From NCBI GenBank assembly GCA_001023575.1, contig CP011489.1, positions 1,487,001-1,551,000 of the forward strand: a stretch of 64,000 nt of DNA. Reading direction: 5' to 3'. The notes under the pieces are model-generated. The model was given only the letters and a program-made list of their open reading frames with translations, ran no database searches and was not told the origin of the DNA. Both the position numbers and the translations under genes were made by a program. Source of the stretch: Actinobacteria bacterium IMCC26256. GTDB lineage: Bacteria; Actinomycetota; Acidimicrobiia; IMCC26256. Shown one piece after another: positions 1 to 64,000 of the stretch (the first letter of the stretch is position 1; each line of letters begins with the position of its first letter).

Positions 1-608
1 CAGAGGCTTACGCTGCTGACGCACTCATGGTGCTCTGTGAGAAGGCGAGCACGAAGCACTCGAGCGAGAGTGGCGGGAAAGCGACTCGACCTAACGCCGT
101 GATGAATATTCGCATCGACATAGATGCCCTCAAGCGTGGGCGCACGGTAGGTGGCGAGGTATGTGAGATCGCAGGCGTTGGTCCGATACCAGTCGCGACT
201 GCGACAGCGTATTTAGGAGAAGCATTCTTAAAGCTCCTCATTCTCGATGGCACGGAGATAAAGACAATCGCTCACATGGGGCGCGCATTACCAGCAAAAC
301 TGCGCACCGCCATCGAGGAGCGAGACCGTCTCTGCCAAGTACCAACATGCGACGTCACGCTTGGCCTGGAGATAGACCACATCGTGCCCTTCGCTGAGGG
401 TGGGCCAACCACTTTTGAGAACCTTGTACGCCTCTGCAAACGTCATCACCTCCAAAAAACACATGACGGGTACAGACTCCTAGAACGGGTACCCGGAGCA
501 AGTAGCGGAGTGGGTGAACTCGCCTCAGAACCACGGTGGGAATGGCGACCACCGAGATGCAACGATCCTGCACCAGACCGAGATATTGACCTAAGTGATA
601 CAGGTTGA
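1..608 (+). CDS. DUF222/HNH endonuclease, C-terminal part (5' end outside window)
   Basis: The frame is already open at base 3 (EAYAADAL precedes the first ATG at 27), so this is the C-terminal part of a longer gene and not a complete short one. It carries an HNH nuclease motif: CQVPTC, then EIDHI, then GG, N and LCKRHH. The second DUF222/HNH gene at 22088-23317 aligns along the whole visible part; by my count there are 22 differences over about 130 residues ending at KTHDGYRL. Family knowledge: DUF222/HNH (13E12-like) proteins are multicopy in actinobacteria, and their biological role is not settled. Any LexA box like the one on the paralogue would lie upstream of the window. Confidence 0.9.
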   Translation, partial: EAYAADALMVLCEKASTKHSSESGGKATRPNAVMNIRIDIDALKRGRTVGGEVCEIAGVGPIPVATATAYLGEAFLKLLILDGTEIKTIAHMGRALPAKLRTAIEERDRLCQVPTCDVTLGLEIDHIVPFAEGGPTTFENLVRLCKRHHLQKTHDGYRLLERVPGASSGVGELASEPRWEWRPPRCNDPAPDRDIDLSDTG

Positions 609-645
609 GAGCGCTCGGGACTTTTACTCCTAGTCTGTAATACAC

Positions 646-2250
646 ATGCCTTCTAACTTGACTGCCGATCTGCTTCCATCTAAGCCTGCTGCTGCTTTAA
701 GTGGAGCCGTCGGAGTTGGGGTCGCAATTGCTGTTGGAGAAATAGCCTCCAAGGCTCTTAATGCTGACCCATCCCCTCTCTACGCCGTCGGCGGTGCATT
801 TATTGATCGCTTTGCCGGGAGCCTCAAAGATATTGCGATACAGCTATTCGGCAAGAACGACAAGACCGCACTAATTGTTGGAACGGTCATCATCTCGCTC
901 TGCATCGGAGCATTAATCGGACTCGGCGCACGCCGTCGGCAGTGGCTTCCTTTGTTGGCCTTTAGCGCCTTTGGAGTATTCGGCGCCTGGGCACAGACCG
1001 TGCGCGCAGACGTAGGGATACTCGATGCCTGCCTAACCGCTATCTACGCAGTGGCGATCGGTCTCGCCTGTACTCATTTACTGCTCCGCCTAGCAACGCC
1101 GAGACCTCGAACGAATCTCTCGGGATCGACCTCACAAATCTCACCAGCGCTACCAGCACAACCAGACCGGGAGGAGAGACAAGACGTCTCACTCCCATCG
1201 CGCCGACACTTCTTAGGTACAGCAGGAGGGTTAATCGTCCTGGCCTACGCGGGAGTGAAAGTAGCCGGAGCGTTAGCAGGCGAGGACGTGATAGCCGCGG
1301 TAAAGAACATTCGCATTCCTCGTCCGTTTCGCAGACGAGCACTCCCCGCCCTCCAACCCTTCAAGGTAAGCGGTGTCGCAGAGTATGTAACTCCAACATC
1401 TGAGTTTTATAGGATCGATACATCCCTGCGCACACCAAACGTCGACGCATCTACATGGCGCCTCAAGATAAGAGGCTTGGTCGATACCCCGTTCGAGGTC
1501 ACCTACGCCGAGCTACTCGCAATGCCGAGCATTGAAGAGGTCGTAACGCTTAGTTGTGTATCGAACGAGGTCGGAGGCGACCTAGTTGGAAATGCAGTAT
1601 GGCAAGGAGTGCCGTTATCAGCTCTCCTAGAGCGTGCTGGAGTACAAGCAGAGGCTGAGCAACTCTTCTCCCGCTCTGTAGATGGCTGGACATGCGGCTT
1701 CCCGATTGAGGCAGCAGCAGATGGACGCGTCGCCATGGTCGCCTATGCAATGAACGGAGCTCGCCTCCCAACCGCCCACGGATTCCCTGCGCGACTAGTG
1801 GTCTCCGGACTCTACGGCTACGTCTCTGCAACCAAGTGGCTCGAGAGTATTGAACTTACGACTTGGCAAGGCGCCAACGGTTTCTGGGTGCCTCGTGGCT
1901 GGTCTAAAGAAGGCCCCGTAAAACTGAGTTCGCGAATTGATGTCCCGCGCTCCGGTTCACGTGTCAAAGAAGGCATGTTTGCTCTCGGTGGTGTTGCATG
2001 GTCACCATCAATAGGAGTCGCATCCGTTGAGGTCTCTATAGACAATGGCCCATGGCAGGCAGCAGAGTTAGGAAATGTTGCGAGCGAACATACCTGGGTG
2101 CAGTGGCGTTACGTCTGGAGCGCGACGGCCGGGCGCCACACCGCAAGAGTGCGTGCGACTGATCAAAACGGCAACGCCCAAGTGACAGCGAATCAGGCTC
2201 CAGCACCAAACGGCGCAACTGGTCTGCACCAAGTCTCTTTCAGCGTTTAG
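646..2250 (+). CDS. Membrane-anchored sulfite-oxidase-family molybdopterin oxidoreductase
   Basis: A 534-residue protein. The first ~150 residues hold several hydrophobic helices (around 13-35, 75-95, 100-118, 125-148), followed by a linker with a further hydrophobic segment near 190. From about 235 comes the oxidoreductase molybdopterin-binding domain, with the expected cofactor-ligating cysteine in TLSCVSNEVGG and the signature HGFPARLVVSGLYGY. The C-terminal ~110 residues resemble the Mo-co dimerisation domain (immunoglobulin-like). Reaction type is oxidation or reduction of a small substrate at a Mo centre outside or at the membrane; the substrate cannot be told. It starts at ATG 646 just after the HNH fragment, and no clear Shine-Dalgarno is visible. 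Molybdenum cofactor genes (mobA, fdhD) occur 25 kb away. Confidence 0.88.
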   Translation: MPSNLTADLLPSKPAAALSGAVGVGVAIAVGEIASKALNADPSPLYAVGGAFIDRFAGSLKDIAIQLFGKNDKTALIVGTVIISLCIGALIGLGARRRQWLPLLAFSAFGVFGAWAQTVRADVGILDACLTAIYAVAIGLACTHLLLRLATPRPRTNLSGSTSQISPALPAQPDREERQDVSLPSRRHFLGTAGGLIVLAYAGVKVAGALAGEDVIAAVKNIRIPRPFRRRALPALQPFKVSGVAEYVTPTSEFYRIDTSLRTPNVDASTWRLKIRGLVDTPFEVTYAELLAMPSIEEVVTLSCVSNEVGGDLVGNAVWQGVPLSALLERAGVQAEAEQLFSRSVDGWTCGFPIEAAADGRVAMVAYAMNGARLPTAHGFPARLVVSGLYGYVSATKWLESIELTTWQGANGFWVPRGWSKEGPVKLSSRIDVPRSGSRVKEGMFALGGVAWSPSIGVASVEVSIDNGPWQAAELGNVASEHTWVQWRYVWSATAGRHTARVRATDQNGNAQVTANQAPAPNGATGLHQVSFSV

Positions 2251-2362
2251 TGACAGTCAGAGCATTTAAGAGTCTCGTCTAGGGGCCCTATCCAGCGCGC
2301 TGAAATGCGCATACAGAGTTAGAAGGGTGGAACTGACGCACTCTAAATCGTTCTAGATATCA

Positions 2363-2412
2363 CATACCTGATAAGAGTTAGCCTAGATTGCATATCTGAT
2401 AAAAGTTAACCT
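2363..2412. repeat. Imperfect 22-bp direct repeat, period 28, at a gene end
   Basis: CATACCTGATAAGAGTTAGC at 2363 and CATATCTGATAAAAGTTAAC at 2391 are near-identical over 22 bases (three differences). The minus-strand gene ending at 2378 has its TAA stop inside the first copy, so its last codons look duplicated past the stop. One of several short tandem duplications at gene borders in this window. Confidence 0.7.
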
Positions 2413-3310
2413 GTGGTGCATAAGCCGGGGGAACGCGGTAGACGCCGATAGCGCATTTCGGAGCCACAAATTGTATTTGGTAATTGTGACGACCCCTGCT
2501 CGTGGGTTTACCTTGATAGGTCACGCGCAAGTGAGGAAATCTACATGAAGCGGCATCGGTCGGAACGCAGAGCGGATCACCATTCACGCGAGATGCTCTA
2601 AGCGGCGTCTCCCAAACACTCCCGACAGTATTTGGATTATCCCAAATCTGATCTCCGTCAACAACAAAACTATGCACACCTAGGTCAGAAGATCTTGCTC
2701 TGATTACATGCTCTTGTATTAGGCATACCTCGGCGTCCTCTCGAAGGCCATCCGGATAAGGGTTGTTCGGATCCGGGGCATACCAACCACGCTGGCAGAA
2801 TCTTATGGTGAGTTCAAGATCTAAGGGCTGCCATTTGACTGCCCTGCTCAGAGTCGTCCTGCAATTATTAGGGTCTGGTTCGCTGGAATCGATTGTTTTA
2901 TACCTTCCGAAAGATCCAAGCGCCGTTCCTAAGGCAATACTCGGTTTTGTGCAGTGAGCCAGAGTCCCGGATACTCCAGTCTTTGACTCTGAATAATCGA
3001 TTTTGATGAAGCATTCGCCAAACCAAGCTCGATACGGATAGGCGTTTAAAATTTTCGCCGAAGAGAGGTTCGACTCGGGGGGTTGCCCGTTCGGTGAATG
3101 AGTACAGAGATAATCATTCGTTAGGTTGAACGTTGATCCGTAATTGCCGTTACTACTTGCGCCAGAGAGGTCGGCTTTATTGCTCCCTTGGTTTATTACA
3201 AGCCATCCGCCCGCACCTAGTAACAAGAGGAGCGCAGCCAAGCTTGATAACAGCACACGCTTGCGCCTTCGAGACAGCCCCGGCGTTTGCTTCTCTGTAC
3301 CGTCGTTCAC
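2378..3310 (-). CDS. Hypothetical membrane-anchored exported protein
   Basis: 310 residues starting at GTG 3310, with GGAG six bases upstream. The N-terminus is charged and rich in Arg/Lys (RRRKR), followed by a Leu/Ala-rich membrane helix at about 18-40, so the rest (41-310) is probably outside the cytoplasm. That region is Asn/Asp/Pro rich and has about ten cysteines spread along it, which could form disulfides. I do not recognise a family. The convergent end next to the molybdoenzyme is marked by a duplicated stretch. No operon partner: the next minus-strand gene is 140 bp upstream. Confidence 0.7.
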   Translation of the reverse strand: MNDGTEKQTPGLSRRRKRVLLSSLAALLLLLGAGGWLVINQGSNKADLSGASSNGNYGSTFNLTNDYLCTHSPNGQPPESNLSSAKILNAYPYRAWFGECFIKIDYSESKTGVSGTLAHCTKPSIALGTALGSFGRYKTIDSSEPDPNNCRTTLSRAVKWQPLDLELTIRFCQRGWYAPDPNNPYPDGLREDAEVCLIQEHVIRARSSDLGVHSFVVDGDQIWDNPNTVGSVWETPLRASRVNGDPLCVPTDAASCRFPHLRVTYQGKPTSRGRHNYQIQFVAPKCAIGVYRVPPAYAPQVNFYQICNLG

Positions 3311-3452
3311 ATCTCACTCCATTCCTAGAACTAATGACAACGAGAGAATACGTGTTCACTTAATCCTTGACAATGTAACGAAACTACAATTTCAGAGGAC
3401 CAAGGAGATGAAGGCCCAGGCGGGGCTACGGATTCCCTACTTGGCGCCTCAA

Positions 3453-3950
3453 TCAAAGGCTTTTAGGTGGAGCAAACCCCTCTGGCCATCTCGTTGCGTC
3501 ATCCCAGAGCACACCGTTCAGATTCGCCCCTTCGAGTATCGCATTCACGAGAAATGCAGCTCTCAGATCGGCACCAGTTAGGTCTGCATCGGTTAGGTCG
3601 ACCGAATTGAGATCGGCCTCAACCAACAGAGCATTCGTAAAATCTGCACCGCTGCAATCAGAGTTGCAGAGGTGGGCATCTGAGAGGTCGCCACCGACTA
3701 GTGATGCTCCGCGCAGCGATGCGGACTTCAAGCTCGCAGCCTTCAATACCGCTCCACTTAGGTTCGCATTATCCATATGCGCACCCCGCAGTGTTGCAGC
3801 AGTTAGATCCGAGCCACTTAGGGCTGCCCCCGACAATTGAGCGCCCTCTAGGTCGATTCGAGTGAGGTTCATGCCAGAGAGGGAGGCGCCTGTTAAATCT
3901 GCTCCAGGGAGACTCGCCCAAGCTCTTAACTCGCGACCATTAACCAACAT
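3453..3950 (-). CDS. Pentapeptide-repeat protein
   Basis: 165 residues made almost wholly of A(D/N)LXX-type pentapeptides (for example GADLTGASLSGMNL and ANLSGAVLKAASLKSASLRG) from about 17 to 145. Known: such repeats fold as a right-handed quadrilateral beta helix, and some members mimic DNA and protect gyrase, but most have no known role. The C-terminus (GVLWDDATRWPEGF) is the usual capping sequence of many cyanobacterial and actinobacterial members. No signal peptide or membrane helix. It stands 44 bp downstream of the GST-like pair on the same strand and could be co-transcribed. Confidence 0.9.
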   Translation of the reverse strand: MLVNGRELRAWASLPGADLTGASLSGMNLTRIDLEGAQLSGAALSGSDLTAATLRGAHMDNANLSGAVLKAASLKSASLRGASLVGGDLSDAHLCNSDCSGADFTNALLVEADLNSVDLTDADLTGADLRAAFLVNAILEGANLNGVLWDDATRWPEGFAPPKSL

Positions 3951-3960
3951 GACGCACGCC

Positions 3961-4005
3961 TGTTCTAATGAGCAGTGTTCTAATGAGCAGTGTTCTAATC
4001 AGCAT
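3961..4005. repeat. Three tandem 15-bp units spanning a stop codon
   Basis: TGTTCTAATGAGCAG occurs at 3961 and 3976, and TGTTCTAATCAGCAT at 3991. The minus-strand GST gene stops at the TAG in the third copy (3997-3995). Because the unit is 15 bp, the other two copies add two further in-frame TAG stops downstream. Confidence 0.85.
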
Positions 4006-4729
4006 CGTTCTTCAACTCGCGATATTTATGAAACCTTCCAGAGAATTCACTCTGCTGCTCATCACTCCACCGAACCGCTTCCCCACCAGGAAGAGCCAGA
4101 CAGCGAGCCGCATGATCCTGCACCAACCGCGGCAGCTCTCCCTCAAAACCAAGGGAGCGCAATCCATCCAACCTCACGTAGAAGGGAATCAGTGCGGCCT
4201 CAGCTATTGAGGCTCCATCCCCTACCAGCCATCCAGTTGGTTCCAGCTTTGTTGCTAATTCGGTTAGGGAATCCACAAGCCGGTCGCTAGCGCGCCTGAT
4301 GCTCTCCGGATTGACCCCGTAATAAATAGCGATCATCGGGGGAAAGATATTTTTATCTACCCATCTTGCTGCTTTGAGGGAATCGCCTGAGAGCGCGCCG
4401 ACCGACAAGTAGAGGCGTTCAAGAATCGGAATTGAGTCAGCGAGGTAACGACCGCCCTCTCGGATCATCGGGATCTCAGCGCGTGGAGAGTTCGCTACAA
4501 ACTCTGCGGGAACAACGAAGTCCTTCGGGCGTACTGCAGTGGGTGGGACATCTACAACTTCGTAGGAGATTCCAAGTTGAGCGAGTGCGAACTCAACGCG
4601 CACCGAGAACGGGCATATCCAATGCCCAAATAACGTAACTGGCTCTTCTAACTGAAGCGGCATTTCAGGGGATGTCTCAGGTGATTGACTCGACTGGCCT
4701 TCACTTGAGACAAGCACGCCGCCGTTCAT
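3995..4729 (-). CDS. Glutathione S-transferase family protein
   Basis: 244 residues. After a polar N-terminus comes a thioredoxin-fold N-terminal domain (about 32-110) with the opening LFGHWICPFSVRVEFAL and the cis-proline region RAEIPMIREGGRYLADS that positions a glutathione-like thiol. The C-terminal helical domain follows, with the N-capping region GDGASIAEAALIPFYVRLD. It resembles the stringent-starvation-protein/omega-like GSTs with a C-P-x-S active site. Actinobacteria usually lack glutathione, so the thiol used is open. The start overlaps the stop of the upstream GST-like gene by four bases (ATGA), which argues for one operon. Its stop lies in a 15-bp tandem repeat. Confidence 0.85.
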   Translation of the reverse strand: MNGGVLVSSEGQSSQSPETSPEMPLQLEEPVTLFGHWICPFSVRVEFALAQLGISYEVVDVPPTAVRPKDFVVPAEFVANSPRAEIPMIREGGRYLADSIPILERLYLSVGALSGDSLKAARWVDKNIFPPMIAIYYGVNPESIRRASDRLVDSLTELATKLEPTGWLVGDGASIAEAALIPFYVRLDGLRSLGFEGELPRLVQDHAARCLALPGGEAVRWSDEQQSEFSGRFHKYRELKNDAD

Positions 4730-5757
4730 ACGAAAAGTGACTCGCAGCCGGTACCGGCAAGTACTCCGTCAACCCACTCTCGATCGGCCGAACTCAGAGC
4801 CGTGTACGCATCTCGTATCCACCCAATGGTCTTGCCTTGATACGCAAATGCCCCTTGGCGATACTCCGCTCCTCGTATCTTGCAGACGACCTCAGCCTCT
4901 CCAGATTTGAGGGCTGCCTCATTCGCGAGCATAAATGGAGCGTAAGTCGATCCGATCTCGTTGAAGAGCGGAGTAAGCGTCTCCAGAGGGAGATCGTCGC
5001 GGCCGTACCAACCAGAATCGCCATCCACTCGCCACCACGAGAGGTCGTCAACACGATTGATCCACGAGTACACGCGCGGCCCATGCGATATGCAGAGGTC
5101 AGTCGATGGGGGCTCAATAATTGCTAATTGGCTTAATTGTCCATAGAGGCCAAAGTCTGAACTCCCGGGGCGATTGCCAAGAAGAAAGTCATTGCCCTCA
5201 AGGTGCCGATGGAGAATCTCAAGGAGGCGCATATAACTCGACTCAATAATTGGAGCATTGGTATCTGTACTTCCAACGAGAGCGCGCCTACCGACCTGAC
5301 GATCAACGATGTAATCACCCATGCGCTCGAGGCGTTCGTCGGTAGCGTGCAGACCAGGCCATACCGGAAGCAACCTGCGCGCCCGCTCTACGGATTCTCG
5401 CGGCGCCCAGCGATAGTGATACATCATCTTGGTTACCCACTCGTCGGCATAGTCCTCGATGAGTAGGTCCAAGAAGTGAAGGGCTGCATCTGTTGGCTTG
5501 AGACTGCGCTCCCTAAACATCGTCTCTAGGCGAGCGATCTGAGGGGTCGAGTCGACCATTACCTCGGTGACCTCGCCGGAGACGTCGGGGAATCCAAGCA
5601 CCGGGATGATCGCTACCTTGGGCCTCGGAATTCCCTGCTCATCGGCTGTCCCCTGAATCGCCCATCGAAAAGGAATCTGGCGATACCGCAGGACCGCACG
5701 CATCTTGAGGGAGTAGGGCGAACCGTATGTGCCGACGAGTGTTAACGGATTAGGCAT
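4726..5757 (-). CDS. GST-like protein with long C-terminal domain
   Basis: 343 residues. An N-terminal thioredoxin-fold GST domain (LVGTYGSPYSLKMRAVLRYR, residues 5-90) is followed by a long helical region; GNDFLLGNRPGSSDFGLYGQLSQL matches the conserved GST C-terminal folding module. The protein is about 100 residues longer than a plain GST, and the extra ~80 C-terminal residues are of unknown role. The active site is S-P-Y-S, without cysteine. Its ATG follows directly on the TAA of a 24-codon ORF (TAAATG), and it overlaps the next GST gene by 4 bp. Function is probably thiol conjugation, isomerisation or redox; the substrate is unknown. Confidence 0.8.
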   Translation of the reverse strand: MPNPLTLVGTYGSPYSLKMRAVLRYRQIPFRWAIQGTADEQGIPRPKVAIIPVLGFPDVSGEVTEVMVDSTPQIARLETMFRERSLKPTDAALHFLDLLIEDYADEWVTKMMYHYRWAPRESVERARRLLPVWPGLHATDERLERMGDYIVDRQVGRRALVGSTDTNAPIIESSYMRLLEILHRHLEGNDFLLGNRPGSSDFGLYGQLSQLAIIEPPSTDLCISHGPRVYSWINRVDDLSWWRVDGDSGWYGRDDLPLETLTPLFNEIGSTYAPFMLANEAALKSGEAEVVCKIRGAEYRQGAFAYQGKTIGWIRDAYTALSSADREWVDGVLAGTGCESLFV

Positions 5758-5832
5758 TTAGAGGCCCCGGGTAGCGTTCCAGAAAGGAGTCTCATTTGCC
5801 TTGGGAGTGATTTTCAAGCCATCAAATTCCAT
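5758..5832 (-). CDS. 24-residue peptide ORF upstream of the GST pair
   Basis: ATG at 5832 follows AACGGAG at a 5-base spacing, a near-ideal ribosome binding site. The reading frame gives a 24-residue peptide (begins MEFDGLKITPK, ends FWNATRGL) and stops at TAA 5760-5758, one base before the ATG of the GST-like gene. It could be a leader peptide coupling translation of the operon, a small protein, or a ribosomally made precursor peptide; there is no sequence feature that decides. A hairpin-rich stretch lies just upstream (5857-5939). Seen directly: SD, length, TAAATG junction. Inferred: that it is translated. Confidence 0.45.
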   Translation of the reverse strand: MEFDGLKITPKANETPFWNATRGL

Positions 5833-5856
5833 AATTTCTCCGTTATCAAGATTTTG

Positions 5857-5939
5857 AGCCAGCCCCCGAGGATAGCGGAGGGGGCCGCTGTTGTGCGGCG
5901 TGGCTTCGGTGGGTCTCGCTAACGTGAGTCCCCCCAACC
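5857..5939. ncRNA. Candidate structured leader RNA between divergent genes
   Basis: Three helices can be drawn. AGCC (5857) pairs with GGCT (5902), enclosing GCCCCC/GGGGGC (5862-5867/5880-5885) and a CGC/GCG hairpin. Beside it GGTGGG-CTC (5908) pairs with GAG-CCC-ACC (5926-5939). The element could be read in either direction: toward the 24-codon ORF and GST pair (minus) or the small protein at 6020 (plus). I could not match it to a riboswitch class I know. No U-run follows, so it is not a plain terminator. Confidence 0.35.
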
Positions 5940-6019
5940 AATAGACGATCTGACGGGGAGTTCGCCTCCGAAGTAGGGTCTCTATCCACTACTAGTCAAC
6001 AAGGAATTAGAGGAAAAAC

Positions 6020-6328
6020 ATGAATCACCTGCGAATTGCAAAGTATGACGTCTTGAAGGGAACCTCCAAGGAGGTTGCAGAGGTCGCCGTAGGACCCGGC
6101 GGAATTCTCGACATCTACCGCTCTATGCCTGGCTTTCAGGCCTACTCGCTCCTTGAGATTGACGCTATTACCGTCATGGGCATCACAGCATGGGAGACGC
6201 ACGAGGAGGCAGAGGCGGCAACACGCGCTGCGGCAGAGTGGGTAGCCACTCACCTCGAGGGTCGTATTCACCGCACCTCCAACGAAATCGGCGACTCCCT
6301 CTTCTGGGAAGGCGTCATGTCCAAGTAA
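6020..6328 (+). CDS. Small dimeric alpha/beta-barrel-like protein
   Basis: 102 residues, ATG preceded by AGAGGA at good spacing. The pattern (N-terminal strand LRIAKYDVL, helix, PGFQAYSLLEID, strand ITVMGITAWET, helix EEAEAATRAAAEWVATHLEG) fits the ferredoxin-like fold of antibiotic-biosynthesis-monooxygenase / EthD-like proteins, which act as dimers. No catalytic residue can be named, so function is unknown. A strong intrinsic terminator follows at 6365, so this is a single-gene transcript. Confidence 0.72.
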   Translation: MNHLRIAKYDVLKGTSKEVAEVAVGPGGILDIYRSMPGFQAYSLLEIDAITVMGITAWETHEEAEAATRAAAEWVATHLEGRIHRTSNEIGDSLFWEGVMSK

Positions 6329-6364
6329 TTTAAATCAGTCTTACGAGACTGCGCAAAGATATCC

Positions 6365-6414
6365 AACTGCCCCGACCGCACTAGCGATTCGCTAGTGGGT
6401 TGGGGCAGTTTTTT
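6365..6414 (+). terminator. Strong Rho-independent terminator
   Basis: AACTGCCCC (6365) pairs with GGGGCAGTT (6402), and inside it CACTAGCG pairs with CGCTAGTG around a 3-base loop; six T follow. It ends the transcript of the 6020-6328 gene. The remaining 190 bases up to the next gene hold nothing I can name. Confidence 0.92.
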
Positions 6415-6601
6415 CTCTACAGCAGGGCAGTCCTCCAGCCGATAGGCAGGCATGAAGCAACTACGGGACTCCGGGATCATTTCATTACTGACCGCAGCAG
6501 CTAACAGACTGCTTGATTCTTGGCAGGAGCTCGATTCGTTTAGCTCAGTAGCCAAAATGCCTGCATCTAACGAGCGGTAACCAGCTCGAACGAAGGGCGC
6601 G

Positions 6602-6853
6602 CTATGCGCGGCGTTGCTTATCAAGCACGTCGATTGCATCGTGGCGCGCATTGCCTAGAAGCCAGACGACTCCTACTATTAAAGTTCCCCACCCAGTAAT
6701 TAGCCCAGCAATCGCACATCCAAGCCATCTCAGCTTGTGGTGCCCTGACATGCGAAAAGCTCTGCGCTTAAGGCGAGCAATATCGTAGATAGTCAAAGCG
6801 CCAATCGGGATGCCGATGACGTATCCAATTATTAAAAATTGTGTAATGCTCAT
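6602..6853 (-). CDS. Small two-helix membrane protein
   Basis: 83 residues with hydrophobic helices at about 5-25 and 45-68 and a basic linker between them (RLKRRAFRMSGHHKLRW). The layout (helix, basic loop with His/Lys, Gly-Trp-Gly rich second helix) resembles small TM2 or superinfection-immunity-like proteins, but I see no diagnostic signature and leave it unnamed. It stands alone, ~90 bp downstream of another small membrane gene on the same strand. Confidence 0.62.
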   Translation of the reverse strand: MSITQFLIIGYVIGIPIGALTIYDIARLKRRAFRMSGHHKLRWLGCAIAGLITGWGTLIVGVVWLLGNARHDAIDVLDKQRRA

Positions 6854-6944
6854 GCCCGTTTTTCGACTAAATCTTTAGTGGCGATAATTTGTCAGCAGAT
6901 TTTTTGACCAGAGGCGGATTGCCTCTGCGTTGAGAGAACGCATC

Positions 6945-7340
6945 TTAAAGCTCCGACCCACCACCTGACTCAGCGGAGCTCGATGAGGTACGCGTGCGAG
7001 TTCGACGTGCAACAGCACCACAGACCTCAGCGCCAGAGAAGAGGATTGCACTCGAGATTAGACAAGGGGCGAAAACAAGAAGAAAGAAGAACCAGTTGAA
7101 AGTGGTCTGAACCCCTCCCGCTACTTTTAGCGGTTGGATCAAATAACTCACAACACTCAACGTTCCTTTACCCCCAACGAACGCTAGATCCTGATTAGTA
7201 ACTTGGGCTGGAAGCAAGAGCCCAAAAATTGCTCCTATGAATAAGCCGCCGCCTAGAACAAGTAGCGCAGCAATCCGCAGTCTCTGCTGAGATGTTTGGG
7301 CTGACTGTCCCTGAGTAATAATTCTCTTATTTTTTTTCAC
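6945..7340 (-). CDS. Hypothetical two-helix membrane protein
   Basis: 131 residues. A basic N-terminus is followed by a membrane helix at about 23-44, a 35-residue outer or inner loop, a second helix at about 80-100, and a C-terminal tail rich in Arg, Thr and Ser ending SSSSAESGGGSEL. No family recognised. Low-complexity tail suggests a disordered cytoplasmic end. The start codon lies in an A/T-rich run (a T9 run on the plus strand, 7329-7337). Confidence 0.6.
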   Translation of the reverse strand: MKKNKRIITQGQSAQTSQQRLRIAALLVLGGGLFIGAIFGLLLPAQVTNQDLAFVGGKGTLSVVSYLIQPLKVAGGVQTTFNWFFFLLVFAPCLISSAILFSGAEVCGAVARRTRTRTSSSSAESGGGSEL

Positions 7341-7525
7341 AGGGTCTTATTATGCCGCTAACTCCAAGAATAATGGCGGACAAATTACTAAAATTTCGCC
7401 CAATCCATAAAGATGCTGAGTGACGTAGTGTCAGATTCTGAATCAACTCAAGGACTAAGATTATGAATCATGCCTTGTGGTTCTCAGCGCACAGGGGCAT
7501 TTGAACCCAGACTAGGAGCAATAAC

Positions 7526-8602
7526 TTGCCTTCCCAAGCCCTTGCAGTAGCCGAGCACGCACTTCTTGTGGAGCGTCGCCCGCTCACACGTGCGGAGGTA
7601 ATGGCGGTGGCAAACGAACCACTTGAACTAGTCCCCGACCTTGTTGGCCTCGCCCATCGCGTGAGGCTCCAGTACTGCGGCGACACTGTTGAGTTAGAGA
7701 GCCTCATCAACGCCAAATCTGGAGCATGCCCAGAGGACTGCGCGTTCTGCTCACAATCTGTCAAGTTCGATACTGGAGTTGATGTCTACGCCTTCCTTGA
7801 TTTAGGCGAGGTACTAGAGGCAGCCCACGCCACTAAGGCAGCAGGGGCTACGCAGTTCTGCATAGTTGTTGCAGTGCGCGGGCCATCAGAGCGTCTTCTA
7901 GACAAGGTGATTGCTGCGGTTAACGCTGTAAATGAGCAGACTGGCCTTGAGGTTGCATGCTCACTTGGGCTACTTACAGATGAGCAGGCGAAGCGTCTCG
8001 CCGATGCTGGAGTGCGCCGTTATAACCACAATCTTGAGGCACCAAGATCAAGATTCCCCGAGGTCTGCACTACGCACTCATACGACGATCGCGTCGATAC
8101 CGCCAAGCGCGCAATTGCTGCCGGCATGGAGCTTTGTTGTGGAGGCATCCTCGGGATGGGTGAGACACTTGAAGAGCGAGTCGAGTTTGCTTTCGAGCTA
8201 GCGGAGCTCGACCCATGTGAGGTACCCATCAACCTTCTTGACCCTCGCCCAGGTACTCCACTCGCCGATTACACAATGCTCTCTCCGCGTGAGGCACTAC
8301 AGGCAATTGCGTTATTCCGCTTAGTTCTGCCTTCTGCATGGCTGCGTCTTGCTGGTGGTCGCGAACGAGTCCTTGGTGAGCTTCAGGGCATGGGGCTTCT
8401 CGCAGGGGCTAACGCTCTCATCGTTGGTAACTACCTAACCACTGGCGGTCGGTCTCCTGAAGAAGACCACGCACTTCTCGAGGCATTAGGTATGCCGGTA
8501 GCTGACGGACCTGGCGAGGGGCGTTTCGTGATTGACGCAACTGGTGCACACGCGTTGCCTGCCAAGCCGCAGCGCACGAACATTCCAGTAACTGCTAATT
8601 AG
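7526..8602 (+). CDS. bioB: Biotin synthase
   Basis: 358 residues, radical-SAM enzyme that inserts sulfur into dethiobiotin, the last step of biotin synthesis. The cluster-binding CxxxCxxC is seen as C68-C72-C75 (SGACPEDCAFCSQS), followed by the barrel motifs YNHNLEAPRSRFPEV and GGILGMGET. GNYLTTGGRSPEEDHALLE is the conserved C-terminal segment. Length is normal. The start used is TTG at 7526 behind AGGAGC; no in-frame ATG exists before the conserved region. No other bio genes are nearby. A 13-codon ORF with AAGGA (7462-7503) precedes it and might be a leader. Confidence 0.97.
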   Translation: MPSQALAVAEHALLVERRPLTRAEVMAVANEPLELVPDLVGLAHRVRLQYCGDTVELESLINAKSGACPEDCAFCSQSVKFDTGVDVYAFLDLGEVLEAAHATKAAGATQFCIVVAVRGPSERLLDKVIAAVNAVNEQTGLEVACSLGLLTDEQAKRLADAGVRRYNHNLEAPRSRFPEVCTTHSYDDRVDTAKRAIAAGMELCCGGILGMGETLEERVEFAFELAELDPCEVPINLLDPRPGTPLADYTMLSPREALQAIALFRLVLPSAWLRLAGGRERVLGELQGMGLLAGANALIVGNYLTTGGRSPEEDHALLEALGMPVADGPGEGRFVIDATGAHALPAKPQRTNIPVTAN

Positions 8603-8613
8603 CTTTTGCCGTT

Positions 8614-9195
8614 TTACAGAAGATGCGCGGTCTCGTTGAAGCCGAGCATGCAGGGCGCGCCTTGGCGCATACCGATGCTTGATATCGATGCCACGTCAAT
8701 GAACATGCGCCAAACCATTTGATCAGGAGCACCGAGAGCCCACGTAAGCGCTGCTTTGATTGGCGAGACATGTGACACCACGATCGCGAGGTCGTCGCTT
8801 AGCAACAACTCCCCCATGAGCAATCCGACTCGCCTTGACACATCATGGAGACTCTCGCCGCCCGGGGGTTTGAACTCCGGGTCTGAACGCCACTGCCTCC
8901 AAACTTCGATAGGGACATCGGCTATCGGCGTGCCATCCCACTCTCCATAATTCATCTCGACCAGACGGTCCTCTATCTCGACTGTCGAACCGGTTGAGGC
9001 TGCGATCGCGTCGGCAGTTTGGCGAGCCCTAGAGAGCGGACTACTGAGGATAAAAGCGGGATTGCTCCCCTGAAGTCTCGCCCCTAAGCGCTGCGCCTGA
9101 GCCTCGCCGAGTTCGGTAAGTGGAGGATCTATGCGACCTACAAGTAATCCATCACGATTCGAAGCAGTCTGACCGTGGCGGATGAGCAGAATCAA
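8614..9195 (-). CDS. Histidine phosphatase (phosphoglycerate-mutase-like)
   Basis: 193 residues with the branch-1 signature LIRHGQTASN at the N-terminus (His7 the phosphoacceptor), SSPLSRARQTADAI, the acid residue in EMNYGEWDG and the second His in VVSHVSPIKAAL. Substrate unknown. In mycobacteria a CobC-like phosphatase of this type is the C-terminal half of an RNase H fusion protein; here RNase HI is encoded 480 bp upstream on the same strand as a separate gene, with a small membrane protein between. Its start overlaps the stop of that membrane gene by 4 bp. Confidence 0.9.
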   Translation of the reverse strand: MILLIRHGQTASNRDGLLVGRIDPPLTELGEAQAQRLGARLQGSNPAFILSSPLSRARQTADAIAASTGSTVEIEDRLVEMNYGEWDGTPIADVPIEVWRQWRSDPEFKPPGGESLHDVSRRVGLLMGELLLSDDLAIVVSHVSPIKAALTWALGAPDQMVWRMFIDVASISSIGMRQGAPCMLGFNETAHLL

Positions 9196-9671
9196 TGCGA
9201 GACCTCACTAAGGCGCCCGGAGCGGAGAAACGATGATCTTCGTTCAGGGTCTCGGAGTCCGAACCGCCCCCACATCCACCCAAGACAAGCAATACCGATG
9301 CCCTCGGAGAGGACAAGGAGTGTGAGCGGCGGGACTAGCGCAATATCGCCGAAACCTCCCCCTACTAACGGCCAAAGAAATACTTGGTCATGGAGAAATG
9401 CACCAGATAGAACAAGGCCGCAGAGCACGCCTATAGGCAAGCACAGAAGTTGGCGCCGCAGTAAGCGTGGCCTACCGATCGTACCGAGCATTACTAATGT
9501 CAGAAGAGAGATTCCGATGATGAACGCGTGCCCATAGGCCATGTGCCCAAATGGCGCATCTATTAATAGCGGGAGCAGCGCACCCCCTCCCACAAGTCGA
9601 TAATCGAGTCCACTTGAGGTAAATACCCGATAGGTAACGACTACGGATACCCCAACATACCAAAAAAACAC
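9192..9671 (-). CDS. Hypothetical membrane protein, 4-5 helices
   Basis: 159 residues, GTG start at 9671 with GGAG six bases upstream; it begins three bases after the RNase H stop and overlaps the phosphatase start by 4 bp, so it belongs to the same operon. Helices at about 3-15, 28-38, 45-65, 70-92 and 115-135. HGHAF-like MAYGHAFIIG in helix 2-3 and paired His/Asp residues recall membrane-bound metal-dependent hydrolases, but the motif is incomplete, so no function is assigned. The seven-T run next to the start is a possible slippage site. Confidence 0.72.
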   Translation of the reverse strand: MFFWYVGVSVVVTYRVFTSSGLDYRLVGGGALLPLLIDAPFGHMAYGHAFIIGISLLTLVMLGTIGRPRLLRRQLLCLPIGVLCGLVLSGAFLHDQVFLWPLVGGGFGDIALVPPLTLLVLSEGIGIACLGWMWGRFGLRDPERRSSFLRSGRLSEVSH

Positions 9672-9674
9672 CTT

Positions 9675-10163
9675 CTACTCCATTGCCTTCAATGGTGCAT
9701 CGAGTGCAGCATTTACAAGAGCATCTGCCTCGGTATTGAACTCGCGCCGGACATGCTGAAGTTCGAATTTTGGAAAGGTAGAGAGGAGCGACGCTGCTTC
9801 ACGGTGCAGCGGCTGAAGCCCAGCGTTCTTTACTCGGTAGCGACCCTCTAACTGGCGGATCAGGAGCTCTGAGTCTGCGCGTACCTTTACCTCGATGGGA
9901 GAGAATTTCTGCGCAGCACGCAGCCCCGCTATAAGTGCTTTGTACTCAGCGACGTTGTTTGTAGCGACTCCAATGCACTCACTTACCGAGTCGAGCAATT
10001 GAGCAGGATCACTACGAGTATCGAGGACCACTGCACCGATGGCAGCAGGTCCGGGGTTACCGCGAGATCCGCCGTCGCAGAACACGGTCACACTGGGTAC
10101 GTGCAATTCGGGGGCGTCGAAGAGAGATGGATCGCTGCTCACGGGACGAGAATTGCTCCACAA
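9675..10163 (-). CDS. Ribonuclease HI family protein
   Basis: 162 residues. The RNase H fold is clear: VFCDGGSRGNPGPAAIG (first Asp), NNVAEYKALIAGL (Glu), VRADSELLIRQLEG (Asp) and RREFNTEADALVNAALD (last Asp), which together form the two-metal site that cleaves RNA in RNA-DNA hybrids. The order zinc-ribbon protein, RNase H, phosphatase matches the mycobacterial Rv2229c-Rv2228c arrangement. In that group RNase H and phosphatase are fused; here they are not. Its start overlaps the preceding gene by 25 bp. Confidence 0.93.
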   Translation of the reverse strand: MWSNSRPVSSDPSLFDAPELHVPSVTVFCDGGSRGNPGPAAIGAVVLDTRSDPAQLLDSVSECIGVATNNVAEYKALIAGLRAAQKFSPIEVKVRADSELLIRQLEGRYRVKNAGLQPLHREAASLLSTFPKFELQHVRREFNTEADALVNAALDAPLKAME

Positions 10164-10879
10164 TTGTCACAGCACGACTCACCGGGAATTCCGCGTTTGA
10201 TCCGGTCTATCTCGTTAGCGGGGATGCTCAAACGACAACCCTGACAGGTGTTACCTACCAGCCTTGCTACACCTACCCCGTTAGCGCGTCCTCGAACAAG
10301 TTCATACGTAGCAAGAAGCGCACTGGGCAGCCCATACGCCTCTGAGTTACGCGCCTCGACGACAACAGCAATCTGCGCATCTAAATCTGCCTCTCCCGAT
10401 GAGATCTCAAGACGAGCGAGCGCTGCAGCCGCAGTATGCACTTGAACCTGCGCATCAAGAGCCGCTACCTCCGCCTCAAGAGTCTCGAGCGCCTGCATTA
10501 ACTCGAGTTCCCGGTCTTCTAGGACTCCTTGACGCGCCACAAGTTGATCGATCTCCGTCTGAAGGGCCTGAAGCTCTTTGATCGCAGTGACTTTTCCCGA
10601 GTAGAGGGACTTATCTGCTGCAACTGACTTCTCGCGAACTGATGCAACTTCGTCATCGAGCCTATGCGCATCGCGTGCTACAACATCTCGCTGCGCCGCG
10701 AGATCACTAAGGCCTGGCGTAATAGCGGCTATGGCCGACTCAGCGTTTGCTAAGTCACTACGCGCTGGAAGGGTTGCGCGCTGCCTTCGCAGACGGTCAA
10801 GAGATAAATCGTGTTCCTGGACAACTACAAGATGGTCGAGATCAGTCACGAGCACGAGCCTACCGGCATGGGGTTCCAA
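10139..10879 (-). CDS. Coiled-coil protein with C4 zinc ribbon
   Basis: 246 residues. Residues ~15-190 are a heptad-like coiled coil rich in Leu, Ala, Glu and Gln; the last ~45 hold CQGC and CDNC (GNTCQGCRLSIPANEIDRI), a C4-type zinc ribbon. This is the PF02591-like family (Rv2229c type), a nucleic-acid-associated protein of unclear role that is kept next to RNase H in actinobacteria. The start at 10879 is uncertain; a GTG at the VTDLDHLVVVQ segment would also fit. Overlap with RNase H suggests coupling. Confidence 0.85.
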   Translation of the reverse strand: MEPHAGRLVLVTDLDHLVVVQEHDLSLDRLRRQRATLPARSDLANAESAIAAITPGLSDLAAQRDVVARDAHRLDDEVASVREKSVAADKSLYSGKVTAIKELQALQTEIDQLVARQGVLEDRELELMQALETLEAEVAALDAQVQVHTAAAALARLEISSGEADLDAQIAVVVEARNSEAYGLPSALLATYELVRGRANGVGVARLVGNTCQGCRLSIPANEIDRIKRGIPGESCCDNCGAILVP

Positions 10880-10907
10880 TATGGATTGGCTCTATTCGTT
10901 CGGCTCC

Positions 10908-13019
10908 TCATAGGGGCGGGGGAATTGTCGAGGTGGTCGGCGGATTAGAGCTTGTAGTTGGGCTCAAGGTCGTAGAAGTACTCGGCACGAGAGGATCGGT
11001 AGGCCCCTCCGGTCCACTAGGTCCGCTAGGCCCTGTCGCCCCCGAAGGGTCAAACTGGAGGCGTGCCCCACGCCCGGCCTCTGTAATAGAGGAGGCGGCT
11101 GGCCACAATTTCTCGTTTGGTTTCGTGAACTCCCTAACCACCTTGCCTCTTAATGCAGCATCCATGAATACCTTCCAGATCATCGCTGGGTAGGTTCCAC
11201 CATAGACAGCGCCGATGCTCCCAACATTCGTCATGGGCGTATACGCAGCGGGGTCACCCATCCAAACTGCTGCAACTAGCTCTGGGGTATAGCCAACAAA
11301 CCAAGCGTTGGTCTTGTCATCGGTGGTTCCGGTCTTGCCTGCAGAGAATCTCTCGATCTTGCCCTTGCCTACCGCGCGGTCTCCGGGGGCCAATCGTGCC
11401 CTTGTACCAGTGCCTGCACGAATGACACCCTGAAGAATCGAGGTCTCCGTGCGGGCCACCTCGGCGGAGAGAACTCGCTTTCCGGGTTCACGATCCTCGA
11501 ATATCACACGACCGTTACGATCTTTCAACTTGGTGATAAAGACAGGATCGTGCTTGATGCCCTCAGCGGCCAGAGTTGAGTAGACAGTCGCCATCTCCAA
11601 CGGGCTTACACCGATGGTGCCAAGAGTGATCGATGGGTAAGGAGGTACCTCATGCGTGACGCCGAGGCGTCTCGCCATCTCCGAGACTTTCTTCGGGCCT
11701 AACGCAGCTATCAATCGAGCGTAAGCGCAGTTAACCGACTCCTCTGTAGCAGAGCGGAGGTTGAATACTCCTCCGCCGCCCTCGGCGTTTCGAGTTGTCC
11801 ACGGCGCAAAACCATCTATTTTTATAATGCACGGGCTAGAACCACTGATCGAGTCGTTCACCGAATACCCGTTCTCAAGCGCAGCAGCCAGCGTGATCGC
11901 TTTGAAGGTCGATCCAGGCTGGCGTGCACCCTGTGTTGCCAGATTGAACTGCGATCGTTCAAAACCAGGTCCGGCTACTAACGCTTTTACCTCGCCGTTT
12001 GAGGGATCCATAACTGCCATAGCGGCAGTGAATTGGGAGGTTGGAATTGTCTTATTTACAGCGCTCTGAGCCTTCGCCTGCATGCTCTGGTCATATGGAG
12101 TCTCGACTTGGAGCCCACCGCGAAATACAAGGTTGTAGCGCTCCTCGCGAGTATCCGCCAAGCGCGGATCATTGAGGAGTCGGCGCTGTACCTCCTCCAC
12201 GTAATAATTATCTGGGCGAAGGTCGCTCTGTGGCCTCTGATCAGGTAGTGGCGAGGCCTCAGCAAAGGTTCTCTCGTTGTTACTAATCGCCCCAACTTCA
12301 TACATCTGTCCTAGTACCTCTGAACGCCGCGCTAAGGCTCCTTTAGGGTTAGTAAACGGATTATTCCCCTCCGGATCGCGAATTGATCCAGCTAACAGGG
12401 CGGCCTGAGCAAGATTGAGATCCTGAGGAATCGTCTGAAAGAAACGCTCCGATGCAGCCTGAATGCCGTATGACCCTTGACCAAAATAAACAGTATTTAG
12501 GTACTCGCTGAGTATCCGGTTCTTTGGCCACTCAGAGTCAAGCCGTAGTGAAAGCATTGCTTCTCGAACTTTGCGCGAGAGTGTGCGCTGCGGTGCGGTA
12601 AAGAATCGATTCTTGACTAGTTGCTGAGTGAGAGTCGACCCTCCCTCCTTAACCGAACCTGAGTTGACATTCTTAAAAAATGCACGAGCTACAGCATGAA
12701 GATCGACGCCAGCGTTTCCATAGAAGTCACGATCCTCTGTCGTGAGAAGCGCCTCTACCATCACCGGCGCAACATCTGAGAGCGCCACTGATGATCTGTC
12801 CTCTAAGCCGAGTCTCCCAATTACTTGGCCCCTGCTGTCATAGATAACGGTTCGCTCTGAGAGTTGTGACATCTCATTGCCTACAACTCCATTGAACCGA
12901 ACGCCGTTAGCGAAGATCGAGAAGGCTGGAGGGAGCGCCAACAAACAAACCGCGAGGGCCGTTCCTCCAGCCAGCAGCGGGAGAATAATGCTTCGGTAAC
13001 GGCGGCCCATAAGTTCCAT
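10908..13019 (-). CDS. Bifunctional class A penicillin-binding protein
   Basis: 703 residues. A membrane helix (about 10-35) anchors it. The GT51 glycosyltransferase domain has the catalytic Glu95 in TTEDRDFYGNAG and GGSTLTQQLVKN. The transpeptidase has the serine motif in RQPGSTFKA, SVN (in EESVNCAYA) and KTGT (FSAGKTGTTDD). It polymerises and crosslinks peptidoglycan outside the membrane. Odd: the last ~50 residues run through Gly-Pro-Ser collagen-like triplets (GATGPSGPSGPEGP) into a Thr/Ser/Pro tail. It is 28 bp upstream of the zinc-ribbon gene on the same strand. Confidence 0.95.
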   Translation of the reverse strand: MELMGRRYRSIILPLLAGGTALAVCLLALPPAFSIFANGVRFNGVVGNEMSQLSERTVIYDSRGQVIGRLGLEDRSSVALSDVAPVMVEALLTTEDRDFYGNAGVDLHAVARAFFKNVNSGSVKEGGSTLTQQLVKNRFFTAPQRTLSRKVREAMLSLRLDSEWPKNRILSEYLNTVYFGQGSYGIQAASERFFQTIPQDLNLAQAALLAGSIRDPEGNNPFTNPKGALARRSEVLGQMYEVGAISNNERTFAEASPLPDQRPQSDLRPDNYYVEEVQRRLLNDPRLADTREERYNLVFRGGLQVETPYDQSMQAKAQSAVNKTIPTSQFTAAMAVMDPSNGEVKALVAGPGFERSQFNLATQGARQPGSTFKAITLAAALENGYSVNDSISGSSPCIIKIDGFAPWTTRNAEGGGGVFNLRSATEESVNCAYARLIAALGPKKVSEMARRLGVTHEVPPYPSITLGTIGVSPLEMATVYSTLAAEGIKHDPVFITKLKDRNGRVIFEDREPGKRVLSAEVARTETSILQGVIRAGTGTRARLAPGDRAVGKGKIERFSAGKTGTTDDKTNAWFVGYTPELVAAVWMGDPAAYTPMTNVGSIGAVYGGTYPAMIWKVFMDAALRGKVVREFTKPNEKLWPAASSITEAGRGARLQFDPSGATGPSGPSGPEGPTDPLVPSTSTTLSPTTSSNPPTTSTIPPPL

Positions 13020-13114
13020 ATTCTCGCACTTGCATCGAGACTCAGGTGGTCAGCGGGGCCTATTTATCCTGTCACTTTCTTAGGTGGAGCCCAAAGCCCT
13101 AAGGCTAACTGAAA

Positions 13115-14677
13115 CTAAGCGATACCGAGCCGAGCAAGTTGCTCAACCGGAGCATCCACAGCCCTAAGTGCCTCAACAAGCAGTTCGGTCATTTGAATTG
13201 CCTCAGGGGTGTGAGCAAGGTTGCGCACTCCATCGCCATGCGCTTGATCAAAACGGTTATAGAGCAAGTCTCCGCTAAAAGCACCTCGACCCCAGAACGG
13301 AAGGTCGTCACTCGGGTCGAATGGTTGTCGGATGACAGGCACCTCAGTACCCGCTGCTTTTACGAGGGTGGCTCGCATGTCTGGCTTGATGCGATGCAGA
13401 TTGGGGGCAATGCGTACTGGCATCGTCGACCATCTATTTGAGTACATCGAGAGCGGTCTATTCGCCGCAACTGGCGCCTTCGCAAACGTGCTAGTTGCAT
13501 TCGCTATGTGTACTTCGCGTCCCCATACGCCTGAGAGTGCCCACTCCCTGATACTCGTGGATCGCCCCTCAATTAAGGGAACAAGCGAGTATCCGTGAGT
13601 TGCATGCTTTGGGTTTACTCCAAACACATCACAGATTGTTGCATGAATATCTACCGTAGTTGTAAGCGCATCGCATGTGCCTGCCTCAACTCCTGGCCAG
13701 GAGATCATCAAAGGAATATGCCCAAGTTCTGGGAATACAGAGACTGCAGGCTTCCCCCACATGCCGCGCTCACCTAGGTAAATGCCGTGATCAGTGCAGA
13801 GGATAAAGGCTGTGGTGTCCCACGCGTCATGGCGCTCAACCGTATCGATCATGAGGCCTAGCCAATGATCAATCATGGATAACTTTGCCCCGTATTGCGA
13901 GCGCAGATGGCGAGCTTCTCGTGCGCTCAATTCGGGCGACGCGAAAGCATCTTCGCTCTTTATGCCACTGGTATACGGCGGCCAGATGATTCGCTCCCCT
14001 TCCCAGTCATCGTCGTAGAGGCTTGTCCATTTTTCGGGAGCATCGAAGGGTTCGTGGGGATCGAACTCGTCGACGAACAGAAAAACACGCTCCTCGGGGC
14101 GACGCTGCGCACCTAGTTCCTGATCAAGCCATTTAGCAGCGGCGGTCATAGTGCGCGGCCCAGGAAAATCCGCCTCCTCGCGAAAGTATGTGCGGCTTAA
14201 ATCGTAATTACGCCATCCAGACTCGCGAAATGGAGGAAGGGTTGGGGCACCAATCTGCGAAGTATCAGCACGAGTGCGCCACGGATCATCCTCTCCGCCG
14301 CGCAAGTAGTCCCATGCTCCGAAGTCGTGGTGATAATTCTCCCCACCTGCCTCAAAGAGATGCGGATGATCTGAAACAAGCATCGTTGAGATACCTGCAT
14401 CCCGACGCAACTGCCTCGTGAGTGCATCTTCCCAAACTTCGATTGATCCCCATGGTCTCCAAGGGAAGTCGAGCGCACCTACTAGGAGATCATGCCGTGC
14501 GGGCATACACGGCAAGGACCCACTGTGATGGTTCGTAAAACGAACTGATCGCTTCGCGAGCCTGTCCAGATTTGGAGTCTCGAACTCTTCTCCCCCATAG
14601 GCGCCAATCATGTGCCTATTCAGGCTGTCAAGAAGAACAACAACTACATCTCTTGGCGCGGTGCTCGCGATGGGCAT
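13115..14677 (-). CDS. Type I sulfatase
   Basis: About 520 residues from the ATG at 14677; the open frame reaches 14842 but would then overlap the upstream gene, and the family fold starts at RDVVVVLLDSLN, close to this ATG. A GTG at 14698 is also possible. LPCMPAR (Cys57) is the C-x-P-x-R signature whose Cys is converted to formylglycine; metal ligands are in VLLDSLN and CTDHGIYLGERG. It hydrolyses sulfate or phosphonate esters; the substrate is unknown. No signal peptide and no maturase (FGE or anSME) in the window. Confidence 0.9.
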   Translation of the reverse strand: MPIASTAPRDVVVVLLDSLNRHMIGAYGGEEFETPNLDRLAKRSVRFTNHHSGSLPCMPARHDLLVGALDFPWRPWGSIEVWEDALTRQLRRDAGISTMLVSDHPHLFEAGGENYHHDFGAWDYLRGGEDDPWRTRADTSQIGAPTLPPFRESGWRNYDLSRTYFREEADFPGPRTMTAAAKWLDQELGAQRRPEERVFLFVDEFDPHEPFDAPEKWTSLYDDDWEGERIIWPPYTSGIKSEDAFASPELSAREARHLRSQYGAKLSMIDHWLGLMIDTVERHDAWDTTAFILCTDHGIYLGERGMWGKPAVSVFPELGHIPLMISWPGVEAGTCDALTTTVDIHATICDVFGVNPKHATHGYSLVPLIEGRSTSIREWALSGVWGREVHIANATSTFAKAPVAANRPLSMYSNRWSTMPVRIAPNLHRIKPDMRATLVKAAGTEVPVIRQPFDPSDDLPFWGRGAFSGDLLYNRFDQAHGDGVRNLAHTPEAIQMTELLVEALRAVDAPVEQLARLGIA

Positions 14678-14763
14678 AGGCCCGAGAGTAATCGCCACCT
14701 GTACCCAAATGATTGGAATCTTTGTACAGGATTTACCTGTTAGTGGGGAGCCCCTCTGTGGGA

Positions 14764-15630
14764 CTAGGCAGCCGAGGCGTCCTGAGAGCGTTTGCGCATC
14801 AGCACCAAGCCAATGCTTATGCCGCCAAGGATTAGGCCGCAACCGTTAAAGCCGTAGAGCGTAATTTTGTCCCAATTCCCCGCAAACTCGCCGAGGGATG
14901 GCTTGATAGCTATGGGGAGCACACTTACCGCCCAGAGCGCAGACCCTAAGACTCCGCATACAACCGCCGGCTTCCCAATCACGCGAGAGAGATGGTCGAT
15001 GTGATTGATAATTGCAATGGCAATAAGCGCCGGGCCTACTACCAAGAGTCCATACGTGAATCTCGAGCCATATTGACCGGATCCGCTTAGCGAACTGAAA
15101 CCAGCCAATCCATAGAGAAGCATTCCGACCGCTGCGTAGGTCAGGGTAGCGAAGGAGGCATGAATTTTGCGCGCTGCATCCATCTCGCCATGCTCGAGCA
15201 GAGATTCCTTGCGAGCAAGTACGAGGAAGAAACTAAGCGAGAACAAGACGCGTGCCGCTGCAAAGCCAGCCCAGTTAATGCGCAGCCAGTTGGCATGATT
15301 CTCTAGCGAATAGAGCTCTGGGTTGAGCAAGAATGGAAGGGACGTCAGGGACCAAATGACGAGTCCGATAATTCCCAGCACAACTGGGGCTCGCCCGATT
15401 CGCTTCCCAAGGTGCTCAATGTGGAGCGTGATTGCTATGGCCATCAAGATCGGGCCGAGTACGACGAGTGCCCACGAGGAGCGCACCTCAAAACCTGAAC
15501 TCCAGAAGAGGAGTCTGCCGATACCCGAGGCAAGCAGTCCTAATGCTCCGAGACCTAGGGATGCGTATGAAACATGGATTGGGTGCGGCGAAGTATCTAC
15601 GCCACTCAGGTTCTGTGTTGCTGCGGTCAT
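14764..15630 (-). CDS. Eight-helix membrane protein built from an internal duplication
   Basis: 288 residues from ATG 15630, which has AAGGAG at 7 bases (better than the upstream ATG at 15669). Two homologous four-helix halves are seen: LGPILMAIAITLHIEHLGKR in the first half matches VGPALIAIAIINHIDHLSRV in the second, and each is followed by IG(R/K)(A/P)xVVxGxxG and a final helix. Conserved His and Asp/Glu (HIEH/HIDH) lie inside the membrane border. No family name is evident. It is transcribed away from the TetR gene at 15785 with a 20-bp palindrome between them, so it is the likely TetR target. Confidence 0.8.
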   Translation of the reverse strand: MTAATQNLSGVDTSPHPIHVSYASLGLGALGLLASGIGRLLFWSSGFEVRSSWALVVLGPILMAIAITLHIEHLGKRIGRAPVVLGIIGLVIWSLTSLPFLLNPELYSLENHANWLRINWAGFAAARVLFSLSFFLVLARKESLLEHGEMDAARKIHASFATLTYAAVGMLLYGLAGFSSLSGSGQYGSRFTYGLLVVGPALIAIAIINHIDHLSRVIGKPAVVCGVLGSALWAVSVLPIAIKPSLGEFAGNWDKITLYGFNGCGLILGGISIGLVLMRKRSQDASAA

Positions 15631-15729
15631 GTCTTGACTCCTTAAAGGCCTTGTGCCCGGCATGGGCACCTAATCCGAGTCCCCACAAACTAGTGAGCGC
15701 CGATCATTTATTAGTGGATACCGATACCA

Positions 15730-15749
15730 AATAGGGTCGTTACCCTATT
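15730..15749. promoter_or_regulatory. Palindromic operator between TetR gene and membrane gene
   Basis: AATAGGGTcgttACCCTATT: two perfect 8-bp arms around a 4-bp spacer, centred about 45 bp before the TetR start codon in a 154-bp divergent intergenic region. Size and symmetry fit a TetR-dimer site that controls both genes. Confidence 0.75.
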
Positions 15750-15784
15750 CTGCAAGCACCCCAGCAAAGGGCTAGGTTTGGAAA

Positions 15785-16399
15785 GTGGCTTCAAACAAGG
15801 ACCCGAATGTAGATAACGAGCAGACGAAACGTAAGAGCAGGGTGCCCGCTGCGGTCGCCAAGGAGCGCCTGGTAGCCACAACTATCTCCCTTCTGCGAAC
15901 TGAGCCTTTCTACGAAGTCACGACCCGGCGCATTACTCGCGAGTCAGGTCTCCCACTCGCTGCCCTCTCTCGTAATTTCGGGTCGCTCCCAGGCCTATTC
16001 GACGCGGTAGCACATGAGCTCGTGAAGCGCTTTACGGATCAGTTCAGTGAGTACGGCCCTCTAGATGCGCTGACGAACCCAGATTTGATACTCCGCACAC
16101 GCCTCATTGCATGGAGCATTGGGCAGGGAGCGGACCCTTCACTATTTAGGCCCGACCCATCGGCATGGTCACGAATAGGGATGGAGCGTCAGCAGCGACT
16201 CGCTGGCGTTGACGAGCGTATGGGGACTGCTTGGGCTGAGATTGTTACATTCGTACTCGAGGGATACTCAATTTTTTCACAGACCCATACACTCAATAAT
16301 CAGCAGACCTTCGAAGACTGCATAACGGTTATGAGTGAACTACAGAAATCCTTGCGTTCTTTAGAGGCGCAACTCGGTTGGGATCAGCCGATCGCCTAA
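15785..16399 (+). CDS. TetR family transcriptional regulator
   Basis: 204 residues, GTG start. The N-terminal helix-turn-helix is standard: RLVATTISLLRTEPFYEVTT, RRITRESGLPLAALSRNFGS and LPGLFDAVAHEL (about 28-75). The C-terminal ligand domain is not like one I recognise. It faces the duplicated membrane protein across a 154-bp gap containing a 20-bp palindrome, so it probably represses that gene and itself; the inducer is unknown. The N-terminus (NVDNEQTKRKSRV) is charged and disordered. Confidence 0.92.
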   Translation: MASNKDPNVDNEQTKRKSRVPAAVAKERLVATTISLLRTEPFYEVTTRRITRESGLPLAALSRNFGSLPGLFDAVAHELVKRFTDQFSEYGPLDALTNPDLILRTRLIAWSIGQGADPSLFRPDPSAWSRIGMERQQRLAGVDERMGTAWAEIVTFVLEGYSIFSQTHTLNNQQTFEDCITVMSELQKSLRSLEAQLGWDQPIA

Positions 16400-16468
16400 T
16401 CGTTGCTCCCAGAGTGCTCAACTGCTCTGCTTGCTACGCCAGACGCTGATGGATTACTCCCTACTGGC

Positions 16469-16798
16469 CTAGAAATCGTTCAGGTTGTTCCAGAACCCAC
16501 CTGGGTGAGAGTGATGAGGCCGCTCAATCGGGGTCAAATACAGCGATCCTTTGCGTATTTCGATTACTCCGCGCATGCTCAGTGAACCGACTGTAGAGGC
16601 GACATCGTTTACAGATACCTTCAAAGTCTCTGCTACCTGGGCGACGCTCTGTGGAGAATCGGCGCGCATAATGTCTCGAACCACAGCCCGCTCCTCATCG
16701 GAGAGACTTAAGAGTGCCGCCATAGAGAAGTGCGCCTCAGGATCGGCAGCAGCATCTAAGTGCGTTGCGACCCGATCGAAGATTCCGCCGCCGCTCAT
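16469..16798 (-). CDS. Small winged-helix DNA-binding protein
   Basis: 109 residues. A helix-turn-helix and wing can be traced: LSDEERAVVRDIMR, SPQSVAQVAETLKVSVNDVA and STVGSLSMRGVIEIRKGSLYL, the usual MarR/ArsR-like layout. It overlaps the upstream zinc-binding gene by 4 bp (ATGA), so the two are made together and might act as a pair. No effector site is evident. The C-terminus is His/Pro rich (ERPHHSHPGG). Confidence 0.75.
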   Translation of the reverse strand: MSGGGIFDRVATHLDAAADPEAHFSMAALLSLSDEERAVVRDIMRADSPQSVAQVAETLKVSVNDVASTVGSLSMRGVIEIRKGSLYLTPIERPHHSHPGGFWNNLNDF

Positions 16799-17010
16799 GC
16801 CAGCTCCGGCATCGCTATCGGATCTGGCTGAGGTCTACAGACTCCGCACCAAAGGGTTCCTCCAACGACTATTGCCTTTGGAGGATCAACCCCAAAGAGG
16901 GTCACAACGAATGGAAGATTGGAGTGGTGCTCTCCACATACTCCGCGCCCGCAGAACTTACATATTCCCCGTGCCGAATCATCACACTGTGCGCAGAGCA
17001 TTGGTCTCAC
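16795..17010 (-). CDS. Small cysteine-rich zinc-binding protein
   Basis: 71 residues with CAQC, CKFC, CGEHH and CGVC: eight cysteines and histidines in B-box/zinc-ribbon-like spacing, enough for two zinc sites. It precedes and overlaps the winged-helix gene, suggesting a regulatory pair. No family name claimed; B-box-type zinc fingers with this GRGVCGEH pattern occur in actinobacteria and archaea. Confidence 0.75.
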   Translation of the reverse strand: MRPMLCAQCDDSARGICKFCGRGVCGEHHSNLPFVVTLFGVDPPKAIVVGGTLWCGVCRPQPDPIAMPELA

Positions 17011-17108
17011 CCTCTATTTGAACTTACCTGCCTAGAACTGGCCTAACTAAATGCATTCCTGAGTCTCGTTACTTTTCTATGGGACTTAAGACTGCTCAAG
17101 TTATCCGA

Positions 17109-18212
17109 TTATGGCAGCGTATCGGAGCTATCACCGAGACTCGCCCAGAGCCCGCCCGGTGAGGAGTTTGGAGCATCATCGGCCAAGCCGGCAGCCAATC
17201 CTGATAAAGCGCCAGCAGGGCCTTCTTTCTCCCCTGTCTCAGCAAGGTTTCCCCACAGCCCTGCTGACGATGGGTCAACGGGCAGGTGGGTGCGCAGCCA
17301 CATCATTGCAAAGACTCCGATCTCGCGTCGTAGGTCATCTGCCTGCACCTCAAGAAGCTGGGCATCCTTTGCGTTTATATGGCCGCCATGTTGAGCGATG
17401 CTGATGCGTCGCTGAACCTTGATTAGTTCTTCAGCGTTCTTAACTGCTTTGGAGCCGTAGCGCACTTCAAACTCGTCTAGAAGTGCATCGACGGTGTGCC
17501 CACCACTTAGGGCTAGTTGCTCGCTCTGCGTCATCGCACTTAGCTTCAGGTCGTTGCGAACCCACCTGCGCGAGATTGGGAAGCCTAAGGCGACAATCCC
17601 TGTGGCAATAGCGAATACTCCTACTCCGACCGCAGTAATCATCGCTGCAGATTCACCGGGCCATGTGGTCATTCGATTAAATGTTGAGTGAAGTGTCATC
17701 GCAATTACTAAACCACCCAGTGGAGTTAGAACTCTCTGGAGTAGCCCACGCTTCATGGATAGCACTATCGCGGCCCCCACGATCGCAGTAGTACCAGCGT
17801 GCATGAGATTTGTCGAGGATACTCGCGCGATTGCAAGGCCAATCTGCTGCCCTGAATAATCGCGATCTAGGTATATCCAATTCTCGCGAATTGCAAAGCC
17901 TGTACCAGCAGCGAGCCCAAGAATGGCTCCGTCAACGAACCAGAAACAGCGTTTGGAGAGAGTAAGGAAGGGAAGAATTAATGCCTTGCAGATTTCTTCT
18001 GCAAAGGGTGCACCATAAATGATTAGAGATTGCAAGCCGTGTTTTGCATACCACCTGTCATTGAAAGGAAGAACTAAGAACGTAGACGCAACTCCCCAGA
18101 GAAGTGCAATGACGATTAGCGGAGCGGTCTTGCGTCCGCCGCGCCCGAGCGTCGCGACGCCGAATAGACAGAGAAGGGGCACCAACGTCGCGATGATCTT
18201 GGCGATCAGCAT
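17109..18212 (-). CDS. PrsW-family intramembrane metalloprotease
   Basis: 367 residues with about eight membrane helices in the first 235. Family motifs: EE-x-x-K (APFAEEICKAL, Glu72, Glu73, Lys76), HAGTTAIVGA with its His, and LHSTFNRM with its His, which in PrsW (M82) make up the metal site. Known: PrsW cleaves anti-sigma factors within the membrane in Bacillus; the substrate here is not known and no anti-sigma gene is adjacent. The ~130-residue cytoplasmic C-terminus is soluble and charged, longer than in most homologues. Confidence 0.9.
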   Translation of the reverse strand: MLIAKIIATLVPLLCLFGVATLGRGGRKTAPLIVIALLWGVASTFLVLPFNDRWYAKHGLQSLIIYGAPFAEEICKALILPFLTLSKRCFWFVDGAILGLAAGTGFAIRENWIYLDRDYSGQQIGLAIARVSSTNLMHAGTTAIVGAAIVLSMKRGLLQRVLTPLGGLVIAMTLHSTFNRMTTWPGESAAMITAVGVGVFAIATGIVALGFPISRRWVRNDLKLSAMTQSEQLALSGGHTVDALLDEFEVRYGSKAVKNAEELIKVQRRISIAQHGGHINAKDAQLLEVQADDLRREIGVFAMMWLRTHLPVDPSSAGLWGNLAETGEKEGPAGALSGLAAGLADDAPNSSPGGLWASLGDSSDTLP

Positions 18213-18360
18213 CTAAGGCTCTCTTCTCATAAAACTATTGATGGATTTTAAACTTCTCGCTTTGTCTAGCAAGAATGCTCTTGAGACACACGATACCTCT
18301 GCCCTCAGGAGAATGAAGGCGGTTTGACTCTGCTCTCAATCTGACAGCAGACTCTGCCCA

Positions 18361-19392
18361 ATGGATACTGAGCCCGCACAAAGCGGAATATCTTCAGAGA
18401 CGCGTGCTCTGGCTGAGACACTTGCATCCTCTGGCGATGACCTATATCAAGTAGGCGACGAGGTTGATGACTCAGATGAGAAGCGCCGGCTTACCCATCG
18501 CTCAGAGCGCGCTGTAGCAGCGCGTTATTGGGGGGCAGCCCAACCACGCATCATCCTCACATTTCTTCTCGTACTAGTGGCATGGACTGCAGTTCTTTGG
18601 CTCGGCCTAGCCGGCATTCTCCCGCTATGGGCTGGATTGATTCTCAACTCAATTCTCGCTTCAACTTTTTACATGCCGATGCATGAGGCGGCACACGGAA
18701 ACATCCTTGGCAAGAGCCCGAAGTCGCGGTGGAGCGAAGACCTAATTGGAATGCTCTGCTCGATTCCACTTGGCTTCTCTTACAAACCACACCGCGCATC
18801 TCATATGCGCCACCATGCGTATACGAATCAACCTGCGCGCGATCCAGACCACTACACAGATGGGCCGCTCCGAGAACTCCCTCTCAATTGGCTGAGCATT
18901 CAATTTGTATCTGAGATTCTTCCGCTACTTGCTTTTGTCCCCTCGAGCCGCCGCCTAATCCCCTCTCGCATTAGGGGCGCTTTGCGAGCCGACTCAGGCT
19001 CAAAATCTGCAGGACTCCAGCAACTCCGCTTCTGGATTTTCACTCATGCAGTTCTGCTAATCGCATTCCTTCTCGGGTTCGGATGGCCAGCCCTTCTTCT
19101 CTGGTACCTCCCAGGGAAAATACAGTCGTTCTGGCTCACATTTATCTTCGCTTGGTACCCACACCACCCAGCTAATAAAGCCGGGAGGTACGTCGATACT
19201 CGCGTCGCTGTTTTCCGCGGCTCCCGCTTCCTTATTCGCGGCCATGACCACCACGCAATGCACCACCTATTCCCACGCGTTCCTCACTATCGACTGCGCG
19301 CGCTATGGGCTGACCTTGCTGAGGAGATGGTCCCGAAAGGCGTGCGCTCGGAGGGCCGCGCCCTCGGAGCCACAGGCCCAGTTATCTGGTAG
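18361..19392 (+). CDS. Membrane fatty acid desaturase / hydroxylase
   Basis: 343 residues. Three His boxes bind the di-iron centre: HEAAH (108-112), HRASHMRHH (144-152) and HDHHAMHH (295-302), the pattern of acyl-lipid or acyl-CoA desaturases and related carotene hydroxylases. Hydrophobic helices lie at about 63-103 and 235-265; the first 60 residues are polar and acidic. The lipid substrate and position of the double bond cannot be told. It is a single gene between two divergent or spaced units; no clear SD is seen before the ATG. Confidence 0.9.
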   Translation: MDTEPAQSGISSETRALAETLASSGDDLYQVGDEVDDSDEKRRLTHRSERAVAARYWGAAQPRIILTFLLVLVAWTAVLWLGLAGILPLWAGLILNSILASTFYMPMHEAAHGNILGKSPKSRWSEDLIGMLCSIPLGFSYKPHRASHMRHHAYTNQPARDPDHYTDGPLRELPLNWLSIQFVSEILPLLAFVPSSRRLIPSRIRGALRADSGSKSAGLQQLRFWIFTHAVLLIAFLLGFGWPALLLWYLPGKIQSFWLTFIFAWYPHHPANKAGRYVDTRVAVFRGSRFLIRGHDHHAMHHLFPRVPHYRLRALWADLAEEMVPKGVRSEGRALGATGPVIW

Positions 19393-19531
19393 CAGAATTC
19401 AAACTTGGGCCTCACATAAAGCCCGTTCCTAGGCGATTGCCCAATAAGCGACCATAATGCTTCGCGGTCGGTTATGAATTCGCCACTATCTTGGATTCAG
19501 GCACACAACCAATCAGAATAGGAACCCCACA

Positions 19532-20779
19532 ATGGGAGATAGCAAAAAAGCTAGCGATGCACTTACATTCTCTGCACGCTTACATGGAGCGCTGGAGATC
19601 GCTACCGGCGTCTATTTCCTTGGAGGCTTCGGCAACGCAACATTCTTCATTGGATCTGAAGGTGTCGCAGTTGTAGACCCGGGCCTATATGTAAATGGCC
19701 CGCGCGTAGTCTCCGAGCTCCGAGCAATTACTGATCTCCCTGTTCGCTATGTGATCTATACCCACGGCCACTACGACCATGCTTTTGGGACGCCTGCAAT
19801 CCTCGACGACGCTGAGGAGCGTGGGCACGCTGCCCCGGACATCGTTGGGCATGTAAATGTCGCACGCCGGTTCGAGAGATATGCGAAGACATCTGGCCAC
19901 CTAGCAAAAACTTTCGATATGCAGTTCGCTAGTTGGGGTCCCGGGGGTGGCGATGTTGTTCGGATGGCGCGCTACTGCCCACCAACAATCGCCTATGAAG
20001 ACCGCATCACTCTCGACGGACTCGGCGGACTCCCCCTCGAACTACGACACGGCCTCGGCGAGACAGACGATCACACCTGGGTATGGGCCCCGGATAGCAG
20101 AGTGATCGTTGGAGGAGACTTCATCGTCTCCTCTCTTCCAAATGCCGGGACTCCATTTCGCGTCCAGAGGTACATCCTTGAGTGGGCCGAGACCCTAGAG
20201 GAGATGGCTGCAGTTGAGCCTCTATTCGTCGTAAGCGGTCATGGTGACGTATTTACCGACGACTCAACCGAGATGCTTGAGACAACTGCTGAGGCGCTCC
20301 GCTGGCTAGACGCAGAGGTAGTTCGCAGGATTAATGATGGGCAGTGGCAAGAGCAGATACTTGCTGAGGTTGAACTCCCGCCAGAGATGGCAGCGAGTCG
20401 TTACCTACAGCCTCTCTATGGGCATACATCCTTTGCGGTAAGAGACTTACTGCGCAGGTATATGGGTTGGTACGACGGAAACCCGTCGATGCTATTCCCA
20501 TCACGCAAGGCAGCCATCGCACTGGAGGTTCTTAACCTTTCGGGAGGCGCAGACGCCATTATTGCGCGCGTTGACGAACTATCCGCAGGGGATAAAGCCG
20601 ATAAACAACTCGCTTTGCATCTCGTGGATTTTGTAATTCTCGCTGACGGGGATCGCGTTGCAGATGGTCGCCTCAGAAAGGCTGAGCTCCTTGACGGCAT
20701 TGCAGCCGGCGAGAAATCATTTGTTGCAGGGAACGTACTTAGGTCAGCAGCGATGCTCGAACGCGAACTGCTTGAGTAA
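19532..20779 (+). CDS. MBL-fold hydrolase of the alkylsulfatase type
   Basis: 415 residues, ATG with AGGAA upstream. The zinc-binding THGHYDHAFG (77-86) and later HGLGETDDH and SGHGDVF define a metallo-beta-lactamase fold. The region MGWYDGNPSMLFPSRK and the C-terminal ~110 residues resemble the dimerisation and SCP2-like domains of SdsA-type alkylsulfatases. The reaction is probably release of sulfate from alkyl sulfate esters. A type I sulfatase lies 5 kb away, but no operon links them. No signal peptide is seen. Confidence 0.85.
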   Translation: MGDSKKASDALTFSARLHGALEIATGVYFLGGFGNATFFIGSEGVAVVDPGLYVNGPRVVSELRAITDLPVRYVIYTHGHYDHAFGTPAILDDAEERGHAAPDIVGHVNVARRFERYAKTSGHLAKTFDMQFASWGPGGGDVVRMARYCPPTIAYEDRITLDGLGGLPLELRHGLGETDDHTWVWAPDSRVIVGGDFIVSSLPNAGTPFRVQRYILEWAETLEEMAAVEPLFVVSGHGDVFTDDSTEMLETTAEALRWLDAEVVRRINDGQWQEQILAEVELPPEMAASRYLQPLYGHTSFAVRDLLRRYMGWYDGNPSMLFPSRKAAIALEVLNLSGGADAIIARVDELSAGDKADKQLALHLVDFVILADGDRVADGRLRKAELLDGIAAGEKSFVAGNVLRSAAMLERELLE

Positions 20780-20834
20780 TCGCATTGTCTTGCAGCATTG
20801 ACTTTCGATCGTGGGAAGACGACAACATTCGGAG

Positions 20835-20907
20835 TGGGCGCTGAGGGACTCGAACCCCCGACCACTGCGATGTAAGCGCAGCGCTCTACCAACTGAGCTA
20901 AGCGCCC
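20835..20907 (-). tRNA. tRNA-Val (anticodon UAC)
   Basis: 73 nt cloverleaf on the minus strand. Acceptor GGGCGCT pairs with AGCGCCC, discriminator A; D arm TAGCTCAGTTGGTAGAGC; anticodon stem CTGCG/CGCAG around CTTACAT, anticodon TAC; T arm with GGTTCGAGT. CCA is not encoded. Confidence 0.97.
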
Positions 20908-21026
20908 CGAGGCCTATACCGTAGACGGCAGAGGCTGCTTATTCGCAACCAACCAAGGACTGAGCCACCTTTGGGTGAATAGGCGAGGGCTCAACAATCA
21001 ATCACGCGAAGCCCCGATGGACCGCT

Positions 21027-21101
21027 GGTGGGTCGGTGGCTCGGCTTGGGGCACCTCGGGGGGAAGGTGCCCCGCTGCCGTACCGTCACCTCCGACCCAC
21101 C
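21027..21101. ncRNA. Nested perfect hairpins after whiB7, candidate structured RNA or 3' UTR
   Basis: Outer stem GGTGGGTCGG (21027-21036) with CCGACCCACC (21092-21101), ten perfect pairs; inside it GGGGCACC (21048) with GGTGCCCC (21066), eight perfect pairs around a loop that reads TTCCCCCCGA on the minus strand. Lies between the whiB7 stop and tRNA-Val. The six-C loop recalls the actinobacterial 6C RNA, but only one such loop is seen. No U-run follows. Confidence 0.4.
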
Positions 21102-21162
21102 ACTCCCGCGGCGGGGGATTTATTGCTATTCCTTGCGTACACTCTCCTTATGCGCTAACTCG

Positions 21163-21534
21163 TTATGCGCTTCTTGCCTCTAGCAATACGTCCTGAGGGC
21201 GTATCTCCGAGGAGAGAAACTCGGGCGGCCGAATCTTTGGCGGCCTCCCTCGATTTCTTTTCTGCGCCAGGACCTTTCCATTTGCGAATAGTTCACCTCC
21301 CCAGACGCCAGTTGGTTCTCGACGAGTTAACGCCGATTCGAGACAGGACTCGCGCACTCGACAGTCCTGACAGAAAGAACGCGCGCGCGCAATGTCATCT
21401 AACTGCTCAGAGAAGAAGAGTTGCACCGTCTCACTCGATCCAGATGCGCACTTAGCATCAGACCTCCACGCCTCAGGGTCAAAGATGTGAGAACTCGCTA
21501 ACGACTCGAGCCCTCGAATAGTTACTGCCTGCAT
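21163..21534 (-). CDS. whiB7: WhiB7-type Fe-S transcription factor
   Basis: 123 residues from ATG 21534, preceded by AAGGAG at 6 bases; a start at 21600 lacks this. Four cluster cysteines, Cys29, Cys55, Cys58 and Cys64 (FCQDCRVRESC), then GVWGG (76-80), which contacts the sigma factor, and an AT-hook RGRPPK (95-100), the mark of WhiB7/WblC. Known role: binds SigA at AT-rich promoters and turns on intrinsic antibiotic resistance genes when translation is impaired. The 350-base leader contains an upstream ORF, antiterminator and terminator as in known whiB7 genes. rpoD for its SigA partner is at 36110. Confidence 0.9.
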   Translation of the reverse strand: MQAVTIRGLESLASSHIFDPEAWRSDAKCASGSSETVQLFFSEQLDDIARARSFCQDCRVRESCLESALTRREPTGVWGGELFANGKVLAQKRNRGRPPKIRPPEFLSSEIRPQDVLLEARSA

Positions 21535-21637
21535 GTTGTTCTCCTTATCTGTCTTTTGTTTTGGGTAGGTCTGGTTTTTTAATTTGCTCTCTACTGGCAT
21601 CGGGTGATGCAGAGATTGCGGTACGGAGGCAAACGCG

Positions 21638-21668
21638 AAAAAGCCGCCGGGGAGATCCCCGACGGCTT
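21638..21668 (-). terminator. Intrinsic terminator in the whiB7 leader
   Basis: On the minus strand AAGCCGTCGGGG, loop ATCT, CCCCGGCGGCTT (one mismatch) followed by TTTTT. It lies 104 bases before the whiB7 start and faces it, so in default conditions it should stop transcription before whiB7. On the plus strand no T-run follows. Confidence 0.88.
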
Positions 21669-21726
21669 AGGCGAAAGTTGCCTAGATGTTGGCTCCTACT
21701 TAGGAGCTCAACCGGTGCCGTCGGGG
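21657..21726 (-). promoter_or_regulatory. Antiterminator of the whiB7 attenuator
   Basis: Minus-strand CCCCGACGGC (21726-21717) can form ten perfect pairs with GCCGTCGGGG (21666-21657), the same bases that make the 5' arm of the terminator; the two folds exclude each other. Two small hairpins lie between (GCTCCTA/TAGGAGC and TAGGC/GCCTA). The upstream arm is inside the last codons of the upstream ORF, so a translating ribosome would mask it and favour termination. Confidence 0.75.
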
Positions 21727-21882
21727 TCGGGCAGGCTTCTGGTTAAAGCCATACGCCGGTGTGGCATATGCATTTGTCCAGGTGCCTGCCGAGACATGCA
21801 CTCGCGAAATAAGCTTCAGCGCGCAGGCGCGCGGTGCTACGGCTGATGCCGCTATACCGGTGTGCTGCATGCTGCTAATCAT
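21700..21882 (-). CDS. Upstream ORF of the whiB7 attenuator
   Basis: 60 residues from ATG 21882, with AAAGGA ten bases upstream; the frame also stays open back to a TTG at 21969. It starts MISSMQHTG and ends in an Arg/Pro-rich stretch (QKPARPRRHRLSS). Codons for the Arg-Pro-Arg-Arg segment overlap antiterminator arm 1. The product is probably regulatory by its translation and not by its sequence. Known whiB7 leaders carry upstream ORFs of this sort, though length varies. Confidence 0.6.
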   Translation of the reverse strand: MISSMQHTGIAASAVAPRACALKLISRVHVSAGTWTNAYATPAYGFNQKPARPRRHRLSS

Positions 21883-22079
21883 TCGAGTGCTTTCCTTTAC
21901 GGCTGGACCACTAGCGGTTGCTGTGTGCCCTTTGTTGCCCCCTAAGGAAAGCAGACTGAGGGCACCCAATGCAACCTATTTAAATTCTTTGATTATTAGT
22001 GCCTATATCTAGAGGAATAGAGGGGTTATCAGAGAGGGGCTTAGCCATTTCGTTTGCTTGTCACACCCCCCTGTTACTC

Positions 22080-22095
22080 TCGAACATATGTTCGA
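22080..22095. promoter_or_regulatory. LexA (SOS) box over the start of the HNH gene
   Basis: TCGAACATATGTTCGA is a perfect 16-bp palindrome and a perfect match to the actinobacterial LexA consensus TCGAAC-N4-GTTCGA. Its centre contains the ATG at 22088, so LexA bound here would block transcript start or passage at the start codon. Confidence 0.85.
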
Positions 22096-23317
22096 CAGAC
22101 TTAGAGATGCCCACACAGAACTCCGATCCGCGATGACCGCAATAGATCTAGAAGTAATTGATGCTGCCGGTGCGCGCGAGTTAGTTGCACTAGCCGATGA
22201 CGTGCGCCGTAGTGGAGACGCCCTGCGCACTATCGCGGTTGGGCGCGTTGATTATGTTGGCGCTTGGAAGGGTGAGGGCGCTAAGAATATCTCCGAGTGG
22301 CTAGCCGCTGAGACTAATTGTGCCCAATATGAGGCCCAGTCTGTGGTGGTCCTCGCCAACCAGCTCCAGCATCTACCCATTACCCAGGCTGCCTTGCTTT
22401 CCGGCGCACTCTCCAACACGCAGGCGGTAGAGGTCGCACGAGGAGCGATAGTTGCACCTAATACGGAGTCTCAGCTCTTGAATCTCGCGAAACATGTCAC
22501 AGTGCGCGATCTACGCGATGCAACCGCACGCGTAATAGCAGGGGCCACAGATGAGGCCGCACGCCACAAACGAATACATAACAGTCGTTTCTTAAAGTCG
22601 TGGAGAGACCCCGATGGTGCGTTCATCATCAAAGGGCGCATGACGGTTGCTAATGGTGCGCTAGTAATGGCAGCACTCAAGCCAATACAGGATGAGATCT
22701 TCAAGACAGCACGCACGAGTGGCAAACATGAAAAGCCTGAGGCTTACGCAGCCGATGCGCTACTGGCACTCTGTGAGGCGAAGACTGTGGGTGCTCAAGG
22801 TCTGAGCGCGGCAAAACCAACCCGCCCTAACGCTGTAATGAACATTCGCATCGATTACGCGGCTCTCAAGAATGGGCATACCAAAGAGGGCGAGATCTGC
22901 GAGATCGCAGGTGTCGGCCCTATACCTGTCGCTACCGCTACCGAGTATTTGGGCGAGGCATTCTTAAAACTTCTTGTTCTCGATGGAGTGGACATCAAGA
23001 CGGTTGCGCATTTGGGGCGACACATCCCTGCACCATTGCGCACCGCTGTCGAGGAGCGCGACCGTGTCTGCCAGGTACCGACGTGTGACGTAACGCTTGG
23101 TCTAGAGATAGACCACATCAAACCCTTCGCTGAGGGCGGCCCCGCCAGCCTGGAGAACCTTGTAAGGCTCTGCAAGCGACATCATCTCCAAAAAACACAC
23201 GACGGATACCGGCTCGTGAAGCTCGCGATGGGGTGCGGCACTGGGCCACCGTCAAAAAACTCGCCACCTAAATGGGAGTGGCGCGGCCCACCAGATAAGC
23301 AAAACACAGGGTCTTGA
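22088..23317 (+). CDS. DUF222/HNH endonuclease family protein
   Basis: About 409 residues from ATG 22088 (a TTG at 22058 would add ten). The N-terminal helical DUF222 domain (about 1-270) is followed by an HNH nuclease motif: CQVPTC, EIDHI, GG and LCKRHH. It may cut DNA, but 13E12-type proteins have no settled function. A perfect LexA box covers the start codon, so DNA damage is the likely inducer; no real SD precedes the ATG, so the mRNA may be leaderless. The gene is a paralogue of the fragment at the left window end. Its stop codon lies in a 16-bp tandem repeat. Confidence 0.93.
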   Translation: MFDRLRDAHTELRSAMTAIDLEVIDAAGARELVALADDVRRSGDALRTIAVGRVDYVGAWKGEGAKNISEWLAAETNCAQYEAQSVVVLANQLQHLPITQAALLSGALSNTQAVEVARGAIVAPNTESQLLNLAKHVTVRDLRDATARVIAGATDEAARHKRIHNSRFLKSWRDPDGAFIIKGRMTVANGALVMAALKPIQDEIFKTARTSGKHEKPEAYAADALLALCEAKTVGAQGLSAAKPTRPNAVMNIRIDYAALKNGHTKEGEICEIAGVGPIPVATATEYLGEAFLKLLVLDGVDIKTVAHLGRHIPAPLRTAVEERDRVCQVPTCDVTLGLEIDHIKPFAEGGPASLENLVRLCKRHHLQKTHDGYRLVKLAMGCGTGPPSKNSPPKWEWRGPPDKQNTGS

Positions 23318-23357
23318 TTCAACACGGTCTTGATTCAGCAGGGTCTTGATTCAGGAG
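23310..23357. repeat. Three tandem 16-bp units over a stop codon
   Basis: GGTCTTGATTCAACAC, GGTCTTGATTCAGCAG, GGTCTTGATTCAGGAG in tandem. The HNH gene stops at the TGA of the first copy. Since 16 is not a multiple of three, the TGA in copies two and three falls in the other two frames, giving a stop in every frame. Confidence 0.88.
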
Positions 23358-23420
23358 ATGTTGAAACACGCGTTCTCAAGACGCGAGTATTAAAAACTAC
23401 GGCAATGCAGGTATGCCGCT

Positions 23421-24212
23421 TTAGGAGCTCGCCCGACCGATGAGCCGACGCAGCTCTGGGTGTATAGCGGGAGGGGCGACAACTATGTCCCCAGTTTGAA
23501 GCCAATCCGAGTCGTCTCCGTGCCAATCGGTGACAACACCACCAGCTTCACGAACAATTACTCCACCTGCAGCGACATCCCAAGGGCCGAGTCCGAGCTC
23601 GAAGTATCCGTCGTATACCCCCGCTGCCGTCCAGCAGAGATCAAGGCTCGCAGCACCGACTCTGCGAAGGTCCTCAACCTCGCTCTGAACGCTTGTAAAC
23701 GCCTCTAGGTAACGAGAACGCAGATCTTTGCGACGAAACGGGAAGCCCACTCCAATGACTGCTCGAGATATTTCACGAGAACTAACCGTGATCTTGAGAC
23801 CGTTACAGGTTGCTCCCCCACCGAGTCGAGCAGAGTAGGTATTGCCGAGCATTGGAGCATGCACGACTCCTACAACTGGCCGACCCTCAGCAACAAGACC
23901 GATCGAGACCCCAACCGCTGGGTGGCCGTGGAGAAAGTTCGCGGTACCGTCAAGTGGGTCAACGAGCCAATGCATATCGTGAGCGCGCTCCCCTCCCTCT
24001 TCCTCGCCGTGTACCGGTATCCCTGGGGCAAGCTCCTCGAGGACTCTGCGCACCATGCGTTCACTCTGCATATCGGTATCGGTTACCCAGTCACCCGGCG
24101 ACTTCTCGCGCACATTTACTGGAGACTGAAACGAAGCGAGCACGAGTTCGCCACCAGCGAGCGCAGCGGATGTTGCAGCACTAAGTAGAGCATCAAGATC
24201 AAGAATGCTCAT
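23421..24212 (-). CDS. Inositol monophosphatase family enzyme
   Basis: 263 residues with metal sites GEEEGG, WLVDPLDGTANFLHG and, near the C-terminus, WDVAAGGVIVREAGG, the three IMPase motifs. It dephosphorylates a sugar or polyol phosphate (inositol-1-phosphate, histidinol phosphate or similar) with Mg. The start overlaps the end of a second IMPase-like gene by 4 bp, so the two are translated together. Which is the histidinol-phosphatase or inositol enzyme cannot be told from sequence alone. Confidence 0.93.
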   Translation of the reverse strand: MSILDLDALLSAATSAALAGGELVLASFQSPVNVREKSPGDWVTDTDMQSERMVRRVLEELAPGIPVHGEEEGGERAHDMHWLVDPLDGTANFLHGHPAVGVSIGLVAEGRPVVGVVHAPMLGNTYSARLGGGATCNGLKITVSSREISRAVIGVGFPFRRKDLRSRYLEAFTSVQSEVEDLRRVGAASLDLCWTAAGVYDGYFELGLGPWDVAAGGVIVREAGGVVTDWHGDDSDWLQTGDIVVAPPAIHPELRRLIGRASS

Positions 24213-24952
24213 GAGGTTGCGTTTCTCAAGCTCTCTAACAGACCTTGCGTACCGGCTGCTAATACCTGGCGCCGAGCCATCGGGTCAGCGGTATCTAGCG
24301 CTCTACCCTTTGCATCAAGGGTAATTGCGCCTGCCTCAGAGCACATCAGAACGCCGCCGAGGTAATCCCACGGCGCGTGCCATGAGGCGACATCCAAAAA
24401 GCCATCTACTGAACCGCATGCCACATCGCAGAGAGCAAGGGCCGCAGATCCAAGTACACGGAATTGCTTCCATGGGAGGACAAGTCCCGGAAGGCCAGAG
24501 AGGGCAATCACAGAATCCTCGACTCGCTCTACATCACTTGACTGAATACGCTCGCCATTTCGCGTGGCACCCTCACCCCTAACGGCACGGAAGTGAACAC
24601 CTGTCTCTTGGTTCACAACTACTGCAGCGAGCAGACCTCCCGCATCCATAGCGCAGATTGATGTTGCCCAGTAAGGAATATCTCGTGCTGCATTGCTCGA
24701 GCCATCGACCGGGTCGATTACGACAATGATCGGCGAGGAGCGATCTCCACTCAGCCCAGACTCTTCACTCATTATTGCTACGGGGAGTTTGGAGAGAACC
24801 CCGAGCGCAGCCTCATCGGCGATTAGGTCAATCGCATACTGCCCTGGCTTTGTGGTGCGCGCCCTGCGACCTGAACCGCGTACATTGCGCAGCGAAGCAT
24901 TCACAGCAGCCCCTGCTTCGTCAAAAGCCTCTATGAGAAGTTTTGTATCCAT
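24209..24952 (-). CDS. Second inositol monophosphatase family enzyme
   Basis: 247 residues, more divergent than its neighbour: SEESG, VIDPVDGSSNAARDIPYW (the usual Thr of DGT replaced by Ser) and WHAPWDYLGGVLMCSEAGA, so all metal ligands remain. The Asn-Ala-Ala instead of Asn-Phe after the Asp motif suggests a different substrate pocket. It ends inside the next IMPase start (ATGA). Two adjacent, non-identical IMPases suggest two steps or two substrates. Confidence 0.88.
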   Translation of the reverse strand: MDTKLLIEAFDEAGAAVNASLRNVRGSGRRARTTKPGQYAIDLIADEAALGVLSKLPVAIMSEESGLSGDRSSPIIVVIDPVDGSSNAARDIPYWATSICAMDAGGLLAAVVVNQETGVHFRAVRGEGATRNGERIQSSDVERVEDSVIALSGLPGLVLPWKQFRVLGSAALALCDVACGSVDGFLDVASWHAPWDYLGGVLMCSEAGAITLDAKGRALDTADPMARRQVLAAGTQGLLESLRNATS

Positions 24953-25076
24953 CCTCGAGAGTCTCGCAGAGATAGAACGCTGAATCGGTACGCCCTCAAG
25001 ATTCTTCGCGTCTGCGATAACGAAGAGTCCCGATTAGCGACTCCGCATCTTCTCGTATTGTCAGAAACAATGGCTG

Positions 25077-27335
25077 CTAAATAGCGAGAATCTCAACGAC
25101 TTCGGTGTAAACCGGCATCCCGGACTCCCGAGCCCCATCACCCGCAGCGAATAAGACATTGCCCTCGGGGAAGAAGACCTGGGCATTCCCAGCGCGCATT
25201 ACCGACTCCCTTAGGTTCCCGACCATTCGACCGTGGCGTGAGCGCACCTCAACTTGGTCACCATCGGCTAAACCGAGCATCTCAATATCGGAGGCCGCCA
25301 ACAGCACAGAGCCTCGAGTGGCGCCGGTTAGAGCGTCCTTATCCTTAAAGATCATCGAGTTGAACTGCTTGCCTCGACGCGTAGAGAGTAAAAACTTTCC
25401 CTCTGGAGGCAGCACTATCGATGGAGTCACGGGAGTGAACTTCGCCCGCCCGCCCGGCGTTGGGAAGACCCCGTCTGCAGCGAGCATCGGCCCGCCCCAC
25501 TGCACTGAGTCGCCGAGGTTCTCGAGATTCTCAATCCCTGCATACAACGGAACAACGCGCGCTATCTCGTCCCTGACCGACTGTGCATCTGGGAAATCCA
25601 TTAGGTGAGCGCGCGACGGATCAATTCTCTGCGCGAGGTCTCTAAAAATCATCCACTCGGTTCGGGCCTCTCCGATGCGCGGACCTCGCACCTCTGGGCC
25701 ATACACAATGCGTCGCTCGGTAGTGGTCTCCGTACCTCCACCCGGCTGCTCGTAGCGCGTACATGCAGGCAGGAGCAGTACCTCTTCGCCCGGCTCAACA
25801 AGCATCTGAGTAGTAATAATTATGTCCTGATGCACTCGAAGCGGCACTTGCTCAAGAGCATGGAGTGTCAATACAGGGTCAGGTAAAACATCTAAGAAGT
25901 TTCCGCCGCTCGAGTAGAGGACATCAAGCTGTCCTCGCTGCGCAGCGATCAGCATCTGCTCCGCGCTCAAACCGTCAGTTGGGGAGACAGCAAATCCGTA
26001 GGTCTCCGATAGCGCAGCAGCGGATGCTTGGGAGATCGCCACACCACCAGGAAACGCTGTTGCGTAGGCCCCCATCTCGGCCCCACCCTGCACGCCTGAG
26101 TGGCCTCGAATAGGCATGAGCCCAGATCCAGACCGCCCCACGTTTCCACGAGCTAACGCAAGATTTACAATCGACTCAACATTCTCAACACCGTGTTTGT
26201 GTTGAGTAATCCCCATCGACCAGACCAGCACGGCGCTCGCAGCATCCGAGTAATAACTCGCGAATCTCTCCATCTCGGCACGGCTTGCCCCGGATGCCTC
26301 GACTAGATCATCGAATGACTGATTCTCTAGTTCGGCAAGCAGCTCGGCGAAACCTTCGGTGTGCTCACGTACAAAATCGCGATCAATTCCACCGTTGGCA
26401 AGCAGTACCTTGAGGACTCCATTAATAAATGCACCATCTCCGCCGGTATGAACCTCAAAGAAATCATCAGCGATCTTCGTACCGAATGCAGCGCTCTCAA
26501 GATTGCTTGGAACCCAGTAGTGCTCTAGCCCCGGCTCGCGAAACGGATTTACAACGAGCACCTTTGCTCCGCGCCTGCGGGCTAAGTAGAGGTATTTCAT
26601 GAAGACTGGCTGAGCATTAGCGACATTCGCTCCAAAGAGCACAATGAGCTTGCTGTTGATGACATCTGTGTACGAACACGTAGTAGCCCCAAGACCGATC
26701 GTGGCTTTTAGCGCAACCGTCGAGGGTGCATGACAGACGCGCGCAGCATTATCAACATTGTTAGTACCCACAAAGCGCATAAATTTCTGCGCTACGTAAT
26801 AGACCTCGTTTGTAATTCCACGCGCTGTTAAATAGAGCGCCGATCGGGACGGAGGGGCCGATCGCATGCGGTCCGCAACTAGATCGAGCGCCTCATCCCA
26901 AGTGATTCGAGTGAATCCGTCCTCCCCGCGGCGCCTAAGCATCGGGTAAGGAAGTCGCCCCAGGTTTCGCAACTCAGCGCCATCAAGTTTGCGCAGAGCA
27001 GGAACATCTGCGAGCAGCTTTGGATCAAGCGCCCGCATCGTGTTGATCTGAAGAAGCTCTAGACGTGTTGTGCAGAGGTGCACACCCTCAATCGTCCAGT
27101 CATGAAACCCTGCAACACCGAGAGCACATCCGTCGCATACTCCTTTAGAGAGCAGCCGCCAAGCGTAGGGAAGATTTCGACGATGGCTCCAGAAGATGCG
27201 CGCCATGTCACTAAAGTGCTTTGGCTTCTGCCTCCCCACTCCATTAGGAGCAAAGCCAACCCAGAGACTGCTCCGAAGGCCTCTCCCCGTGCGTATTTTG
27301 GCGGAGCCGCTCCAGGCCATCTCAGAGCCCCCCAA
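25077..27335 (-). CDS. FdhF/YdeP-family molybdopterin oxidoreductase
   Basis: 752 residues. The N-terminal GVCDGCALGV and CTTRL are the only clustered cysteines, not the full CxxCxxxC of classical formate dehydrogenase, which is typical of the YdeP/FdhF-like group. Molybdopterin domains follow: RITWDEALDLVADRM, GTNNVDNAARVCHAPS, GANVANAQPVFMKYL, and the C-terminal beta-barrel domain (FLLSTRRGKQFNSMIF). FdhD, the sulfur carrier for such enzymes, is encoded immediately upstream, overlapping by 14 bp. Substrate unknown; formate is only one possibility. No iron-sulfur partner subunit is adjacent. Confidence 0.88.
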   Translation of the reverse strand: MGGSEMAWSGSAKIRTGRGLRSSLWVGFAPNGVGRQKPKHFSDMARIFWSHRRNLPYAWRLLSKGVCDGCALGVAGFHDWTIEGVHLCTTRLELLQINTMRALDPKLLADVPALRKLDGAELRNLGRLPYPMLRRRGEDGFTRITWDEALDLVADRMRSAPPSRSALYLTARGITNEVYYVAQKFMRFVGTNNVDNAARVCHAPSTVALKATIGLGATTCSYTDVINSKLIVLFGANVANAQPVFMKYLYLARRRGAKVLVVNPFREPGLEHYWVPSNLESAAFGTKIADDFFEVHTGGDGAFINGVLKVLLANGGIDRDFVREHTEGFAELLAELENQSFDDLVEASGASRAEMERFASYYSDAASAVLVWSMGITQHKHGVENVESIVNLALARGNVGRSGSGLMPIRGHSGVQGGAEMGAYATAFPGGVAISQASAAALSETYGFAVSPTDGLSAEQMLIAAQRGQLDVLYSSGGNFLDVLPDPVLTLHALEQVPLRVHQDIIITTQMLVEPGEEVLLLPACTRYEQPGGGTETTTERRIVYGPEVRGPRIGEARTEWMIFRDLAQRIDPSRAHLMDFPDAQSVRDEIARVVPLYAGIENLENLGDSVQWGGPMLAADGVFPTPGGRAKFTPVTPSIVLPPEGKFLLSTRRGKQFNSMIFKDKDALTGATRGSVLLAASDIEMLGLADGDQVEVRSRHGRMVGNLRESVMRAGNAQVFFPEGNVLFAAGDGARESGMPVYTEVVEILAI

Positions 27336-28152
27336 CTATTCGCTCGGCCCCGGCGTATACCGTCGCGCGTTCGTCGCGGACAAACCCAATAAGGGTCTGC
27401 CCCATCTCGCGCGCCACCTCAACCGCAAGGCTCGTCGGCGCTGATATGGCGACCACGACAGGTATCCCAGCGACAGCGGCTTTCTGCATAATCTCGAAAC
27501 TTACTCGCCCACTGACGGCGAGAATTGATGGCAAGGAGATAGATGCGTCAAGAATCCGCTCGCCTATGACTTTGTCGACAGCGTTGTGTCGACCAACATC
27601 TTCTCTACTCACGAGCAGTTCGCCATCAGCACTAAATAAGGCTGCAGCGTGTAGTGCACCAGTCTCATCAAATATGGGCTGGGCGCCACGTAGAAGTGCC
27701 GGAAGAGAAAGCACGGTCGCCGCAGTAATAGTTGGACCATCAGCGAGGCGATCTGCTGAGACGACCACGTCCTCTAGCGCTGCTTTGCCGCAGATCCCGC
27801 AACTAGAGGATGAGAGGAACACCCGCTCCCGCTGCGGTGGAACGAAATCTAGACGGGTACGAACAGTAACGATGTTGTACTGCTGCTCCTCGCTACCCTC
27901 GGTGCAGTAGGCCACGCTCTCGAGGCCCCCAGAAGATGCAAGCAGACCTTCAGAGGAGAGAAAACCAACGGCTAAAGCGAAGTCGTTCCCTGGGGTACGC
28001 ATCGTTATCGCTACTGCTTGCCCTACCTGGCCGGGTCCGTGAGCACGAATCTCTAGTGGCTCCTCGATCACTAATCGATCACGGGTCTCTCGTAACTCGC
28101 CGTTCTCAATGACAGTGACCAGGGCTGGTGCGACGATGCGCCGAGATGTCAT
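27322..28152 (-). CDS. fdhD: FdhD sulfurtransferase for molybdoenzyme maturation
   Basis: 276 residues. FdhD carries sulfur to the Mo-bis-MGD cofactor of formate-dehydrogenase-like enzymes. Seen: EEPLEIRAHG at the N-terminus, NDFALAVGFLSSEGLL, and the active loop SSSCGICGKAALEDV with Cys118 and Cys121, then VGRHNAVDKVIG. It lies between mobA (4-bp overlap upstream) and its likely client (14-bp overlap downstream), a compact operon for one enzyme. Confidence 0.95.
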   Translation of the reverse strand: MTSRRIVAPALVTVIENGELRETRDRLVIEEPLEIRAHGPGQVGQAVAITMRTPGNDFALAVGFLSSEGLLASSGGLESVAYCTEGSEEQQYNIVTVRTRLDFVPPQRERVFLSSSSCGICGKAALEDVVVSADRLADGPTITAATVLSLPALLRGAQPIFDETGALHAAALFSADGELLVSREDVGRHNAVDKVIGERILDASISLPSILAVSGRVSFEIMQKAAVAGIPVVVAISAPTSLAVEVAREMGQTLIGFVRDERATVYAGAERIVGGL

Positions 28153-28721
28153 GAGCGGGGTCCTCGGTCTCGGTACGCCTGCAGGTCCTCGGGCGTGTCG
28201 AGATCGTTAAACGCGAACTTCTCAGAAGAGCGTCCCCACTCTGCTTCATTGAGTATCTCAAAAACGCAGTTATCCAGAAGCGACCTCATGGATCTCCCGC
28301 CGCTCTCCCACACCGCCGGAGCCAGGCCTCGAGCCTCAGCGCTATATCTCGCGCAGAGAGTCTGGAGCTCCCCATCTGCAAACGGGACAACCGATTGCTC
28401 GCTCTGGTGATTCACAAGTGCTCCTATTAGGCCCTCACCGATCCCGGGCATATCGCAGGCCATAAGAATGAGCGGAGTCCCTTCATCAAGCATTGCACTA
28501 CCCGCAATAAACGCAGCAAGCGGACCAGCGCCGGGCTGATCCTCGAGTGCGCACTCAAGGTCTGTGTAACCGGGCCCAACCTCTATCACCCGTGAGCAGC
28601 AGCGCTTAAGTAATTCTGCAGTCCTCTGTGCGATTACTACTCCATCGATCTCAATCAATGCTTTAGGGCTACCCATACGACTACTCGCGCCGCCGGTTAA
28701 GAGGAGCGCTGGAATCGACAC
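28149..28721 (-). CDS. mobA: Molybdenum cofactor guanylyltransferase
   Basis: 190 residues from GTG 28721. MobA joins GMP to molybdopterin to give MGD, used by DMSO-reductase-family enzymes such as the one two genes downstream. The nucleotide site LLTGGASSRMGSPKALIEID, the metal Asp in LILMACDMPGIG and the closing FNDLDTPEDLQAY fit this family. First gene of a mobA-fdhD-fdhF-like operon. No other molybdopterin synthesis genes are in the window. Confidence 0.92.
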   Translation of the reverse strand: MSIPALLLTGGASSRMGSPKALIEIDGVVIAQRTAELLKRCCSRVIEVGPGYTDLECALEDQPGAGPLAAFIAGSAMLDEGTPLILMACDMPGIGEGLIGALVNHQSEQSVVPFADGELQTLCARYSAEARGLAPAVWESGGRSMRSLLDNCVFEILNEAEWGRSSEKFAFNDLDTPEDLQAYRDRGPRS

Positions 28722-28752
28722 ACTCCGAGGTTAGTGGAGAAATGACTCCGGT

Positions 28753-29190
28753 TTAAGCCTGTGGAGCGTGCAGGAGGTAACTAGCGACTTCCCACCTGCC
28801 CATGCGACGAGCCATTCTCACTTCGTTATGTATCTGCCCAATCGAAGAGCTAGGAGCATCCATTGCCTGCAGCAGAGTCAGAGAAGTAACAGCAACCGCT
28901 ACTTCTCCGGATACTGCAACCTCATCTACTTTCGCCTCTGAGACAAGATTGGTCGGGTGTAAGCCTTGCGCGTAAACGGTCTTCTTATCTGCTACAAACT
29001 CGCGCTTGGTTCGTCCGTCTCGCATAGCGGGTCCGGAGAGTGCCCAAATCGTAGCGAAGTCGAGTCGATCCCAAGCGAGTTCATATGCAATCGCAAGATC
29101 CGATGGAGACGGCCCCGGCTCTAAAGCAAGGATAAGTATCATCGAAGCAATAAGAGACGCAATTAGCAGGACGACAACCAGCTCGGTCAT
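28753..29190 (-). CDS. Hypothetical single-pass membrane protein
   Basis: 145 residues: membrane helix at about 3-22, then a soluble region with alternating helices and strands (AIAYELAWDRLDFATIWALS, then EVAVSGEVAVAVTSLTL), which recalls the NTF2-like/SnoaL or DUF4878 folds, but no motif proves it. It overlaps the phhB start by 4 bp and the pair lies downstream of the secreted subtilase on the same strand. Confidence 0.72.
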   Translation of the reverse strand: MTELVVVLLIASLIASMILILALEPGPSPSDLAIAYELAWDRLDFATIWALSGPAMRDGRTKREFVADKKTVYAQGLHPTNLVSEAKVDEVAVSGEVAVAVTSLTLLQAMDAPSSSIGQIHNEVRMARRMGRWEVASYLLHAPQA

Positions 29191-29486
29191 GCAGCGCTCG
29201 CTGCTGCATGGTCAATCAATTTGGCAAGATCAAGATCAAGTACTGAGATTCCGCCAGCGTCATGAGTAGTGAGCGTGACACTTACATTGCGCCAGCGCAG
29301 ATCGATATCGGGGTGGTGGTCCGCTGCCTCTGCAAGAAAACCAATACGGACGATTAGAGAGACCGCATCTGCGAAGGATTTAGTCTCGATGGTGCGTCGC
29401 AGAAACAACCCGTCCCTGTTCCACTCGGGGAGGAGCGCAACTCCTTCTGCTATCTCGGCTTCGGTTAGTGCAATCGGTCTCGGCAT
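29187..29486 (-). CDS. 4a-hydroxytetrahydrobiopterin dehydratase
   Basis: About 99 residues from ATG 29486, which has GGGG close upstream; an in-frame start at 29522 adds 12. AEAADHHPDIDLRW has the paired histidines that dehydrate the carbinolamine, and SVTLTTHDAGG the third conserved His. Known role: recycles pterin after aromatic amino acid hydroxylation; in bacteria lacking those enzymes it can serve molybdopterin metabolism. No hydroxylase is seen here; the nearby Mo genes make the second role worth noting, as inference. Confidence 0.9.
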   Translation of the reverse strand: MPRPIALTEAEIAEGVALLPEWNRDGLFLRRTIETKSFADAVSLIVRIGFLAEAADHHPDIDLRWRNVSVTLTTHDAGGISVLDLDLAKLIDHAAASAA

Positions 29487-29523
29487 ATCCCCATTCTCTG
29501 CCCAACGCGCGTCGCGCGCCAAC

Positions 29524-29549
29524 TATGGGATAAAGGTATGGGGTAAAGG
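29524..29549. repeat. Two tandem 13-bp units between genes
   Basis: TATGGGATAAAGG at 29524 and TATGGGGTAAAGG at 29537 (one difference), just before phhB on the minus strand and just after the subtilase stop. Confidence 0.65.
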
Positions 29550-29578
29550 TATGCAGAGAGGCAGACTCAAACCCAGGA

Positions 29579-32416
29579 TCAGCCGAACCAACCGACTATG
29601 TCCACAATCACATGGACACTGCCAGTGTTGTTATAGAGCGATATCGCACCTGCAGAGCCGATTGGTACAACTACGAGATTAGGGGCCGTCTCTCCCGTGA
29701 ATATATTGAGATTTGAGGCTAAGGGTCGCAGCACCCCGGCAGGTGAAGCAGTTAGAAAAGTAGGGGCATCTGAGCGTGTGGCGGTCAGATTGAATACGAC
29801 GGCTGTCGCCCATGTTGGTACCCCGGCGACCCCTCCAATTGTGAGAGAGCGAGACTCGCCCTGGGTAATCGGTGCGTTGCTGTCACGAGTATCAAGCACA
29901 CGCACAGGTGCCTGAGCAACGAAACTGTCACCTGGATCAGAGCCGTACCACCCGACTACATCTGCGACTACCTCGACATTGCCGGTGAGATTGAATAACT
30001 CAACCTTGCCATCAGCGCTCAACGCAGCGATTACCAAATTTGGGCGTGTTGCCCCCTCAGGCCAGTTAAGGCTTGAGGCTTCAGGGCGCACCTCTCCAGA
30101 TGGCCAAACAGTAAGGAACGAGGGTGCGGTGGAGTCGGTAACAGTGACGTTGATCACTGCAGCCGTTGCTCCGCTAGCAGGGACCCCACCATGCCCAGCA
30201 ACTGTTAGCGAACGCGTCTCACCCGACCCGAGTGGTGCGTCTACTGAGCCGACTGCGCTACGTGTGTCGAGTATTCGAGCTGGAGAAAGAGCGTGGAACT
30301 CACTTCCACCCGCGCGCTGCACCCCACCGTCGTCGTACCAACCGACGACATCGACCACAAGGTCGACTGAACCTACAGCGTTAAAGAAACTAACCGCGCC
30401 ATAAATCCCAAGCGCTGTCTGAGCAAGATTGGAGCGCGTCTGGTTCGGGAGCCAGTTAAGAGTCGAGGCAGTTGGGCGAGAGAATCCGGTGGGTGAGACT
30501 GTTAGAAAGGATGAGGCAGTTCCACCTGTGATCGTTATGTTTGCTGCAACGGCACTCACCCCCGCAGCTGGAATACCTGCAGTACTGAGCATCCCTAGGG
30601 CTCTCGTCTCGCCTTGGCCGATAGCACCGCCCGAAACACGTGTGTCGAGAACCCGCACTGGGGATATTGGGTGGTACCCGCCGGACGGTAGCCAAGTTAA
30701 AGCAAGGGAGACTCTCCCTGCAGCTGCGCCTTTTCCTGCGACCGCTATCAGATACCTCTCCCCTGCAAGCGCTGTGAAGGAGACGGCACTCGATGTACCG
30801 CCAGAAATATTGTCCGACGAAGCAACTTCCGCGAGAGCACTTACCGTTTCGCCTGTGTAGACACCCAATACGGTGTCGATCGATGATCCGATGGTCGCTA
30901 ACCCGAGCGTTCCTGCGCTAGGAGCGGTGAAGAACCACCAAAGTGACCCTGCGCTAGTTACACCTCCGTGGAGAGGCTCGCCCACCTCGCGAGTCGCATT
31001 AACTGTGGAGGCACTGACAGGAGACGACAACGCTGGTGATAGCGGTAGTGCGCGAGCGAATGCATCCAAACCGATCGCTGCCCAGATATCGATTCTAGGC
31101 TTTCCATAGGAGTCGCCGGATGGAACAGAACCTGTGGCAGAGAGGCGCGCTGCAGTCTCGCTGAGGGTGGCGTTTGGATAGGCAACTCGCAGAAGAGCGA
31201 ATGCTCCAACAACATGTGGAGTCGCCATAGACGTACCAGTAGAGCTTGCGTAACCGCCCCCCGGGACAGACGAGATGATCGACTCTCCAGGAGCAAAATA
31301 TGACGTCATGGAGTTGCGATTTGAGAAGGAGGAAACAACATTCGAGTTGCTAACACTCCCTACCCCGTAAACGCCGGTCATGCACGCAGGGAACGCCATG
31401 CTCCCAGAGTTACCGTCGTTACCCGCAGCCGCAACAGTTGCAATGCCGACCGATCGAAGACGATTGACCGCTGCCATGTACCCAGAGTTCGTGGCGTCGG
31501 AGTCACACGTTGCTCGGTCCGAGTAAAGCGAGAACCCGAGGCTCAGATTTGCAGCAGCGATAGTGAAGTTTTCACGCTGCGCGTATACCCAATCGAGTCC
31601 TGCCATCTGATCAGAGGTCCACGAGACAATTGATCCGTTGTAGGAAGAGAAAATCTGCACAGCTAGTAATGTCGCAGACGGCGCAACGCCTTTCCTGGAA
31701 GCAGAATCACCGGCTGCAATACCAGCGACATGGGTTCCGTGGGAGCATTGGTTGGCGAACGTGCACGGTGAACCTGAACCAGCTCCATACATGACTGTCG
31801 AGTTATTAGGGCAGTTACCACCGCGCGAAAAACACGCCTCCCCGACGACTTTGCCCGCAAGCATTGGGTGCGCTCCATCAACACCAGTATCAAGAATTGC
31901 AACCGTTGCACCGCGCCCCACTGCCCCTGCATCACGAGAGGCAACACCGCCAATAGAGGGCACAGAATTAAGTAGGTCAGAGGTTGCCGGACGGTCGAGC
32001 GTTACTCCGACGACACTATTGCTCGAGCGGAGTTGCTTTAGGCCGTCTACTCCAAGGGTCAAAGCGAGCGCTGGAATCGATGTATATCTTCGCTCAACAT
32101 CAGCGCTACTCCCCTCCAGGCTCTGGAGAACCTCGCCTTGCGCGTCATGGATCGTCGGATTCGCTTCGCTGGTTGCTACGCGCACGATGACCGGCACCGA
32201 CCCATCTCGTTGCGCACGGCGTTCGAGCGTGTCGAGCTGACTCGAGACTCGAGCCTCGAGAGCCGCGCTCGGAGCGGCCGCAGATGTACTCGCAAAACTT
32301 GCAGTAGCGAAGATTGGAGTTACACAGGTAAAGGCAATAAGCGCGCCGAGAACCGAGGCAGCAATAACCGGTAGCCGATGAGCAGTAATGCCCATCAGTG
32401 GTCTCACTCGATTCAT
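29579..32416 (-). CDS. Secreted subtilisin-like protease with three C-terminal beta repeats
   Basis: About 945 residues from ATG 32416 (GGAG ten bases upstream). A signal peptide ends near residue 45 (FATASFASTSAAA), then an inhibitor-I9-like propeptide, then the S8 domain: Asp176 (VAILDTGVDG), His226 (CSHGTHVAG), Asn333 (AAAGNDGN) and Ser396 (TGTSMATPHVVG). From about 580 there are three ~120-residue repeats, each opening with RVLDTR and closing with VVDVVGWY, a surface module common in actinobacteria, likely for cell-wall or polymer binding. It is a stand-alone gene; the upstream region has two sets of 15-bp tandem repeats. Confidence 0.95.
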   Translation of the reverse strand: MNRVRPLMGITAHRLPVIAASVLGALIAFTCVTPIFATASFASTSAAAPSAALEARVSSQLDTLERRAQRDGSVPVIVRVATSEANPTIHDAQGEVLQSLEGSSADVERRYTSIPALALTLGVDGLKQLRSSNSVVGVTLDRPATSDLLNSVPSIGGVASRDAGAVGRGATVAILDTGVDGAHPMLAGKVVGEACFSRGGNCPNNSTVMYGAGSGSPCTFANQCSHGTHVAGIAAGDSASRKGVAPSATLLAVQIFSSYNGSIVSWTSDQMAGLDWVYAQRENFTIAAANLSLGFSLYSDRATCDSDATNSGYMAAVNRLRSVGIATVAAAGNDGNSGSMAFPACMTGVYGVGSVSNSNVVSSFSNRNSMTSYFAPGESIISSVPGGGYASSTGTSMATPHVVGAFALLRVAYPNATLSETAARLSATGSVPSGDSYGKPRIDIWAAIGLDAFARALPLSPALSSPVSASTVNATREVGEPLHGGVTSAGSLWWFFTAPSAGTLGLATIGSSIDTVLGVYTGETVSALAEVASSDNISGGTSSAVSFTALAGERYLIAVAGKGAAAGRVSLALTWLPSGGYHPISPVRVLDTRVSGGAIGQGETRALGMLSTAGIPAAGVSAVAANITITGGTASSFLTVSPTGFSRPTASTLNWLPNQTRSNLAQTALGIYGAVSFFNAVGSVDLVVDVVGWYDDGGVQRAGGSEFHALSPARILDTRSAVGSVDAPLGSGETRSLTVAGHGGVPASGATAAVINVTVTDSTAPSFLTVWPSGEVRPEASSLNWPEGATRPNLVIAALSADGKVELFNLTGNVEVVADVVGWYGSDPGDSFVAQAPVRVLDTRDSNAPITQGESRSLTIGGVAGVPTWATAVVFNLTATRSDAPTFLTASPAGVLRPLASNLNIFTGETAPNLVVVPIGSAGAISLYNNTGSVHVIVDIVGWFG

Positions 32417-32475
32417 TTTCAAATCACTCCGAGCTTTGTGACGGTGCGCTCATTTCGGGTTTCGCTAACTGCGCT

Positions 32476-32550
32476 GTTGGTATAGGTGGGGCTGGTATTA
32501 GCGGGGTAGGTATAAATGCGGTTGGTATAGGTGCGGTTGTTTTAAGTGCG
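32476..32550. repeat. Five tandem 15-bp units upstream of the subtilase
   Basis: GTTGGTATAGGTGGG and four related 15-mers in perfect register (32476, 32491, 32506, 32521, 32536); the first and fourth differ by one base. The frame read on the plus strand gives a Val-Gly-Ile-rich ORF that is a by-product. The region 32423-32843 holds no gene. Confidence 0.85.
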
Positions 32551-32664
32551 GAGGCTCTCGGCAAATCATTGCTGGGGTTATCGGCCCTCGAACCGATCTA
32601 CTGAACCCTCAATCTGGGCTTTCTGGGCCATCTGCCCCATCGAGACCTGCACCGACTCAATACG

Positions 32665-32709
32665 CCCATGGCAGATCAGCCCATTCCCGATACGCCCATT
32701 CCCGATGCG
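32665..32709. repeat. Three 15-bp units, last two nearly identical
   Basis: CCCATGGCAGATCAG (degenerate), CCCATTCCCGATACG and CCCATTCCCGATGCG in tandem, in the same gene-free region as the other 15-bp array, 115 bp further from the subtilase. Confidence 0.75.
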
Positions 32710-32843
32710 CACAATTTGTTGCTGGCCGACCTAAGGACGATGCCCATGCACCCAGCGGAGCAGCAATTCTCTGAGCCTCCTGCGATTACCTACGAAGAGA
32801 ATTCACCATAGAGCGAGCCAGAGGGCGGTTGCGAAGAAAATGA

Positions 32844-32888
32844 GTGGGGCCGGAAGGGATCGAACCTTCGACCGAGGGATTATGAGTC
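32844..32888. repeat. Distal attachment repeat (tRNA 3' half remnant)
   Basis: 45 bp identical to 35427-35471; sequence then diverges at once on both sides. It encodes only the T arm, variable loop and anticodon arm half, so it is not a tRNA gene. Confidence 0.88.
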
Positions 32889-33174
32889 GGTCGAGGTCTG
32901 TCTGCACGGTGTGTTTGCGCACGTTCGGCCGTGAACTGCTGATCGAAGGGAATGACGAGCCAACCAATGCATCCCACCGGCGATTCGAGGCAGTATTGCC
33001 GAGAGACTTGGGCCGACGATCGAGGCTGGAGCGCACGTCATGTGGCTTTCACTCGAGAGCCTCGGCGCACGGTTCAGCCGACATAGCTCGGACAGATATG
33101 CATTATCATTGACGATTAATCCCCTGCGGCCTAGTGTTGTACCGCGAGAACAATCGAAATGCGGGGCAGCGAGC

Positions 33175-33690
33175 ATGGGTAAACGAGGTGCAGTTTTACG
33201 AGGGGGCGCTCTTCTGGGCGGCGTGGCCGTCGGAGCAGTCATATTAACGCCGGCGTCGGCGTTCGCCGCCTCCCAGGTTGCGAACAACTTCGCTAGTCCT
33301 TCGCCTTTAAATCCCGGCTATCTGCAGTTAACCTTCTGGCAGGACGCCGCGCACCCTGAGGCAGGACGTAATGTCGAGCGCCGCGGCTGGTGGAATATAC
33401 GCGTCGATCGCTACTTCGGCATACCAGGTACAAACTCCTGTAACTACCAGGCTCGAATTGACCGGTACTCAAACGGTGTATTTCAAACGCATAATGACAG
33501 CTCGTTCAATGGCGGCTGTAGCTCGAATTCGAACCCTGTTGGGATCTACTTTACCTTCCCAGGATATGGGGATTCGCCTTCGAACCACAATCACTATGAC
33601 GCGCACACTACGGACTTCTGGATTTATTGGAAGGACGGCTATACAACTAATGGAGATTTCCAGAAAGGGATCAACCATAATAACTTCTAA
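33175..33690 (+). CDS. Secreted protein of the island, family unknown
   Basis: 171 residues from ATG 33175; the frame is open from 33040, but this ATG starts a clear signal peptide (MGKRGAVLRGG, then GVAVGAVILTP, cleavage near ASAFAA). The mature part is ~140 residues, strongly rich in Asn, Tyr, Trp, Gly and Ser (RRGWWNIRVDRYFG, SNHNHYDAHTTDFWIYW), with two cysteines that may pair. I do not recognise it. It is the first gene of the island, and the next gene overlaps its 3' end by about 40 bp. Confidence 0.72.
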   Translation: MGKRGAVLRGGALLGGVAVGAVILTPASAFAASQVANNFASPSPLNPGYLQLTFWQDAAHPEAGRNVERRGWWNIRVDRYFGIPGTNSCNYQARIDRYSNGVFQTHNDSSFNGGCSSNSNPVGIYFTFPGYGDSPSNHNHYDAHTTDFWIYWKDGYTTNGDFQKGINHNNF

Positions 33691-34222
33691 ACGTGCTTTC
33701 AGGAAGTCAGCGTACATCGTTCTGGCGTTAAGTGCCGTAGTCGCGGCGGTTAGTGTCTGGGGGGGAATCGGTGCACCGATTCAGACCGTCGACGCTCAAA
33801 CCGCTTCGCGAACAATCCCAACAGAGGCGGCAAAGTTGGGGGCTCGGCTGCCTGCAAATAACGTGCAGCGATCGGCCTTAAAGGATGGGACCGTCACTGT
33901 CGACGAAGTGCACAAGGCGACCATCGATACCAACTTGTGCATTCAAGCACGAGCCAAGGCCCTCGGTTACTCGGTCACGATCGGCGACCTCTATTTCGAT
34001 TCGTCGGGGACCCCACAGCAGAGTTTGGGGATCGCACCGGCAGCAGACTTCAAGCCCACCAAAGACTCGGAGGAGCAGCTCGATCGGTCCTCCGATGCGT
34101 GCCGAGCAGAGATCCTGATTGTGGTTCAGGTTGCCTGGTCGGGAAACTCGCTTTTCGACTCTGAAGGCCGCAACGCGGTCGCTGAGTTTCTTTCTGCCCA
34201 CGGCGTGCCGCTTGCACCTTGA
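33650..34222 (+). CDS. Membrane-anchored extracytoplasmic protein of the island
   Basis: About 190 residues from ATG 33650, the last likely start before the membrane segment; the open frame goes back to 33371 but that part shadows the upstream gene. A helix at about 23-40 (IVLALSAVVAAVSVW) is followed by a soluble outer part with two cysteines (TNLCIQARA, SDACRAEIL). No domain recognised. It overlaps the secreted-protein gene and precedes the GNAT-ACP gene by 45 bp, so the three are probably one transcript. Confidence 0.6.
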   Translation: MEISRKGSTIITSKRAFRKSAYIVLALSAVVAAVSVWGGIGAPIQTVDAQTASRTIPTEAAKLGARLPANNVQRSALKDGTVTVDEVHKATIDTNLCIQARAKALGYSVTIGDLYFDSSGTPQQSLGIAPAADFKPTKDSEEQLDRSSDACRAEILIVVQVAWSGNSLFDSEGRNAVAEFLSAHGVPLAP

Positions 34223-34267
34223 ATGCCAGTCACGACAACCTCATCTCATGATTTCGCCGATTTCTGA

Positions 34268-35116
34268 ATGAGACGCGAGGAATTCGCCGACTCCGGGCCA
34301 AGTCTTTATGGGCGTCGGGTGGTCTTGAAGCCGCTTGCTGCGGACGACGTACCATTTATCTGTGAGCTTGAACTGCATCCGGCCAATTTGCATCGGTGGC
34401 GGCACCGCGGACGGATTCCGAACCCAGAGACCCAAGTCCGAACGCTGTGGGACGGAGTCCTCGCACAATTCCTCGTTGTCGACCTTGAGACGAACAAAGG
34501 CGTTGGACTTGTATCAGCCTATAACCCAGATTTCGGGAATGGCCATTGCTTTGTCGCATTCATGAGCAACCCAAATTATCTCGGAACGGGTCTCTGCGTT
34601 GAGGGCGCGGCGATTCTTATCGACTATCTCTTCGAGTCCTGGCCTCTCCGGCAGGTCATGGCGGAGACCTTCGGATTCAATATTGGTCAGTTCGAGTCGG
34701 CGGCCCAGAACATTTTTGAGGAGCAAGGAAGACTTAAGGAGTACGCATTCTTCCGAGGAAAATATTGGGACAAAGTGATTCTCGTACTGACCAGGGAACG
34801 ATGGTCAAAGACTTCTGGACGCTTCGCTGCATTCTCGCACCGAGCCGATATAGCAACTACAACCGACCGCAGTCCGGACGATATTGTTGCAACCTTCTTA
34901 ACGGAAGTCGGAAGAGGCTCAATGGTCGACGCGGCGGGCAATCTTAGGCTGCGTGAAGATCTCTCTTTAGACTCCCTCTCGTTTCTCGAGTTCGCAGTAG
35001 TACTCGAAGATCTGGGACTTAGACTCCCACCCGAGGATCTTGTGTCCTCGCTGATAACAGTTGAGGATCTGGTGGGTTTTGTGGAATCCGCTCTGCGGGA
35101 TCGTCCTCGAAAGTGA
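34268..35116 (+). CDS. GNAT acetyltransferase fused to an acyl carrier protein
   Basis: 282 residues. 10-180 is a RimJ/RimL-like GNAT domain (LYGRRVVLKPLAADDVPFIC, then LGTGLCVEGAAILIDYLF for CoA binding and NIGQFESAAQNIFEEQG). 200-282 is a four-helix acyl carrier domain with the phosphopantetheine site at Ser236 in LREDLSLDSLSFLEFAVVLE. The fusion suggests that an acyl group held on the carrier domain is transferred to an amine by the GNAT part, as in natural-product or lipid tailoring; that is inference. No pantetheinyl transferase, ligase or synthase is nearby to load it. Confidence 0.85.
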   Translation: MRREEFADSGPSLYGRRVVLKPLAADDVPFICELELHPANLHRWRHRGRIPNPETQVRTLWDGVLAQFLVVDLETNKGVGLVSAYNPDFGNGHCFVAFMSNPNYLGTGLCVEGAAILIDYLFESWPLRQVMAETFGFNIGQFESAAQNIFEEQGRLKEYAFFRGKYWDKVILVLTRERWSKTSGRFAAFSHRADIATTTDRSPDDIVATFLTEVGRGSMVDAAGNLRLREDLSLDSLSFLEFAVVLEDLGLRLPPEDLVSSLITVEDLVGFVESALRDRPRK

Positions 35117-35426
35117 TGACTGAGACCCAGATGGCGACGTTTTAACATTGAGCGATGATCTGTATCTCCGCTTCCCCTAAACAGTTGACCTTCGTCAGGA
35201 TTAATGACGCGTTGTTTTCTCGTAGAGTCTGTTCGGATAATTTCTGCTGATCAGGCGCCGATTACCGAGGTTGGGTGCGCTTGGTCAATAGGTTGATTGT
35301 TGTGGACCATCAGCCGGAACGATAAGCGCTAACAAGGAGGACGACACCCTATGACACGAGCCATAACGCCTCCCCAACTGGTGCTCCTAAGTCAGCCGGC
35401 GGGCCGCTCTGCCCTGCCATCTTGTC

Positions 35427-35471
35427 GTGGGGCCGGAAGGGATCGAACCTTCGACCGAGGGATTATGAGTC
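35427..35471. repeat. tRNA-proximal attachment repeat
   Basis: 45-bp direct repeat partner of 32844-32888; it forms the 3' half of the intact tRNA at 35428-35500, from discriminator to anticodon loop. Confidence 0.88.
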
Positions 35472-35500
35472 CCCTGCTCTAACCACTGAGCTACGGCCCC
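35428..35500 (-). tRNA. tRNA with CAU anticodon, probably tRNA-Ile2
   Basis: 73 nt: acceptor GGGGCCG/CGGCCCC, D arm TAGCTCAGTGGTTAGAGC, anticodon stem GGGGA/TCCCT around CTCATAA, T arm AGGTTCGATCCCTT, discriminator A. The D arm and anticodon arm resemble bacterial tRNA-Ile2 (lysidine-modified CAU) more than elongator Met, but elongator Met remains possible. Its 3' half is the island attachment site. Confidence 0.95.
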
Positions 35501-35555
35501 GCACACTGCATCGTAGAGCAGAGGAGCACAGAATAACGGGTGCGAGGCGCGAGAA

Positions 35556-35579
35556 CGCCCGACCCTTATGGGTCGGGCG
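35556..35579 (-). terminator. Perfect hairpin between two tRNA genes
   Basis: CGCCCGACCC and GGGTCGGGCG pair fully around a 4-base loop, 7 bases after tRNA-Asn. The T-run after it on the minus strand is poor (GTTCTCG), so it may be a weak terminator or a processing hairpin. Confidence 0.5.
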
Positions 35580-35586
35580 CACAAAG

Positions 35587-35659
35587 CTCCGGGGGAGAGA
35601 CTCGAACTCTCAACCTAGCGGTTAACAGCCGCTCGCTCTGCCAATTGAGCTACCCCGGA
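35587..35659 (-). tRNA. tRNA-Asn (anticodon GUU)
   Basis: 73 nt: acceptor TCCGGGG/CCCCGGA, D arm TAGCTCAATTGGCAGAGC, anticodon stem AGCGG/CCGCT around CTGTTAA, anticodon GTT, T arm AGAGTTCGAGTCTCT, discriminator G. CCA not encoded. Confidence 0.97.
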
Positions 35660-35838
35660 ATCCACACCCAATGGGCATGAAGGCGTGACATTACCAGCCC
35701 AATGGCAGCCCTATACCAACCGACGATCCGAAACAAGAGCGGGGCATTAATCCGCGATATGCCTGAAAATCTGCGAGCTCCAAGGATGCCCATAACCCCT
35801 GAGGTGCGCCGGAGAGTTTTTTCTAGTAGCAAAGGGGC

Positions 35839-36075
35839 ATGAAATTTCGCTACAGCCTCATCATTGGATTCGCCGCCGGCTACTACGCGGGCTCACGAGC
35901 AGGTACCACTGGGTACGACCAACTCCGAAACGGCCTCGAGCACCTACGTGATAGCCGGATTTTTGATCGGCTTCAGGCTGTTGTCGAGTTGGGCGTAGAG
36001 CGTATGCGCCAGGACGACGGACCGCACCTGCGCGTCATAGTTCTCGACGAAGACGTAGCAGCACCGGTTAAGTAG
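35839..36075 (+). CDS. Small YtxH-like membrane-associated protein
   Basis: 78 residues, ATG with AAAGGGG just upstream. The N-terminus KFRYSLIIGFAAGYYAGSRAG is a short hydrophobic Gly-rich helix as in YtxH-like proteins, followed by an amphipathic helix (LRNGLEHLRDSRIFDRLQAV) and a charged tail. Function unknown. It is convergent with rpoD, with only 34 bp between. Confidence 0.75.
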   Translation: MKFRYSLIIGFAAGYYAGSRAGTTGYDQLRNGLEHLRDSRIFDRLQAVVELGVERMRQDDGPHLRVIVLDEDVAAPVK

Positions 36076-36109
36076 TTAGAGACACCAGCCCTCTACCCGA
36101 GCAATGTAT

Positions 36110-37537
36110 CTAGAGCTCAGGTAGGTACTCGCGGAGACGAGCGCTCCTGCGCGTTGGGTGACGAAGCTTGGCAAGTGTCTTGGACTCAATCTGACGGATT
36201 CGCTCTCGAGTAACGCCGAATGCTCTCCCGACCTCATCGAGTGTGCGCATCTCGCCATCAACGAGGCCGAAGCGCATGATCACAACCTCACGCTCACGCT
36301 CCCCTAACTCTCCTAACGCATCGCGAATATCTTGCTGAAGTTGAGCGAGATCGGCGGCGATGGCAGGGGCGATGGCATTTGGGTCAGCCACGTAATCGCC
36401 TACTGAAGATCCACCATCATCTCCGACTGGGGCCTCTAGCGAGATTGGCTCTTGCCCAAGCCCCATAATCTCGATTACACGATCAGGGGTTATCTCAACA
36501 TCTTTAGCGATCTCATCAATCGTGGGTTCCCGATTGAGTTCAGAGAGCAAGCGCCTCTGAGACTGTGAGACCTTCTGCATTGTCTCAACCATGTGAACAG
36601 GGATTCGAATAGTTCTTCCTTGATCCGCTATCGATCTAGTAATTGCCTGGCGGATCCACCAAGTTGCATAGGTTGAGAACTTAAAACCCTTCGAGTAATC
36701 GAACTTGCCAACAGCGCGCATTAAGCCAATGTTGCCTTCTTGGACAAGGTCAAGAAGGACCATTCCTCTACCTACGTAGCGTTTAGCGATTGAGACCACT
36801 AAACGCAGATTGGCCTCAATGAGCTGAGCCCTCGCAAGATCGCCGTCAGCTACAACCGCGGAGAGACTCTCCTCCTCCTCATTCTCGAGGACCCCTGCGA
36901 TGCCTGATTCCTCAACGAATGAAAGGCGCTCACGCGCTTGCTCGCCTGCCTCAAGGCGTTGAGCGAGGGTTACTTCCTGCGCTCCAGTCAGAAGCGGAAC
37001 GCGACCAATCTCTCGTAGATATATGCGAACTGGGTCGAATGAAGCGAGCTCCGACCTGCCTGAATCGCGCTTCTCGCGGCTCGCTCGTCGCGCAGCAATC
37101 TCAGTTGGTGGGGCAGCAGACTCTGGCTTGATTTCGTTTCTCAGCAGAGCATCCTCTGCCTTTAACTCATCTGAGATCTCCTCGACGACAGTGACATTTC
37201 GCGCTTCAAACTCACGATGAATGGAGGCAAGCAAATCTGTTGAAGGCTCGAGATTCGGCAGCGCCGCAAATATCTCGCCGGTAGTCACAAAGTCGCGATC
37301 ACCGACTCGAAACAGCAGCGCCTCTACCGCTCCAGACATTTCCTCTGGGCCCATTCCCTCAGGCGCCATATCCTCAGAGCCCATTCCCTCAGGGCCTGAT
37401 TCTGTGCTCAACGCTCCTAGCGCTTCATCGACGCCTGACGCGTTTAACTGCGAACGCGATCTTGAGCGCGTCTTCTGCGCGTCGGGTTTAGTCGACGAGG
37501 GTGTACTCGTAGGCTGTTTACTTTGGCGACTTGTCAT
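36110..37537 (-). CDS. rpoD: Primary RNA polymerase sigma factor
   Basis: 475 residues. Region 1.2 [16 protein letters not shown], region 2 ([52 protein letters not shown]), region 3 and region 4.2 ([20 protein letters not shown]) are complete, so it is a housekeeping SigA/RpoD that directs -10/-35 recognition. The ~150-residue N-terminal extension is acidic and has a repeated [20 protein letters not shown] stretch, from a 30-bp duplication in the DNA. It overlaps dnaG by 4 bp, so both come from one message. Confidence 0.98.
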
Positions 37538-39423
37538 GCTTCAGGTGCTCCCACTGCATCGGACTCCATTGGCGAAGCATCCTCAGATTCGTCTGAGATG
37601 TGAGGGGTCTCAGAGGCACCCGAGGAGTGCGACGCATACGCATCGGACAGCATGGCCACCAACTGAAGTGCTGCTTTCTCCCCCATATGCCAATCTGAGT
37701 TTCTAGCGGTCGCAATCTTGTCCAATACCGGCTTAACCACCATCGCCCGGTCGTCCCCTGCCCTCACTAGATCCCTAAGCCACCTCTCCCCAGCGGGCTC
37801 TACAAGGCTCACCACTAAACGAGCGTGCAGTGTCTCGGTCTCTCCATCGCCGACCGGCTCCTCGACCCCTAGCTGCTCTAGCAATGCAAGAACAGGCCCG
37901 GTCGCAGCAGCAGTCGCCTCATGGAAGGAGTCTGTCGAGGCAAGCAGTTCGAATACCTCGATGGCTAGAGGGTCTGAGAAGAGAGCGGTATCGATCCAGT
38001 TAACGACCATCGTTGGGTCATGGATTGCCCATCGCAGGGCCTCGAGTTCGCGACGATCAATTCGCTCCGTTGGGTTCGGCCGAGCGACCGGCTCCAACGC
38101 ATCACGCGTCTCGGCGTCACGAGAAGTTGCAGCGGTGCGGGTGGCAGGTTTGGCGATTGCTTGCTTAAACCATGCGTGGTCAAACCCAGTTACACCCGCA
38201 ACCTTCTGGATATATCCCTCTCTCACCAACTCATTAGAGTGCTCCCGCAGGATATTTACCGCCGACTCAGCGCATCGAGCACGCCCCTCTGGAGTCTCAA
38301 GATCGGATGCTGCGAAGACTCGATCAAGTTTGAAATCCATGAACGAACGCGCATCGGATACGGAACGCAGTAGAGCGTCTGGATCGGATTTCCAGAGGTC
38401 GGCTGGGTCTCCGCTCGTTGGGAGAGCAGCGACACGAACATTTATATCGAAGCGCTGCTCCCACGTGTACCACTTCTCAGCTGCGCTCTGCCCCGCGCTG
38501 TCAGCGTCATAAGCGAGCACAATGTTGCGCGTAAAGTTTTTAAGTATCTGAACATGATCTTCAGTCAGTGCGGTACCGCATGTAGCGACAGCATTAGGGA
38601 CCCCAGCGAGAGCGAAAGCCATTACGTCCGTGTAGCCCTCGCAGATCACCACTGCGTCGCGTGCTGCCACCTCCGCCTTCGCCCAGTTAAGGCCATAAAG
38701 CACGCGGCTCTTGCTGTAGAGAGGGGTCTCAGGGGAGTTTTTATACTTCGGCCCGTCACCGGTAAGCGTGCGGCCTCCAAATCCAACGGCGTCACCTTGA
38801 CGGTCAAAGATCGGGAACATAAGCCTTCCACGAAACTGGTCCTGCAGTTTGTTGGATCGGTTTATGAAAGAGAGCCCAACGGAGGCTAGATCCTCGCGTG
38901 AGAATTTTTTATCCTGTAGTGATCGCGAGAGTGCGTCGTAACCATCGGGGGCCCACCCGAGCTGAAATCTTCGAGCAGCCTCTCCATCGAAGCCTCGCGA
39001 CCTCAAGTACGCGCGCGCTCCCCCTGCGTCGGCCGAGGTGAGCAGCCGTTCATGATAAAACTCAACAGCAGCACCACACGCCTCTATAAGGCGGCTCCGC
39101 TTCTGCCTATCCTGGCTCGCCTTAGCGTCGTCATATCTAAGAGTGATACCAGCGCGAGTAGCGAGGCGCTCAACTGCATCTATGAAGTCAATGTGGTCAA
39201 GCTCACGCAAGAAAGTAATTGCATCGCCACTTACCTGACAACCAAAACAGTGGTAAACCCCGAGTTCAGGGTTGACCGAGAATGATGAGCTCTTCTCATT
39301 ATGGAATGGGCATAGACCCGTGTAGCGACGCCCTGCGCGTTTCAGTGCAATACGTTCACTGATGAGGGCGACGATATCTGTCGCCTCTCGCACGCGCACA
39401 ATGTCCTCAGCAACAATTCCCAT
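37534..39423 (-). CDS. dnaG: DNA primase
   Basis: 629 residues. Zinc-binding domain [18 protein letters not shown]...CFGC at the N-terminus (residues ~37-65), the catalytic core, Toprim motif region ([12 protein letters not shown], then [11 protein letters not shown]), and a C-terminal helicase-binding region. It makes RNA primers for lagging-strand synthesis. The dnaG-rpoD pair is an old macromolecular-synthesis operon, here with dgt and ppdK upstream. Length and domains are normal. Confidence 0.98.
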
Positions 39424-39541
39424 TGCTCTAGAGGTTACGCCGCGAGGGTCGGCAGTGCCCCGGCACCCCTAGACGAGGTGAGTGGAGAACTGAACGCAGA
39501 GAGACTGAACTCAGAGCCCCGCCTGAATTGGGTCTCTATTT

Positions 39542-40714
39542 TCATCTTCCTAGGTCGACACCGGCAGGTGTAGATGCAAGGTCCCAGCCGAGGTGAGATC
39601 GGGCCTGAGCGAAAGCAAAGCGGTCGGTCATTCCAGCCACGTAGGTAACCGCCTCACGCAGCGCATAATCACTCCCCGCGGATACCCCTTCATGCCCTGC
39701 GTGGCCAAGTTCCTCGAAAGGCAGACGATTAGGGCGATCGGCGTAAAACTCAACTAGAGCCCTCAGGAGGCGAGATACGGACTCCCCCTGGGCTACCGAG
39801 GCGGGGCGCATATATATGTTTTGATAGTTAAACGCCCGGAACGCAGAGAGCGCCTCGGCGATGGGCTGGGCCATTCCGATCTGGCCTGTTGAGCGGATAG
39901 CTGAGGTGACAGCGTTAATAAATGTGTGGAGCTGACTCGAGCGAGTATCCCCGCATTTGGAGCGCACTAACTCGGGGAGCATCGAGGGTGAGACAATTCC
40001 CGCCTCTACAGCATCCTCAAAGTCGTGGCATACATATGCGATGCGATCTGCCCAAGAGACAACCTCCCCTTCAGGGGTCATCGGGGCGGGGCGGGACCAT
40101 GAGTGGTTACGGACTCCATCAAGCGTCTCGATACAGAGGTTTAGAGGAGCGAGAACAACATCGGCGCCCCATACAGCATGGTCGTAGCCGCCCTCAAGGT
40201 ATGGAGCGAACGCATCCTCACTGGCATGCCCAAATGGACCGTGACCGCAGTCGTGCCCGAGCGCAATCGCCTCAGTGAGCGCGACATTTAAACGACATGC
40301 GCGAGAAATACTCGTGGCTACCTGGGCTACCTCGAGAGCGTGGGTGAGGCGAGTGCGCTGATGGTCCTCTGGAAAAATAAATACCTGCGTCTTACCTGAG
40401 AGCCGACGAAATGCCGTTGCCTCGTGGAGAATACGATCCCGATCCCGCTCAAAGCATGTGCGATCTGAGTCTGGCTCCTCTTCGATGGAGCGATTACCTG
40501 CACCACGAGAGAGCGTTGCGCCATCGGCGAGCCATGCCTGCTCAGCATCCTCGCGTGCCTCGCGACCCACTATCTCGCTTGCGCTAATGCTTGCGCGCGA
40601 GTCTGAGTGGGCGCGAACTACCGAGCCGCCAGCGGTGTTCCCCTCCATTGTGGCTGCCCATGCAATGGCGCGCTCACTAAGAACTGGGTTGATGGCCTCA
40701 TCGCTCTTACTCAC
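39542..40714 (-). CDS. dGTPase-like HD-domain triphosphohydrolase
   Basis: 390 residues. Metal-binding HD-domain residues appear as RTRLTHALEVAQVA, AIALGHDCGHGPFGH and ASEDAF, with the later WADRIAYVCHDFEDAV. The family hydrolyses dNTPs (often dGTP) to nucleoside and triphosphate. The N-terminal ~80 residues are variable. It starts 30 bp after ppdK and precedes dnaG by 118 bp; this ppdK-dgt-dnaG-rpoD order occurs in other actinobacteria, as far as I recall. Confidence 0.93.
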   Translation of the reverse strand: MSKSDEAINPVLSERAIAWAATMEGNTAGGSVVRAHSDSRASISASEIVGREAREDAEQAWLADGATLSRGAGNRSIEEEPDSDRTCFERDRDRILHEATAFRRLSGKTQVFIFPEDHQRTRLTHALEVAQVATSISRACRLNVALTEAIALGHDCGHGPFGHASEDAFAPYLEGGYDHAVWGADVVLAPLNLCIETLDGVRNHSWSRPAPMTPEGEVVSWADRIAYVCHDFEDAVEAGIVSPSMLPELVRSKCGDTRSSQLHTFINAVTSAIRSTGQIGMAQPIAEALSAFRAFNYQNIYMRPASVAQGESVSRLLRALVEFYADRPNRLPFEELGHAGHEGVSAGSDYALREAVTYVAGMTDRFAFAQARSHLGWDLASTPAGVDLGR

Positions 40715-40744
40715 AGGAACAAATGGTAGCGAGGGGGTGGGACA

Positions 40745-43414
40745 TCAGGCAGTGGTGCCCGGACCACCCGCTCCAAGTGCGGCGTGCGCAGCAGCGAGGC
40801 GAGCAAGAGGAACCCGATATGGGGATGCAGAGACGTAGTCCAGCCCAATCTCGTGGCAGAAGTGAACCGAGGTTGGGTCTCCACCGTGCTCACCGCAGAT
40901 ACCGAGTTTGATATCGGGGCGAACCGCCCTCCCCTTCTCCTTGGCCCAGCGAATTAACTCGCCGACTCCGGAGCGGTCTAACTGCTCGAAGGGGCTGACG
41001 TTCAGAATCTTCTGCTCAAGGTAGATCGGCATCATGCGTCCCTCAACATCATCACGGCTGAAACCGAATGTCATCTGCGTTAGGTCGTTTGTACCGAATG
41101 AGAAGAACTCTGCAGTCTCAGCGATCTCGCCAGCCGTAATTGCAGCACGAGGCGTCTCAACCATCGTGCCGACGAGATACTCCACGCGCTCGCCCTGCTC
41201 AGCAAATACTGCCTCAGCCTCTGCGCGAATCCATCCGTCGATGAGCTCCATCTCTGTACGAATAACGGTGAGCGGGACCATGATCTCTACCTGCGGGTCG
41301 CCCCCCGCGCGCTTGCGTGTTACTGCTGCCTCAATCAACGCACGAACTTGAAGACGATAGAGCGCTGGCTTCAAAATTCCGAGGCGACATCCACGAATCC
41401 CGAGCATCGGGTTGGACTCTTCCCATCGCTTAACCGCTGCCCAGAGGTGTTCGGCCTCAGGGTCTGCCGAGCCCCGGATAAACGCCGCGGTGCGGCGAGC
41501 CTGAAGCTCGTCGTGGTTCGGTAGGAACTCATGTAGCGGCGGGTCAAGAAGGCGCACCGTTACGGGGAGCCCATCCATTGTCTTGAGGATGCCCTCAAAG
41601 TCAATACGCTGCTGCACAAGGAGGGCAGCGAGAGCGGCCTCCTCAGCCTCGGGAGTATCAGCAAGGATCATTGCTTGAACGATGGGAAGGCGATCGCCTA
41701 AGAACATGTGCTCCGTGCGGCAGAGGCCAACCCCTTCGGCACCGAACTCGAGCGCCTTCTCGCAGTCCTCAGGGAGGTCTGCGTTGGTGCGCACTTTCAG
41801 AGTGCGGAATTCATCGGCCCAGCCAAGAACAATCCCGAAATACTCTCCTGGCTCTGGCTCAACAACGGCAACCTCGCCGACGACAACCTCGCCCGTGCTG
41901 CCGTTGATGGAGATGACCTCGCCCTCTAGAACAGTTGTGGTGAGAGTGGTTCCGTCTGCCTGAAGACGCTCGACGCTGAAGCACCTGCGCCCTAGATCGA
42001 TGTTCAATTCATCCGCACCGCAGATTGCTGGCTTACCCATTCCGCGTGCAACTACCGCGGCGTGGCTAACTAGGCCGCCTCGCGAGGTGAGTATCCCCTC
42101 AGCTGCGATCATGCCATGCAGGTCATCTGGGGAGGTCTCAGGGCGAACAAGGATTACACGCTCACCGGCCTCGAATGCAGCCTCTGCCTCGTCAGCAGTG
42201 AAGTAGACCTTGCCGACGGCTGCACCCGGAGATGCGTTTAAGCCTTTGGCGATGGCGTCGTAATCAGCGGTTGGGTCGAACTGTGGGTGGAGAAGTTGAT
42301 CGAGCTGTGTGGGCTGCACGCGTAGTACCGCCTCGCTCTTATCAATCATGCCCTCAGACTGCATCTCAACGGCCATGCGAAGTGCTGCTGCTGCGGTGCG
42401 CTTGCCGACGCGTGTCTGGAGAATAAATAGACGACCCTGCTCAATCGTGAACTCAATGTCGCACATGTCGCGGTAGTGCTTCTCAAGTTGAGACATCACA
42501 CTGATTAACTCGACGTGGCACTCGGGGAACTCGTTACCCATCGCTGATAGGGGTTCGGTCATGCGGATACCGGCAACAACATCCTCGCCCTGTGCGTTGA
42601 CCAAGAAGTCTCCATAAGGAGCGTTCTCGCCGCTTGACGGGTTACGCGTAAACGCCACACCGGTACCAGAGTCGTCACCCTTGTTTCCAAAGACCATTGT
42701 CTGCACGTTTACAGCGGTACCGAGGTCGTCGGCGATCCCCTCCATCTTGCGGTAATCCTTAGCGCGCCTGCCGTTCCAAGACTTAAAGACTGCCTCAATA
42801 GCGTACGAGAGCTGCTCTTGGGGAGTATCTGGGAAATCAACCCCAGCCTCACTCTGGACAATTGCCTTGAACGTTGTGACTAGGCCTTTCAAATCCTCAG
42901 AGGTAAGCGCCGTGTCGACAGCGACCTTGCGCTCCTCCATTAGATCGTGGAGCGCCTCTTCAAAGCTTGACGCGCTTACGTCAAGAACAATCTTTCCAAA
43001 CATCTGAACGAAGCGACGGTACGAGTCATACGCGAAACGCTCATTACCTGTCTGCTTCGCGAGCCCAACGACCGAGGCATCGTTCATCCCAAGGTTGAGA
43101 ACGGTATCCATCATGCCCGGCATCGAGAACGCTGCACCAGAACGAACCGAGACGAGCAGAGGGTCATCTGCATCACCGAGGCGCTTACCCATTGCAGCCT
43201 CGAGGGCGCTAAGGGACGCGGCTACTTCATCCATGAGACCTGCAGGAATTACGTCGCCACTAGCCATGTATGCCTTGCAAGCGTCGGTAGATACCGTGAA
43301 GCCTGGAGGCACTGGGAGTCCGAGCTTGGTCATCTCACCAAGATTTGCTCCCTTGCCGCCGAGGAGAAACTTCTGCTCCTTGGAGCCTTCTGAGAACGCG
43401 TATACATATTTCAT
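40745..43414 (-). CDS. ppdK: Pyruvate, phosphate dikinase
   Basis: 889 residues, the usual length. The N-terminal ATP-grasp domain starts VYAFSEGSKEQKFLLGGKGANLGEM, then the central phospho-His domain GLVSHAAVVARGMGKPA with the carrier His, and the C-terminal PEP/pyruvate barrel with CRTEHMF and GICGEHGGD. It interconverts pyruvate + ATP + Pi and PEP + AMP + PPi and serves glycolysis or gluconeogenesis. No PPDK regulatory protein is adjacent. A 14-bp duplicated segment lies just upstream of the ribosome site. Confidence 0.98.
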   Translation of the reverse strand: MKYVYAFSEGSKEQKFLLGGKGANLGEMTKLGLPVPPGFTVSTDACKAYMASGDVIPAGLMDEVAASLSALEAAMGKRLGDADDPLLVSVRSGAAFSMPGMMDTVLNLGMNDASVVGLAKQTGNERFAYDSYRRFVQMFGKIVLDVSASSFEEALHDLMEERKVAVDTALTSEDLKGLVTTFKAIVQSEAGVDFPDTPQEQLSYAIEAVFKSWNGRRAKDYRKMEGIADDLGTAVNVQTMVFGNKGDDSGTGVAFTRNPSSGENAPYGDFLVNAQGEDVVAGIRMTEPLSAMGNEFPECHVELISVMSQLEKHYRDMCDIEFTIEQGRLFILQTRVGKRTAAAALRMAVEMQSEGMIDKSEAVLRVQPTQLDQLLHPQFDPTADYDAIAKGLNASPGAAVGKVYFTADEAEAAFEAGERVILVRPETSPDDLHGMIAAEGILTSRGGLVSHAAVVARGMGKPAICGADELNIDLGRRCFSVERLQADGTTLTTTVLEGEVISINGSTGEVVVGEVAVVEPEPGEYFGIVLGWADEFRTLKVRTNADLPEDCEKALEFGAEGVGLCRTEHMFLGDRLPIVQAMILADTPEAEEAALAALLVQQRIDFEGILKTMDGLPVTVRLLDPPLHEFLPNHDELQARRTAAFIRGSADPEAEHLWAAVKRWEESNPMLGIRGCRLGILKPALYRLQVRALIEAAVTRKRAGGDPQVEIMVPLTVIRTEMELIDGWIRAEAEAVFAEQGERVEYLVGTMVETPRAAITAGEIAETAEFFSFGTNDLTQMTFGFSRDDVEGRMMPIYLEQKILNVSPFEQLDRSGVGELIRWAKEKGRAVRPDIKLGICGEHGGDPTSVHFCHEIGLDYVSASPYRVPLARLAAAHAALGAGGPGTTA

Positions 43415-43427
43415 GGAATTATGGGTT

Positions 43428-43455
43428 CCTTACGGGGATAGCCCTACGGGGATGG
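43428..43455. repeat. Two tandem 14-bp units upstream of ppdK
   Basis: CCTTACGGGGATAG at 43428 and CCCTACGGGGATGG at 43442 (two differences). They lie 14 bases upstream of the ppdK ATG, on the side of the Shine-Dalgarno AAGGA. Confidence 0.65.
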
Positions 43456-43575
43456 CCTTGGGGTATGGATAGTTCGGGGAATCCTAGAAGACGGGCAGCC
43501 TCAGAGCCGCTTCGTTATCCGGATCGTTACAGATTTACTGGTTTAGCGCCGAGAAGCCTAGAGAGCAGGATGCCC

Positions 43576-44694
43576 TCAGCGACGCCCGAGGCTGAGCCTT
43601 GGAACTGGTGCGGATACCACGATGGTCTTCGAGATTCGGTCATGGGAGCCTTGGCGATTCGGGTCCCAGAGCCACCAGAGTACCGATCCAAGTGCGAGTA
43701 GGAGCCCCGGAGGGGAGTAGAAGAGGGCAGTCGCAGTCGCAGTCGCAATCGCCACTGGGAGCAGGTACCTAGAGAATGCTGCCCACCAGGTGAGCGGCTC
43801 GCCATTACTGCGAAGCACTTTTACACCACGCATTCTCTTACCGAGGGTGCGGCCCGTGAGTGCAGTCGACGGGACTAGATAGAGCAGCGCCAAAATCGAG
43901 CTAGCCACAAGGACAGCCGTCGTTGGGCCGCGAAGGTCCTCTTGGGTCTTCTTCAGCTCCTCTGCAGCACTCTGATCAGCCTTCTTTGCTGACTTCTCAG
44001 CCTCTTCACGCTTATCAACCTCGGCCTGCGCTGACGCCTTCTCATCCCCCGTCGCCTTGCTCGCCTTATCCTCGGCTGCTTTGAGGGACTTCGAGGCTGC
44101 CGATAAATCTTCGGCGGCAGCGGTACGCGCCTCTCCTGCAGTCGCGTTGGCTTCTTTCTGCACGGGGTACCGCTCCGAGATGATCTTGGCCCCCGCAATC
44201 TGAGTGCAGATAACAAGGAGAATTATTACTGTGATATCGAAGACCATCGCGAGTATGCGTGGGCGAGTATCGGCTAGCTCTACTCCTACTGGAAGCGCTA
44301 GACGTGCTCGCCGCGAGCGTTGAGATAGGGGGCCGCCACCAACATTGGGAGGCGGCGAGTTAGGTGGGGCTGGAGTCTGCCCTGCAAACTTGGCTGAAAT
44401 CTTAAGTGGCTCCCCACCTACAGAGGCTGAGAGTTCAATAGCGCTACCTTCAATGACCTCAGAGTCACGCGATGCGATCTCAGCGTCGTAACGATCGCGC
44501 TGGCTCTGGTCTGAGAGCACATTCCATGCCTCGTTTAACGCCGCGCCCTCTAACCGATTTGCGGTTCGTGCGGCTTCGTTCTTAGCCGAACTCTCGTCCT
44601 TCGCAGCTAGAGCCTCTTTGCGCTCACGGTAAGCAGTCTTGATCTCTGTCTTGGACGCCGCATTGCTGACGCCAAGTATTGAGTAGTAATCCAT
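43576..44694 (-). CDS. RDD-domain membrane protein with degenerate J domain
   Basis: About 372 residues from the ATG that overlaps the glyS stop (TAATG). The first 70 residues follow the J-domain pattern ([20 protein letters not shown], then NEAWNVLSDQSQRDRYD), but the HPD motif needed to stimulate DnaK is missing, replaced by LAAKDE. A membrane helix follows near 165-182, then a ~75-residue Ala/Lys/Glu-rich coiled coil, and a C-terminal RDD domain (GRTLGKRMRGVKV, FSRYLLP, DPNRQGSHDRISKTIV). Role unknown; probably a membrane scaffold. Confidence 0.85.
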   Translation of the reverse strand: MDYYSILGVSNAASKTEIKTAYRERKEALAAKDESSAKNEAARTANRLEGAALNEAWNVLSDQSQRDRYDAEIASRDSEVIEGSAIELSASVGGEPLKISAKFAGQTPAPPNSPPPNVGGGPLSQRSRRARLALPVGVELADTRPRILAMVFDITVIILLVICTQIAGAKIISERYPVQKEANATAGEARTAAAEDLSAASKSLKAAEDKASKATGDEKASAQAEVDKREEAEKSAKKADQSAAEELKKTQEDLRGPTTAVLVASSILALLYLVPSTALTGRTLGKRMRGVKVLRSNGEPLTWWAAFSRYLLPVAIATATATALFYSPPGLLLALGSVLWWLWDPNRQGSHDRISKTIVVSAPVPRLSLGRR

Positions 44695-46022
44695 TACAGA
44701 GGAAGGCGATCGCGCAACCATGCAACGAGGTCGGCAATAGCAACGCGCTCTTGAGACATTGAGTCGCGCTCACGAATTGTTACGCAGCGATCCTCAAGCG
44801 TCTCAAAGTCGACAGTGACACAGAGCGGGGTTCCAACCTCGTCTTGACGACGGTACCGGCGACCGATTGAGCCTGAGACATCGACATCGATCATCCAGTG
44901 CGGCCGGAGAGCCGATGCGATCTCAGCAGAGACTGGTACAAGCTGCTCGTTCTTAGATAGCGGGAGTACCGCAACTTTGATGGGAGCAAGGCGTGGGTCA
45001 AGTCGCAGAACCGTTCTCGTCTCAGTCTTCCCGGCCGCGGTCTCAACCTCTTCCTCTGAGTACGCGGAGAGGAGAAAGGCGAGCGTGGCTCTATCGGCAC
45101 CTGCTGCAGGCTCAATTACATGCGGCACGTAACGAAGGTCCTTCTCTTGATCGAAGTAAGAGAGGTCTTGCCCTGAGAACTCTGCGTGCTTACGCAGGTC
45201 GTAGTCGCCTCGGTTGGCTACACCCTCGAGCTCTCCCCAACCCCATGGATACATGAACTCAACATCAGCAGTACCACTCGAATAGTGCGATAGCTCGCTT
45301 GTCTCATGCTGACGTAGACGCAGAGTGTCAGGAGCGATCCCAAGATCGGTATACCAACTCATGCGCTCATCGCACCAGTACTTAAACCACTTCTCTCCAT
45401 CCTCAGGCGGGACAAAGAACTCCATCTCCATCTGCTCAAACTCGCGAGTTCTATAGACAAAGTTTCCTGGTGTGATCTCGTTTCTAAACGACTTACCAAC
45501 CTGCGCAATTCCAAATGGAGGTTTGCGTCGCATAGTCGTCTGGACATTTGCGTAGTTAACAAAAATTCCCTGAGCAGTCTCGGGGCGGAGGTATGCAATC
45601 GATGCAGCATCCTCGACTGGCCCCACGAATGTCTTGAACATCAAATTAAACTGTCGTGCCTCAGTAAACGAACCCTTGGTTCCGCATTTTGGGCAGGCCC
45701 CCGATTCTGGGAGTTGGTCTGCACGGAAACGCTCTTGGCATTGCTTGCAATCAACGAGAGGGTCGGTAAACGTATCTATGTGTCCGCTGGCCTCCCAGAC
45801 GCGAGGCGCCATGAGGATTGCTGCGTCGAGCCCGACAATGTCCTCTCGCATCTGAACCATGGATCTCCACCACGCCTCTTTGACGTTGCGCTTTAAGAGC
45901 ACGCCAAGGGGTCCGTAGTCCCATGTAGAGCGGAACCCGCCGTAGATGTCAGAGGACGGGAATACCAGTCCTCGACGCTTAGCGAGATTAACGATGCGGT
46001 CCATCAAATCAGTCTTTGCCAT
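44694..46022 (-). CDS. glyQS: Glycyl-tRNA synthetase (dimeric, single-chain type)
   Basis: 442 residues. Class II motifs: motif 1 around [16 protein letters not shown], motif 2 [15 protein letters not shown] and motif 3 with [20 protein letters not shown] zinc-binding stretch (CKQC, then CPKC) lies near 95-117. [16 protein letters not shown] is a typical N-terminal signature of the alpha2-type enzyme used by actinobacteria and archaea. It charges tRNA-Gly. It starts 95 bp downstream of recO and shares its stop with the start of the next gene. Confidence 0.98.
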
Positions 46023-46117
46023 GAGTGCGACAGGCTACCGACCCTTCGGCATCAATGGAGCATTTCTTAGGGTCAGATTCATCAGATTCTTTTTTAAAGG
46101 GAGAGGCACCTCTCCAC

Positions 46118-46840
46118 TTAGAGAAGTGCAGCGCTACGCATACGGCGCTCTATGTGATGCTCGACGGCATGCACCCCAAGAATCTCGATCTCATTGATCA
46201 CTACTGAGGCAGGTGGTTCGGCCATCACAATGTGGAGTCCGCCCCCAAGGAGCATGACTAGAAGGGCAAGACCCTCCGGCGAGATGCGTCGGCCGCCGAG
46301 CGCTCCACACTCCACACAGAGGACCCCGCCCTCCGTTAAATCAAGTGCCGGGAATGGGCCATCGGATTCCCCGCAGCGCACGCAGGCATCGAGGAGCGGC
46401 GCTAGGCCCTCAAGGGCGAGCACCTTCCAGAAAAATGCTGGGGCTATAACGGGTGAAGGAGTTGAGTTGAGAGTCTTTAGAGCACCGAGGAGCATGCGAA
46501 ACAGCGAGGGGTTTGGCTCGCGATCTGGGGAGAACTGATCCACTACCTCAAACATCGCAGCAGCGTGGACAAGGCTGTCGTAATCCTCACGCACAGAACG
46601 GAAAGCATCGATGGTCTCAACCTGTGTCACAACATCTAGGTCCCTACCGCGATAGCACTGAAGTGCCACGTGGCTCCCCGGGTCGAGGCGTGCACCGAAA
46701 CGACTCCCGCTCTTGCGGACCCCTTTAGCAACAGCACGGACCTTGCCGGTCTCTGCCGTAAAGAAGGTAATGATGCGATCAGCCTCACCGAGTTTGATGG
46801 TGCGAAGGACAATTCCTTCGTCGCGATAAAGCCCAGGCAT
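46118..46840 (-). CDS. recO: DNA repair protein RecO
   Basis: 240 residues. N-terminal OB fold (YRDEGIVLRTIKLGEADRII, VAKGVRKSGSRFGARLDPG), a helical middle, and a zinc site CVRCGE...CVECGA at about 170-200. RecO works with RecR and RecF in loading RecA and annealing strands. In many actinobacteria recO lies next to era and uppS; here uppS is adjacent, but era is 7 kb away with the cytochrome oxidase block between. Confidence 0.96.
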   Translation of the reverse strand: MPGLYRDEGIVLRTIKLGEADRIITFFTAETGKVRAVAKGVRKSGSRFGARLDPGSHVALQCYRGRDLDVVTQVETIDAFRSVREDYDSLVHAAAMFEVVDQFSPDREPNPSLFRMLLGALKTLNSTPSPVIAPAFFWKVLALEGLAPLLDACVRCGESDGPFPALDLTEGGVLCVECGALGGRRISPEGLALLVMLLGGGLHIVMAEPPASVVINEIEILGVHAVEHHIERRMRSAALL

Positions 46841-46912
46841 CTTCTCAGCCTAAGCGAACGCAGATGGAGGCGGCGGCTCTACGCATCCTCACCATTAACA
46901 CCTTCGAAATTC

Positions 46913-47641
46913 TTAGGTCTCTTCTACTCCGCCGAAACGTCGCTCACGCCGCTGGAACTCTGCGACTGCGGCGACGAGATCCTTGCCGCGAAAATCCGGC
47001 CAGAGCACGTCGGTGAATACAAACTCGGAGTAGGCGGATTCCCAGAGGAGATAGTTAGAGACTCGGTACTCCCCTGACGTCCGGATAACAAGGTCGGGAT
47101 CAGGCATATCTGGCGCATACAGGTGACGAGCAATCATCTTCTCGTCGACGCGATTTGGGTCAATATCGCCAGCGGCAACTCCCCGAGCAATCTCGCGCAC
47201 TGCATCTGCAATCTCAGCACGCCCGCCGTAGTTAAAGGCAAACGTCAGGGTCATCCGGCGATTACGAGCCGTTTGTTGCTCGGTCTCTTCGATGCGCTGA
47301 ACCACTCGCTTCGGTACACGACCATTACGTCGGCCAATAAAACGCACCCTCACTCCGCGTTCATGGAGATCGTCTCTGCGCCGAAGCAGAAGAGATTCAT
47401 TGAAGCGCATTAAAAATCGCACCTCATCGAGAGGCCTACGCCAGTTCTCAGTTGAGAAGGCGTAGACGGTCATCCACTTAATCCCCAACTCGAGTGCGGC
47501 CTCTACGGCGTCGAAGAGTGCCTCCTCGCCAGCAGCGTGGCCCTCAGTGCGCTTGAGGCCACGCCTCTGAGCCCAGCGTCCGTTGCCATCCATAACGAGT
47601 GCAACGTGCGGGGGAATACGCTTTGGGTCGATATCCTGCAT
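46913..47641 (-). CDS. uppS: Isoprenyl (undecaprenyl/decaprenyl) diphosphate synthase
   Basis: About 242 residues. ALVMDGNGRWAQRRGL carries the catalytic Asp, and MTVYAFSTENWRRP, RVRFIGRR, FAFNYGGRAEI and PDLVIRTSGEYRVSNYLLWE are the classic cis-prenyltransferase motifs. It makes the lipid carrier for peptidoglycan and other wall glycans. The ATG at 47641 has AAAGGG as ribosome site; this and the next 36 bases upstream are copies of one 18-bp unit. Confidence 0.96.
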   Translation of the reverse strand: MQDIDPKRIPPHVALVMDGNGRWAQRRGLKRTEGHAAGEEALFDAVEAALELGIKWMTVYAFSTENWRRPLDEVRFLMRFNESLLLRRRDDLHERGVRVRFIGRRNGRVPKRVVQRIEETEQQTARNRRMTLTFAFNYGGRAEIADAVREIARGVAAGDIDPNRVDEKMIARHLYAPDMPDPDLVIRTSGEYRVSNYLLWESAYSEFVFTDVLWPDFRGKDLVAAVAEFQRRERRFGGVEET

Positions 47642-47642
47642 C

Positions 47643-47696
47643 ACGTCTATCCCTTTAAATACGTCTATACCTTTAGTGACGTCTATACCTTTAGTG
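47643..47696. repeat. Three tandem 18-bp units carrying the uppS ribosome site
   Basis: ACGTCTATCCCTTTAAAT, then ACGTCTATACCTTTAGTG twice. On the minus strand each unit reads (C)ACTAAAGGTATAGACGT, so the AAAGG Shine-Dalgarno of uppS is present in three spaced copies, the one nearest the ATG improved to AAAGGG. Confidence 0.9.
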
Positions 47697-47774
47697 AGGT
47701 CGAGAAAACTAAACCCTCAAATAAGTATTCTGCGGCGTTAGGAAAATAGATAATCCATTCTCCGCGAAGCAGAC

Positions 47775-48158
47775 TTACTTAACAATAAGTTTGCCCGCCA
47801 TGCCGCCCGCTCGATGCCCCGGTAGCGTGCAGTAAAAATCATATGAGCCGGCTTTTAGTTCAACCTTCTTAGCGTTTTGATCGCCTTCGCCGTTGACCTC
47901 AAGAATAAAGCCTGGAACCCCTGATATCACAAGATTATGTGCACCGGACTCAGTATTCTTGAGCCAAATCTTTGAGATTCCTATGGGTGCCTCAACCTTA
48001 TTTGGGCTGTAAAATAGGTTCCCTGACTCAATCTCAATAGAGGCAGTAGACGGCCCTGTCGGCTGCACATAACCACCCTCGCCGGCAGATGAACCACCGC
48101 ATGCGCCTAGGCCAATCCCTAGAGCCACAATAGGGGCAAGAAATAATCTCAGTTTCAT
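47775..48158 (-). CDS. Cupredoxin-like lipoprotein
   Basis: 127 residues. Lipobox LGAC (Cys20) anchors it outside the cell membrane. The mature part is a plastocyanin-like domain with copper ligands His (SGAHNLVIS) and Cys-His-Met (YCTLPGHRAGGM). It probably carries electrons or copper near the oxidase. It overlaps the second cupredoxin gene by 4 bp and shares with it a PTGP-x-x-ASI segment and the C-terminal copper site, so the two arose by duplication. Confidence 0.9.
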   Translation of the reverse strand: MKLRLFLAPIVALGIGLGACGGSSAGEGGYVQPTGPSTASIEIESGNLFYSPNKVEAPIGISKIWLKNTESGAHNLVISGVPGFILEVNGEGDQNAKKVELKAGSYDFYCTLPGHRAGGMAGKLIVK

Positions 48159-48943
48159 CCTGTGGTCTCCGTCATCTCGGTTGAGCCAGTAGAACCAGTC
48201 GAACCAGTAGAGCCAGTAGCAGCCCCAGGTGCCGCTGCTGTTACAACAATGTCTGCTTGCATACCAGCGGCTCTATGCCCTGGAATTGAGCAGAAGAACG
48301 TATACGTACCCTCCGCTAACTCGACCTTGCCGGAATCCGCCTCAGGGGGTCCGACCTTTAACTCAAAACCTGCAAGCTTCGCATCGGTGAAGACGAAGGT
48401 GTGCTGTCCTCCGCCATCTAGGTATTTAATATCGAGAATCCCCGCACTTGACGTGTACTCACTCTGATCAAACTTCAGCGACGAGAGTGCGGTTACAGAG
48501 ATACTCGCGACCGCAGGGCCTGTCGGCTCGACAAATCCAGCAGCCTCTTCCTTCTTCTCACCAGCGGGCCCGAGGGCAAGGGTCCCGATAGCTAGGACAA
48601 TTATCAATATGCCAGCCGACATCGCCCATAGAGGCGTAGTACGGATTCGAGGGGATGCAGCGATTGTCACGGCAACAACCAAGATAGCGATGGTTAGCAG
48701 TGTTCCCACCAATACGGACCCGTCTCCGCCAGTAGAGAGCAGGAGTCGAGAGATATTCAGGACCACAAATGCAATAAGAAGAATCGAGCCGACTGGAAGC
48801 AGCAACGGCAGCCAGAGGCGGTCACGTCGCTCTGCTTTTAATCTCTGCTTCTCGCGAGCGCTGCTTACCGAAGGGGTCTCTGAGCGTTCGGCGACCGCAA
48901 CGCTTCCAGGGGACTCAGTTGTGTTTGTCGCTTGCTCGGTCAT
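48155..48943 (-). CDS. Membrane protein with cupredoxin domain
   Basis: 262 residues. Polar N-terminus, three helices (about 42-62, 72-94, 102-120), then an outside cupredoxin domain (about 140-240) with GGGQHTFVF and FFCSIPGHRAAGM, the His-Cys-His-Met copper set. The C-terminal tail is Gly-Ser-Thr repeats (four GST units, from 9-bp repeats in the DNA). Placed between ctaG and the lipoprotein cupredoxin, it is most likely an electron carrier or copper donor for the aa3/caa3 oxidase. Confidence 0.88.
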   Translation of the reverse strand: MTEQATNTTESPGSVAVAERSETPSVSSAREKQRLKAERRDRLWLPLLLPVGSILLIAFVVLNISRLLLSTGGDGSVLVGTLLTIAILVVAVTIAASPRIRTTPLWAMSAGILIIVLAIGTLALGPAGEKKEEAAGFVEPTGPAVASISVTALSSLKFDQSEYTSSAGILDIKYLDGGGQHTFVFTDAKLAGFELKVGPPEADSGKVELAEGTYTFFCSIPGHRAAGMQADIVVTAAAPGAATGSTGSTGSTGSTEMTETTG

Positions 48944-49801
48944 CTACTTCCTCAGTCCCATCTCGATTAACTCACGATCCATCTCACGCAATGCCTTATC
49001 GGGGCGGTTGCGCGACTCCTCCGATGCTGCCCATCGGAAAAAGATTACGGCAATTACTCCCCAGATTAGAAGCCCTGCCCCGATCTTCATGATGAGCCCC
49101 GCTATTAATTGATCATCAAGCGCAGTGGCCCCCCACAATTTCGGGAGTGTTTCATAGCGACGATACAGCGGGTGCGAGCCAAAAGTAAGAAATGTTGCGG
49201 GGACTGTTGGCACAATTGACTGCAGAAAGAGATAGGCAACCTTCATCGGAGCAACGAGGCGTGGGATCTCCGGGAGTGGGCTCAAAATCGGCATCCAGAT
49301 AACAAACGCAGAGATCAAGAGCGCTGCATGAACCAAGAAGTGGAGGATCGCCGACTGTAGGGCAAGGTCAACGACGGCAGGCCAATGTGTGAGCACGATC
49401 ATTGTGTTGAAGAGAATCAAAGCCGGCAAGAACCGCGACCACCACGCCATTGTCTTTAGTAGACGCCCCGGGAGCAAAATCCGCATCATCCATGCTGGTG
49501 TCCCCATCAAGATCAGAGGAGCAGCGACGAGCGTGTAGAGCAGGTGCTGAACCATGTGAGCGCTATACATATAGCCCTCTGCGACATCATGGATCGGCCA
49601 AGTAGATGCGAAGAGAAGCGTGAATGCACCTAAAGAAAAAGATGCTATTTGGAGCCTAGAGACAACTACCTCTCCCGAGGGAACACGCGATGGTCCACTA
49701 CGCACCACGAGTATCGCGTAGGTCGCGACAAGAGCCGCAATGAGTAACCAAACCTCCGGGTGGGGTTCCCAAGCCGGGATCGCCTCCGCCATGGGGGTCA
49801 A
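48944..49801 (-). CDS. ctaG: Cytochrome c oxidase assembly protein CtaG
   Basis: 285 residues with about seven helices. The caa3-CtaG family signature is seen: WPIHDVAEGYMYSAHMVQHL, LLYTLVAAPLILMGTPAW and the His-rich helix ends. Known role: delivers or inserts copper into subunit I of caa3 oxidases. It overlaps the subunit IV gene by 4 bp at its start and directly abuts the cupredoxin gene. Confidence 0.92.
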   Translation of the reverse strand: MTPMAEAIPAWEPHPEVWLLIAALVATYAILVVRSGPSRVPSGEVVVSRLQIASFSLGAFTLLFASTWPIHDVAEGYMYSAHMVQHLLYTLVAAPLILMGTPAWMMRILLPGRLLKTMAWWSRFLPALILFNTMIVLTHWPAVVDLALQSAILHFLVHAALLISAFVIWMPILSPLPEIPRLVAPMKVAYLFLQSIVPTVPATFLTFGSHPLYRRYETLPKLWGATALDDQLIAGLIMKIGAGLLIWGVIAVIFFRWAASEESRNRPDKALREMDRELIEMGLRK

Positions 49802-50190
49802 ACGTCAGCCAGGCCCGAGAGGGTTAAGAGCAGAATCGTAAAGAGCATGAAAGCCCCTGTGACGCCGAGAATGAAGAAGCGCCTAAATATCTTTGCATCG
49901 GTCTTGAGGTGCATATACCAACCGGTAACGATAAAGAACTTAGCGAGAGCGCCGAAGATCAGAATCGCCGTAATAGCTCCCTTCGAGACAGCCTCGTCTA
50001 GGTAATAGGCACCGACCTCCGCTGCGGTTATTACGCAGAGAATTACCGCGATCATCACGTACTGGAACGGGGAAGGGTGCGGATGAAGCTCGCCGGGGAG
50101 CATCTCTAGATCGCTGGCTCCCTCAAGCATGTGATGCTTTGCAGGCTCAATCTCTGCAGTTAATTCTGGGGCTGTTGTTGTATCACTCAT
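49798..50190 (-). CDS. ctaF: Cytochrome c oxidase subunit IV
   Basis: 130 residues with three hydrophobic helices (about 43-62, 70-91, 103-125) and the pattern ILIFGALAKFFIVTGWYMHLK, which is typical of the prokaryotic COX4/CtaF family. Small accessory subunit of the oxidase. Start 9 bp after ctaE. N-terminus soluble and acidic. Confidence 0.9.
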   Translation of the reverse strand: MSDTTTAPELTAEIEPAKHHMLEGASDLEMLPGELHPHPSPFQYVMIAVILCVITAAEVGAYYLDEAVSKGAITAILIFGALAKFFIVTGWYMHLKTDAKIFRRFFILGVTGAFMLFTILLLTLSGLADV

Positions 50191-50199
50191 GATCTACTC

Positions 50200-50829
50200 C
50201 TATGTCGGGATCAGGTAGACGACGGCGAATATAACAATCCAGACAACATCAACAAAGTGCCAGTAGAGACCTGAAATCTCAACAGCCTCGGAGTTCTCTT
50301 TTCCTAACTTGCCCTGCGCTGACATCCCCCAGAGTGAGAGCAGCCAGATGATTCCTATCGTTACATGGAGTCCGTGTATACCAGTCGCAACAAAGAAAAT
50401 TGACCCTGAGACATTGGTGCTTAGAGTGAGCCCCTCGCGATAAAACTCCGTGAACTCAAATACCTGACCACCGATAAAGAGCATTCCAAATGCGGCAGTT
50501 GCAATTACCCACACACGAAACAGCCTGTGATCCCCGCGTTGAATCGCAGCGAGTGCGAGCACCATTGTGAGGCTCGACATCAGAAGAATGAAAGAGGTAA
50601 CGGATGTGAAGGGAATGTTGTAGAGCGACCTAGGCGTAGGCCCTGCCAAGTTTCGGTTGCGATAAAGCAAGTATGTCGTTATAAACGCACCGAAGAATAG
50701 GCAGTCCGAGGAGAGAAATACCCACATCGCAAGTTTCGTATTACTAACCCCAGCGCTCGGGGCGTGATGATCATGCTCGTCCATGTGCACATCGGTGTCA
50801 TGCGTTACAGGAAGCGCTACCTGTGCCAT
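50200..50829 (-). CDS. ctaE: Cytochrome c oxidase subunit III
   Basis: 209 residues, five helices. KLAMWVFLSSDCLFFGAFIT, the acidic residue in GGQVFEFTEFYREG and the closing HGLHVTIGIIW and YWHFVDVVWIVIFAVVYLI are the standard subunit III motifs. Has the short (five-helix) form usual in actinobacteria. It supports proton delivery and stability of subunit I. Gap of 3 bp to ctaD. Confidence 0.96.
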   Translation of the reverse strand: MAQVALPVTHDTDVHMDEHDHHAPSAGVSNTKLAMWVFLSSDCLFFGAFITTYLLYRNRNLAGPTPRSLYNIPFTSVTSFILLMSSLTMVLALAAIQRGDHRLFRVWVIATAAFGMLFIGGQVFEFTEFYREGLTLSTNVSGSIFFVATGIHGLHVTIGIIWLLSLWGMSAQGKLGKENSEAVEISGLYWHFVDVVWIVIFAVVYLIPT

Positions 50830-50832
50830 TAC

Positions 50833-52776
50833 TTAGCCCTCCTCTGTTCCGGGTTCGATGGCCCAGCCGTACATTCCAAATAGCAGAAGCAATACTCCTG
50901 GAACGGCTAACCACGGGCTCTTGAATACTGCGGCATAACCGATTACCGGCAATCCCGCTGCAAGTAATAGCGGGAAATATGAAGGTGACGGCATGTGGAT
51001 CTTTGAGACATCAACACTCGATGCAGGATCAACCTCAACATCTGGAAGACGCACCAAGCGGCCTTCGTCATCCTCTGTATATTTGCGGTGCCAGAAGTCG
51101 TCTCTTGCCTCGACCTGAGGAACAACCGCAAAGTTGTATGCAGGTGCTGGCGACGGAATGCTCCACTCAAGGGTACGCGCATCCCATGGATCTGGGCCGG
51201 AGAGCGGCCCACGCTTCCACGACCAGATCACGTTAGTGATGAATAGCAGTACTGCAAACGCGATCAAGAATGATCCCGCAGTGACTAACTTGTTCAGAGT
51301 CTCCCAACCAAGACCCTCGGAGTACCTATAGGTACGTCGTGGCATTCCAGTCAAACCCAGGAAGTGCATCGGGAAGAAGGTGAGATTAAAGCCAACAAAT
51401 ATGACCCAGAACGAAGTCTTTCCAAGCTTCTCGTTCATCATGCGCCCGAACATCTTCGGGAACCAGAAGACAATTCCACCGAGAATGGCGAAGATGAGTC
51501 CGCCGAAGAGCACGTAGTGGAAGTGAGCAACGACGTAATAAGTATCAGTCTGCTGAGTATCAGCTGGCACGATTGAGTGAGTAACTCCTGAGAGTCCACC
51601 GAGGGTGAACATCGCTATGAAGCCGAGCGAGAAGAGCATCGGCGTGTTGATTCGAAGAGAGCCTCCCCAGACTGTTCCCAGCCAGTTGAAGATCTTCACT
51701 CCGGTAGGCACCGCAATGAGCATCGTCGAGAGGGCAAACGCTGATACCGCAACGGGGCCAAGACCGGTAGCGAACATGTGGTGGGCCCACACCCCCCACC
51801 CCATGAATCCAATGGCGATACCAGAGAAGACAACGACGGAGTAGCCAAAAAGCGGCTTTCGGGACATTACTGGAAGGATCTCGGAGACAATTCCCATCCC
51901 AGGAAGGATGAGGATATAGACCTCAGGGTGACCGAAAATCCAGAACAAGTGTTGATAGAGAAGCGGGTCTCCACCGTTCTGCGCAACGAAGAAGTTGGTC
52001 ATGTAGTTGCGGTCGAAGAAGACCATGATCAACGCTGCTGTGACTACTGGAAGTGCAAATACTGTTAGGAAAGCAACGATCAACATCATCCACACGAAGA
52101 CCGGCATGCGCATAAGCGTCATTCCAGGTGCACGCATGTTGAGGATGGTGACTACAAAGTTGAGCGCCGAGGTCGTGGAGCCGATGCCGAGCATGATTAG
52201 CCCGATTACCCAGAAGTCAGGGCCATGGCCAGGCAGGTAACCAGCGCTCAACGGAGTCGAGGTAAGCGGCGTGTATCCGAACCATCCACCGTTTGGCATA
52301 TTTGCGATGCCAGTAAAGATGCTCGAGTAGACGAATAGTCCTCCGAATAGATACACCCAATAACCGAACATGTTCATACGAGGAAAGGCGACGTCTCTCG
52401 CACCGATCATGAGCGGTATTAGGTAGTTACCGAATGCAACCGCCATCGGCATTCCGACAAGGAAGACCATCGTGGTTCCGTGCATCGTGAACATTGCGTT
52501 GTATTGGCCTGCGGTGAGTACCTGGCCGTTAGGGGCCATCAGCTGGAGACGGATCAGAAGAGCCTCAATGCCAGCGATTACAAAGAAGAGAAGCGCAGAA
52601 GACCCGTAGAGGATTCCGATCTTCTTGTGGTCGATCGTCGTGAACCAGCTCCAGAATCCGGAGGTGGCGACTGGCCTGCGGAGAGGGTCAACGCGCGCCT
52701 TCATTACCTCAGTCGATTGGGTCTCGACAATAACTTCTGGGGAAACTTCTGGAATGACTTCGGGAACGGCCGTCAC
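50833..52776 (-). CDS. ctaD: Cytochrome c oxidase subunit I
   Basis: 647 residues. Catalytic subunit that reduces O2 at haem a3-CuB. Ligands: His in FTMHGTTMVFL, the CuB His-Tyr in WIFGHPEVYILILPG (also the Glu of the A-type D channel), WAHHMFATG and VVAHFHYVLFGG. Twelve helices; ~100 residues of extra hydrophilic and two-helix sequence at the C-terminus. Starts at GTG 52776 with GGAGG upstream; just beyond is a 12-bp tandem array. Confidence 0.98.
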   Translation of the reverse strand: MTAVPEVIPEVSPEVIVETQSTEVMKARVDPLRRPVATSGFWSWFTTIDHKKIGILYGSSALLFFVIAGIEALLIRLQLMAPNGQVLTAGQYNAMFTMHGTTMVFLVGMPMAVAFGNYLIPLMIGARDVAFPRMNMFGYWVYLFGGLFVYSSIFTGIANMPNGGWFGYTPLTSTPLSAGYLPGHGPDFWVIGLIMLGIGSTTSALNFVVTILNMRAPGMTLMRMPVFVWMMLIVAFLTVFALPVVTAALIMVFFDRNYMTNFFVAQNGGDPLLYQHLFWIFGHPEVYILILPGMGIVSEILPVMSRKPLFGYSVVVFSGIAIGFMGWGVWAHHMFATGLGPVAVSAFALSTMLIAVPTGVKIFNWLGTVWGGSLRINTPMLFSLGFIAMFTLGGLSGVTHSIVPADTQQTDTYYVVAHFHYVLFGGLIFAILGGIVFWFPKMFGRMMNEKLGKTSFWVIFVGFNLTFFPMHFLGLTGMPRRTYRYSEGLGWETLNKLVTAGSFLIAFAVLLFITNVIWSWKRGPLSGPDPWDARTLEWSIPSPAPAYNFAVVPQVEARDDFWHRKYTEDDEGRLVRLPDVEVDPASSVDVSKIHMPSPSYFPLLLAAGLPVIGYAAVFKSPWLAVPGVLLLLFGMYGWAIEPGTEEG

Positions 52777-52789
52777 GGTCGTACCTCCA

Positions 52790-52825
52790 TAATTTCTAGG
52801 GCTATTTTTAGGGAAATTTTCAGGG
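52790..52825. repeat. Three tandem 12-bp units between ctaC and ctaD
   Basis: TAATTTCTAGGG, CTATTTTTAGGG, AAATTTTCAGGG. They lie immediately upstream of the ctaD ribosome site, in the 61 bp between the two genes. Confidence 0.75.
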
Positions 52826-52837
52826 CTTGTTTACGCA

Positions 52838-53950
52838 CTATTTTTGACCCAACAGGTATGTGACGATTGTGTTCGCCTCTGCGTCTGTCATTAGAGGAAG
52901 CGCTTTTCCGTTTTGCTTGATCGGGGTTACGAACGAAGGCATACCAACGCAGGTTGCAGGTGCCGGTAGTCGACACTTCTGAGACTGCATCGGGATCATT
53001 GAAGGAGCGTTCTTGACCCAGCGAAGCAGGTTGGCTCGATTGGTCTTGTACATACCGCCGGCGAAGTACTGGCGGCTAGCAAGGTGGGTCAAGTTGGGGC
53101 CGTAGTTCGGTGTTGATGTTGCATCAAATACGTGGCAGTTAACGCACTGGTATTTCTTGGCAGTGAGCTCTTCTATCTGGCCTGCATACTCCTGCGCTGC
53201 ACCCTGCTGCTGGTTAGCCATCCATTCTGCAAAATCAGCCTTGGAGTCAACTACTACCCAGAACTTCATGTTTGCGTGAGACAAACCGCAGAACTCAGCG
53301 CAGGCTCCGCGGTATACCCCAGGCTTATCTGAGGCCGAGAAGGAGAGGACATTCGTTCGCCCGGGGACTACATCTCGTTTACCAGAGAGCTCAGGGACCC
53401 AGAAGGAGTGAAGAACGTTGTCTGACTGCTCCCTCACTGTGATCTTGGCCCCAACCGGAGCGTGCATCATTGTTGATGTAACAACTGGAGTATCGATGCC
53501 AAATTTCTCTTGGCCCTTCGGGTATTGAAACTCCCACCACCACTGCTTAGCGACCACAGTGACCTGCAGTGTCTCGGCCTTCGGTGGCGTCTTGGAGAGC
53601 TCAAAGATCGTTGCGACTGTCGGTACTGCAATTACTGCGAGAATTATCGCGGGAAGGATTGTCCACCCGATCTCGAGTACAGAGTTTCCATGGATCTGTT
53701 TGGGATTGCGCTTGCCTTCGTTATCGCGAAAACGAAGCGCAATGAAGAGTGTCATTCCGACGACGGCAATTCCGACAGCGATAGCGATAATAAAAATTGG
53801 GTTAATCAGATTGTCAATTTTCTTCGCCGTTTCACCGGCAGGGTTCATTGGGTTCTGGCCATTATCGTTTGAGCAGGCCGCGAGCAATAATGGGGTAGCA
53901 AGAATAAGTGCGCCTCGGCGCACGTTCTTCAAACCGAGCATTCGACTCAT
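52838..53950 (-). CDS. ctaC: Cytochrome c oxidase subunit II with cytochrome c domain
   Basis: 370 residues. A lipobox (LLAACSND, Cys26) and two helices, then the CuA domain: His in VLHSFWVPEL and CAEFCGLSHANM with both cysteines, His and Met. A C-terminal cytochrome c domain has CVNCH (269-273) and a candidate Met ligand in GMPSFV (337). This fused haem c defines a caa3-type oxidase, which takes electrons directly from a cytochrome bc complex or cupredoxin. First gene of the cta cluster; 200 bp separate it from era. Confidence 0.97.
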   Translation of the reverse strand: MSRMLGLKNVRRGALILATPLLLAACSNDNGQNPMNPAGETAKKIDNLINPIFIIAIAVGIAVVGMTLFIALRFRDNEGKRNPKQIHGNSVLEIGWTILPAIILAVIAVPTVATIFELSKTPPKAETLQVTVVAKQWWWEFQYPKGQEKFGIDTPVVTSTMMHAPVGAKITVREQSDNVLHSFWVPELSGKRDVVPGRTNVLSFSASDKPGVYRGACAEFCGLSHANMKFWVVVDSKADFAEWMANQQQGAAQEYAGQIEELTAKKYQCVNCHVFDATSTPNYGPNLTHLASRQYFAGGMYKTNRANLLRWVKNAPSMIPMQSQKCRLPAPATCVGMPSFVTPIKQNGKALPLMTDAEANTIVTYLLGQK

Positions 53951-54153
53951 TCCGTCATCCTCACGCGTTTGGTAGCCGGTGACGCTCTAATCCCCGGGTC
54001 ATACTTCCCTTACGCCTTCACGACTCTAGTGGCGCGCAGCACCAATTCGGCAACTTGTAGGAGAGCCAATTAGGTGCAGAAAGAACCTAAAAGATCGTGG
54101 CGCGAATAGCACCAATGCAGAACGATTTCTGCTAAGGCAGCGCGGGTATCTGT

Positions 54154-55152
54154 TTACAGGCCGAGCCTGTCGAGTGCATGCCCTCTGCGTTGCCAGTTCG
54201 GGTCAACCTTGACCTTGTTCTCTATATAGACCCGAGCCCCAAGGAGTTGCTCGGCCTCAAGGCGTGCGGCGGTGCCCGCATCGCGCAGCACCGACCCTCT
54301 GTGGCCGATCACAATCCCCTTCTGAGAATCCCTCTCAACGCGGATTGTGACCCTAAACCTGAGGACTTCTTCCTTCTCGGGGGCGAGATTCTCCTCGGCG
54401 TCTTCGCCATCTACCGATAAATCAGGCCTTCGGTAAGAGGCTTGCTCGTCCTCCTCGAAGGCCTCCGCTGTAACCATGATTGAGTGCGGCAACTCCTCAC
54501 GGGCAATTGCAAGCAACTTCTCCCTCACGAGCTCGGCGACCAGGACAGCCTCAGGCTGATCGGTCACGACACCCCCTGGGTAGTACTCAGGGCCCTCAGG
54601 GAGCCTGGCATTGATCTCAGCTACGAGTAGGTCTACGCCGTCTCCGGTGAGCGCCGAGATAGGCACAAATGCGGCAAAATCTGCGAGACCCGATGAGTCG
54701 CTGAGCCTCTTAGCAACCGCCGCGGCATCAGCTAGATCAACCTTGTTGACGACAAGGATCGCAGGAGTACGCGACTCCTTGACGAGGTTGGCAATAAATC
54801 TGTCTCCCGGACCGATCGGCGAGTCGGCCTCCACAAGCAGGCAGACAACATCGACCTCGCGCAGAGTCTGCACGGAGCGCTCATTACACCGCTCCCCTAA
54901 GAGAGTTCGAGGCCTATGAATACCGGGGGTATCGAGCAGAACAATCTGACTAGAAGATGTCGTGTGTACCCCACGGATCTTTGTGCGGGTTGTCTGGGGC
55001 TTGTCAGAGACTATGGATACCTTGCGGCCAACCACATTGTTTACGAGTGTTGATTTTCCAACATTGGGTCGCCCAACAAGGCTGACAAATCCACTGCGAA
55101 AGATTGGCTCGAGAGGTTCGCTTACCTCACCTTGGCGGCTCGAATCGCTCAC
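54154..55152 (-). CDS. era: Ribosome-assembly GTPase Era
   Basis: 332 residues. G1 GRPNVGKSTLVNNVVG, G3 DTPGIH, G4 NKVD, and a C-terminal KH domain (SQKGIVIGHRGSVLRDAG). It binds the 3' end of 16S rRNA. A short acidic insert (about 245-265) is not usual. Starts at GTG 55152, sharing one base with the stop of the CNNM gene (TAGTG). Confidence 0.97.
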   Translation of the reverse strand: MSDSSRQGEVSEPLEPIFRSGFVSLVGRPNVGKSTLVNNVVGRKVSIVSDKPQTTRTKIRGVHTTSSSQIVLLDTPGIHRPRTLLGERCNERSVQTLREVDVVCLLVEADSPIGPGDRFIANLVKESRTPAILVVNKVDLADAAAVAKRLSDSSGLADFAAFVPISALTGDGVDLLVAEINARLPEGPEYYPGGVVTDQPEAVLVAELVREKLLAIAREELPHSIMVTAEAFEEDEQASYRRPDLSVDGEDAEENLAPEKEEVLRFRVTIRVERDSQKGIVIGHRGSVLRDAGTAARLEAEQLLGARVYIENKVKVDPNWQRRGHALDRLGL

Positions 55153-56429
55153 TAATTAGTCTCATCAGCAGCAACAAAGGGAAGAATGGGGACGATGACA
55201 ACGCTCTTGATTCGTCTGCGCTCAATGCGCTCGACCCGGAACTTGAAGTTCTGGTAAGGGAATTCCTCGCCCTGCTCTGGGACACGCCCTAGAACATTAA
55301 AAACAAATCCGCCAAGAGTGTCCGACTCTTCATCGGGGAGGTCCATTCCGAGCGCCTCACCAACCTCATCGATAGGCGTATTCCCAGGGGCGCGGATCCC
55401 GCCCCCCTCTAGTCTCTCGAGGCTCGGCTCAACGGCGTCGTACTCATCGGTTATGTCTCCGACAATCTCCTCAACAAGATCCTCAAGGGTCACTAGCCCA
55501 GCAGTACCGCCGTGCTCATCCACAACCATCGCCATATGAAAGCGCTCAGTCCGCATGTCCTTTAGAAGCTTGGCGACTTTCTGTTGTTCAGGCACGAATT
55601 TGGCGGGACGAAGCATCTCGCGAATCGTTGCAGGACTCTCCGAGGACCTCGACCGACGAATTAGGTCCTTCAGGTAAATAATGCCGACAACCTCGTCAGT
55701 AGTTCCCTCATATACAGGGAGTCTTGAGAGTCCTTCATTTATCGCCGTATTTAGTGCTGCCTCGAGAGTTGACTCAACCTCGATCCCGATCATGTCTGGG
55801 CGAGGAGTCATAACTTCGCGAACGACAGTGTCGCCAAACTCAAAAATGGAGTGAATCAACTCGCGCTCGTCATGCTCAATCTCGGAGTCATCGGCGGCTA
55901 CGTCGGCCATCATGCGCAGGTCTTGCTCCGTGACGAAGGGGCCCTCTTTTAATCCCTTGCCGGGGAGCAGAACATTGGCGAGCCCGATTAGCCCTCTTGA
56001 CATCTTTCGAAGTGGCCAGAAATTTGTTATGGCGTACAAGAAACCCGATACACGCAGGGCCGCTCGTTCTGGGTGCTGGATCGCGTACGTCTTAGGTGCA
56101 ACCTCACCAAGTACGTAATAAACAAGAATTTGTAGAGTGATACCAATCGCTAATCCCCAGCTACCCGCCTGTCGCTCGAGGACGACACCGAGCAAAGATG
56201 CGCTAGTAAGTTGTGAGAGGAGAAGCAGAAAGAGCAGCGAATTAAGTGTGCGCTCCGGGTGTTGGAGCATCACCACAAGCCGAGCGGCACCCGGCTTGCC
56301 CTCTTCCTCTAGTGCGATAGCGCGAATTCTGTTAGTGCGCGTAAAAGCCGTCTCAGAGAGCGCCAACAGCGTTGAGAAAAGGAACAGGAGAACTATTCCT
56401 CCGAGCATCAGCCACTCAACATTGGTCAA
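55152..56429 (-). CDS. CNNM/CorC-family membrane protein with CBS domains
   Basis: 425 residues. An N-terminal CNNM membrane domain (about 1-190, four helices, ALSETAFTRTNRIRAIALEEEG), two CBS domains (VMTPRPDMIGIEVE and FHMAMVVDEHGGTAGLVTLE) and a C-terminal transporter-associated domain (DTLGGFVFNVLGRVPEQGE). Called HlyC/CorC in databases; thought to move Mg or Co or regulate such transport. Lies between ybeY and era as in most actinobacteria. Confidence 0.95.
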   Translation of the reverse strand: MTNVEWLMLGGIVLLFLFSTLLALSETAFTRTNRIRAIALEEEGKPGAARLVVMLQHPERTLNSLLFLLLLSQLTSASLLGVVLERQAGSWGLAIGITLQILVYYVLGEVAPKTYAIQHPERAALRVSGFLYAITNFWPLRKMSRGLIGLANVLLPGKGLKEGPFVTEQDLRMMADVAADDSEIEHDERELIHSIFEFGDTVVREVMTPRPDMIGIEVESTLEAALNTAINEGLSRLPVYEGTTDEVVGIIYLKDLIRRSRSSESPATIREMLRPAKFVPEQQKVAKLLKDMRTERFHMAMVVDEHGGTAGLVTLEDLVEEIVGDITDEYDAVEPSLERLEGGGIRAPGNTPIDEVGEALGMDLPDEESDTLGGFVFNVLGRVPEQGEEFPYQNFKFRVERIERRRIKSVVIVPILPFVAADETN

Positions 56430-56546
56430 CTGGACTCACCAAAATTCGACTCCAGGTTATTCGTGAAAAATGGTGAGAGGCCTAGCGCAATGTCTGCCCG
56501 AGGCGTTCTGTAGTTAGCGAGATGATTCATTTGAGGTACATCCTAC

Positions 56547-57077
56547 CTATGAAAGTTTCTCTTCATCGGGGCTAAAGCGCTCTGTCTCACTAAAACGCGC
56601 TAGAAGTTCACGCTCTCGCTGCTGCATAACTGCAGCCTCCTCGGGCTCTTCGTGGTTGTACTCGAGGAGGTGGAGCACTCCATGCACGACTAGGAGCGCA
56701 ATCTCCTCGTCGGTCGTAAATCCATGCTCGGGGGCCTGAGCCTGAGCAATTCGGGGGCAGACAACAACATCGCCGATGAGCGCAGGAGGCTCACTCGCCT
56801 CAGCCGGTGCACCTGGGCCTCGCCCTCCCTGATCGGGTTGGCGCCCACCAATGACGATGTCGTCATCCATCGGGAAAGCCAGCACATCAGTGGGTCCCGT
56901 ACCCTCATGGAAGCGCACGTTGAGGTCCGTCATCGACTGGATATCAACGAATATCAACGAGAGTTCAGCATCGCCTGGTACGTGCTCCTCGGCGATAACT
57001 AGGCGCGCAAGACGCGTCCACCGCAGGACATCTACCTCTACTTCGCTCTGCTCATCTGCTGCGAAGACCTCAATCAT
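56547..57077 (-). CDS. ybeY: Endoribonuclease YbeY
   Basis: 176 residues. The zinc site VVHGVLHLLEYNHEEPEEAA has the three His of HGxLHLxGYDH (Gly-Tyr-Asp-His here Glu-Tyr-Asn-His, a variation). LSLIFVDIQSMTDLNVRFH and TDVLAFPMDD also fit. It trims 16S rRNA 3' ends and takes part in ribosome quality control. Overlaps phoH by 4 bp. Confidence 0.95.
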   Translation of the reverse strand: MIEVFAADEQSEVEVDVLRWTRLARLVIAEEHVPGDAELSLIFVDIQSMTDLNVRFHEGTGPTDVLAFPMDDDIVIGGRQPDQGGRGPGAPAEASEPPALIGDVVVCPRIAQAQAPEHGFTTDEEIALLVVHGVLHLLEYNHEEPEEAAVMQQRERELLARFSETERFSPDEEKLS

Positions 57078-58027
57078 TTCGAGTTCCGTTCGTAGGCATC
57101 AACAATGTCCGCAACTATGCGGTGGCGCACAACGTCGGCGCTCTCTAGATCAACAAAAGCGAGTCCGTCTATACCATCAAGAAATGGGCGAACACTCTGA
57201 AGGCCTGATCGCTGCGATCCACCGGGCAAGTCAATCTGCGTTACATCGCCGGTGATCACGATCTTGGAGCCGAACCCAAGGCGAGTTAAGAACATCTTCA
57301 TCTGCTCAGGGGTTGTGTTCTGCGCCTCGTCGAGAATTATGTAGGAGTCATTGAGCGTGCGCCCCCGCATGTACGCAAGCGGAGCTACTTCAATCACGCC
57401 CTTCTCAATGAAGCGACTCACAGTCTCTGGCTCGAGCATGTCGTATAGAGCGTCGTAGAGCGGCCGGAGGTAAGGGTCGACCTTGGCCATCATGTCCCCT
57501 GGAAGAAAACCGAGCCTCTCCCCTGCCTCAACAGCAGGGCGGGTCAAGATGATTCGAGTCACTTCTTTAGCGAGTAGAGCCTGCACGCCTAGAGCTACTG
57601 CTAAATAAGACTTGCCTGTACCTGCAGGGCCAATAGCGAATGTAATCGTATTGTCTCGAACCGCCTCGACATAACGCATCTGCCCTGCGGTCTTAGGGCG
57701 TACGGTGCGCCGCCCCTTTACAACCTCGGTGGAGAACACATCCGTCGGTCTCTGATCGGCCTTCAACATCTGCACGGTCCGCCCGAGACTCTCGCTATCA
57801 ATTTGGTGCCCTCTCTCAAGTAGAAGCACCAACTCTTCGAAGAGAAGTGCGACTCTGGCGGCCTCGGTCTCATCGCCTGTGACATTAATTTCATTTCCGC
57901 GTACAAGAATAGAGACGCTGAATGCTCCCTCGATGAGCCTGAGGAGTTCATCTCGCTCCCCAAGGAGATCGAGCATCAAATGATTACCCGGAACGAGCAC
58001 TTTGATGTGGGTATTAGAGAGAGTCAC
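57074..58027 (-). CDS. phoH: PhoH-family ATPase
   Basis: 317 residues. Walker A GPAGTGKSYLAVAL, Walker B DSYIILDEAQNTTPEQMKMF and FGSKIVITGDVTQIDLP place it in the PhoH family of RNA-linked helicase-like ATPases. The ~90-residue N-terminal region precedes. phoH-ybeY-CNNM-era is a conserved set tied to ribosome maturation. It is 40 bp after the BldD-like gene. Confidence 0.96.
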   Translation of the reverse strand: MTLSNTHIKVLVPGNHLMLDLLGERDELLRLIEGAFSVSILVRGNEINVTGDETEAARVALLFEELVLLLERGHQIDSESLGRTVQMLKADQRPTDVFSTEVVKGRRTVRPKTAGQMRYVEAVRDNTITFAIGPAGTGKSYLAVALGVQALLAKEVTRIILTRPAVEAGERLGFLPGDMMAKVDPYLRPLYDALYDMLEPETVSRFIEKGVIEVAPLAYMRGRTLNDSYIILDEAQNTTPEQMKMFLTRLGFGSKIVITGDVTQIDLPGGSQRSGLQSVRPFLDGIDGLAFVDLESADVVRHRIVADIVDAYERNSK

Positions 58028-58067
58028 GGTGTGCTGAGGGTAGCCCGATCGGCTAGCGCATTGCGGG

Positions 58068-58553
58068 TCAGGCTGAGGCGCGAAGACCTAACTGCTCTAA
58101 ACGTGTCGGCAGGTCCTCAGTGCGACGCCCTAGTACGGCTGCGAGGACTCGCATGTCGTCACGGCGAATAGTAAGCAGACGGCCGTTGAAATCTTGACGC
58201 TGGAGCTGAATCGTTGCTGCGTATCTAGCGAGTACGGCTGCCTCAGGGTCTTCACTATCACCCAACTGAGTTAGGTCAATAGTAAATCCCTGATTAATGG
58301 CCTCGGTCTCAGTGAGATCAATGACCGTCTCAGCATCTCGGGGAAGGAGAGTGTCAGCAGGGACATCGTAGATCTCTGCAAGGCGCATCAGGCGAGGTAC
58401 CGAGATGGCGCGTTCGCCGCGCTCATAAGCACCGAGGACTGAGGCCTTGAACTCCTGGGAAGATCGATCCTCAACATCGTGAAGGGACATTCCCTTTTGA
58501 CGCCTGATAGCACGCAGTCGCGCCCCTACCCCTGCCTCGATCAATGTATCCAC
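58068..58553 (-). CDS. BldD-like transcriptional regulator
   Basis: 161 residues. The N-terminal XRE domain (about 8-75) reads RLRAIRRQKGMSLHDVEDRS, then AYERGERAISVPRLMRLAEI and YDVPADTLLPR, as in Streptomyces BldD. The C-terminal part (about 95-160) corresponds to the domain that in BldD binds tetrameric c-di-GMP, but the RxxD-type motif (RRDDMRVLA) is only suggestive. Role inferred: global regulator of development or division. Confidence 0.82.
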   Translation of the reverse strand: MDTLIEAGVGARLRAIRRQKGMSLHDVEDRSSQEFKASVLGAYERGERAISVPRLMRLAEIYDVPADTLLPRDAETVIDLTETEAINQGFTIDLTQLGDSEDPEAAVLARYAATIQLQRQDFNGRLLTIRRDDMRVLAAVLGRRTEDLPTRLEQLGLRASA

Positions 58554-58664
58554 CCCTCAATGAATTTTTCGATTGCATCTAATTACCATGGAGACTAGAC
58601 CCACGTCGCCACTCACGGTGGGAATACTACCTAATTTTGTTGAAATGCAAAATATTCTTGAGTC

Positions 58665-59441
58665 CTACGCCCTGCGAGCCCAGAGCATCCCGGCCGCTGC
58701 TATCGGAGCGGTGGCAGACCTCAAAATATGTGGGCCAACGCGGAGGCTCTCAAGCTCTCCAAGGCTCGTGATCTCCTCAGCCTCGAGGCCGCCCTCAGGG
58801 CCGATTAGGAGTACCCATCCATCCGGGCCTGGGTCCTTTAAGGACTCAATGGAGCCGCCGTCCCTGCTCGCAACTACTAGCCCACTCCACCCTACGAGGC
58901 GGGCTACCGGCTGAGGATCCATCACCTCGGGGAGTCGGGCCCTTCGAGACTGCTCGCTCGCTGAGCGCGCAACCCGCCTAAGGCGCTCCCCTGCCTTCTC
59001 TGCTCTCTCCCCTGTCCACTTGAGCACTGTTCTCTTTGTGATCACAGGGATGATCACATCCACACCGAGTTCGGAAAGAGACGCCACGACAGACTCAGGT
59101 TGATCACCTTTGGCCGGAGCGAAGGCAACTGTGAAGCGCGGGGTGGCAAGTGGCTCTAAATAAATCTCAGTCGTCGGCGAGAGCATGACAGAGGAATTGG
59201 TTACTGACGCAACCTCTGTAACGCGCCACAACCCTGCACCATCGGCGACGGTAATTACCTCGCCGACCCCGATGCGGCGAACACGCGATAGGTGTCGCCC
59301 ATCCTCCCCTGAGATCTCGATCAGCTCTCCGGCTCCATCTCCGGCTCCATCTCCGGCTCCATCTCCGGCGAGTGCGTCGCTAGAGACGAAGACATGCGCG
59401 GCTGCCTCAATAGATGCACACCAAAGACTCAACATGCCCAC
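58665..59441 (-). CDS. rsmE: 16S rRNA m3U1498 methyltransferase RsmE
   Basis: 258 residues. N-terminal PUA-like domain, then the SPOUT domain with VLLIGPEGGLEAEEI and LRVGPHILRSATAPIAAAGML, the knot residues that bind SAM. It methylates U1498 of 16S rRNA. Odd: three copies of Gly-Asp-Gly-Ala between residues 24 and 38 from a 12-bp repeat (59327-59362) that the usual protein lacks, in a loop region. dnaJ lies 21 bp upstream. Confidence 0.93.
   Translation of the reverse strand: MGMLSLWCASIEAAAHVFVSSDALAGDGAGDGAGDGAGELIEISGEDGRHLSRVRRIGVGEVITVADGAGLWRVTEVASVTNSSVMLSPTTEIYLEPLATPRFTVAFAPAKGDQPESVVASLSELGVDVIIPVITKRTVLKWTGERAEKAGERLRRVARSASEQSRRARLPEVMDPQPVARLVGWSGLVVASRDGGSIESLKDPGPDGWVLLIGPEGGLEAEEITSLGELESLRVGPHILRSATAPIAAAGMLWARRA
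59327..59362. repeat. In-frame 12-bp tandem repeat in rsmE
   Basis: CTCCGGCTCCAT three times followed by a partial fourth copy; encodes Gly-Asp-Gly-Ala repeats in a loop near the N-terminus. Confidence 0.9.
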
Positions 59442-59462
59442 CCCGTCGTTTACGCGCGCACG

Positions 59463-60560
59463 CTACTGAAATGCCGAGCGAAGCCTTGAGAAGAACCCGT
59501 GCTCATCAACGCTCGTTACTTCCTCGCCGCGCATCTCAGCGAAGCGACGCAGCACATCTGACTCCTCGTCGCTGAGTCGCTGTGGAATCGCTACGTCAAC
59601 CTGTACCAATAAGTCCCCGCGCCCTCTCCCCTGCAGAACAGGGATACCTCGCCCACGCTCTCTAAAAACAGATCCGTGCTGAGTCCCTGGTGGAACCTCT
59701 ATCTCAATATCTCCATCGAGAGTCGTAATTGTCAGGTGAGTACCGAGCGCCGCGCTAGTCATCGGAATCCTGCAGACTTGGATGAGGTCGTAGCCGTCAC
59801 GCCTCAGTGTCGCGTGCGACCGCACGCGAATCGTCACGTATAGGTCACCGTTAGGTCCACCGCGCGGCGCCGATGGTCCCCGACCTGTAAGGCGCAGTCG
59901 CTGACCACTATCAATTCCCGGTGGAACCTCAACCTCTAACGTACGCGTGCCGCGCACTACCCCAACTCCGCTGCAATGTGTACACGGGCTCGGCACAATG
60001 TTTCCGAGACCCGAGCATCGCTGACATGGGGCTGCAGTAACTATCTGCCCGAGTATTGATCGCCGAACCTGGCGCACCTCTCCGGCTCCTCCACAATCGC
60101 TGCAGGTAGACGGATGTGTCCCCGGCGCACAACCCGAGCCTTCGCAGTCAGCACAGGCGGTCATCAGCTCAATCTCGACTCGCCTTGTAATGCCGAAGGC
60201 AGCCTCGGATAGATCTAAATCAAGTATCGCCTCTGCATCTGGGGCTCGCTGCGGCCCACCTCGTCGCCCTCCGAATGAGTCGCCACCGAAGAAGGCACCG
60301 AAAATATCCCCGAAGCCAAATGGGTCCTGCCCGCCGCCTCCAGAGTTTGATCCACCATCGCCAAACTGATCAAAACGTCTTCGCCGCTCCGGGTCGCCGA
60401 CCAATTCATATGCATGGGTTACTTGCTTGAACTGCTCCTCAGCCGCGCTGTCCCCAGGGTTGGCATCTGGGTGTAGTTGGCGCGCACGTTTGCGGTAGGC
60501 GCGTTTGATCTCGTCCTGTGTCGCGTCGCGCGACACCCCGAGAAGTGCATAAGGGTCCAT
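59463..60560 (-). CDS. dnaJ: Chaperone DnaJ
   Basis: 365 residues. J domain with intact HPD (RQLHPDANPGD), a Gly/Phe-rich linker (GGGQDPFGFGDIFGAFFGG), four zinc motifs (CADCEGSGC, CSDCGGAG, CQRCSGLG, CTHCSGVG) and the two C-terminal substrate domains. It stimulates DnaK. It starts 7 bp after hrcA. dnaK and grpE are not in the window. Confidence 0.98.
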   Translation of the reverse strand: MDPYALLGVSRDATQDEIKRAYRKRARQLHPDANPGDSAAEEQFKQVTHAYELVGDPERRRRFDQFGDGGSNSGGGGQDPFGFGDIFGAFFGGDSFGGRRGGPQRAPDAEAILDLDLSEAAFGITRRVEIELMTACADCEGSGCAPGTHPSTCSDCGGAGEVRQVRRSILGQIVTAAPCQRCSGLGNIVPSPCTHCSGVGVVRGTRTLEVEVPPGIDSGQRLRLTGRGPSAPRGGPNGDLYVTIRVRSHATLRRDGYDLIQVCRIPMTSAALGTHLTITTLDGDIEIEVPPGTQHGSVFRERGRGIPVLQGRGRGDLLVQVDVAIPQRLSDEESDVLRRFAEMRGEEVTSVDEHGFFSRLRSAFQ

Positions 60561-60567
60561 CAGATAC

Positions 60568-61584
60568 TCACTTTGAAAGAAGCGAACCGAGTTGCTGCGA
60601 GACCGTCGCTACGGCCGCGAGCGCATGTTGATAATCCATGCGGGTTGGGCCTAGAACTCCGACAGTGCCTGCGACCTCACCCTCTATTCGATAAGGGGCT
60701 AGCACAAGCGAGCAATCGCGTAGTTGGTCGATGCTGTGCTCGGCACCAATACTTACCGTTACACCAGATTCGAGAAGATCGCGGACGAGAGAGACCACAA
60801 CAACCTGCTGCTCAAGTAGCTCAATGAGTGTCGCTGCAGTTCGGGTAGTGGAGAAAGCATCCTGCTCCTGCGCAATACGGCTAGCTCCACCTACATAGAG
60901 GGGGTCAGCGTGCTCAGCGCGACGGTGAAGCGCTGTATGCGCAGCATTTACAAGCATGTCAATAGCGGCATCGCCGGTTGGGCTAGGCGTCAGCGGGGAG
61001 TGGAGAGTTGAGTCACTAAGGAGGCTTGCCAAGACGCGCTCAGCAGCCAGAATGCTTTCAATAGATAGGTCTGTCTCCACGGCAAGCAACTCTCGCTCTA
61101 CTGCACCGTTTGAGAGAACTGCAATCGCTAGCACCTGCCCCTGCTGAAGCGGCACTAGATCGACACGCCGAACTCGCGCACTCTCCGGGGGTGGCCCAAC
61201 AACAACGGCAGCGTGCTGAGTAATGCGAGCGAGGAGCCCACTCGTCTCATGCAGTAGTTCCTCTAGTGCATTATGCGTTCCACCAAAAAACTCTGAGACT
61301 GCTCGTTGGTGATTAATGCCGAGACCCTCAATCGCCGAGGGTTCTGCGAAGCGGTCGACGAAGTATCTGTAACCGCGATCGGTAGGCACGCGCCCCGCTG
61401 AAGTATGCGGCTGGCTTACATAACCATCGCGCTCGAGAGCAGTCATGTCGTTACGCACCGTTGCGCTTGAGACGCTGAGCCCGCTAGCACGCGCCACCGC
61501 TTGGCTGCTTACCGGTGCGGCAGTCTGAATGTGCTCCTCAACGATCGCTCTTAGTACTGCTCCCCTGCGCTCATCAACACCCAT
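60568..61584 (-). CDS. hrcA: Heat-inducible transcriptional repressor HrcA
   Basis: About 338 residues from ATG 61584 (GGGAGG eight bases upstream). The winged helix LSVSSATVRNDMTALERDGYV, SQPHTSAGRVPTDRGYRYFVD and the C-terminal GAF-like domain (LVLAPYRIEGEVAGTVGVLGPTRMDY) fit. It represses heat-shock genes through CIRCE; a CIRCE-like operator lies 88 bp upstream, so it should control itself and dnaJ. Confidence 0.97.
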   Translation of the reverse strand: MGVDERRGAVLRAIVEEHIQTAAPVSSQAVARASGLSVSSATVRNDMTALERDGYVSQPHTSAGRVPTDRGYRYFVDRFAEPSAIEGLGINHQRAVSEFFGGTHNALEELLHETSGLLARITQHAAVVVGPPPESARVRRVDLVPLQQGQVLAIAVLSNGAVERELLAVETDLSIESILAAERVLASLLSDSTLHSPLTPSPTGDAAIDMLVNAAHTALHRRAEHADPLYVGGASRIAQEQDAFSTTRTAATLIELLEQQVVVVSLVRDLLESGVTVSIGAEHSIDQLRDCSLVLAPYRIEGEVAGTVGVLGPTRMDYQHALAAVATVSQQLGSLLSK

Positions 61585-61671
61585 CTCCAACACCTCCCGA
61601 CTGAATTAGTTAGATAACCCAATTAATTAAACAAACCAAATGCACAAAACCCGACGAAGAGACGGGGACTA

Positions 61672-61698
61672 CTAGCAGTCGAGTCTACCGACTGCTAA
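61672..61698. promoter_or_regulatory. CIRCE-like operator upstream of hrcA
   Basis: On the minus strand TTAGCAGTC, nine bases, GACTGCTAG. Consensus CIRCE is TTAGCACTC-N9-GAGTGCTAA; here position 7 is changed C to G with the matching change in the other arm, so symmetry and spacing are kept. No U-run follows, so it is not the hemW terminator, from which it is 3 bases away. Confidence 0.75.
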
Positions 61699-61701
61699 TG
61701 C

Positions 61702-62925
61702 TCATCTAACTGCTGCACCGGCAAGAAGCAACCTTGCGGTTACATCTGTAGCCACCAAGCGACCCTGCGGGGTGAGCACTAGCGCCCTCCTAGCCTCCGA
61801 CTCTCTTGGTCCCGCGGCCCCCGCTGCGCTCGGAACCCACTTGGCGAGACCACCATCGATGAGGTCTCTCACCACTGAGTCCGCTGCCTCACTTGGGGTA
61901 ACTCCGGCACGCGTCCGGAGTCGAAGCGAGAATGCCTCCTCCAATCGCAGACCCGCCTCAATCTCTTCAGATCCTGAGATGGCATCTCGACCCGCCTCAA
62001 CGCGCTCGATAAATCTCTCGGGGGTACGCACGTTCCACCACCTTCGCCCACCGCTGTGACCGTGAGCAGCGCATCCAACTGTCGCGAAATCTCCGCCTAG
62101 CCAGTAGACAAGATTATGGCGGCACTCCTCTCCTGCTAACGACCAGTTAGAGATCTCATACCAGTTGTAACCCGCAGCCTTGAGTAAACCCTCGGCCAGA
62201 AGGTACGCATCGGCCTGGCGATCGTCATCAGGGCCTTCTTCGCCGCTTGCAACGCGTTGCCCAAATGGGGTGGCTGGCTCAACGGTCAATGCATATGCAC
62301 TGATGTGCTCCGGAGCAAGGGCGATCACTCCCTCAAGAGTGGCTCGCCAATCATCTATCGACTCTCCAGGCGTTCCATAGATGAGGTCAAGGTTTAAGCG
62401 CTTAATACCAGCAGCGCGCGCATTAGTAACTGCAAGGAGGACATTCTCAGGGTTATGGGTTCGCCCCAGGGCTGCGAGTACACGCGGCTCGAGGGACTGC
62501 ACTCCAAATGACAAGCGATTAACCCCTGCTTGCGCATATGCATCCAAACGCTGCGCATCCGCGGCATCCGGATTGCACTCAACTGTTATCTCAGCACTAG
62601 CCGTACGCGGAATTGCGGAGAGTATTCGAGCTAGTTGGTCTCCGCTTAGCAGTGAGGGTGTACCTCCGCCAAAGAAGATGCTCGTCGCATCACGAAGGCC
62701 TTCGCTGCGCTGCCTGTAAATATCTTTGACACAGGCATCTACGTAGTCATCAATGAGGTGGGAGCGATCAGCCCATGTTGCAAAGTCGCAGTAATCGCAT
62801 CGGTGTGAACAGAACGGGATATGCACATACGTACCGAAAGCATCAGGGGTCAGATCTAGGGGTGCGAACCAATCATCGACGGGCGCCTGAGGCACGCCTA
62901 AATCCTTATCTGCGTCCGGCTCCAT
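61702..62925 (-). CDS. hemW: HemW-like radical SAM protein
   Basis: 407 residues. The CxxxCxxC motif VHIPFCSHRCDYCDF gives Cys39, Cys43 and Cys46, followed by SIFFGGGTPSLLSGDQLARI, RLSFGVQSLEP and a HemN-like C-terminal domain. Once called coproporphyrinogen oxidase; HemW is now seen as a haem chaperone lacking that activity. Its stop is 3 bp from the CIRCE-like site. It is divergent from the acyl-CoA dehydrogenase with 48 bp between starts. Confidence 0.95.
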   Translation of the reverse strand: MEPDADKDLGVPQAPVDDWFAPLDLTPDAFGTYVHIPFCSHRCDYCDFATWADRSHLIDDYVDACVKDIYRQRSEGLRDATSIFFGGGTPSLLSGDQLARILSAIPRTASAEITVECNPDAADAQRLDAYAQAGVNRLSFGVQSLEPRVLAALGRTHNPENVLLAVTNARAAGIKRLNLDLIYGTPGESIDDWRATLEGVIALAPEHISAYALTVEPATPFGQRVASGEEGPDDDRQADAYLLAEGLLKAAGYNWYEISNWSLAGEECRHNLVYWLGGDFATVGCAAHGHSGGRRWWNVRTPERFIERVEAGRDAISGSEEIEAGLRLEEAFSLRLRTRAGVTPSEAADSVVRDLIDGGLAKWVPSAAGAAGPRESEARRALVLTPQGRLVATDVTARLLLAGAAVR

Positions 62926-62973
62926 GGCTCCATCGTCGCACTCCGCAGGGCTCTAGCGCGTAAACTCGGGGAA

Positions 62974-64000
62974 ATGACTGACGGATCAAGCAGCCGCAGC
63001 GCAGATTCGTCGGAGGTGGTTATGAGCGAGTCCGGTATTGCGGCGCCACATGGCGAGAAGAGTGCAGGCGATGCGATAACAGCACTCATGGATGAGCTAG
63101 CACCTGATGGCGAGTTCCCAAAGGAGTGGCTGCGCCGATTTGCTGCGAGCGGATTTGCAGCCCCTCACTGGCCGAGACCGTGGGGACTAGAGGCCTCCGC
63201 TGCAGAGCAGATTCAGATCGACGAGGCTCTGCGATCTCGAGATGCTCCAAGGCCCATGAACCCGATTGGGATTGGTTGGGCTGGCCCCACACTCCTTGTT
63301 GCAGGTACGCCTGAGCAGCACGAGAAGTGGCTACCCGGGATCCTTGATGGCTCCGAACTCTGGTGCCAACTTTTTAGTGAGCCCGGTGCTGGAAGCGACC
63401 TTGCATCACTGAGCACAACCGCGACACGCGATGGCGACGAGTTCGTCGTAAACGGACAGAAGGTATGGACGACGCTTGGGCACGTTGCCCGCTGGGGAAT
63501 TCTCTTGGCGCGCACCGACCCCGAGGCGAGCAATCAGAGCGGTATTACATACTTCATTCTCGATATGCAGTCACCCGGCGTTGAGGTGCGACCCCTTGTT
63601 CAGATGACGGGCACGCATGAGTTCAACGAGGTCTTCTTCACGGATGTTCGCATTCCAGTCGCCAATGTTGTCGGCGACATAAACGACGGCTGGCGATTAG
63701 CCAAGGTAACGCTCGGCAACGAGAGGGTCTCACTCTCAGGAGAAGGCGCACTCTGGGGGCGCGGCCCGACTGCGGGGGATCTCATTGAGATCGTACGAAA
63801 GAGTGGAGGAAGCAGTGATCCTCAAATGCGTCAACGCATAGCGGCGCTGCACATCGAGAGCGAGGTACTGCGTTTCATAAGACTTCGCAGCGTCGCTGCT
63901 GTACTGCGAGGCCTAGAGCCTGGGCCCGAGGCGAGTGTTCGTAAGGCGATAGCGGATGAGCACGGCCAGCACATCATGGGGCTTGCTCTCGAATTAGCAG
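62974..64000 (+). CDS. Acyl-CoA dehydrogenase, 3' end outside window
   Basis: The frame is open from ATG 62974 (GGGGA upstream) to the window end, 342 codons. Central domain: WCQLFSEPGAGSDLASLSTT is the FAD-binding signature, then NGQKVWTTLGHVARWGILLAR and VRIPVANVVGDINDGWRLAK. It oxidises an acyl-CoA with FAD. The N-terminal extension of ~40 residues is polar. Its shape and VVGDINDGW motif fit the large acyl-CoA dehydrogenase group acting on unusual or branched substrates; the exact one is open. The C-terminal catalytic base is not included. Confidence 0.95.
   Translation, partial: MTDGSSSRSADSSEVVMSESGIAAPHGEKSAGDAITALMDELAPDGEFPKEWLRRFAASGFAAPHWPRPWGLEASAAEQIQIDEALRSRDAPRPMNPIGIGWAGPTLLVAGTPEQHEKWLPGILDGSELWCQLFSEPGAGSDLASLSTTATRDGDEFVVNGQKVWTTLGHVARWGILLARTDPEASNQSGITYFILDMQSPGVEVRPLVQMTGTHEFNEVFFTDVRIPVANVVGDINDGWRLAKVTLGNERVSLSGEGALWGRGPTAGDLIEIVRKSGGSSDPQMRQRIAALHIESEVLRFIRLRSVAAVLRGLEPGPEASVRKAIADEHGQHIMGLALELA

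Follow-up and report, generated by a model that had tools for sequence, protein, structure and literature searches.

The window analyzed here, by which we mean the whole stretch of 64,000 nucleotides, belongs to a genome of 2.46 Mb in one contig and carries on its minus strand a gene whose product matches PF02467 (E 1.3e-15), identifying it as a WhiB7 homologue. Both the GVWGGELF motif and the AT-hook can be read directly in the protein, in agreement with the preliminary description, which had named the gene whiB7 from its RGRPPK hook; the gene starts with the ATG at 21534, and not at 21535 as given there. A whiB7 homologue with 75% identity is found in the same genus, and the nearest named WhiB7 relatives come from metagenome genomes, mostly labelled Acidimicrobiia bacterium or Actinomycetota bacterium, with isolate names that suggest lakes, soils and groundwater as their habitats; these relatives assign the genome to Acidimicrobiia. 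Downstream of whiB7 lies a tRNA gene (window 20835-20907, minus strand; Rfam, 73 bits), while a 419-aa ORF, DUF222/HNH-like by eye, is oriented divergently from whiB7 (window 22058-23317, plus strand), with about 120 nt between them.

Upstream of whiB7 there is indeed a leader, as had been claimed, but its length, previously put at about 350 bases, would be about 404 nt if transcription starts near 21938 as predicted. Read 5' to 3' on the minus strand, it presents promoter-like hexamers, AAAGGAAAG, an upstream ORF (uORF), arm 1, the stop hairpin, a small hairpin, arm 2, arm 3 and TTTTT, followed by whiB7 (Table 1). Approximately 90-100 nt separate the T-run from the Shine-Dalgarno site of whiB7.

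Table 1. Features of the whiB7 leader and gene, in window positions.
Feature	Position	Strand	Sequence or remarks
Putative autoregulated promoter	21945..21986	-	AT-rich box, -35 and -10; read from sequence and relatives
AT-rich box	21986-21977	-	AATTTAAATA; part of putative promoter
-35	21974-21969	-	TTGCAT; 18-nt spacer to -10
-10	21950-21945	-	TTTCCT; part of putative promoter
Shine-Dalgarno-like site of uORF	21890..21898	-	AAAGGAAAG; direct reading; 7 nt before ATG
uORF	21700..21882	-	60 codons + TAA; MISSMQHTGIAASAVAPRACALKLISRVHVSAGTWTNAYATPAYGFNQKPARPRRHRLSS; frame and length maintained in relatives
Hairpin within uORF	21727..21792	-	just upstream of arm 1; Trp codon on 5' side, Lys codon on 3' side
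Trp codon / Lys codon	21780-21778 / 21738-21736	-	opposite sides of uORF hairpin
Arm 1 of antiterminator	21717..21726	-	CCCCGACGGC; uORF codons 53-56 (Pro-Arg-Arg-His)
Stop-codon hairpin	21688..21712	-	GUUG-A-GCUCCUAAGUAGGAGCCAAC; contains uORF stop 21702-21700
Second small hairpin	21668..21684	-	TAGGC-AACTTTC-GCCTA; between the arms
Intrinsic terminator	21638..21668	-	AAGCCGTCGGGG-ATCT-CCCCGGCGGCTT; T-run TTTTT 21642-21638; about -24 kcal/mol
Arm 2	21657..21666	-	GCCGTCGGGG; partner of arm 1 (antiterminator) or arm 3 (terminator)
Arm 3	21652-21643	-	CCCCGGCGGC; terminator 3' arm; one G-U
Shine-Dalgarno site of whiB7	21541..21546	-	AAGGAG; direct reading
whiB7	21163..21534	-	123 aa; WhiB domain, GVWGGELF, AT-hook RGRPPK

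The putative promoter has its counterpart in the relatives, where a similar AT-rich stretch, TTGAC and TGnTTnCCT are found at the matching place. In addition, TTAAAT agrees at 4 of 6 positions with GAAAWY, the published WblC box, which is a partial match; its distance of 3 nt from the putative -35, on the upstream side, is that of the box. Some relatives look nearer to GAAAWY than the window does, as judged by eye. A generic promoter scan of the window called no promoter at the whiB7 leader, and a generic terminator scan overlooked the leader's terminator, probably because the scan extends the stem into the T-run. As these generic scans were blind to both elements, custom scans were applied.

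We then considered the pairing partners. Arm 2 is the perfect complement of arm 1 and doubles as the 5' arm of the intrinsic terminator with its TTTTT, all of which lie exactly where the preliminary description had placed them. The 60-codon uORF also holds at its coordinates, but it does not end within arm 1, as had been proposed: the arm corresponds to codons 53-56, and the stop lies about 15 nt further on, in a separate hairpin. With this correction, the layout reported earlier for the leader is confirmed. A comparable terminator arose in 1 of 3000 dinucleotide shuffles of the 404-nt leader, and a terminator together with an upstream complement in none of 3000, while the 111-nt switch region has a folding z of -5.2. 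The leader had no Rfam match above the gathering score; the best one, RcsR1 (16.8 bits against a gathering score of 60), was dismissed as a chance match.

Covariation was assessed in alignment A1, which comprises 38 leaders of the order and was built without reference to structure. The helix of arm 1 with arm 2 was paired in 87.7% of cells, roughly one third of the order lacking pairing at 2 of the 10 base pairs. The helix exceeded every one of the 500 shuffles and every slid version in both covariation score and percentage paired. At one antiterminator pair (34:100), A-U was observed 13 times, G-C 16 times and G-U twice. The terminator helix, tested in the same way, was likewise supported, being paired in 94.2% and showing compensatory changes in five pairs. 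Both in the window and in the majority of A1 uORFs, frame 0 applying in most, the variable arm 1 base occupies the third position of an Arg codon (CGA/CGG), so that the change is synonymous. On the best WhiB7 tree, in which few branches are well supported, a minimum of 8 changes was counted for the arm 2 base and of 6 for the arm 1 base; on well-supported branches there is only one independent pair, and independent events probably number more than one, the exact figure not being firm. RNAalifold predicted the terminator alone from A1, since terminator and antiterminator are mutually exclusive, and because the program is thereby blind to the antiterminator, the latter was tested as a named structure. 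Overall, both alternative stems covary in the relatives, which is the check that had been suggested for them; the lack of covariation that the preliminary description named as a refutation is not seen.

A wider sample, comprising 115 distinct leaders that precede whiB7 and its relatives, allowed the conserved parts to be outlined; apart from a few taken from other classes, these leaders represent the order or the class. A single strong hairpin, with a T-rich tail and a core similar to GGCCGYCGGG..CCCGGCGGCC, occurs in nearly all of the leaders, and in 101 of about 115 the uORF stop lies 19-34 nt before the terminator. Pairing of the upstream segment with arm 2 was far above that of shuffled segments (mean z -2.1), as compared to z -0.13 for a control segment further upstream; arm 1 and arm 2 of the same leader formed a duplex of -20.1 kcal/mol, against -17.5 when swapped between species and -15.6 with a far control segment. 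A hairpin containing or enclosing the uORF stop codon was present in 100 of the 101 leaders (mean z -2.1), its sequence differing strongly among them, and it was also found in most loci of other classes. In Streptomyces-like loci this hairpin reads GCCUGAUC..GAUCAGGC, with UGA in the stem, and in Mycobacterium-like loci it is present and less uniform; we infer these two labels from the WhiB7 sequence and the uORF type. Together, these observations suggest that, within the phylum, the layout of uORF, stop hairpin and terminator is an ancestral trait of whiB7.

When the switch was searched for with a covariance model, almost every whiB7-bearing genome of the order gave a single copy, sited at that gene. 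The few extra matches were weak, antisense to the true copy, or near WhiB-like genes, and the search for a second attenuator elsewhere in the genomes gave only weak matches. As the model was built partly from copies that it later matched, those matches are expected, and it is the lack of others that carries the point. Variants of the arrangement were also observed. Other Acidimicrobiia (loci L052, L054, L055, L059, L110 and similar ones) have a second subtype of the switch, with a uORF end that is RPMGxGG-like and mostly devoid of a Trp codon, and with an antiterminator formed by GCGGCC:GGCCGC and a second stretch, GGGCC:GGCCC. In loci L082 and L132 (genomes G059 and G176), two whiB7-like genes stand in tandem about 0.7 kb apart, and the leader with uORF and terminator precedes the first gene only, so both genes may share one attenuator.

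Based on these results, we consider it very probable that ribosomes control transcription attenuation in the whiB7 leader, as they do in the known whiB7/wblC systems of Actinomycetes. In the mechanism that we propose, a transcript begun at the predicted start site would have its 60-codon uORF translated, and a ribosome running freely would be within the last 12 codons or so, or at the stop, while the polymerase makes arm 2. Its footprint would cover arm 1 and open the stop-codon hairpin, leaving arm 2 to pair with arm 3, and transcription would end at the T-run. Ribosomes stalled or slowed by an antibiotic or by starvation in about codons 1-47 would instead leave arm 1 free to enclose the stop-codon hairpin by pairing with arm 2 before arm 3 exists; with the antiterminator formed, the polymerase would read through into whiB7, and WhiB7 would then probably activate its own promoter. 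An occlusion model, in which 13 nt downstream of the A-site codon are taken as covered, agrees with this scheme: with the ribosome at codons 1-47 the full helix of arm 1 with arm 2 stays (10.9 paired bases of arm 2), whereas at codons 50-61 only 1-5 paired bases of arm 2 are left. The outcome was alike in outline in four relatives, although in two loci (L031 and L035) a few of the late codons gave partial refolding. Thus, the attenuator logic of the preliminary description, with arm 2 common to two covarying stems, is upheld by the modelled ribosome positions.

Folding energies indicate that the order of events matters. Within the switch region, the antiterminator ensemble is favoured by about 4 kcal/mol (-55.2 against -51.4 kcal/mol for the terminator), and in a model without ribosome the antiterminator still forms ahead of arm 3. 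The equilibrium fold of the entire leader, in contrast, contains the terminator and not the antiterminator, with part of arm 1 taken up by an upstream hairpin, and so the scheme depends on the co-transcriptional order.

We then focused on the uORF. Its frame and length are kept in the relatives, while the peptide seems to be only loosely constrained (pN/pS of 0.72, close pairs pooled), and Pfam and NCBIfam searches with the peptide gave no match; some N-termini may be wrong, since starts were picked by a script requiring an ATG plus a Shine-Dalgarno. Still, certain positions recur in Acidimicrobiales uORFs. These are the Pro-Arg-Arg that arm 1 encodes, an Ala-Arg-x-(Arg) around codon 18, and a Trp codon; in 37 of 42 uORFs the latter precedes the stop by 15-30 codons, as compared to 13 expected on shuffling. 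Each of these 42 uORFs has one Trp codon (38) or two (4), none has a run of them, and Ser-Trp-Ser (UCG-UGG-UCG) is frequent. The Lys codon closest to the stop, just upstream of arm 1, is AAG in 31 of 31 uORFs examined. The Trp codon is surrounded by the nucleotide motif UCGUGGUCG, for which the Lys region is the pairing partner in many lineages; a strong stem between the two regions was counted, with anchoring, in roughly 20 of 30 relatives, that is, in many but not all lineages, and own pairs reached -14.6 kcal/mol against -11.7 for swapped ones. Alifold gave no consensus structure for this region, as its loop lengths vary. RNA structure may therefore account for part of the Trp conservation, and the hairpin within the uORF might act as a polymerase pause hairpin. 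Arg-x-Arg resembles the macrolide arrest motif. It is conceivable, if somewhat unlikely, that Acidimicrobiales uORFs hold a defined stall site, with Ser-Trp-Ser and Ala-Arg-x-Arg sensing Trp-tRNA or serving as a nascent-peptide/macrolide sensor, and that the hairpin with the Trp codon paces the polymerase; if so, the switch would join a specific sensor to a general detector of stalling.

A stricter version, in which the Trp codon or the richness in Ala makes the leader an amino-acid-specific attenuator that senses charged tRNA rather than antibiotics, appears improbable to us. The position of the Trp codon speaks for it, and known whiB7 systems also respond to amino acid starvation (PMC11550727, PMC12121999). 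Yet the Trp codon is single and not part of a run, the attenuator is present in several other lineages of the class in which the uORF end has no Trp, the codon lies inside an RNA stem in many species, a possible cause of its conservation, and the permissive zone spans nearly the whole uORF rather than one site.

To two further explanations we give very little credit. For other resistance genes, leaders are known to attenuate at the translational level, a precedent for a structure hiding the whiB7 ribosome binding site; that site, however, is about 90 nt past the T-run and largely unpaired in the full-leader fold, and the covarying stems form a terminator with a T-run. Alternatively, an upstream small gene or small RNA might simply end at a constitutive terminator, with the complementarity of arm 1 due to chance or to a shared coding constraint. 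Intrinsic terminators after small ORFs are common, and Pro-Arg-Arg is naturally encoded by CCC-CGN-CGG, but this hardly fits with coupled changes at a third codon position, with own arms pairing better than swapped ones, with the shuffles, which never yielded terminator plus complement, or with the linkage to whiB7 in nearly every genome carrying the switch.

The ribosome-controlled attenuator that we favour is, as a mechanism, already known for whiB7/wblC; what is added here is its occurrence in Acidimicrobiia, which extends it to mostly uncultured water and soil bacteria. The literature searched (its coverage lacking Lee 2022, Poulton 2024, and Burian and Thompson 2018) contained no description of an Acidimicrobiia whiB7 attenuator, and whiB7 is mentioned in marine Acidimicrobiales without its leader (PMC10205998). 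In addition, about 100 aligned leaders separate constrained parts (the arms, the stop hairpin and the distance from stop to terminator) from loose ones (most of the peptide). Such a map bears on the stalling of ribosomes by antibiotics in the whiB7 uORF, whose occurrence and site have not yet been tested even in model species (PMC12121999, eLife 2025).

In the published whiB7/wblC model, completion of the uORF leads to termination and stalled ribosomes to read-through (PMC11550727). Four of its components are found at this locus: a WhiB7 gene, a uORF with a ribosome binding site, a Rho-independent terminator in between, and an antiterminator that excludes the terminator and has one of its arms within the uORF. 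A uORF-mediated attenuator of Mycobacterium whiB7 was reportedly described by Burian and Thompson in 2018 and by Lee in 2022. As regards anatomy, the likeness to Mycobacterium and Streptomyces noted in the preliminary description is borne out, since Mycobacterium-like and Streptomyces-like loci share the geometry of uORF stop, hairpin and terminator. The Mycobacterium attenuator likewise has a Shine-Dalgarno and uORF about 350 nt upstream of whiB7, an intrinsic terminator after the uORF, and read-through if the uORF is left uncompleted (Dinan 2014, PMC4128351); in Mycobacterium-like loci, GGCCACGGACCC..GGATCCGTGGCC lies 14-24 nt past the uORF. The Acidimicrobiia arms differ (GGCCGYCGGG), as does the uORF peptide, which lacks Ala-His repeats, and Acidimicrobiales uORFs have the conserved Trp codon. 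In the Streptomyces wblC attenuator, too, about 23 nt separate the uORF stop from the terminator, a hairpin forms at the stop codon and arm 1 lies in the last uORF codons, but Streptomyces-like uORFs have about 105 codons and end in MWAFRGPEPWSDPA, with GGGCCGCGGAACCC..GGGATCCGCGGCCC as the terminator. Finally, as in the trp/his leader-peptide attenuators, the position of a ribosome on a leader ORF would select between antiterminator and terminator; unlike these, the whiB7 uORF contains no run of cognate codons, about 80% of it would be a permissive stall zone, and the target is a regulator of the antibiotic response.
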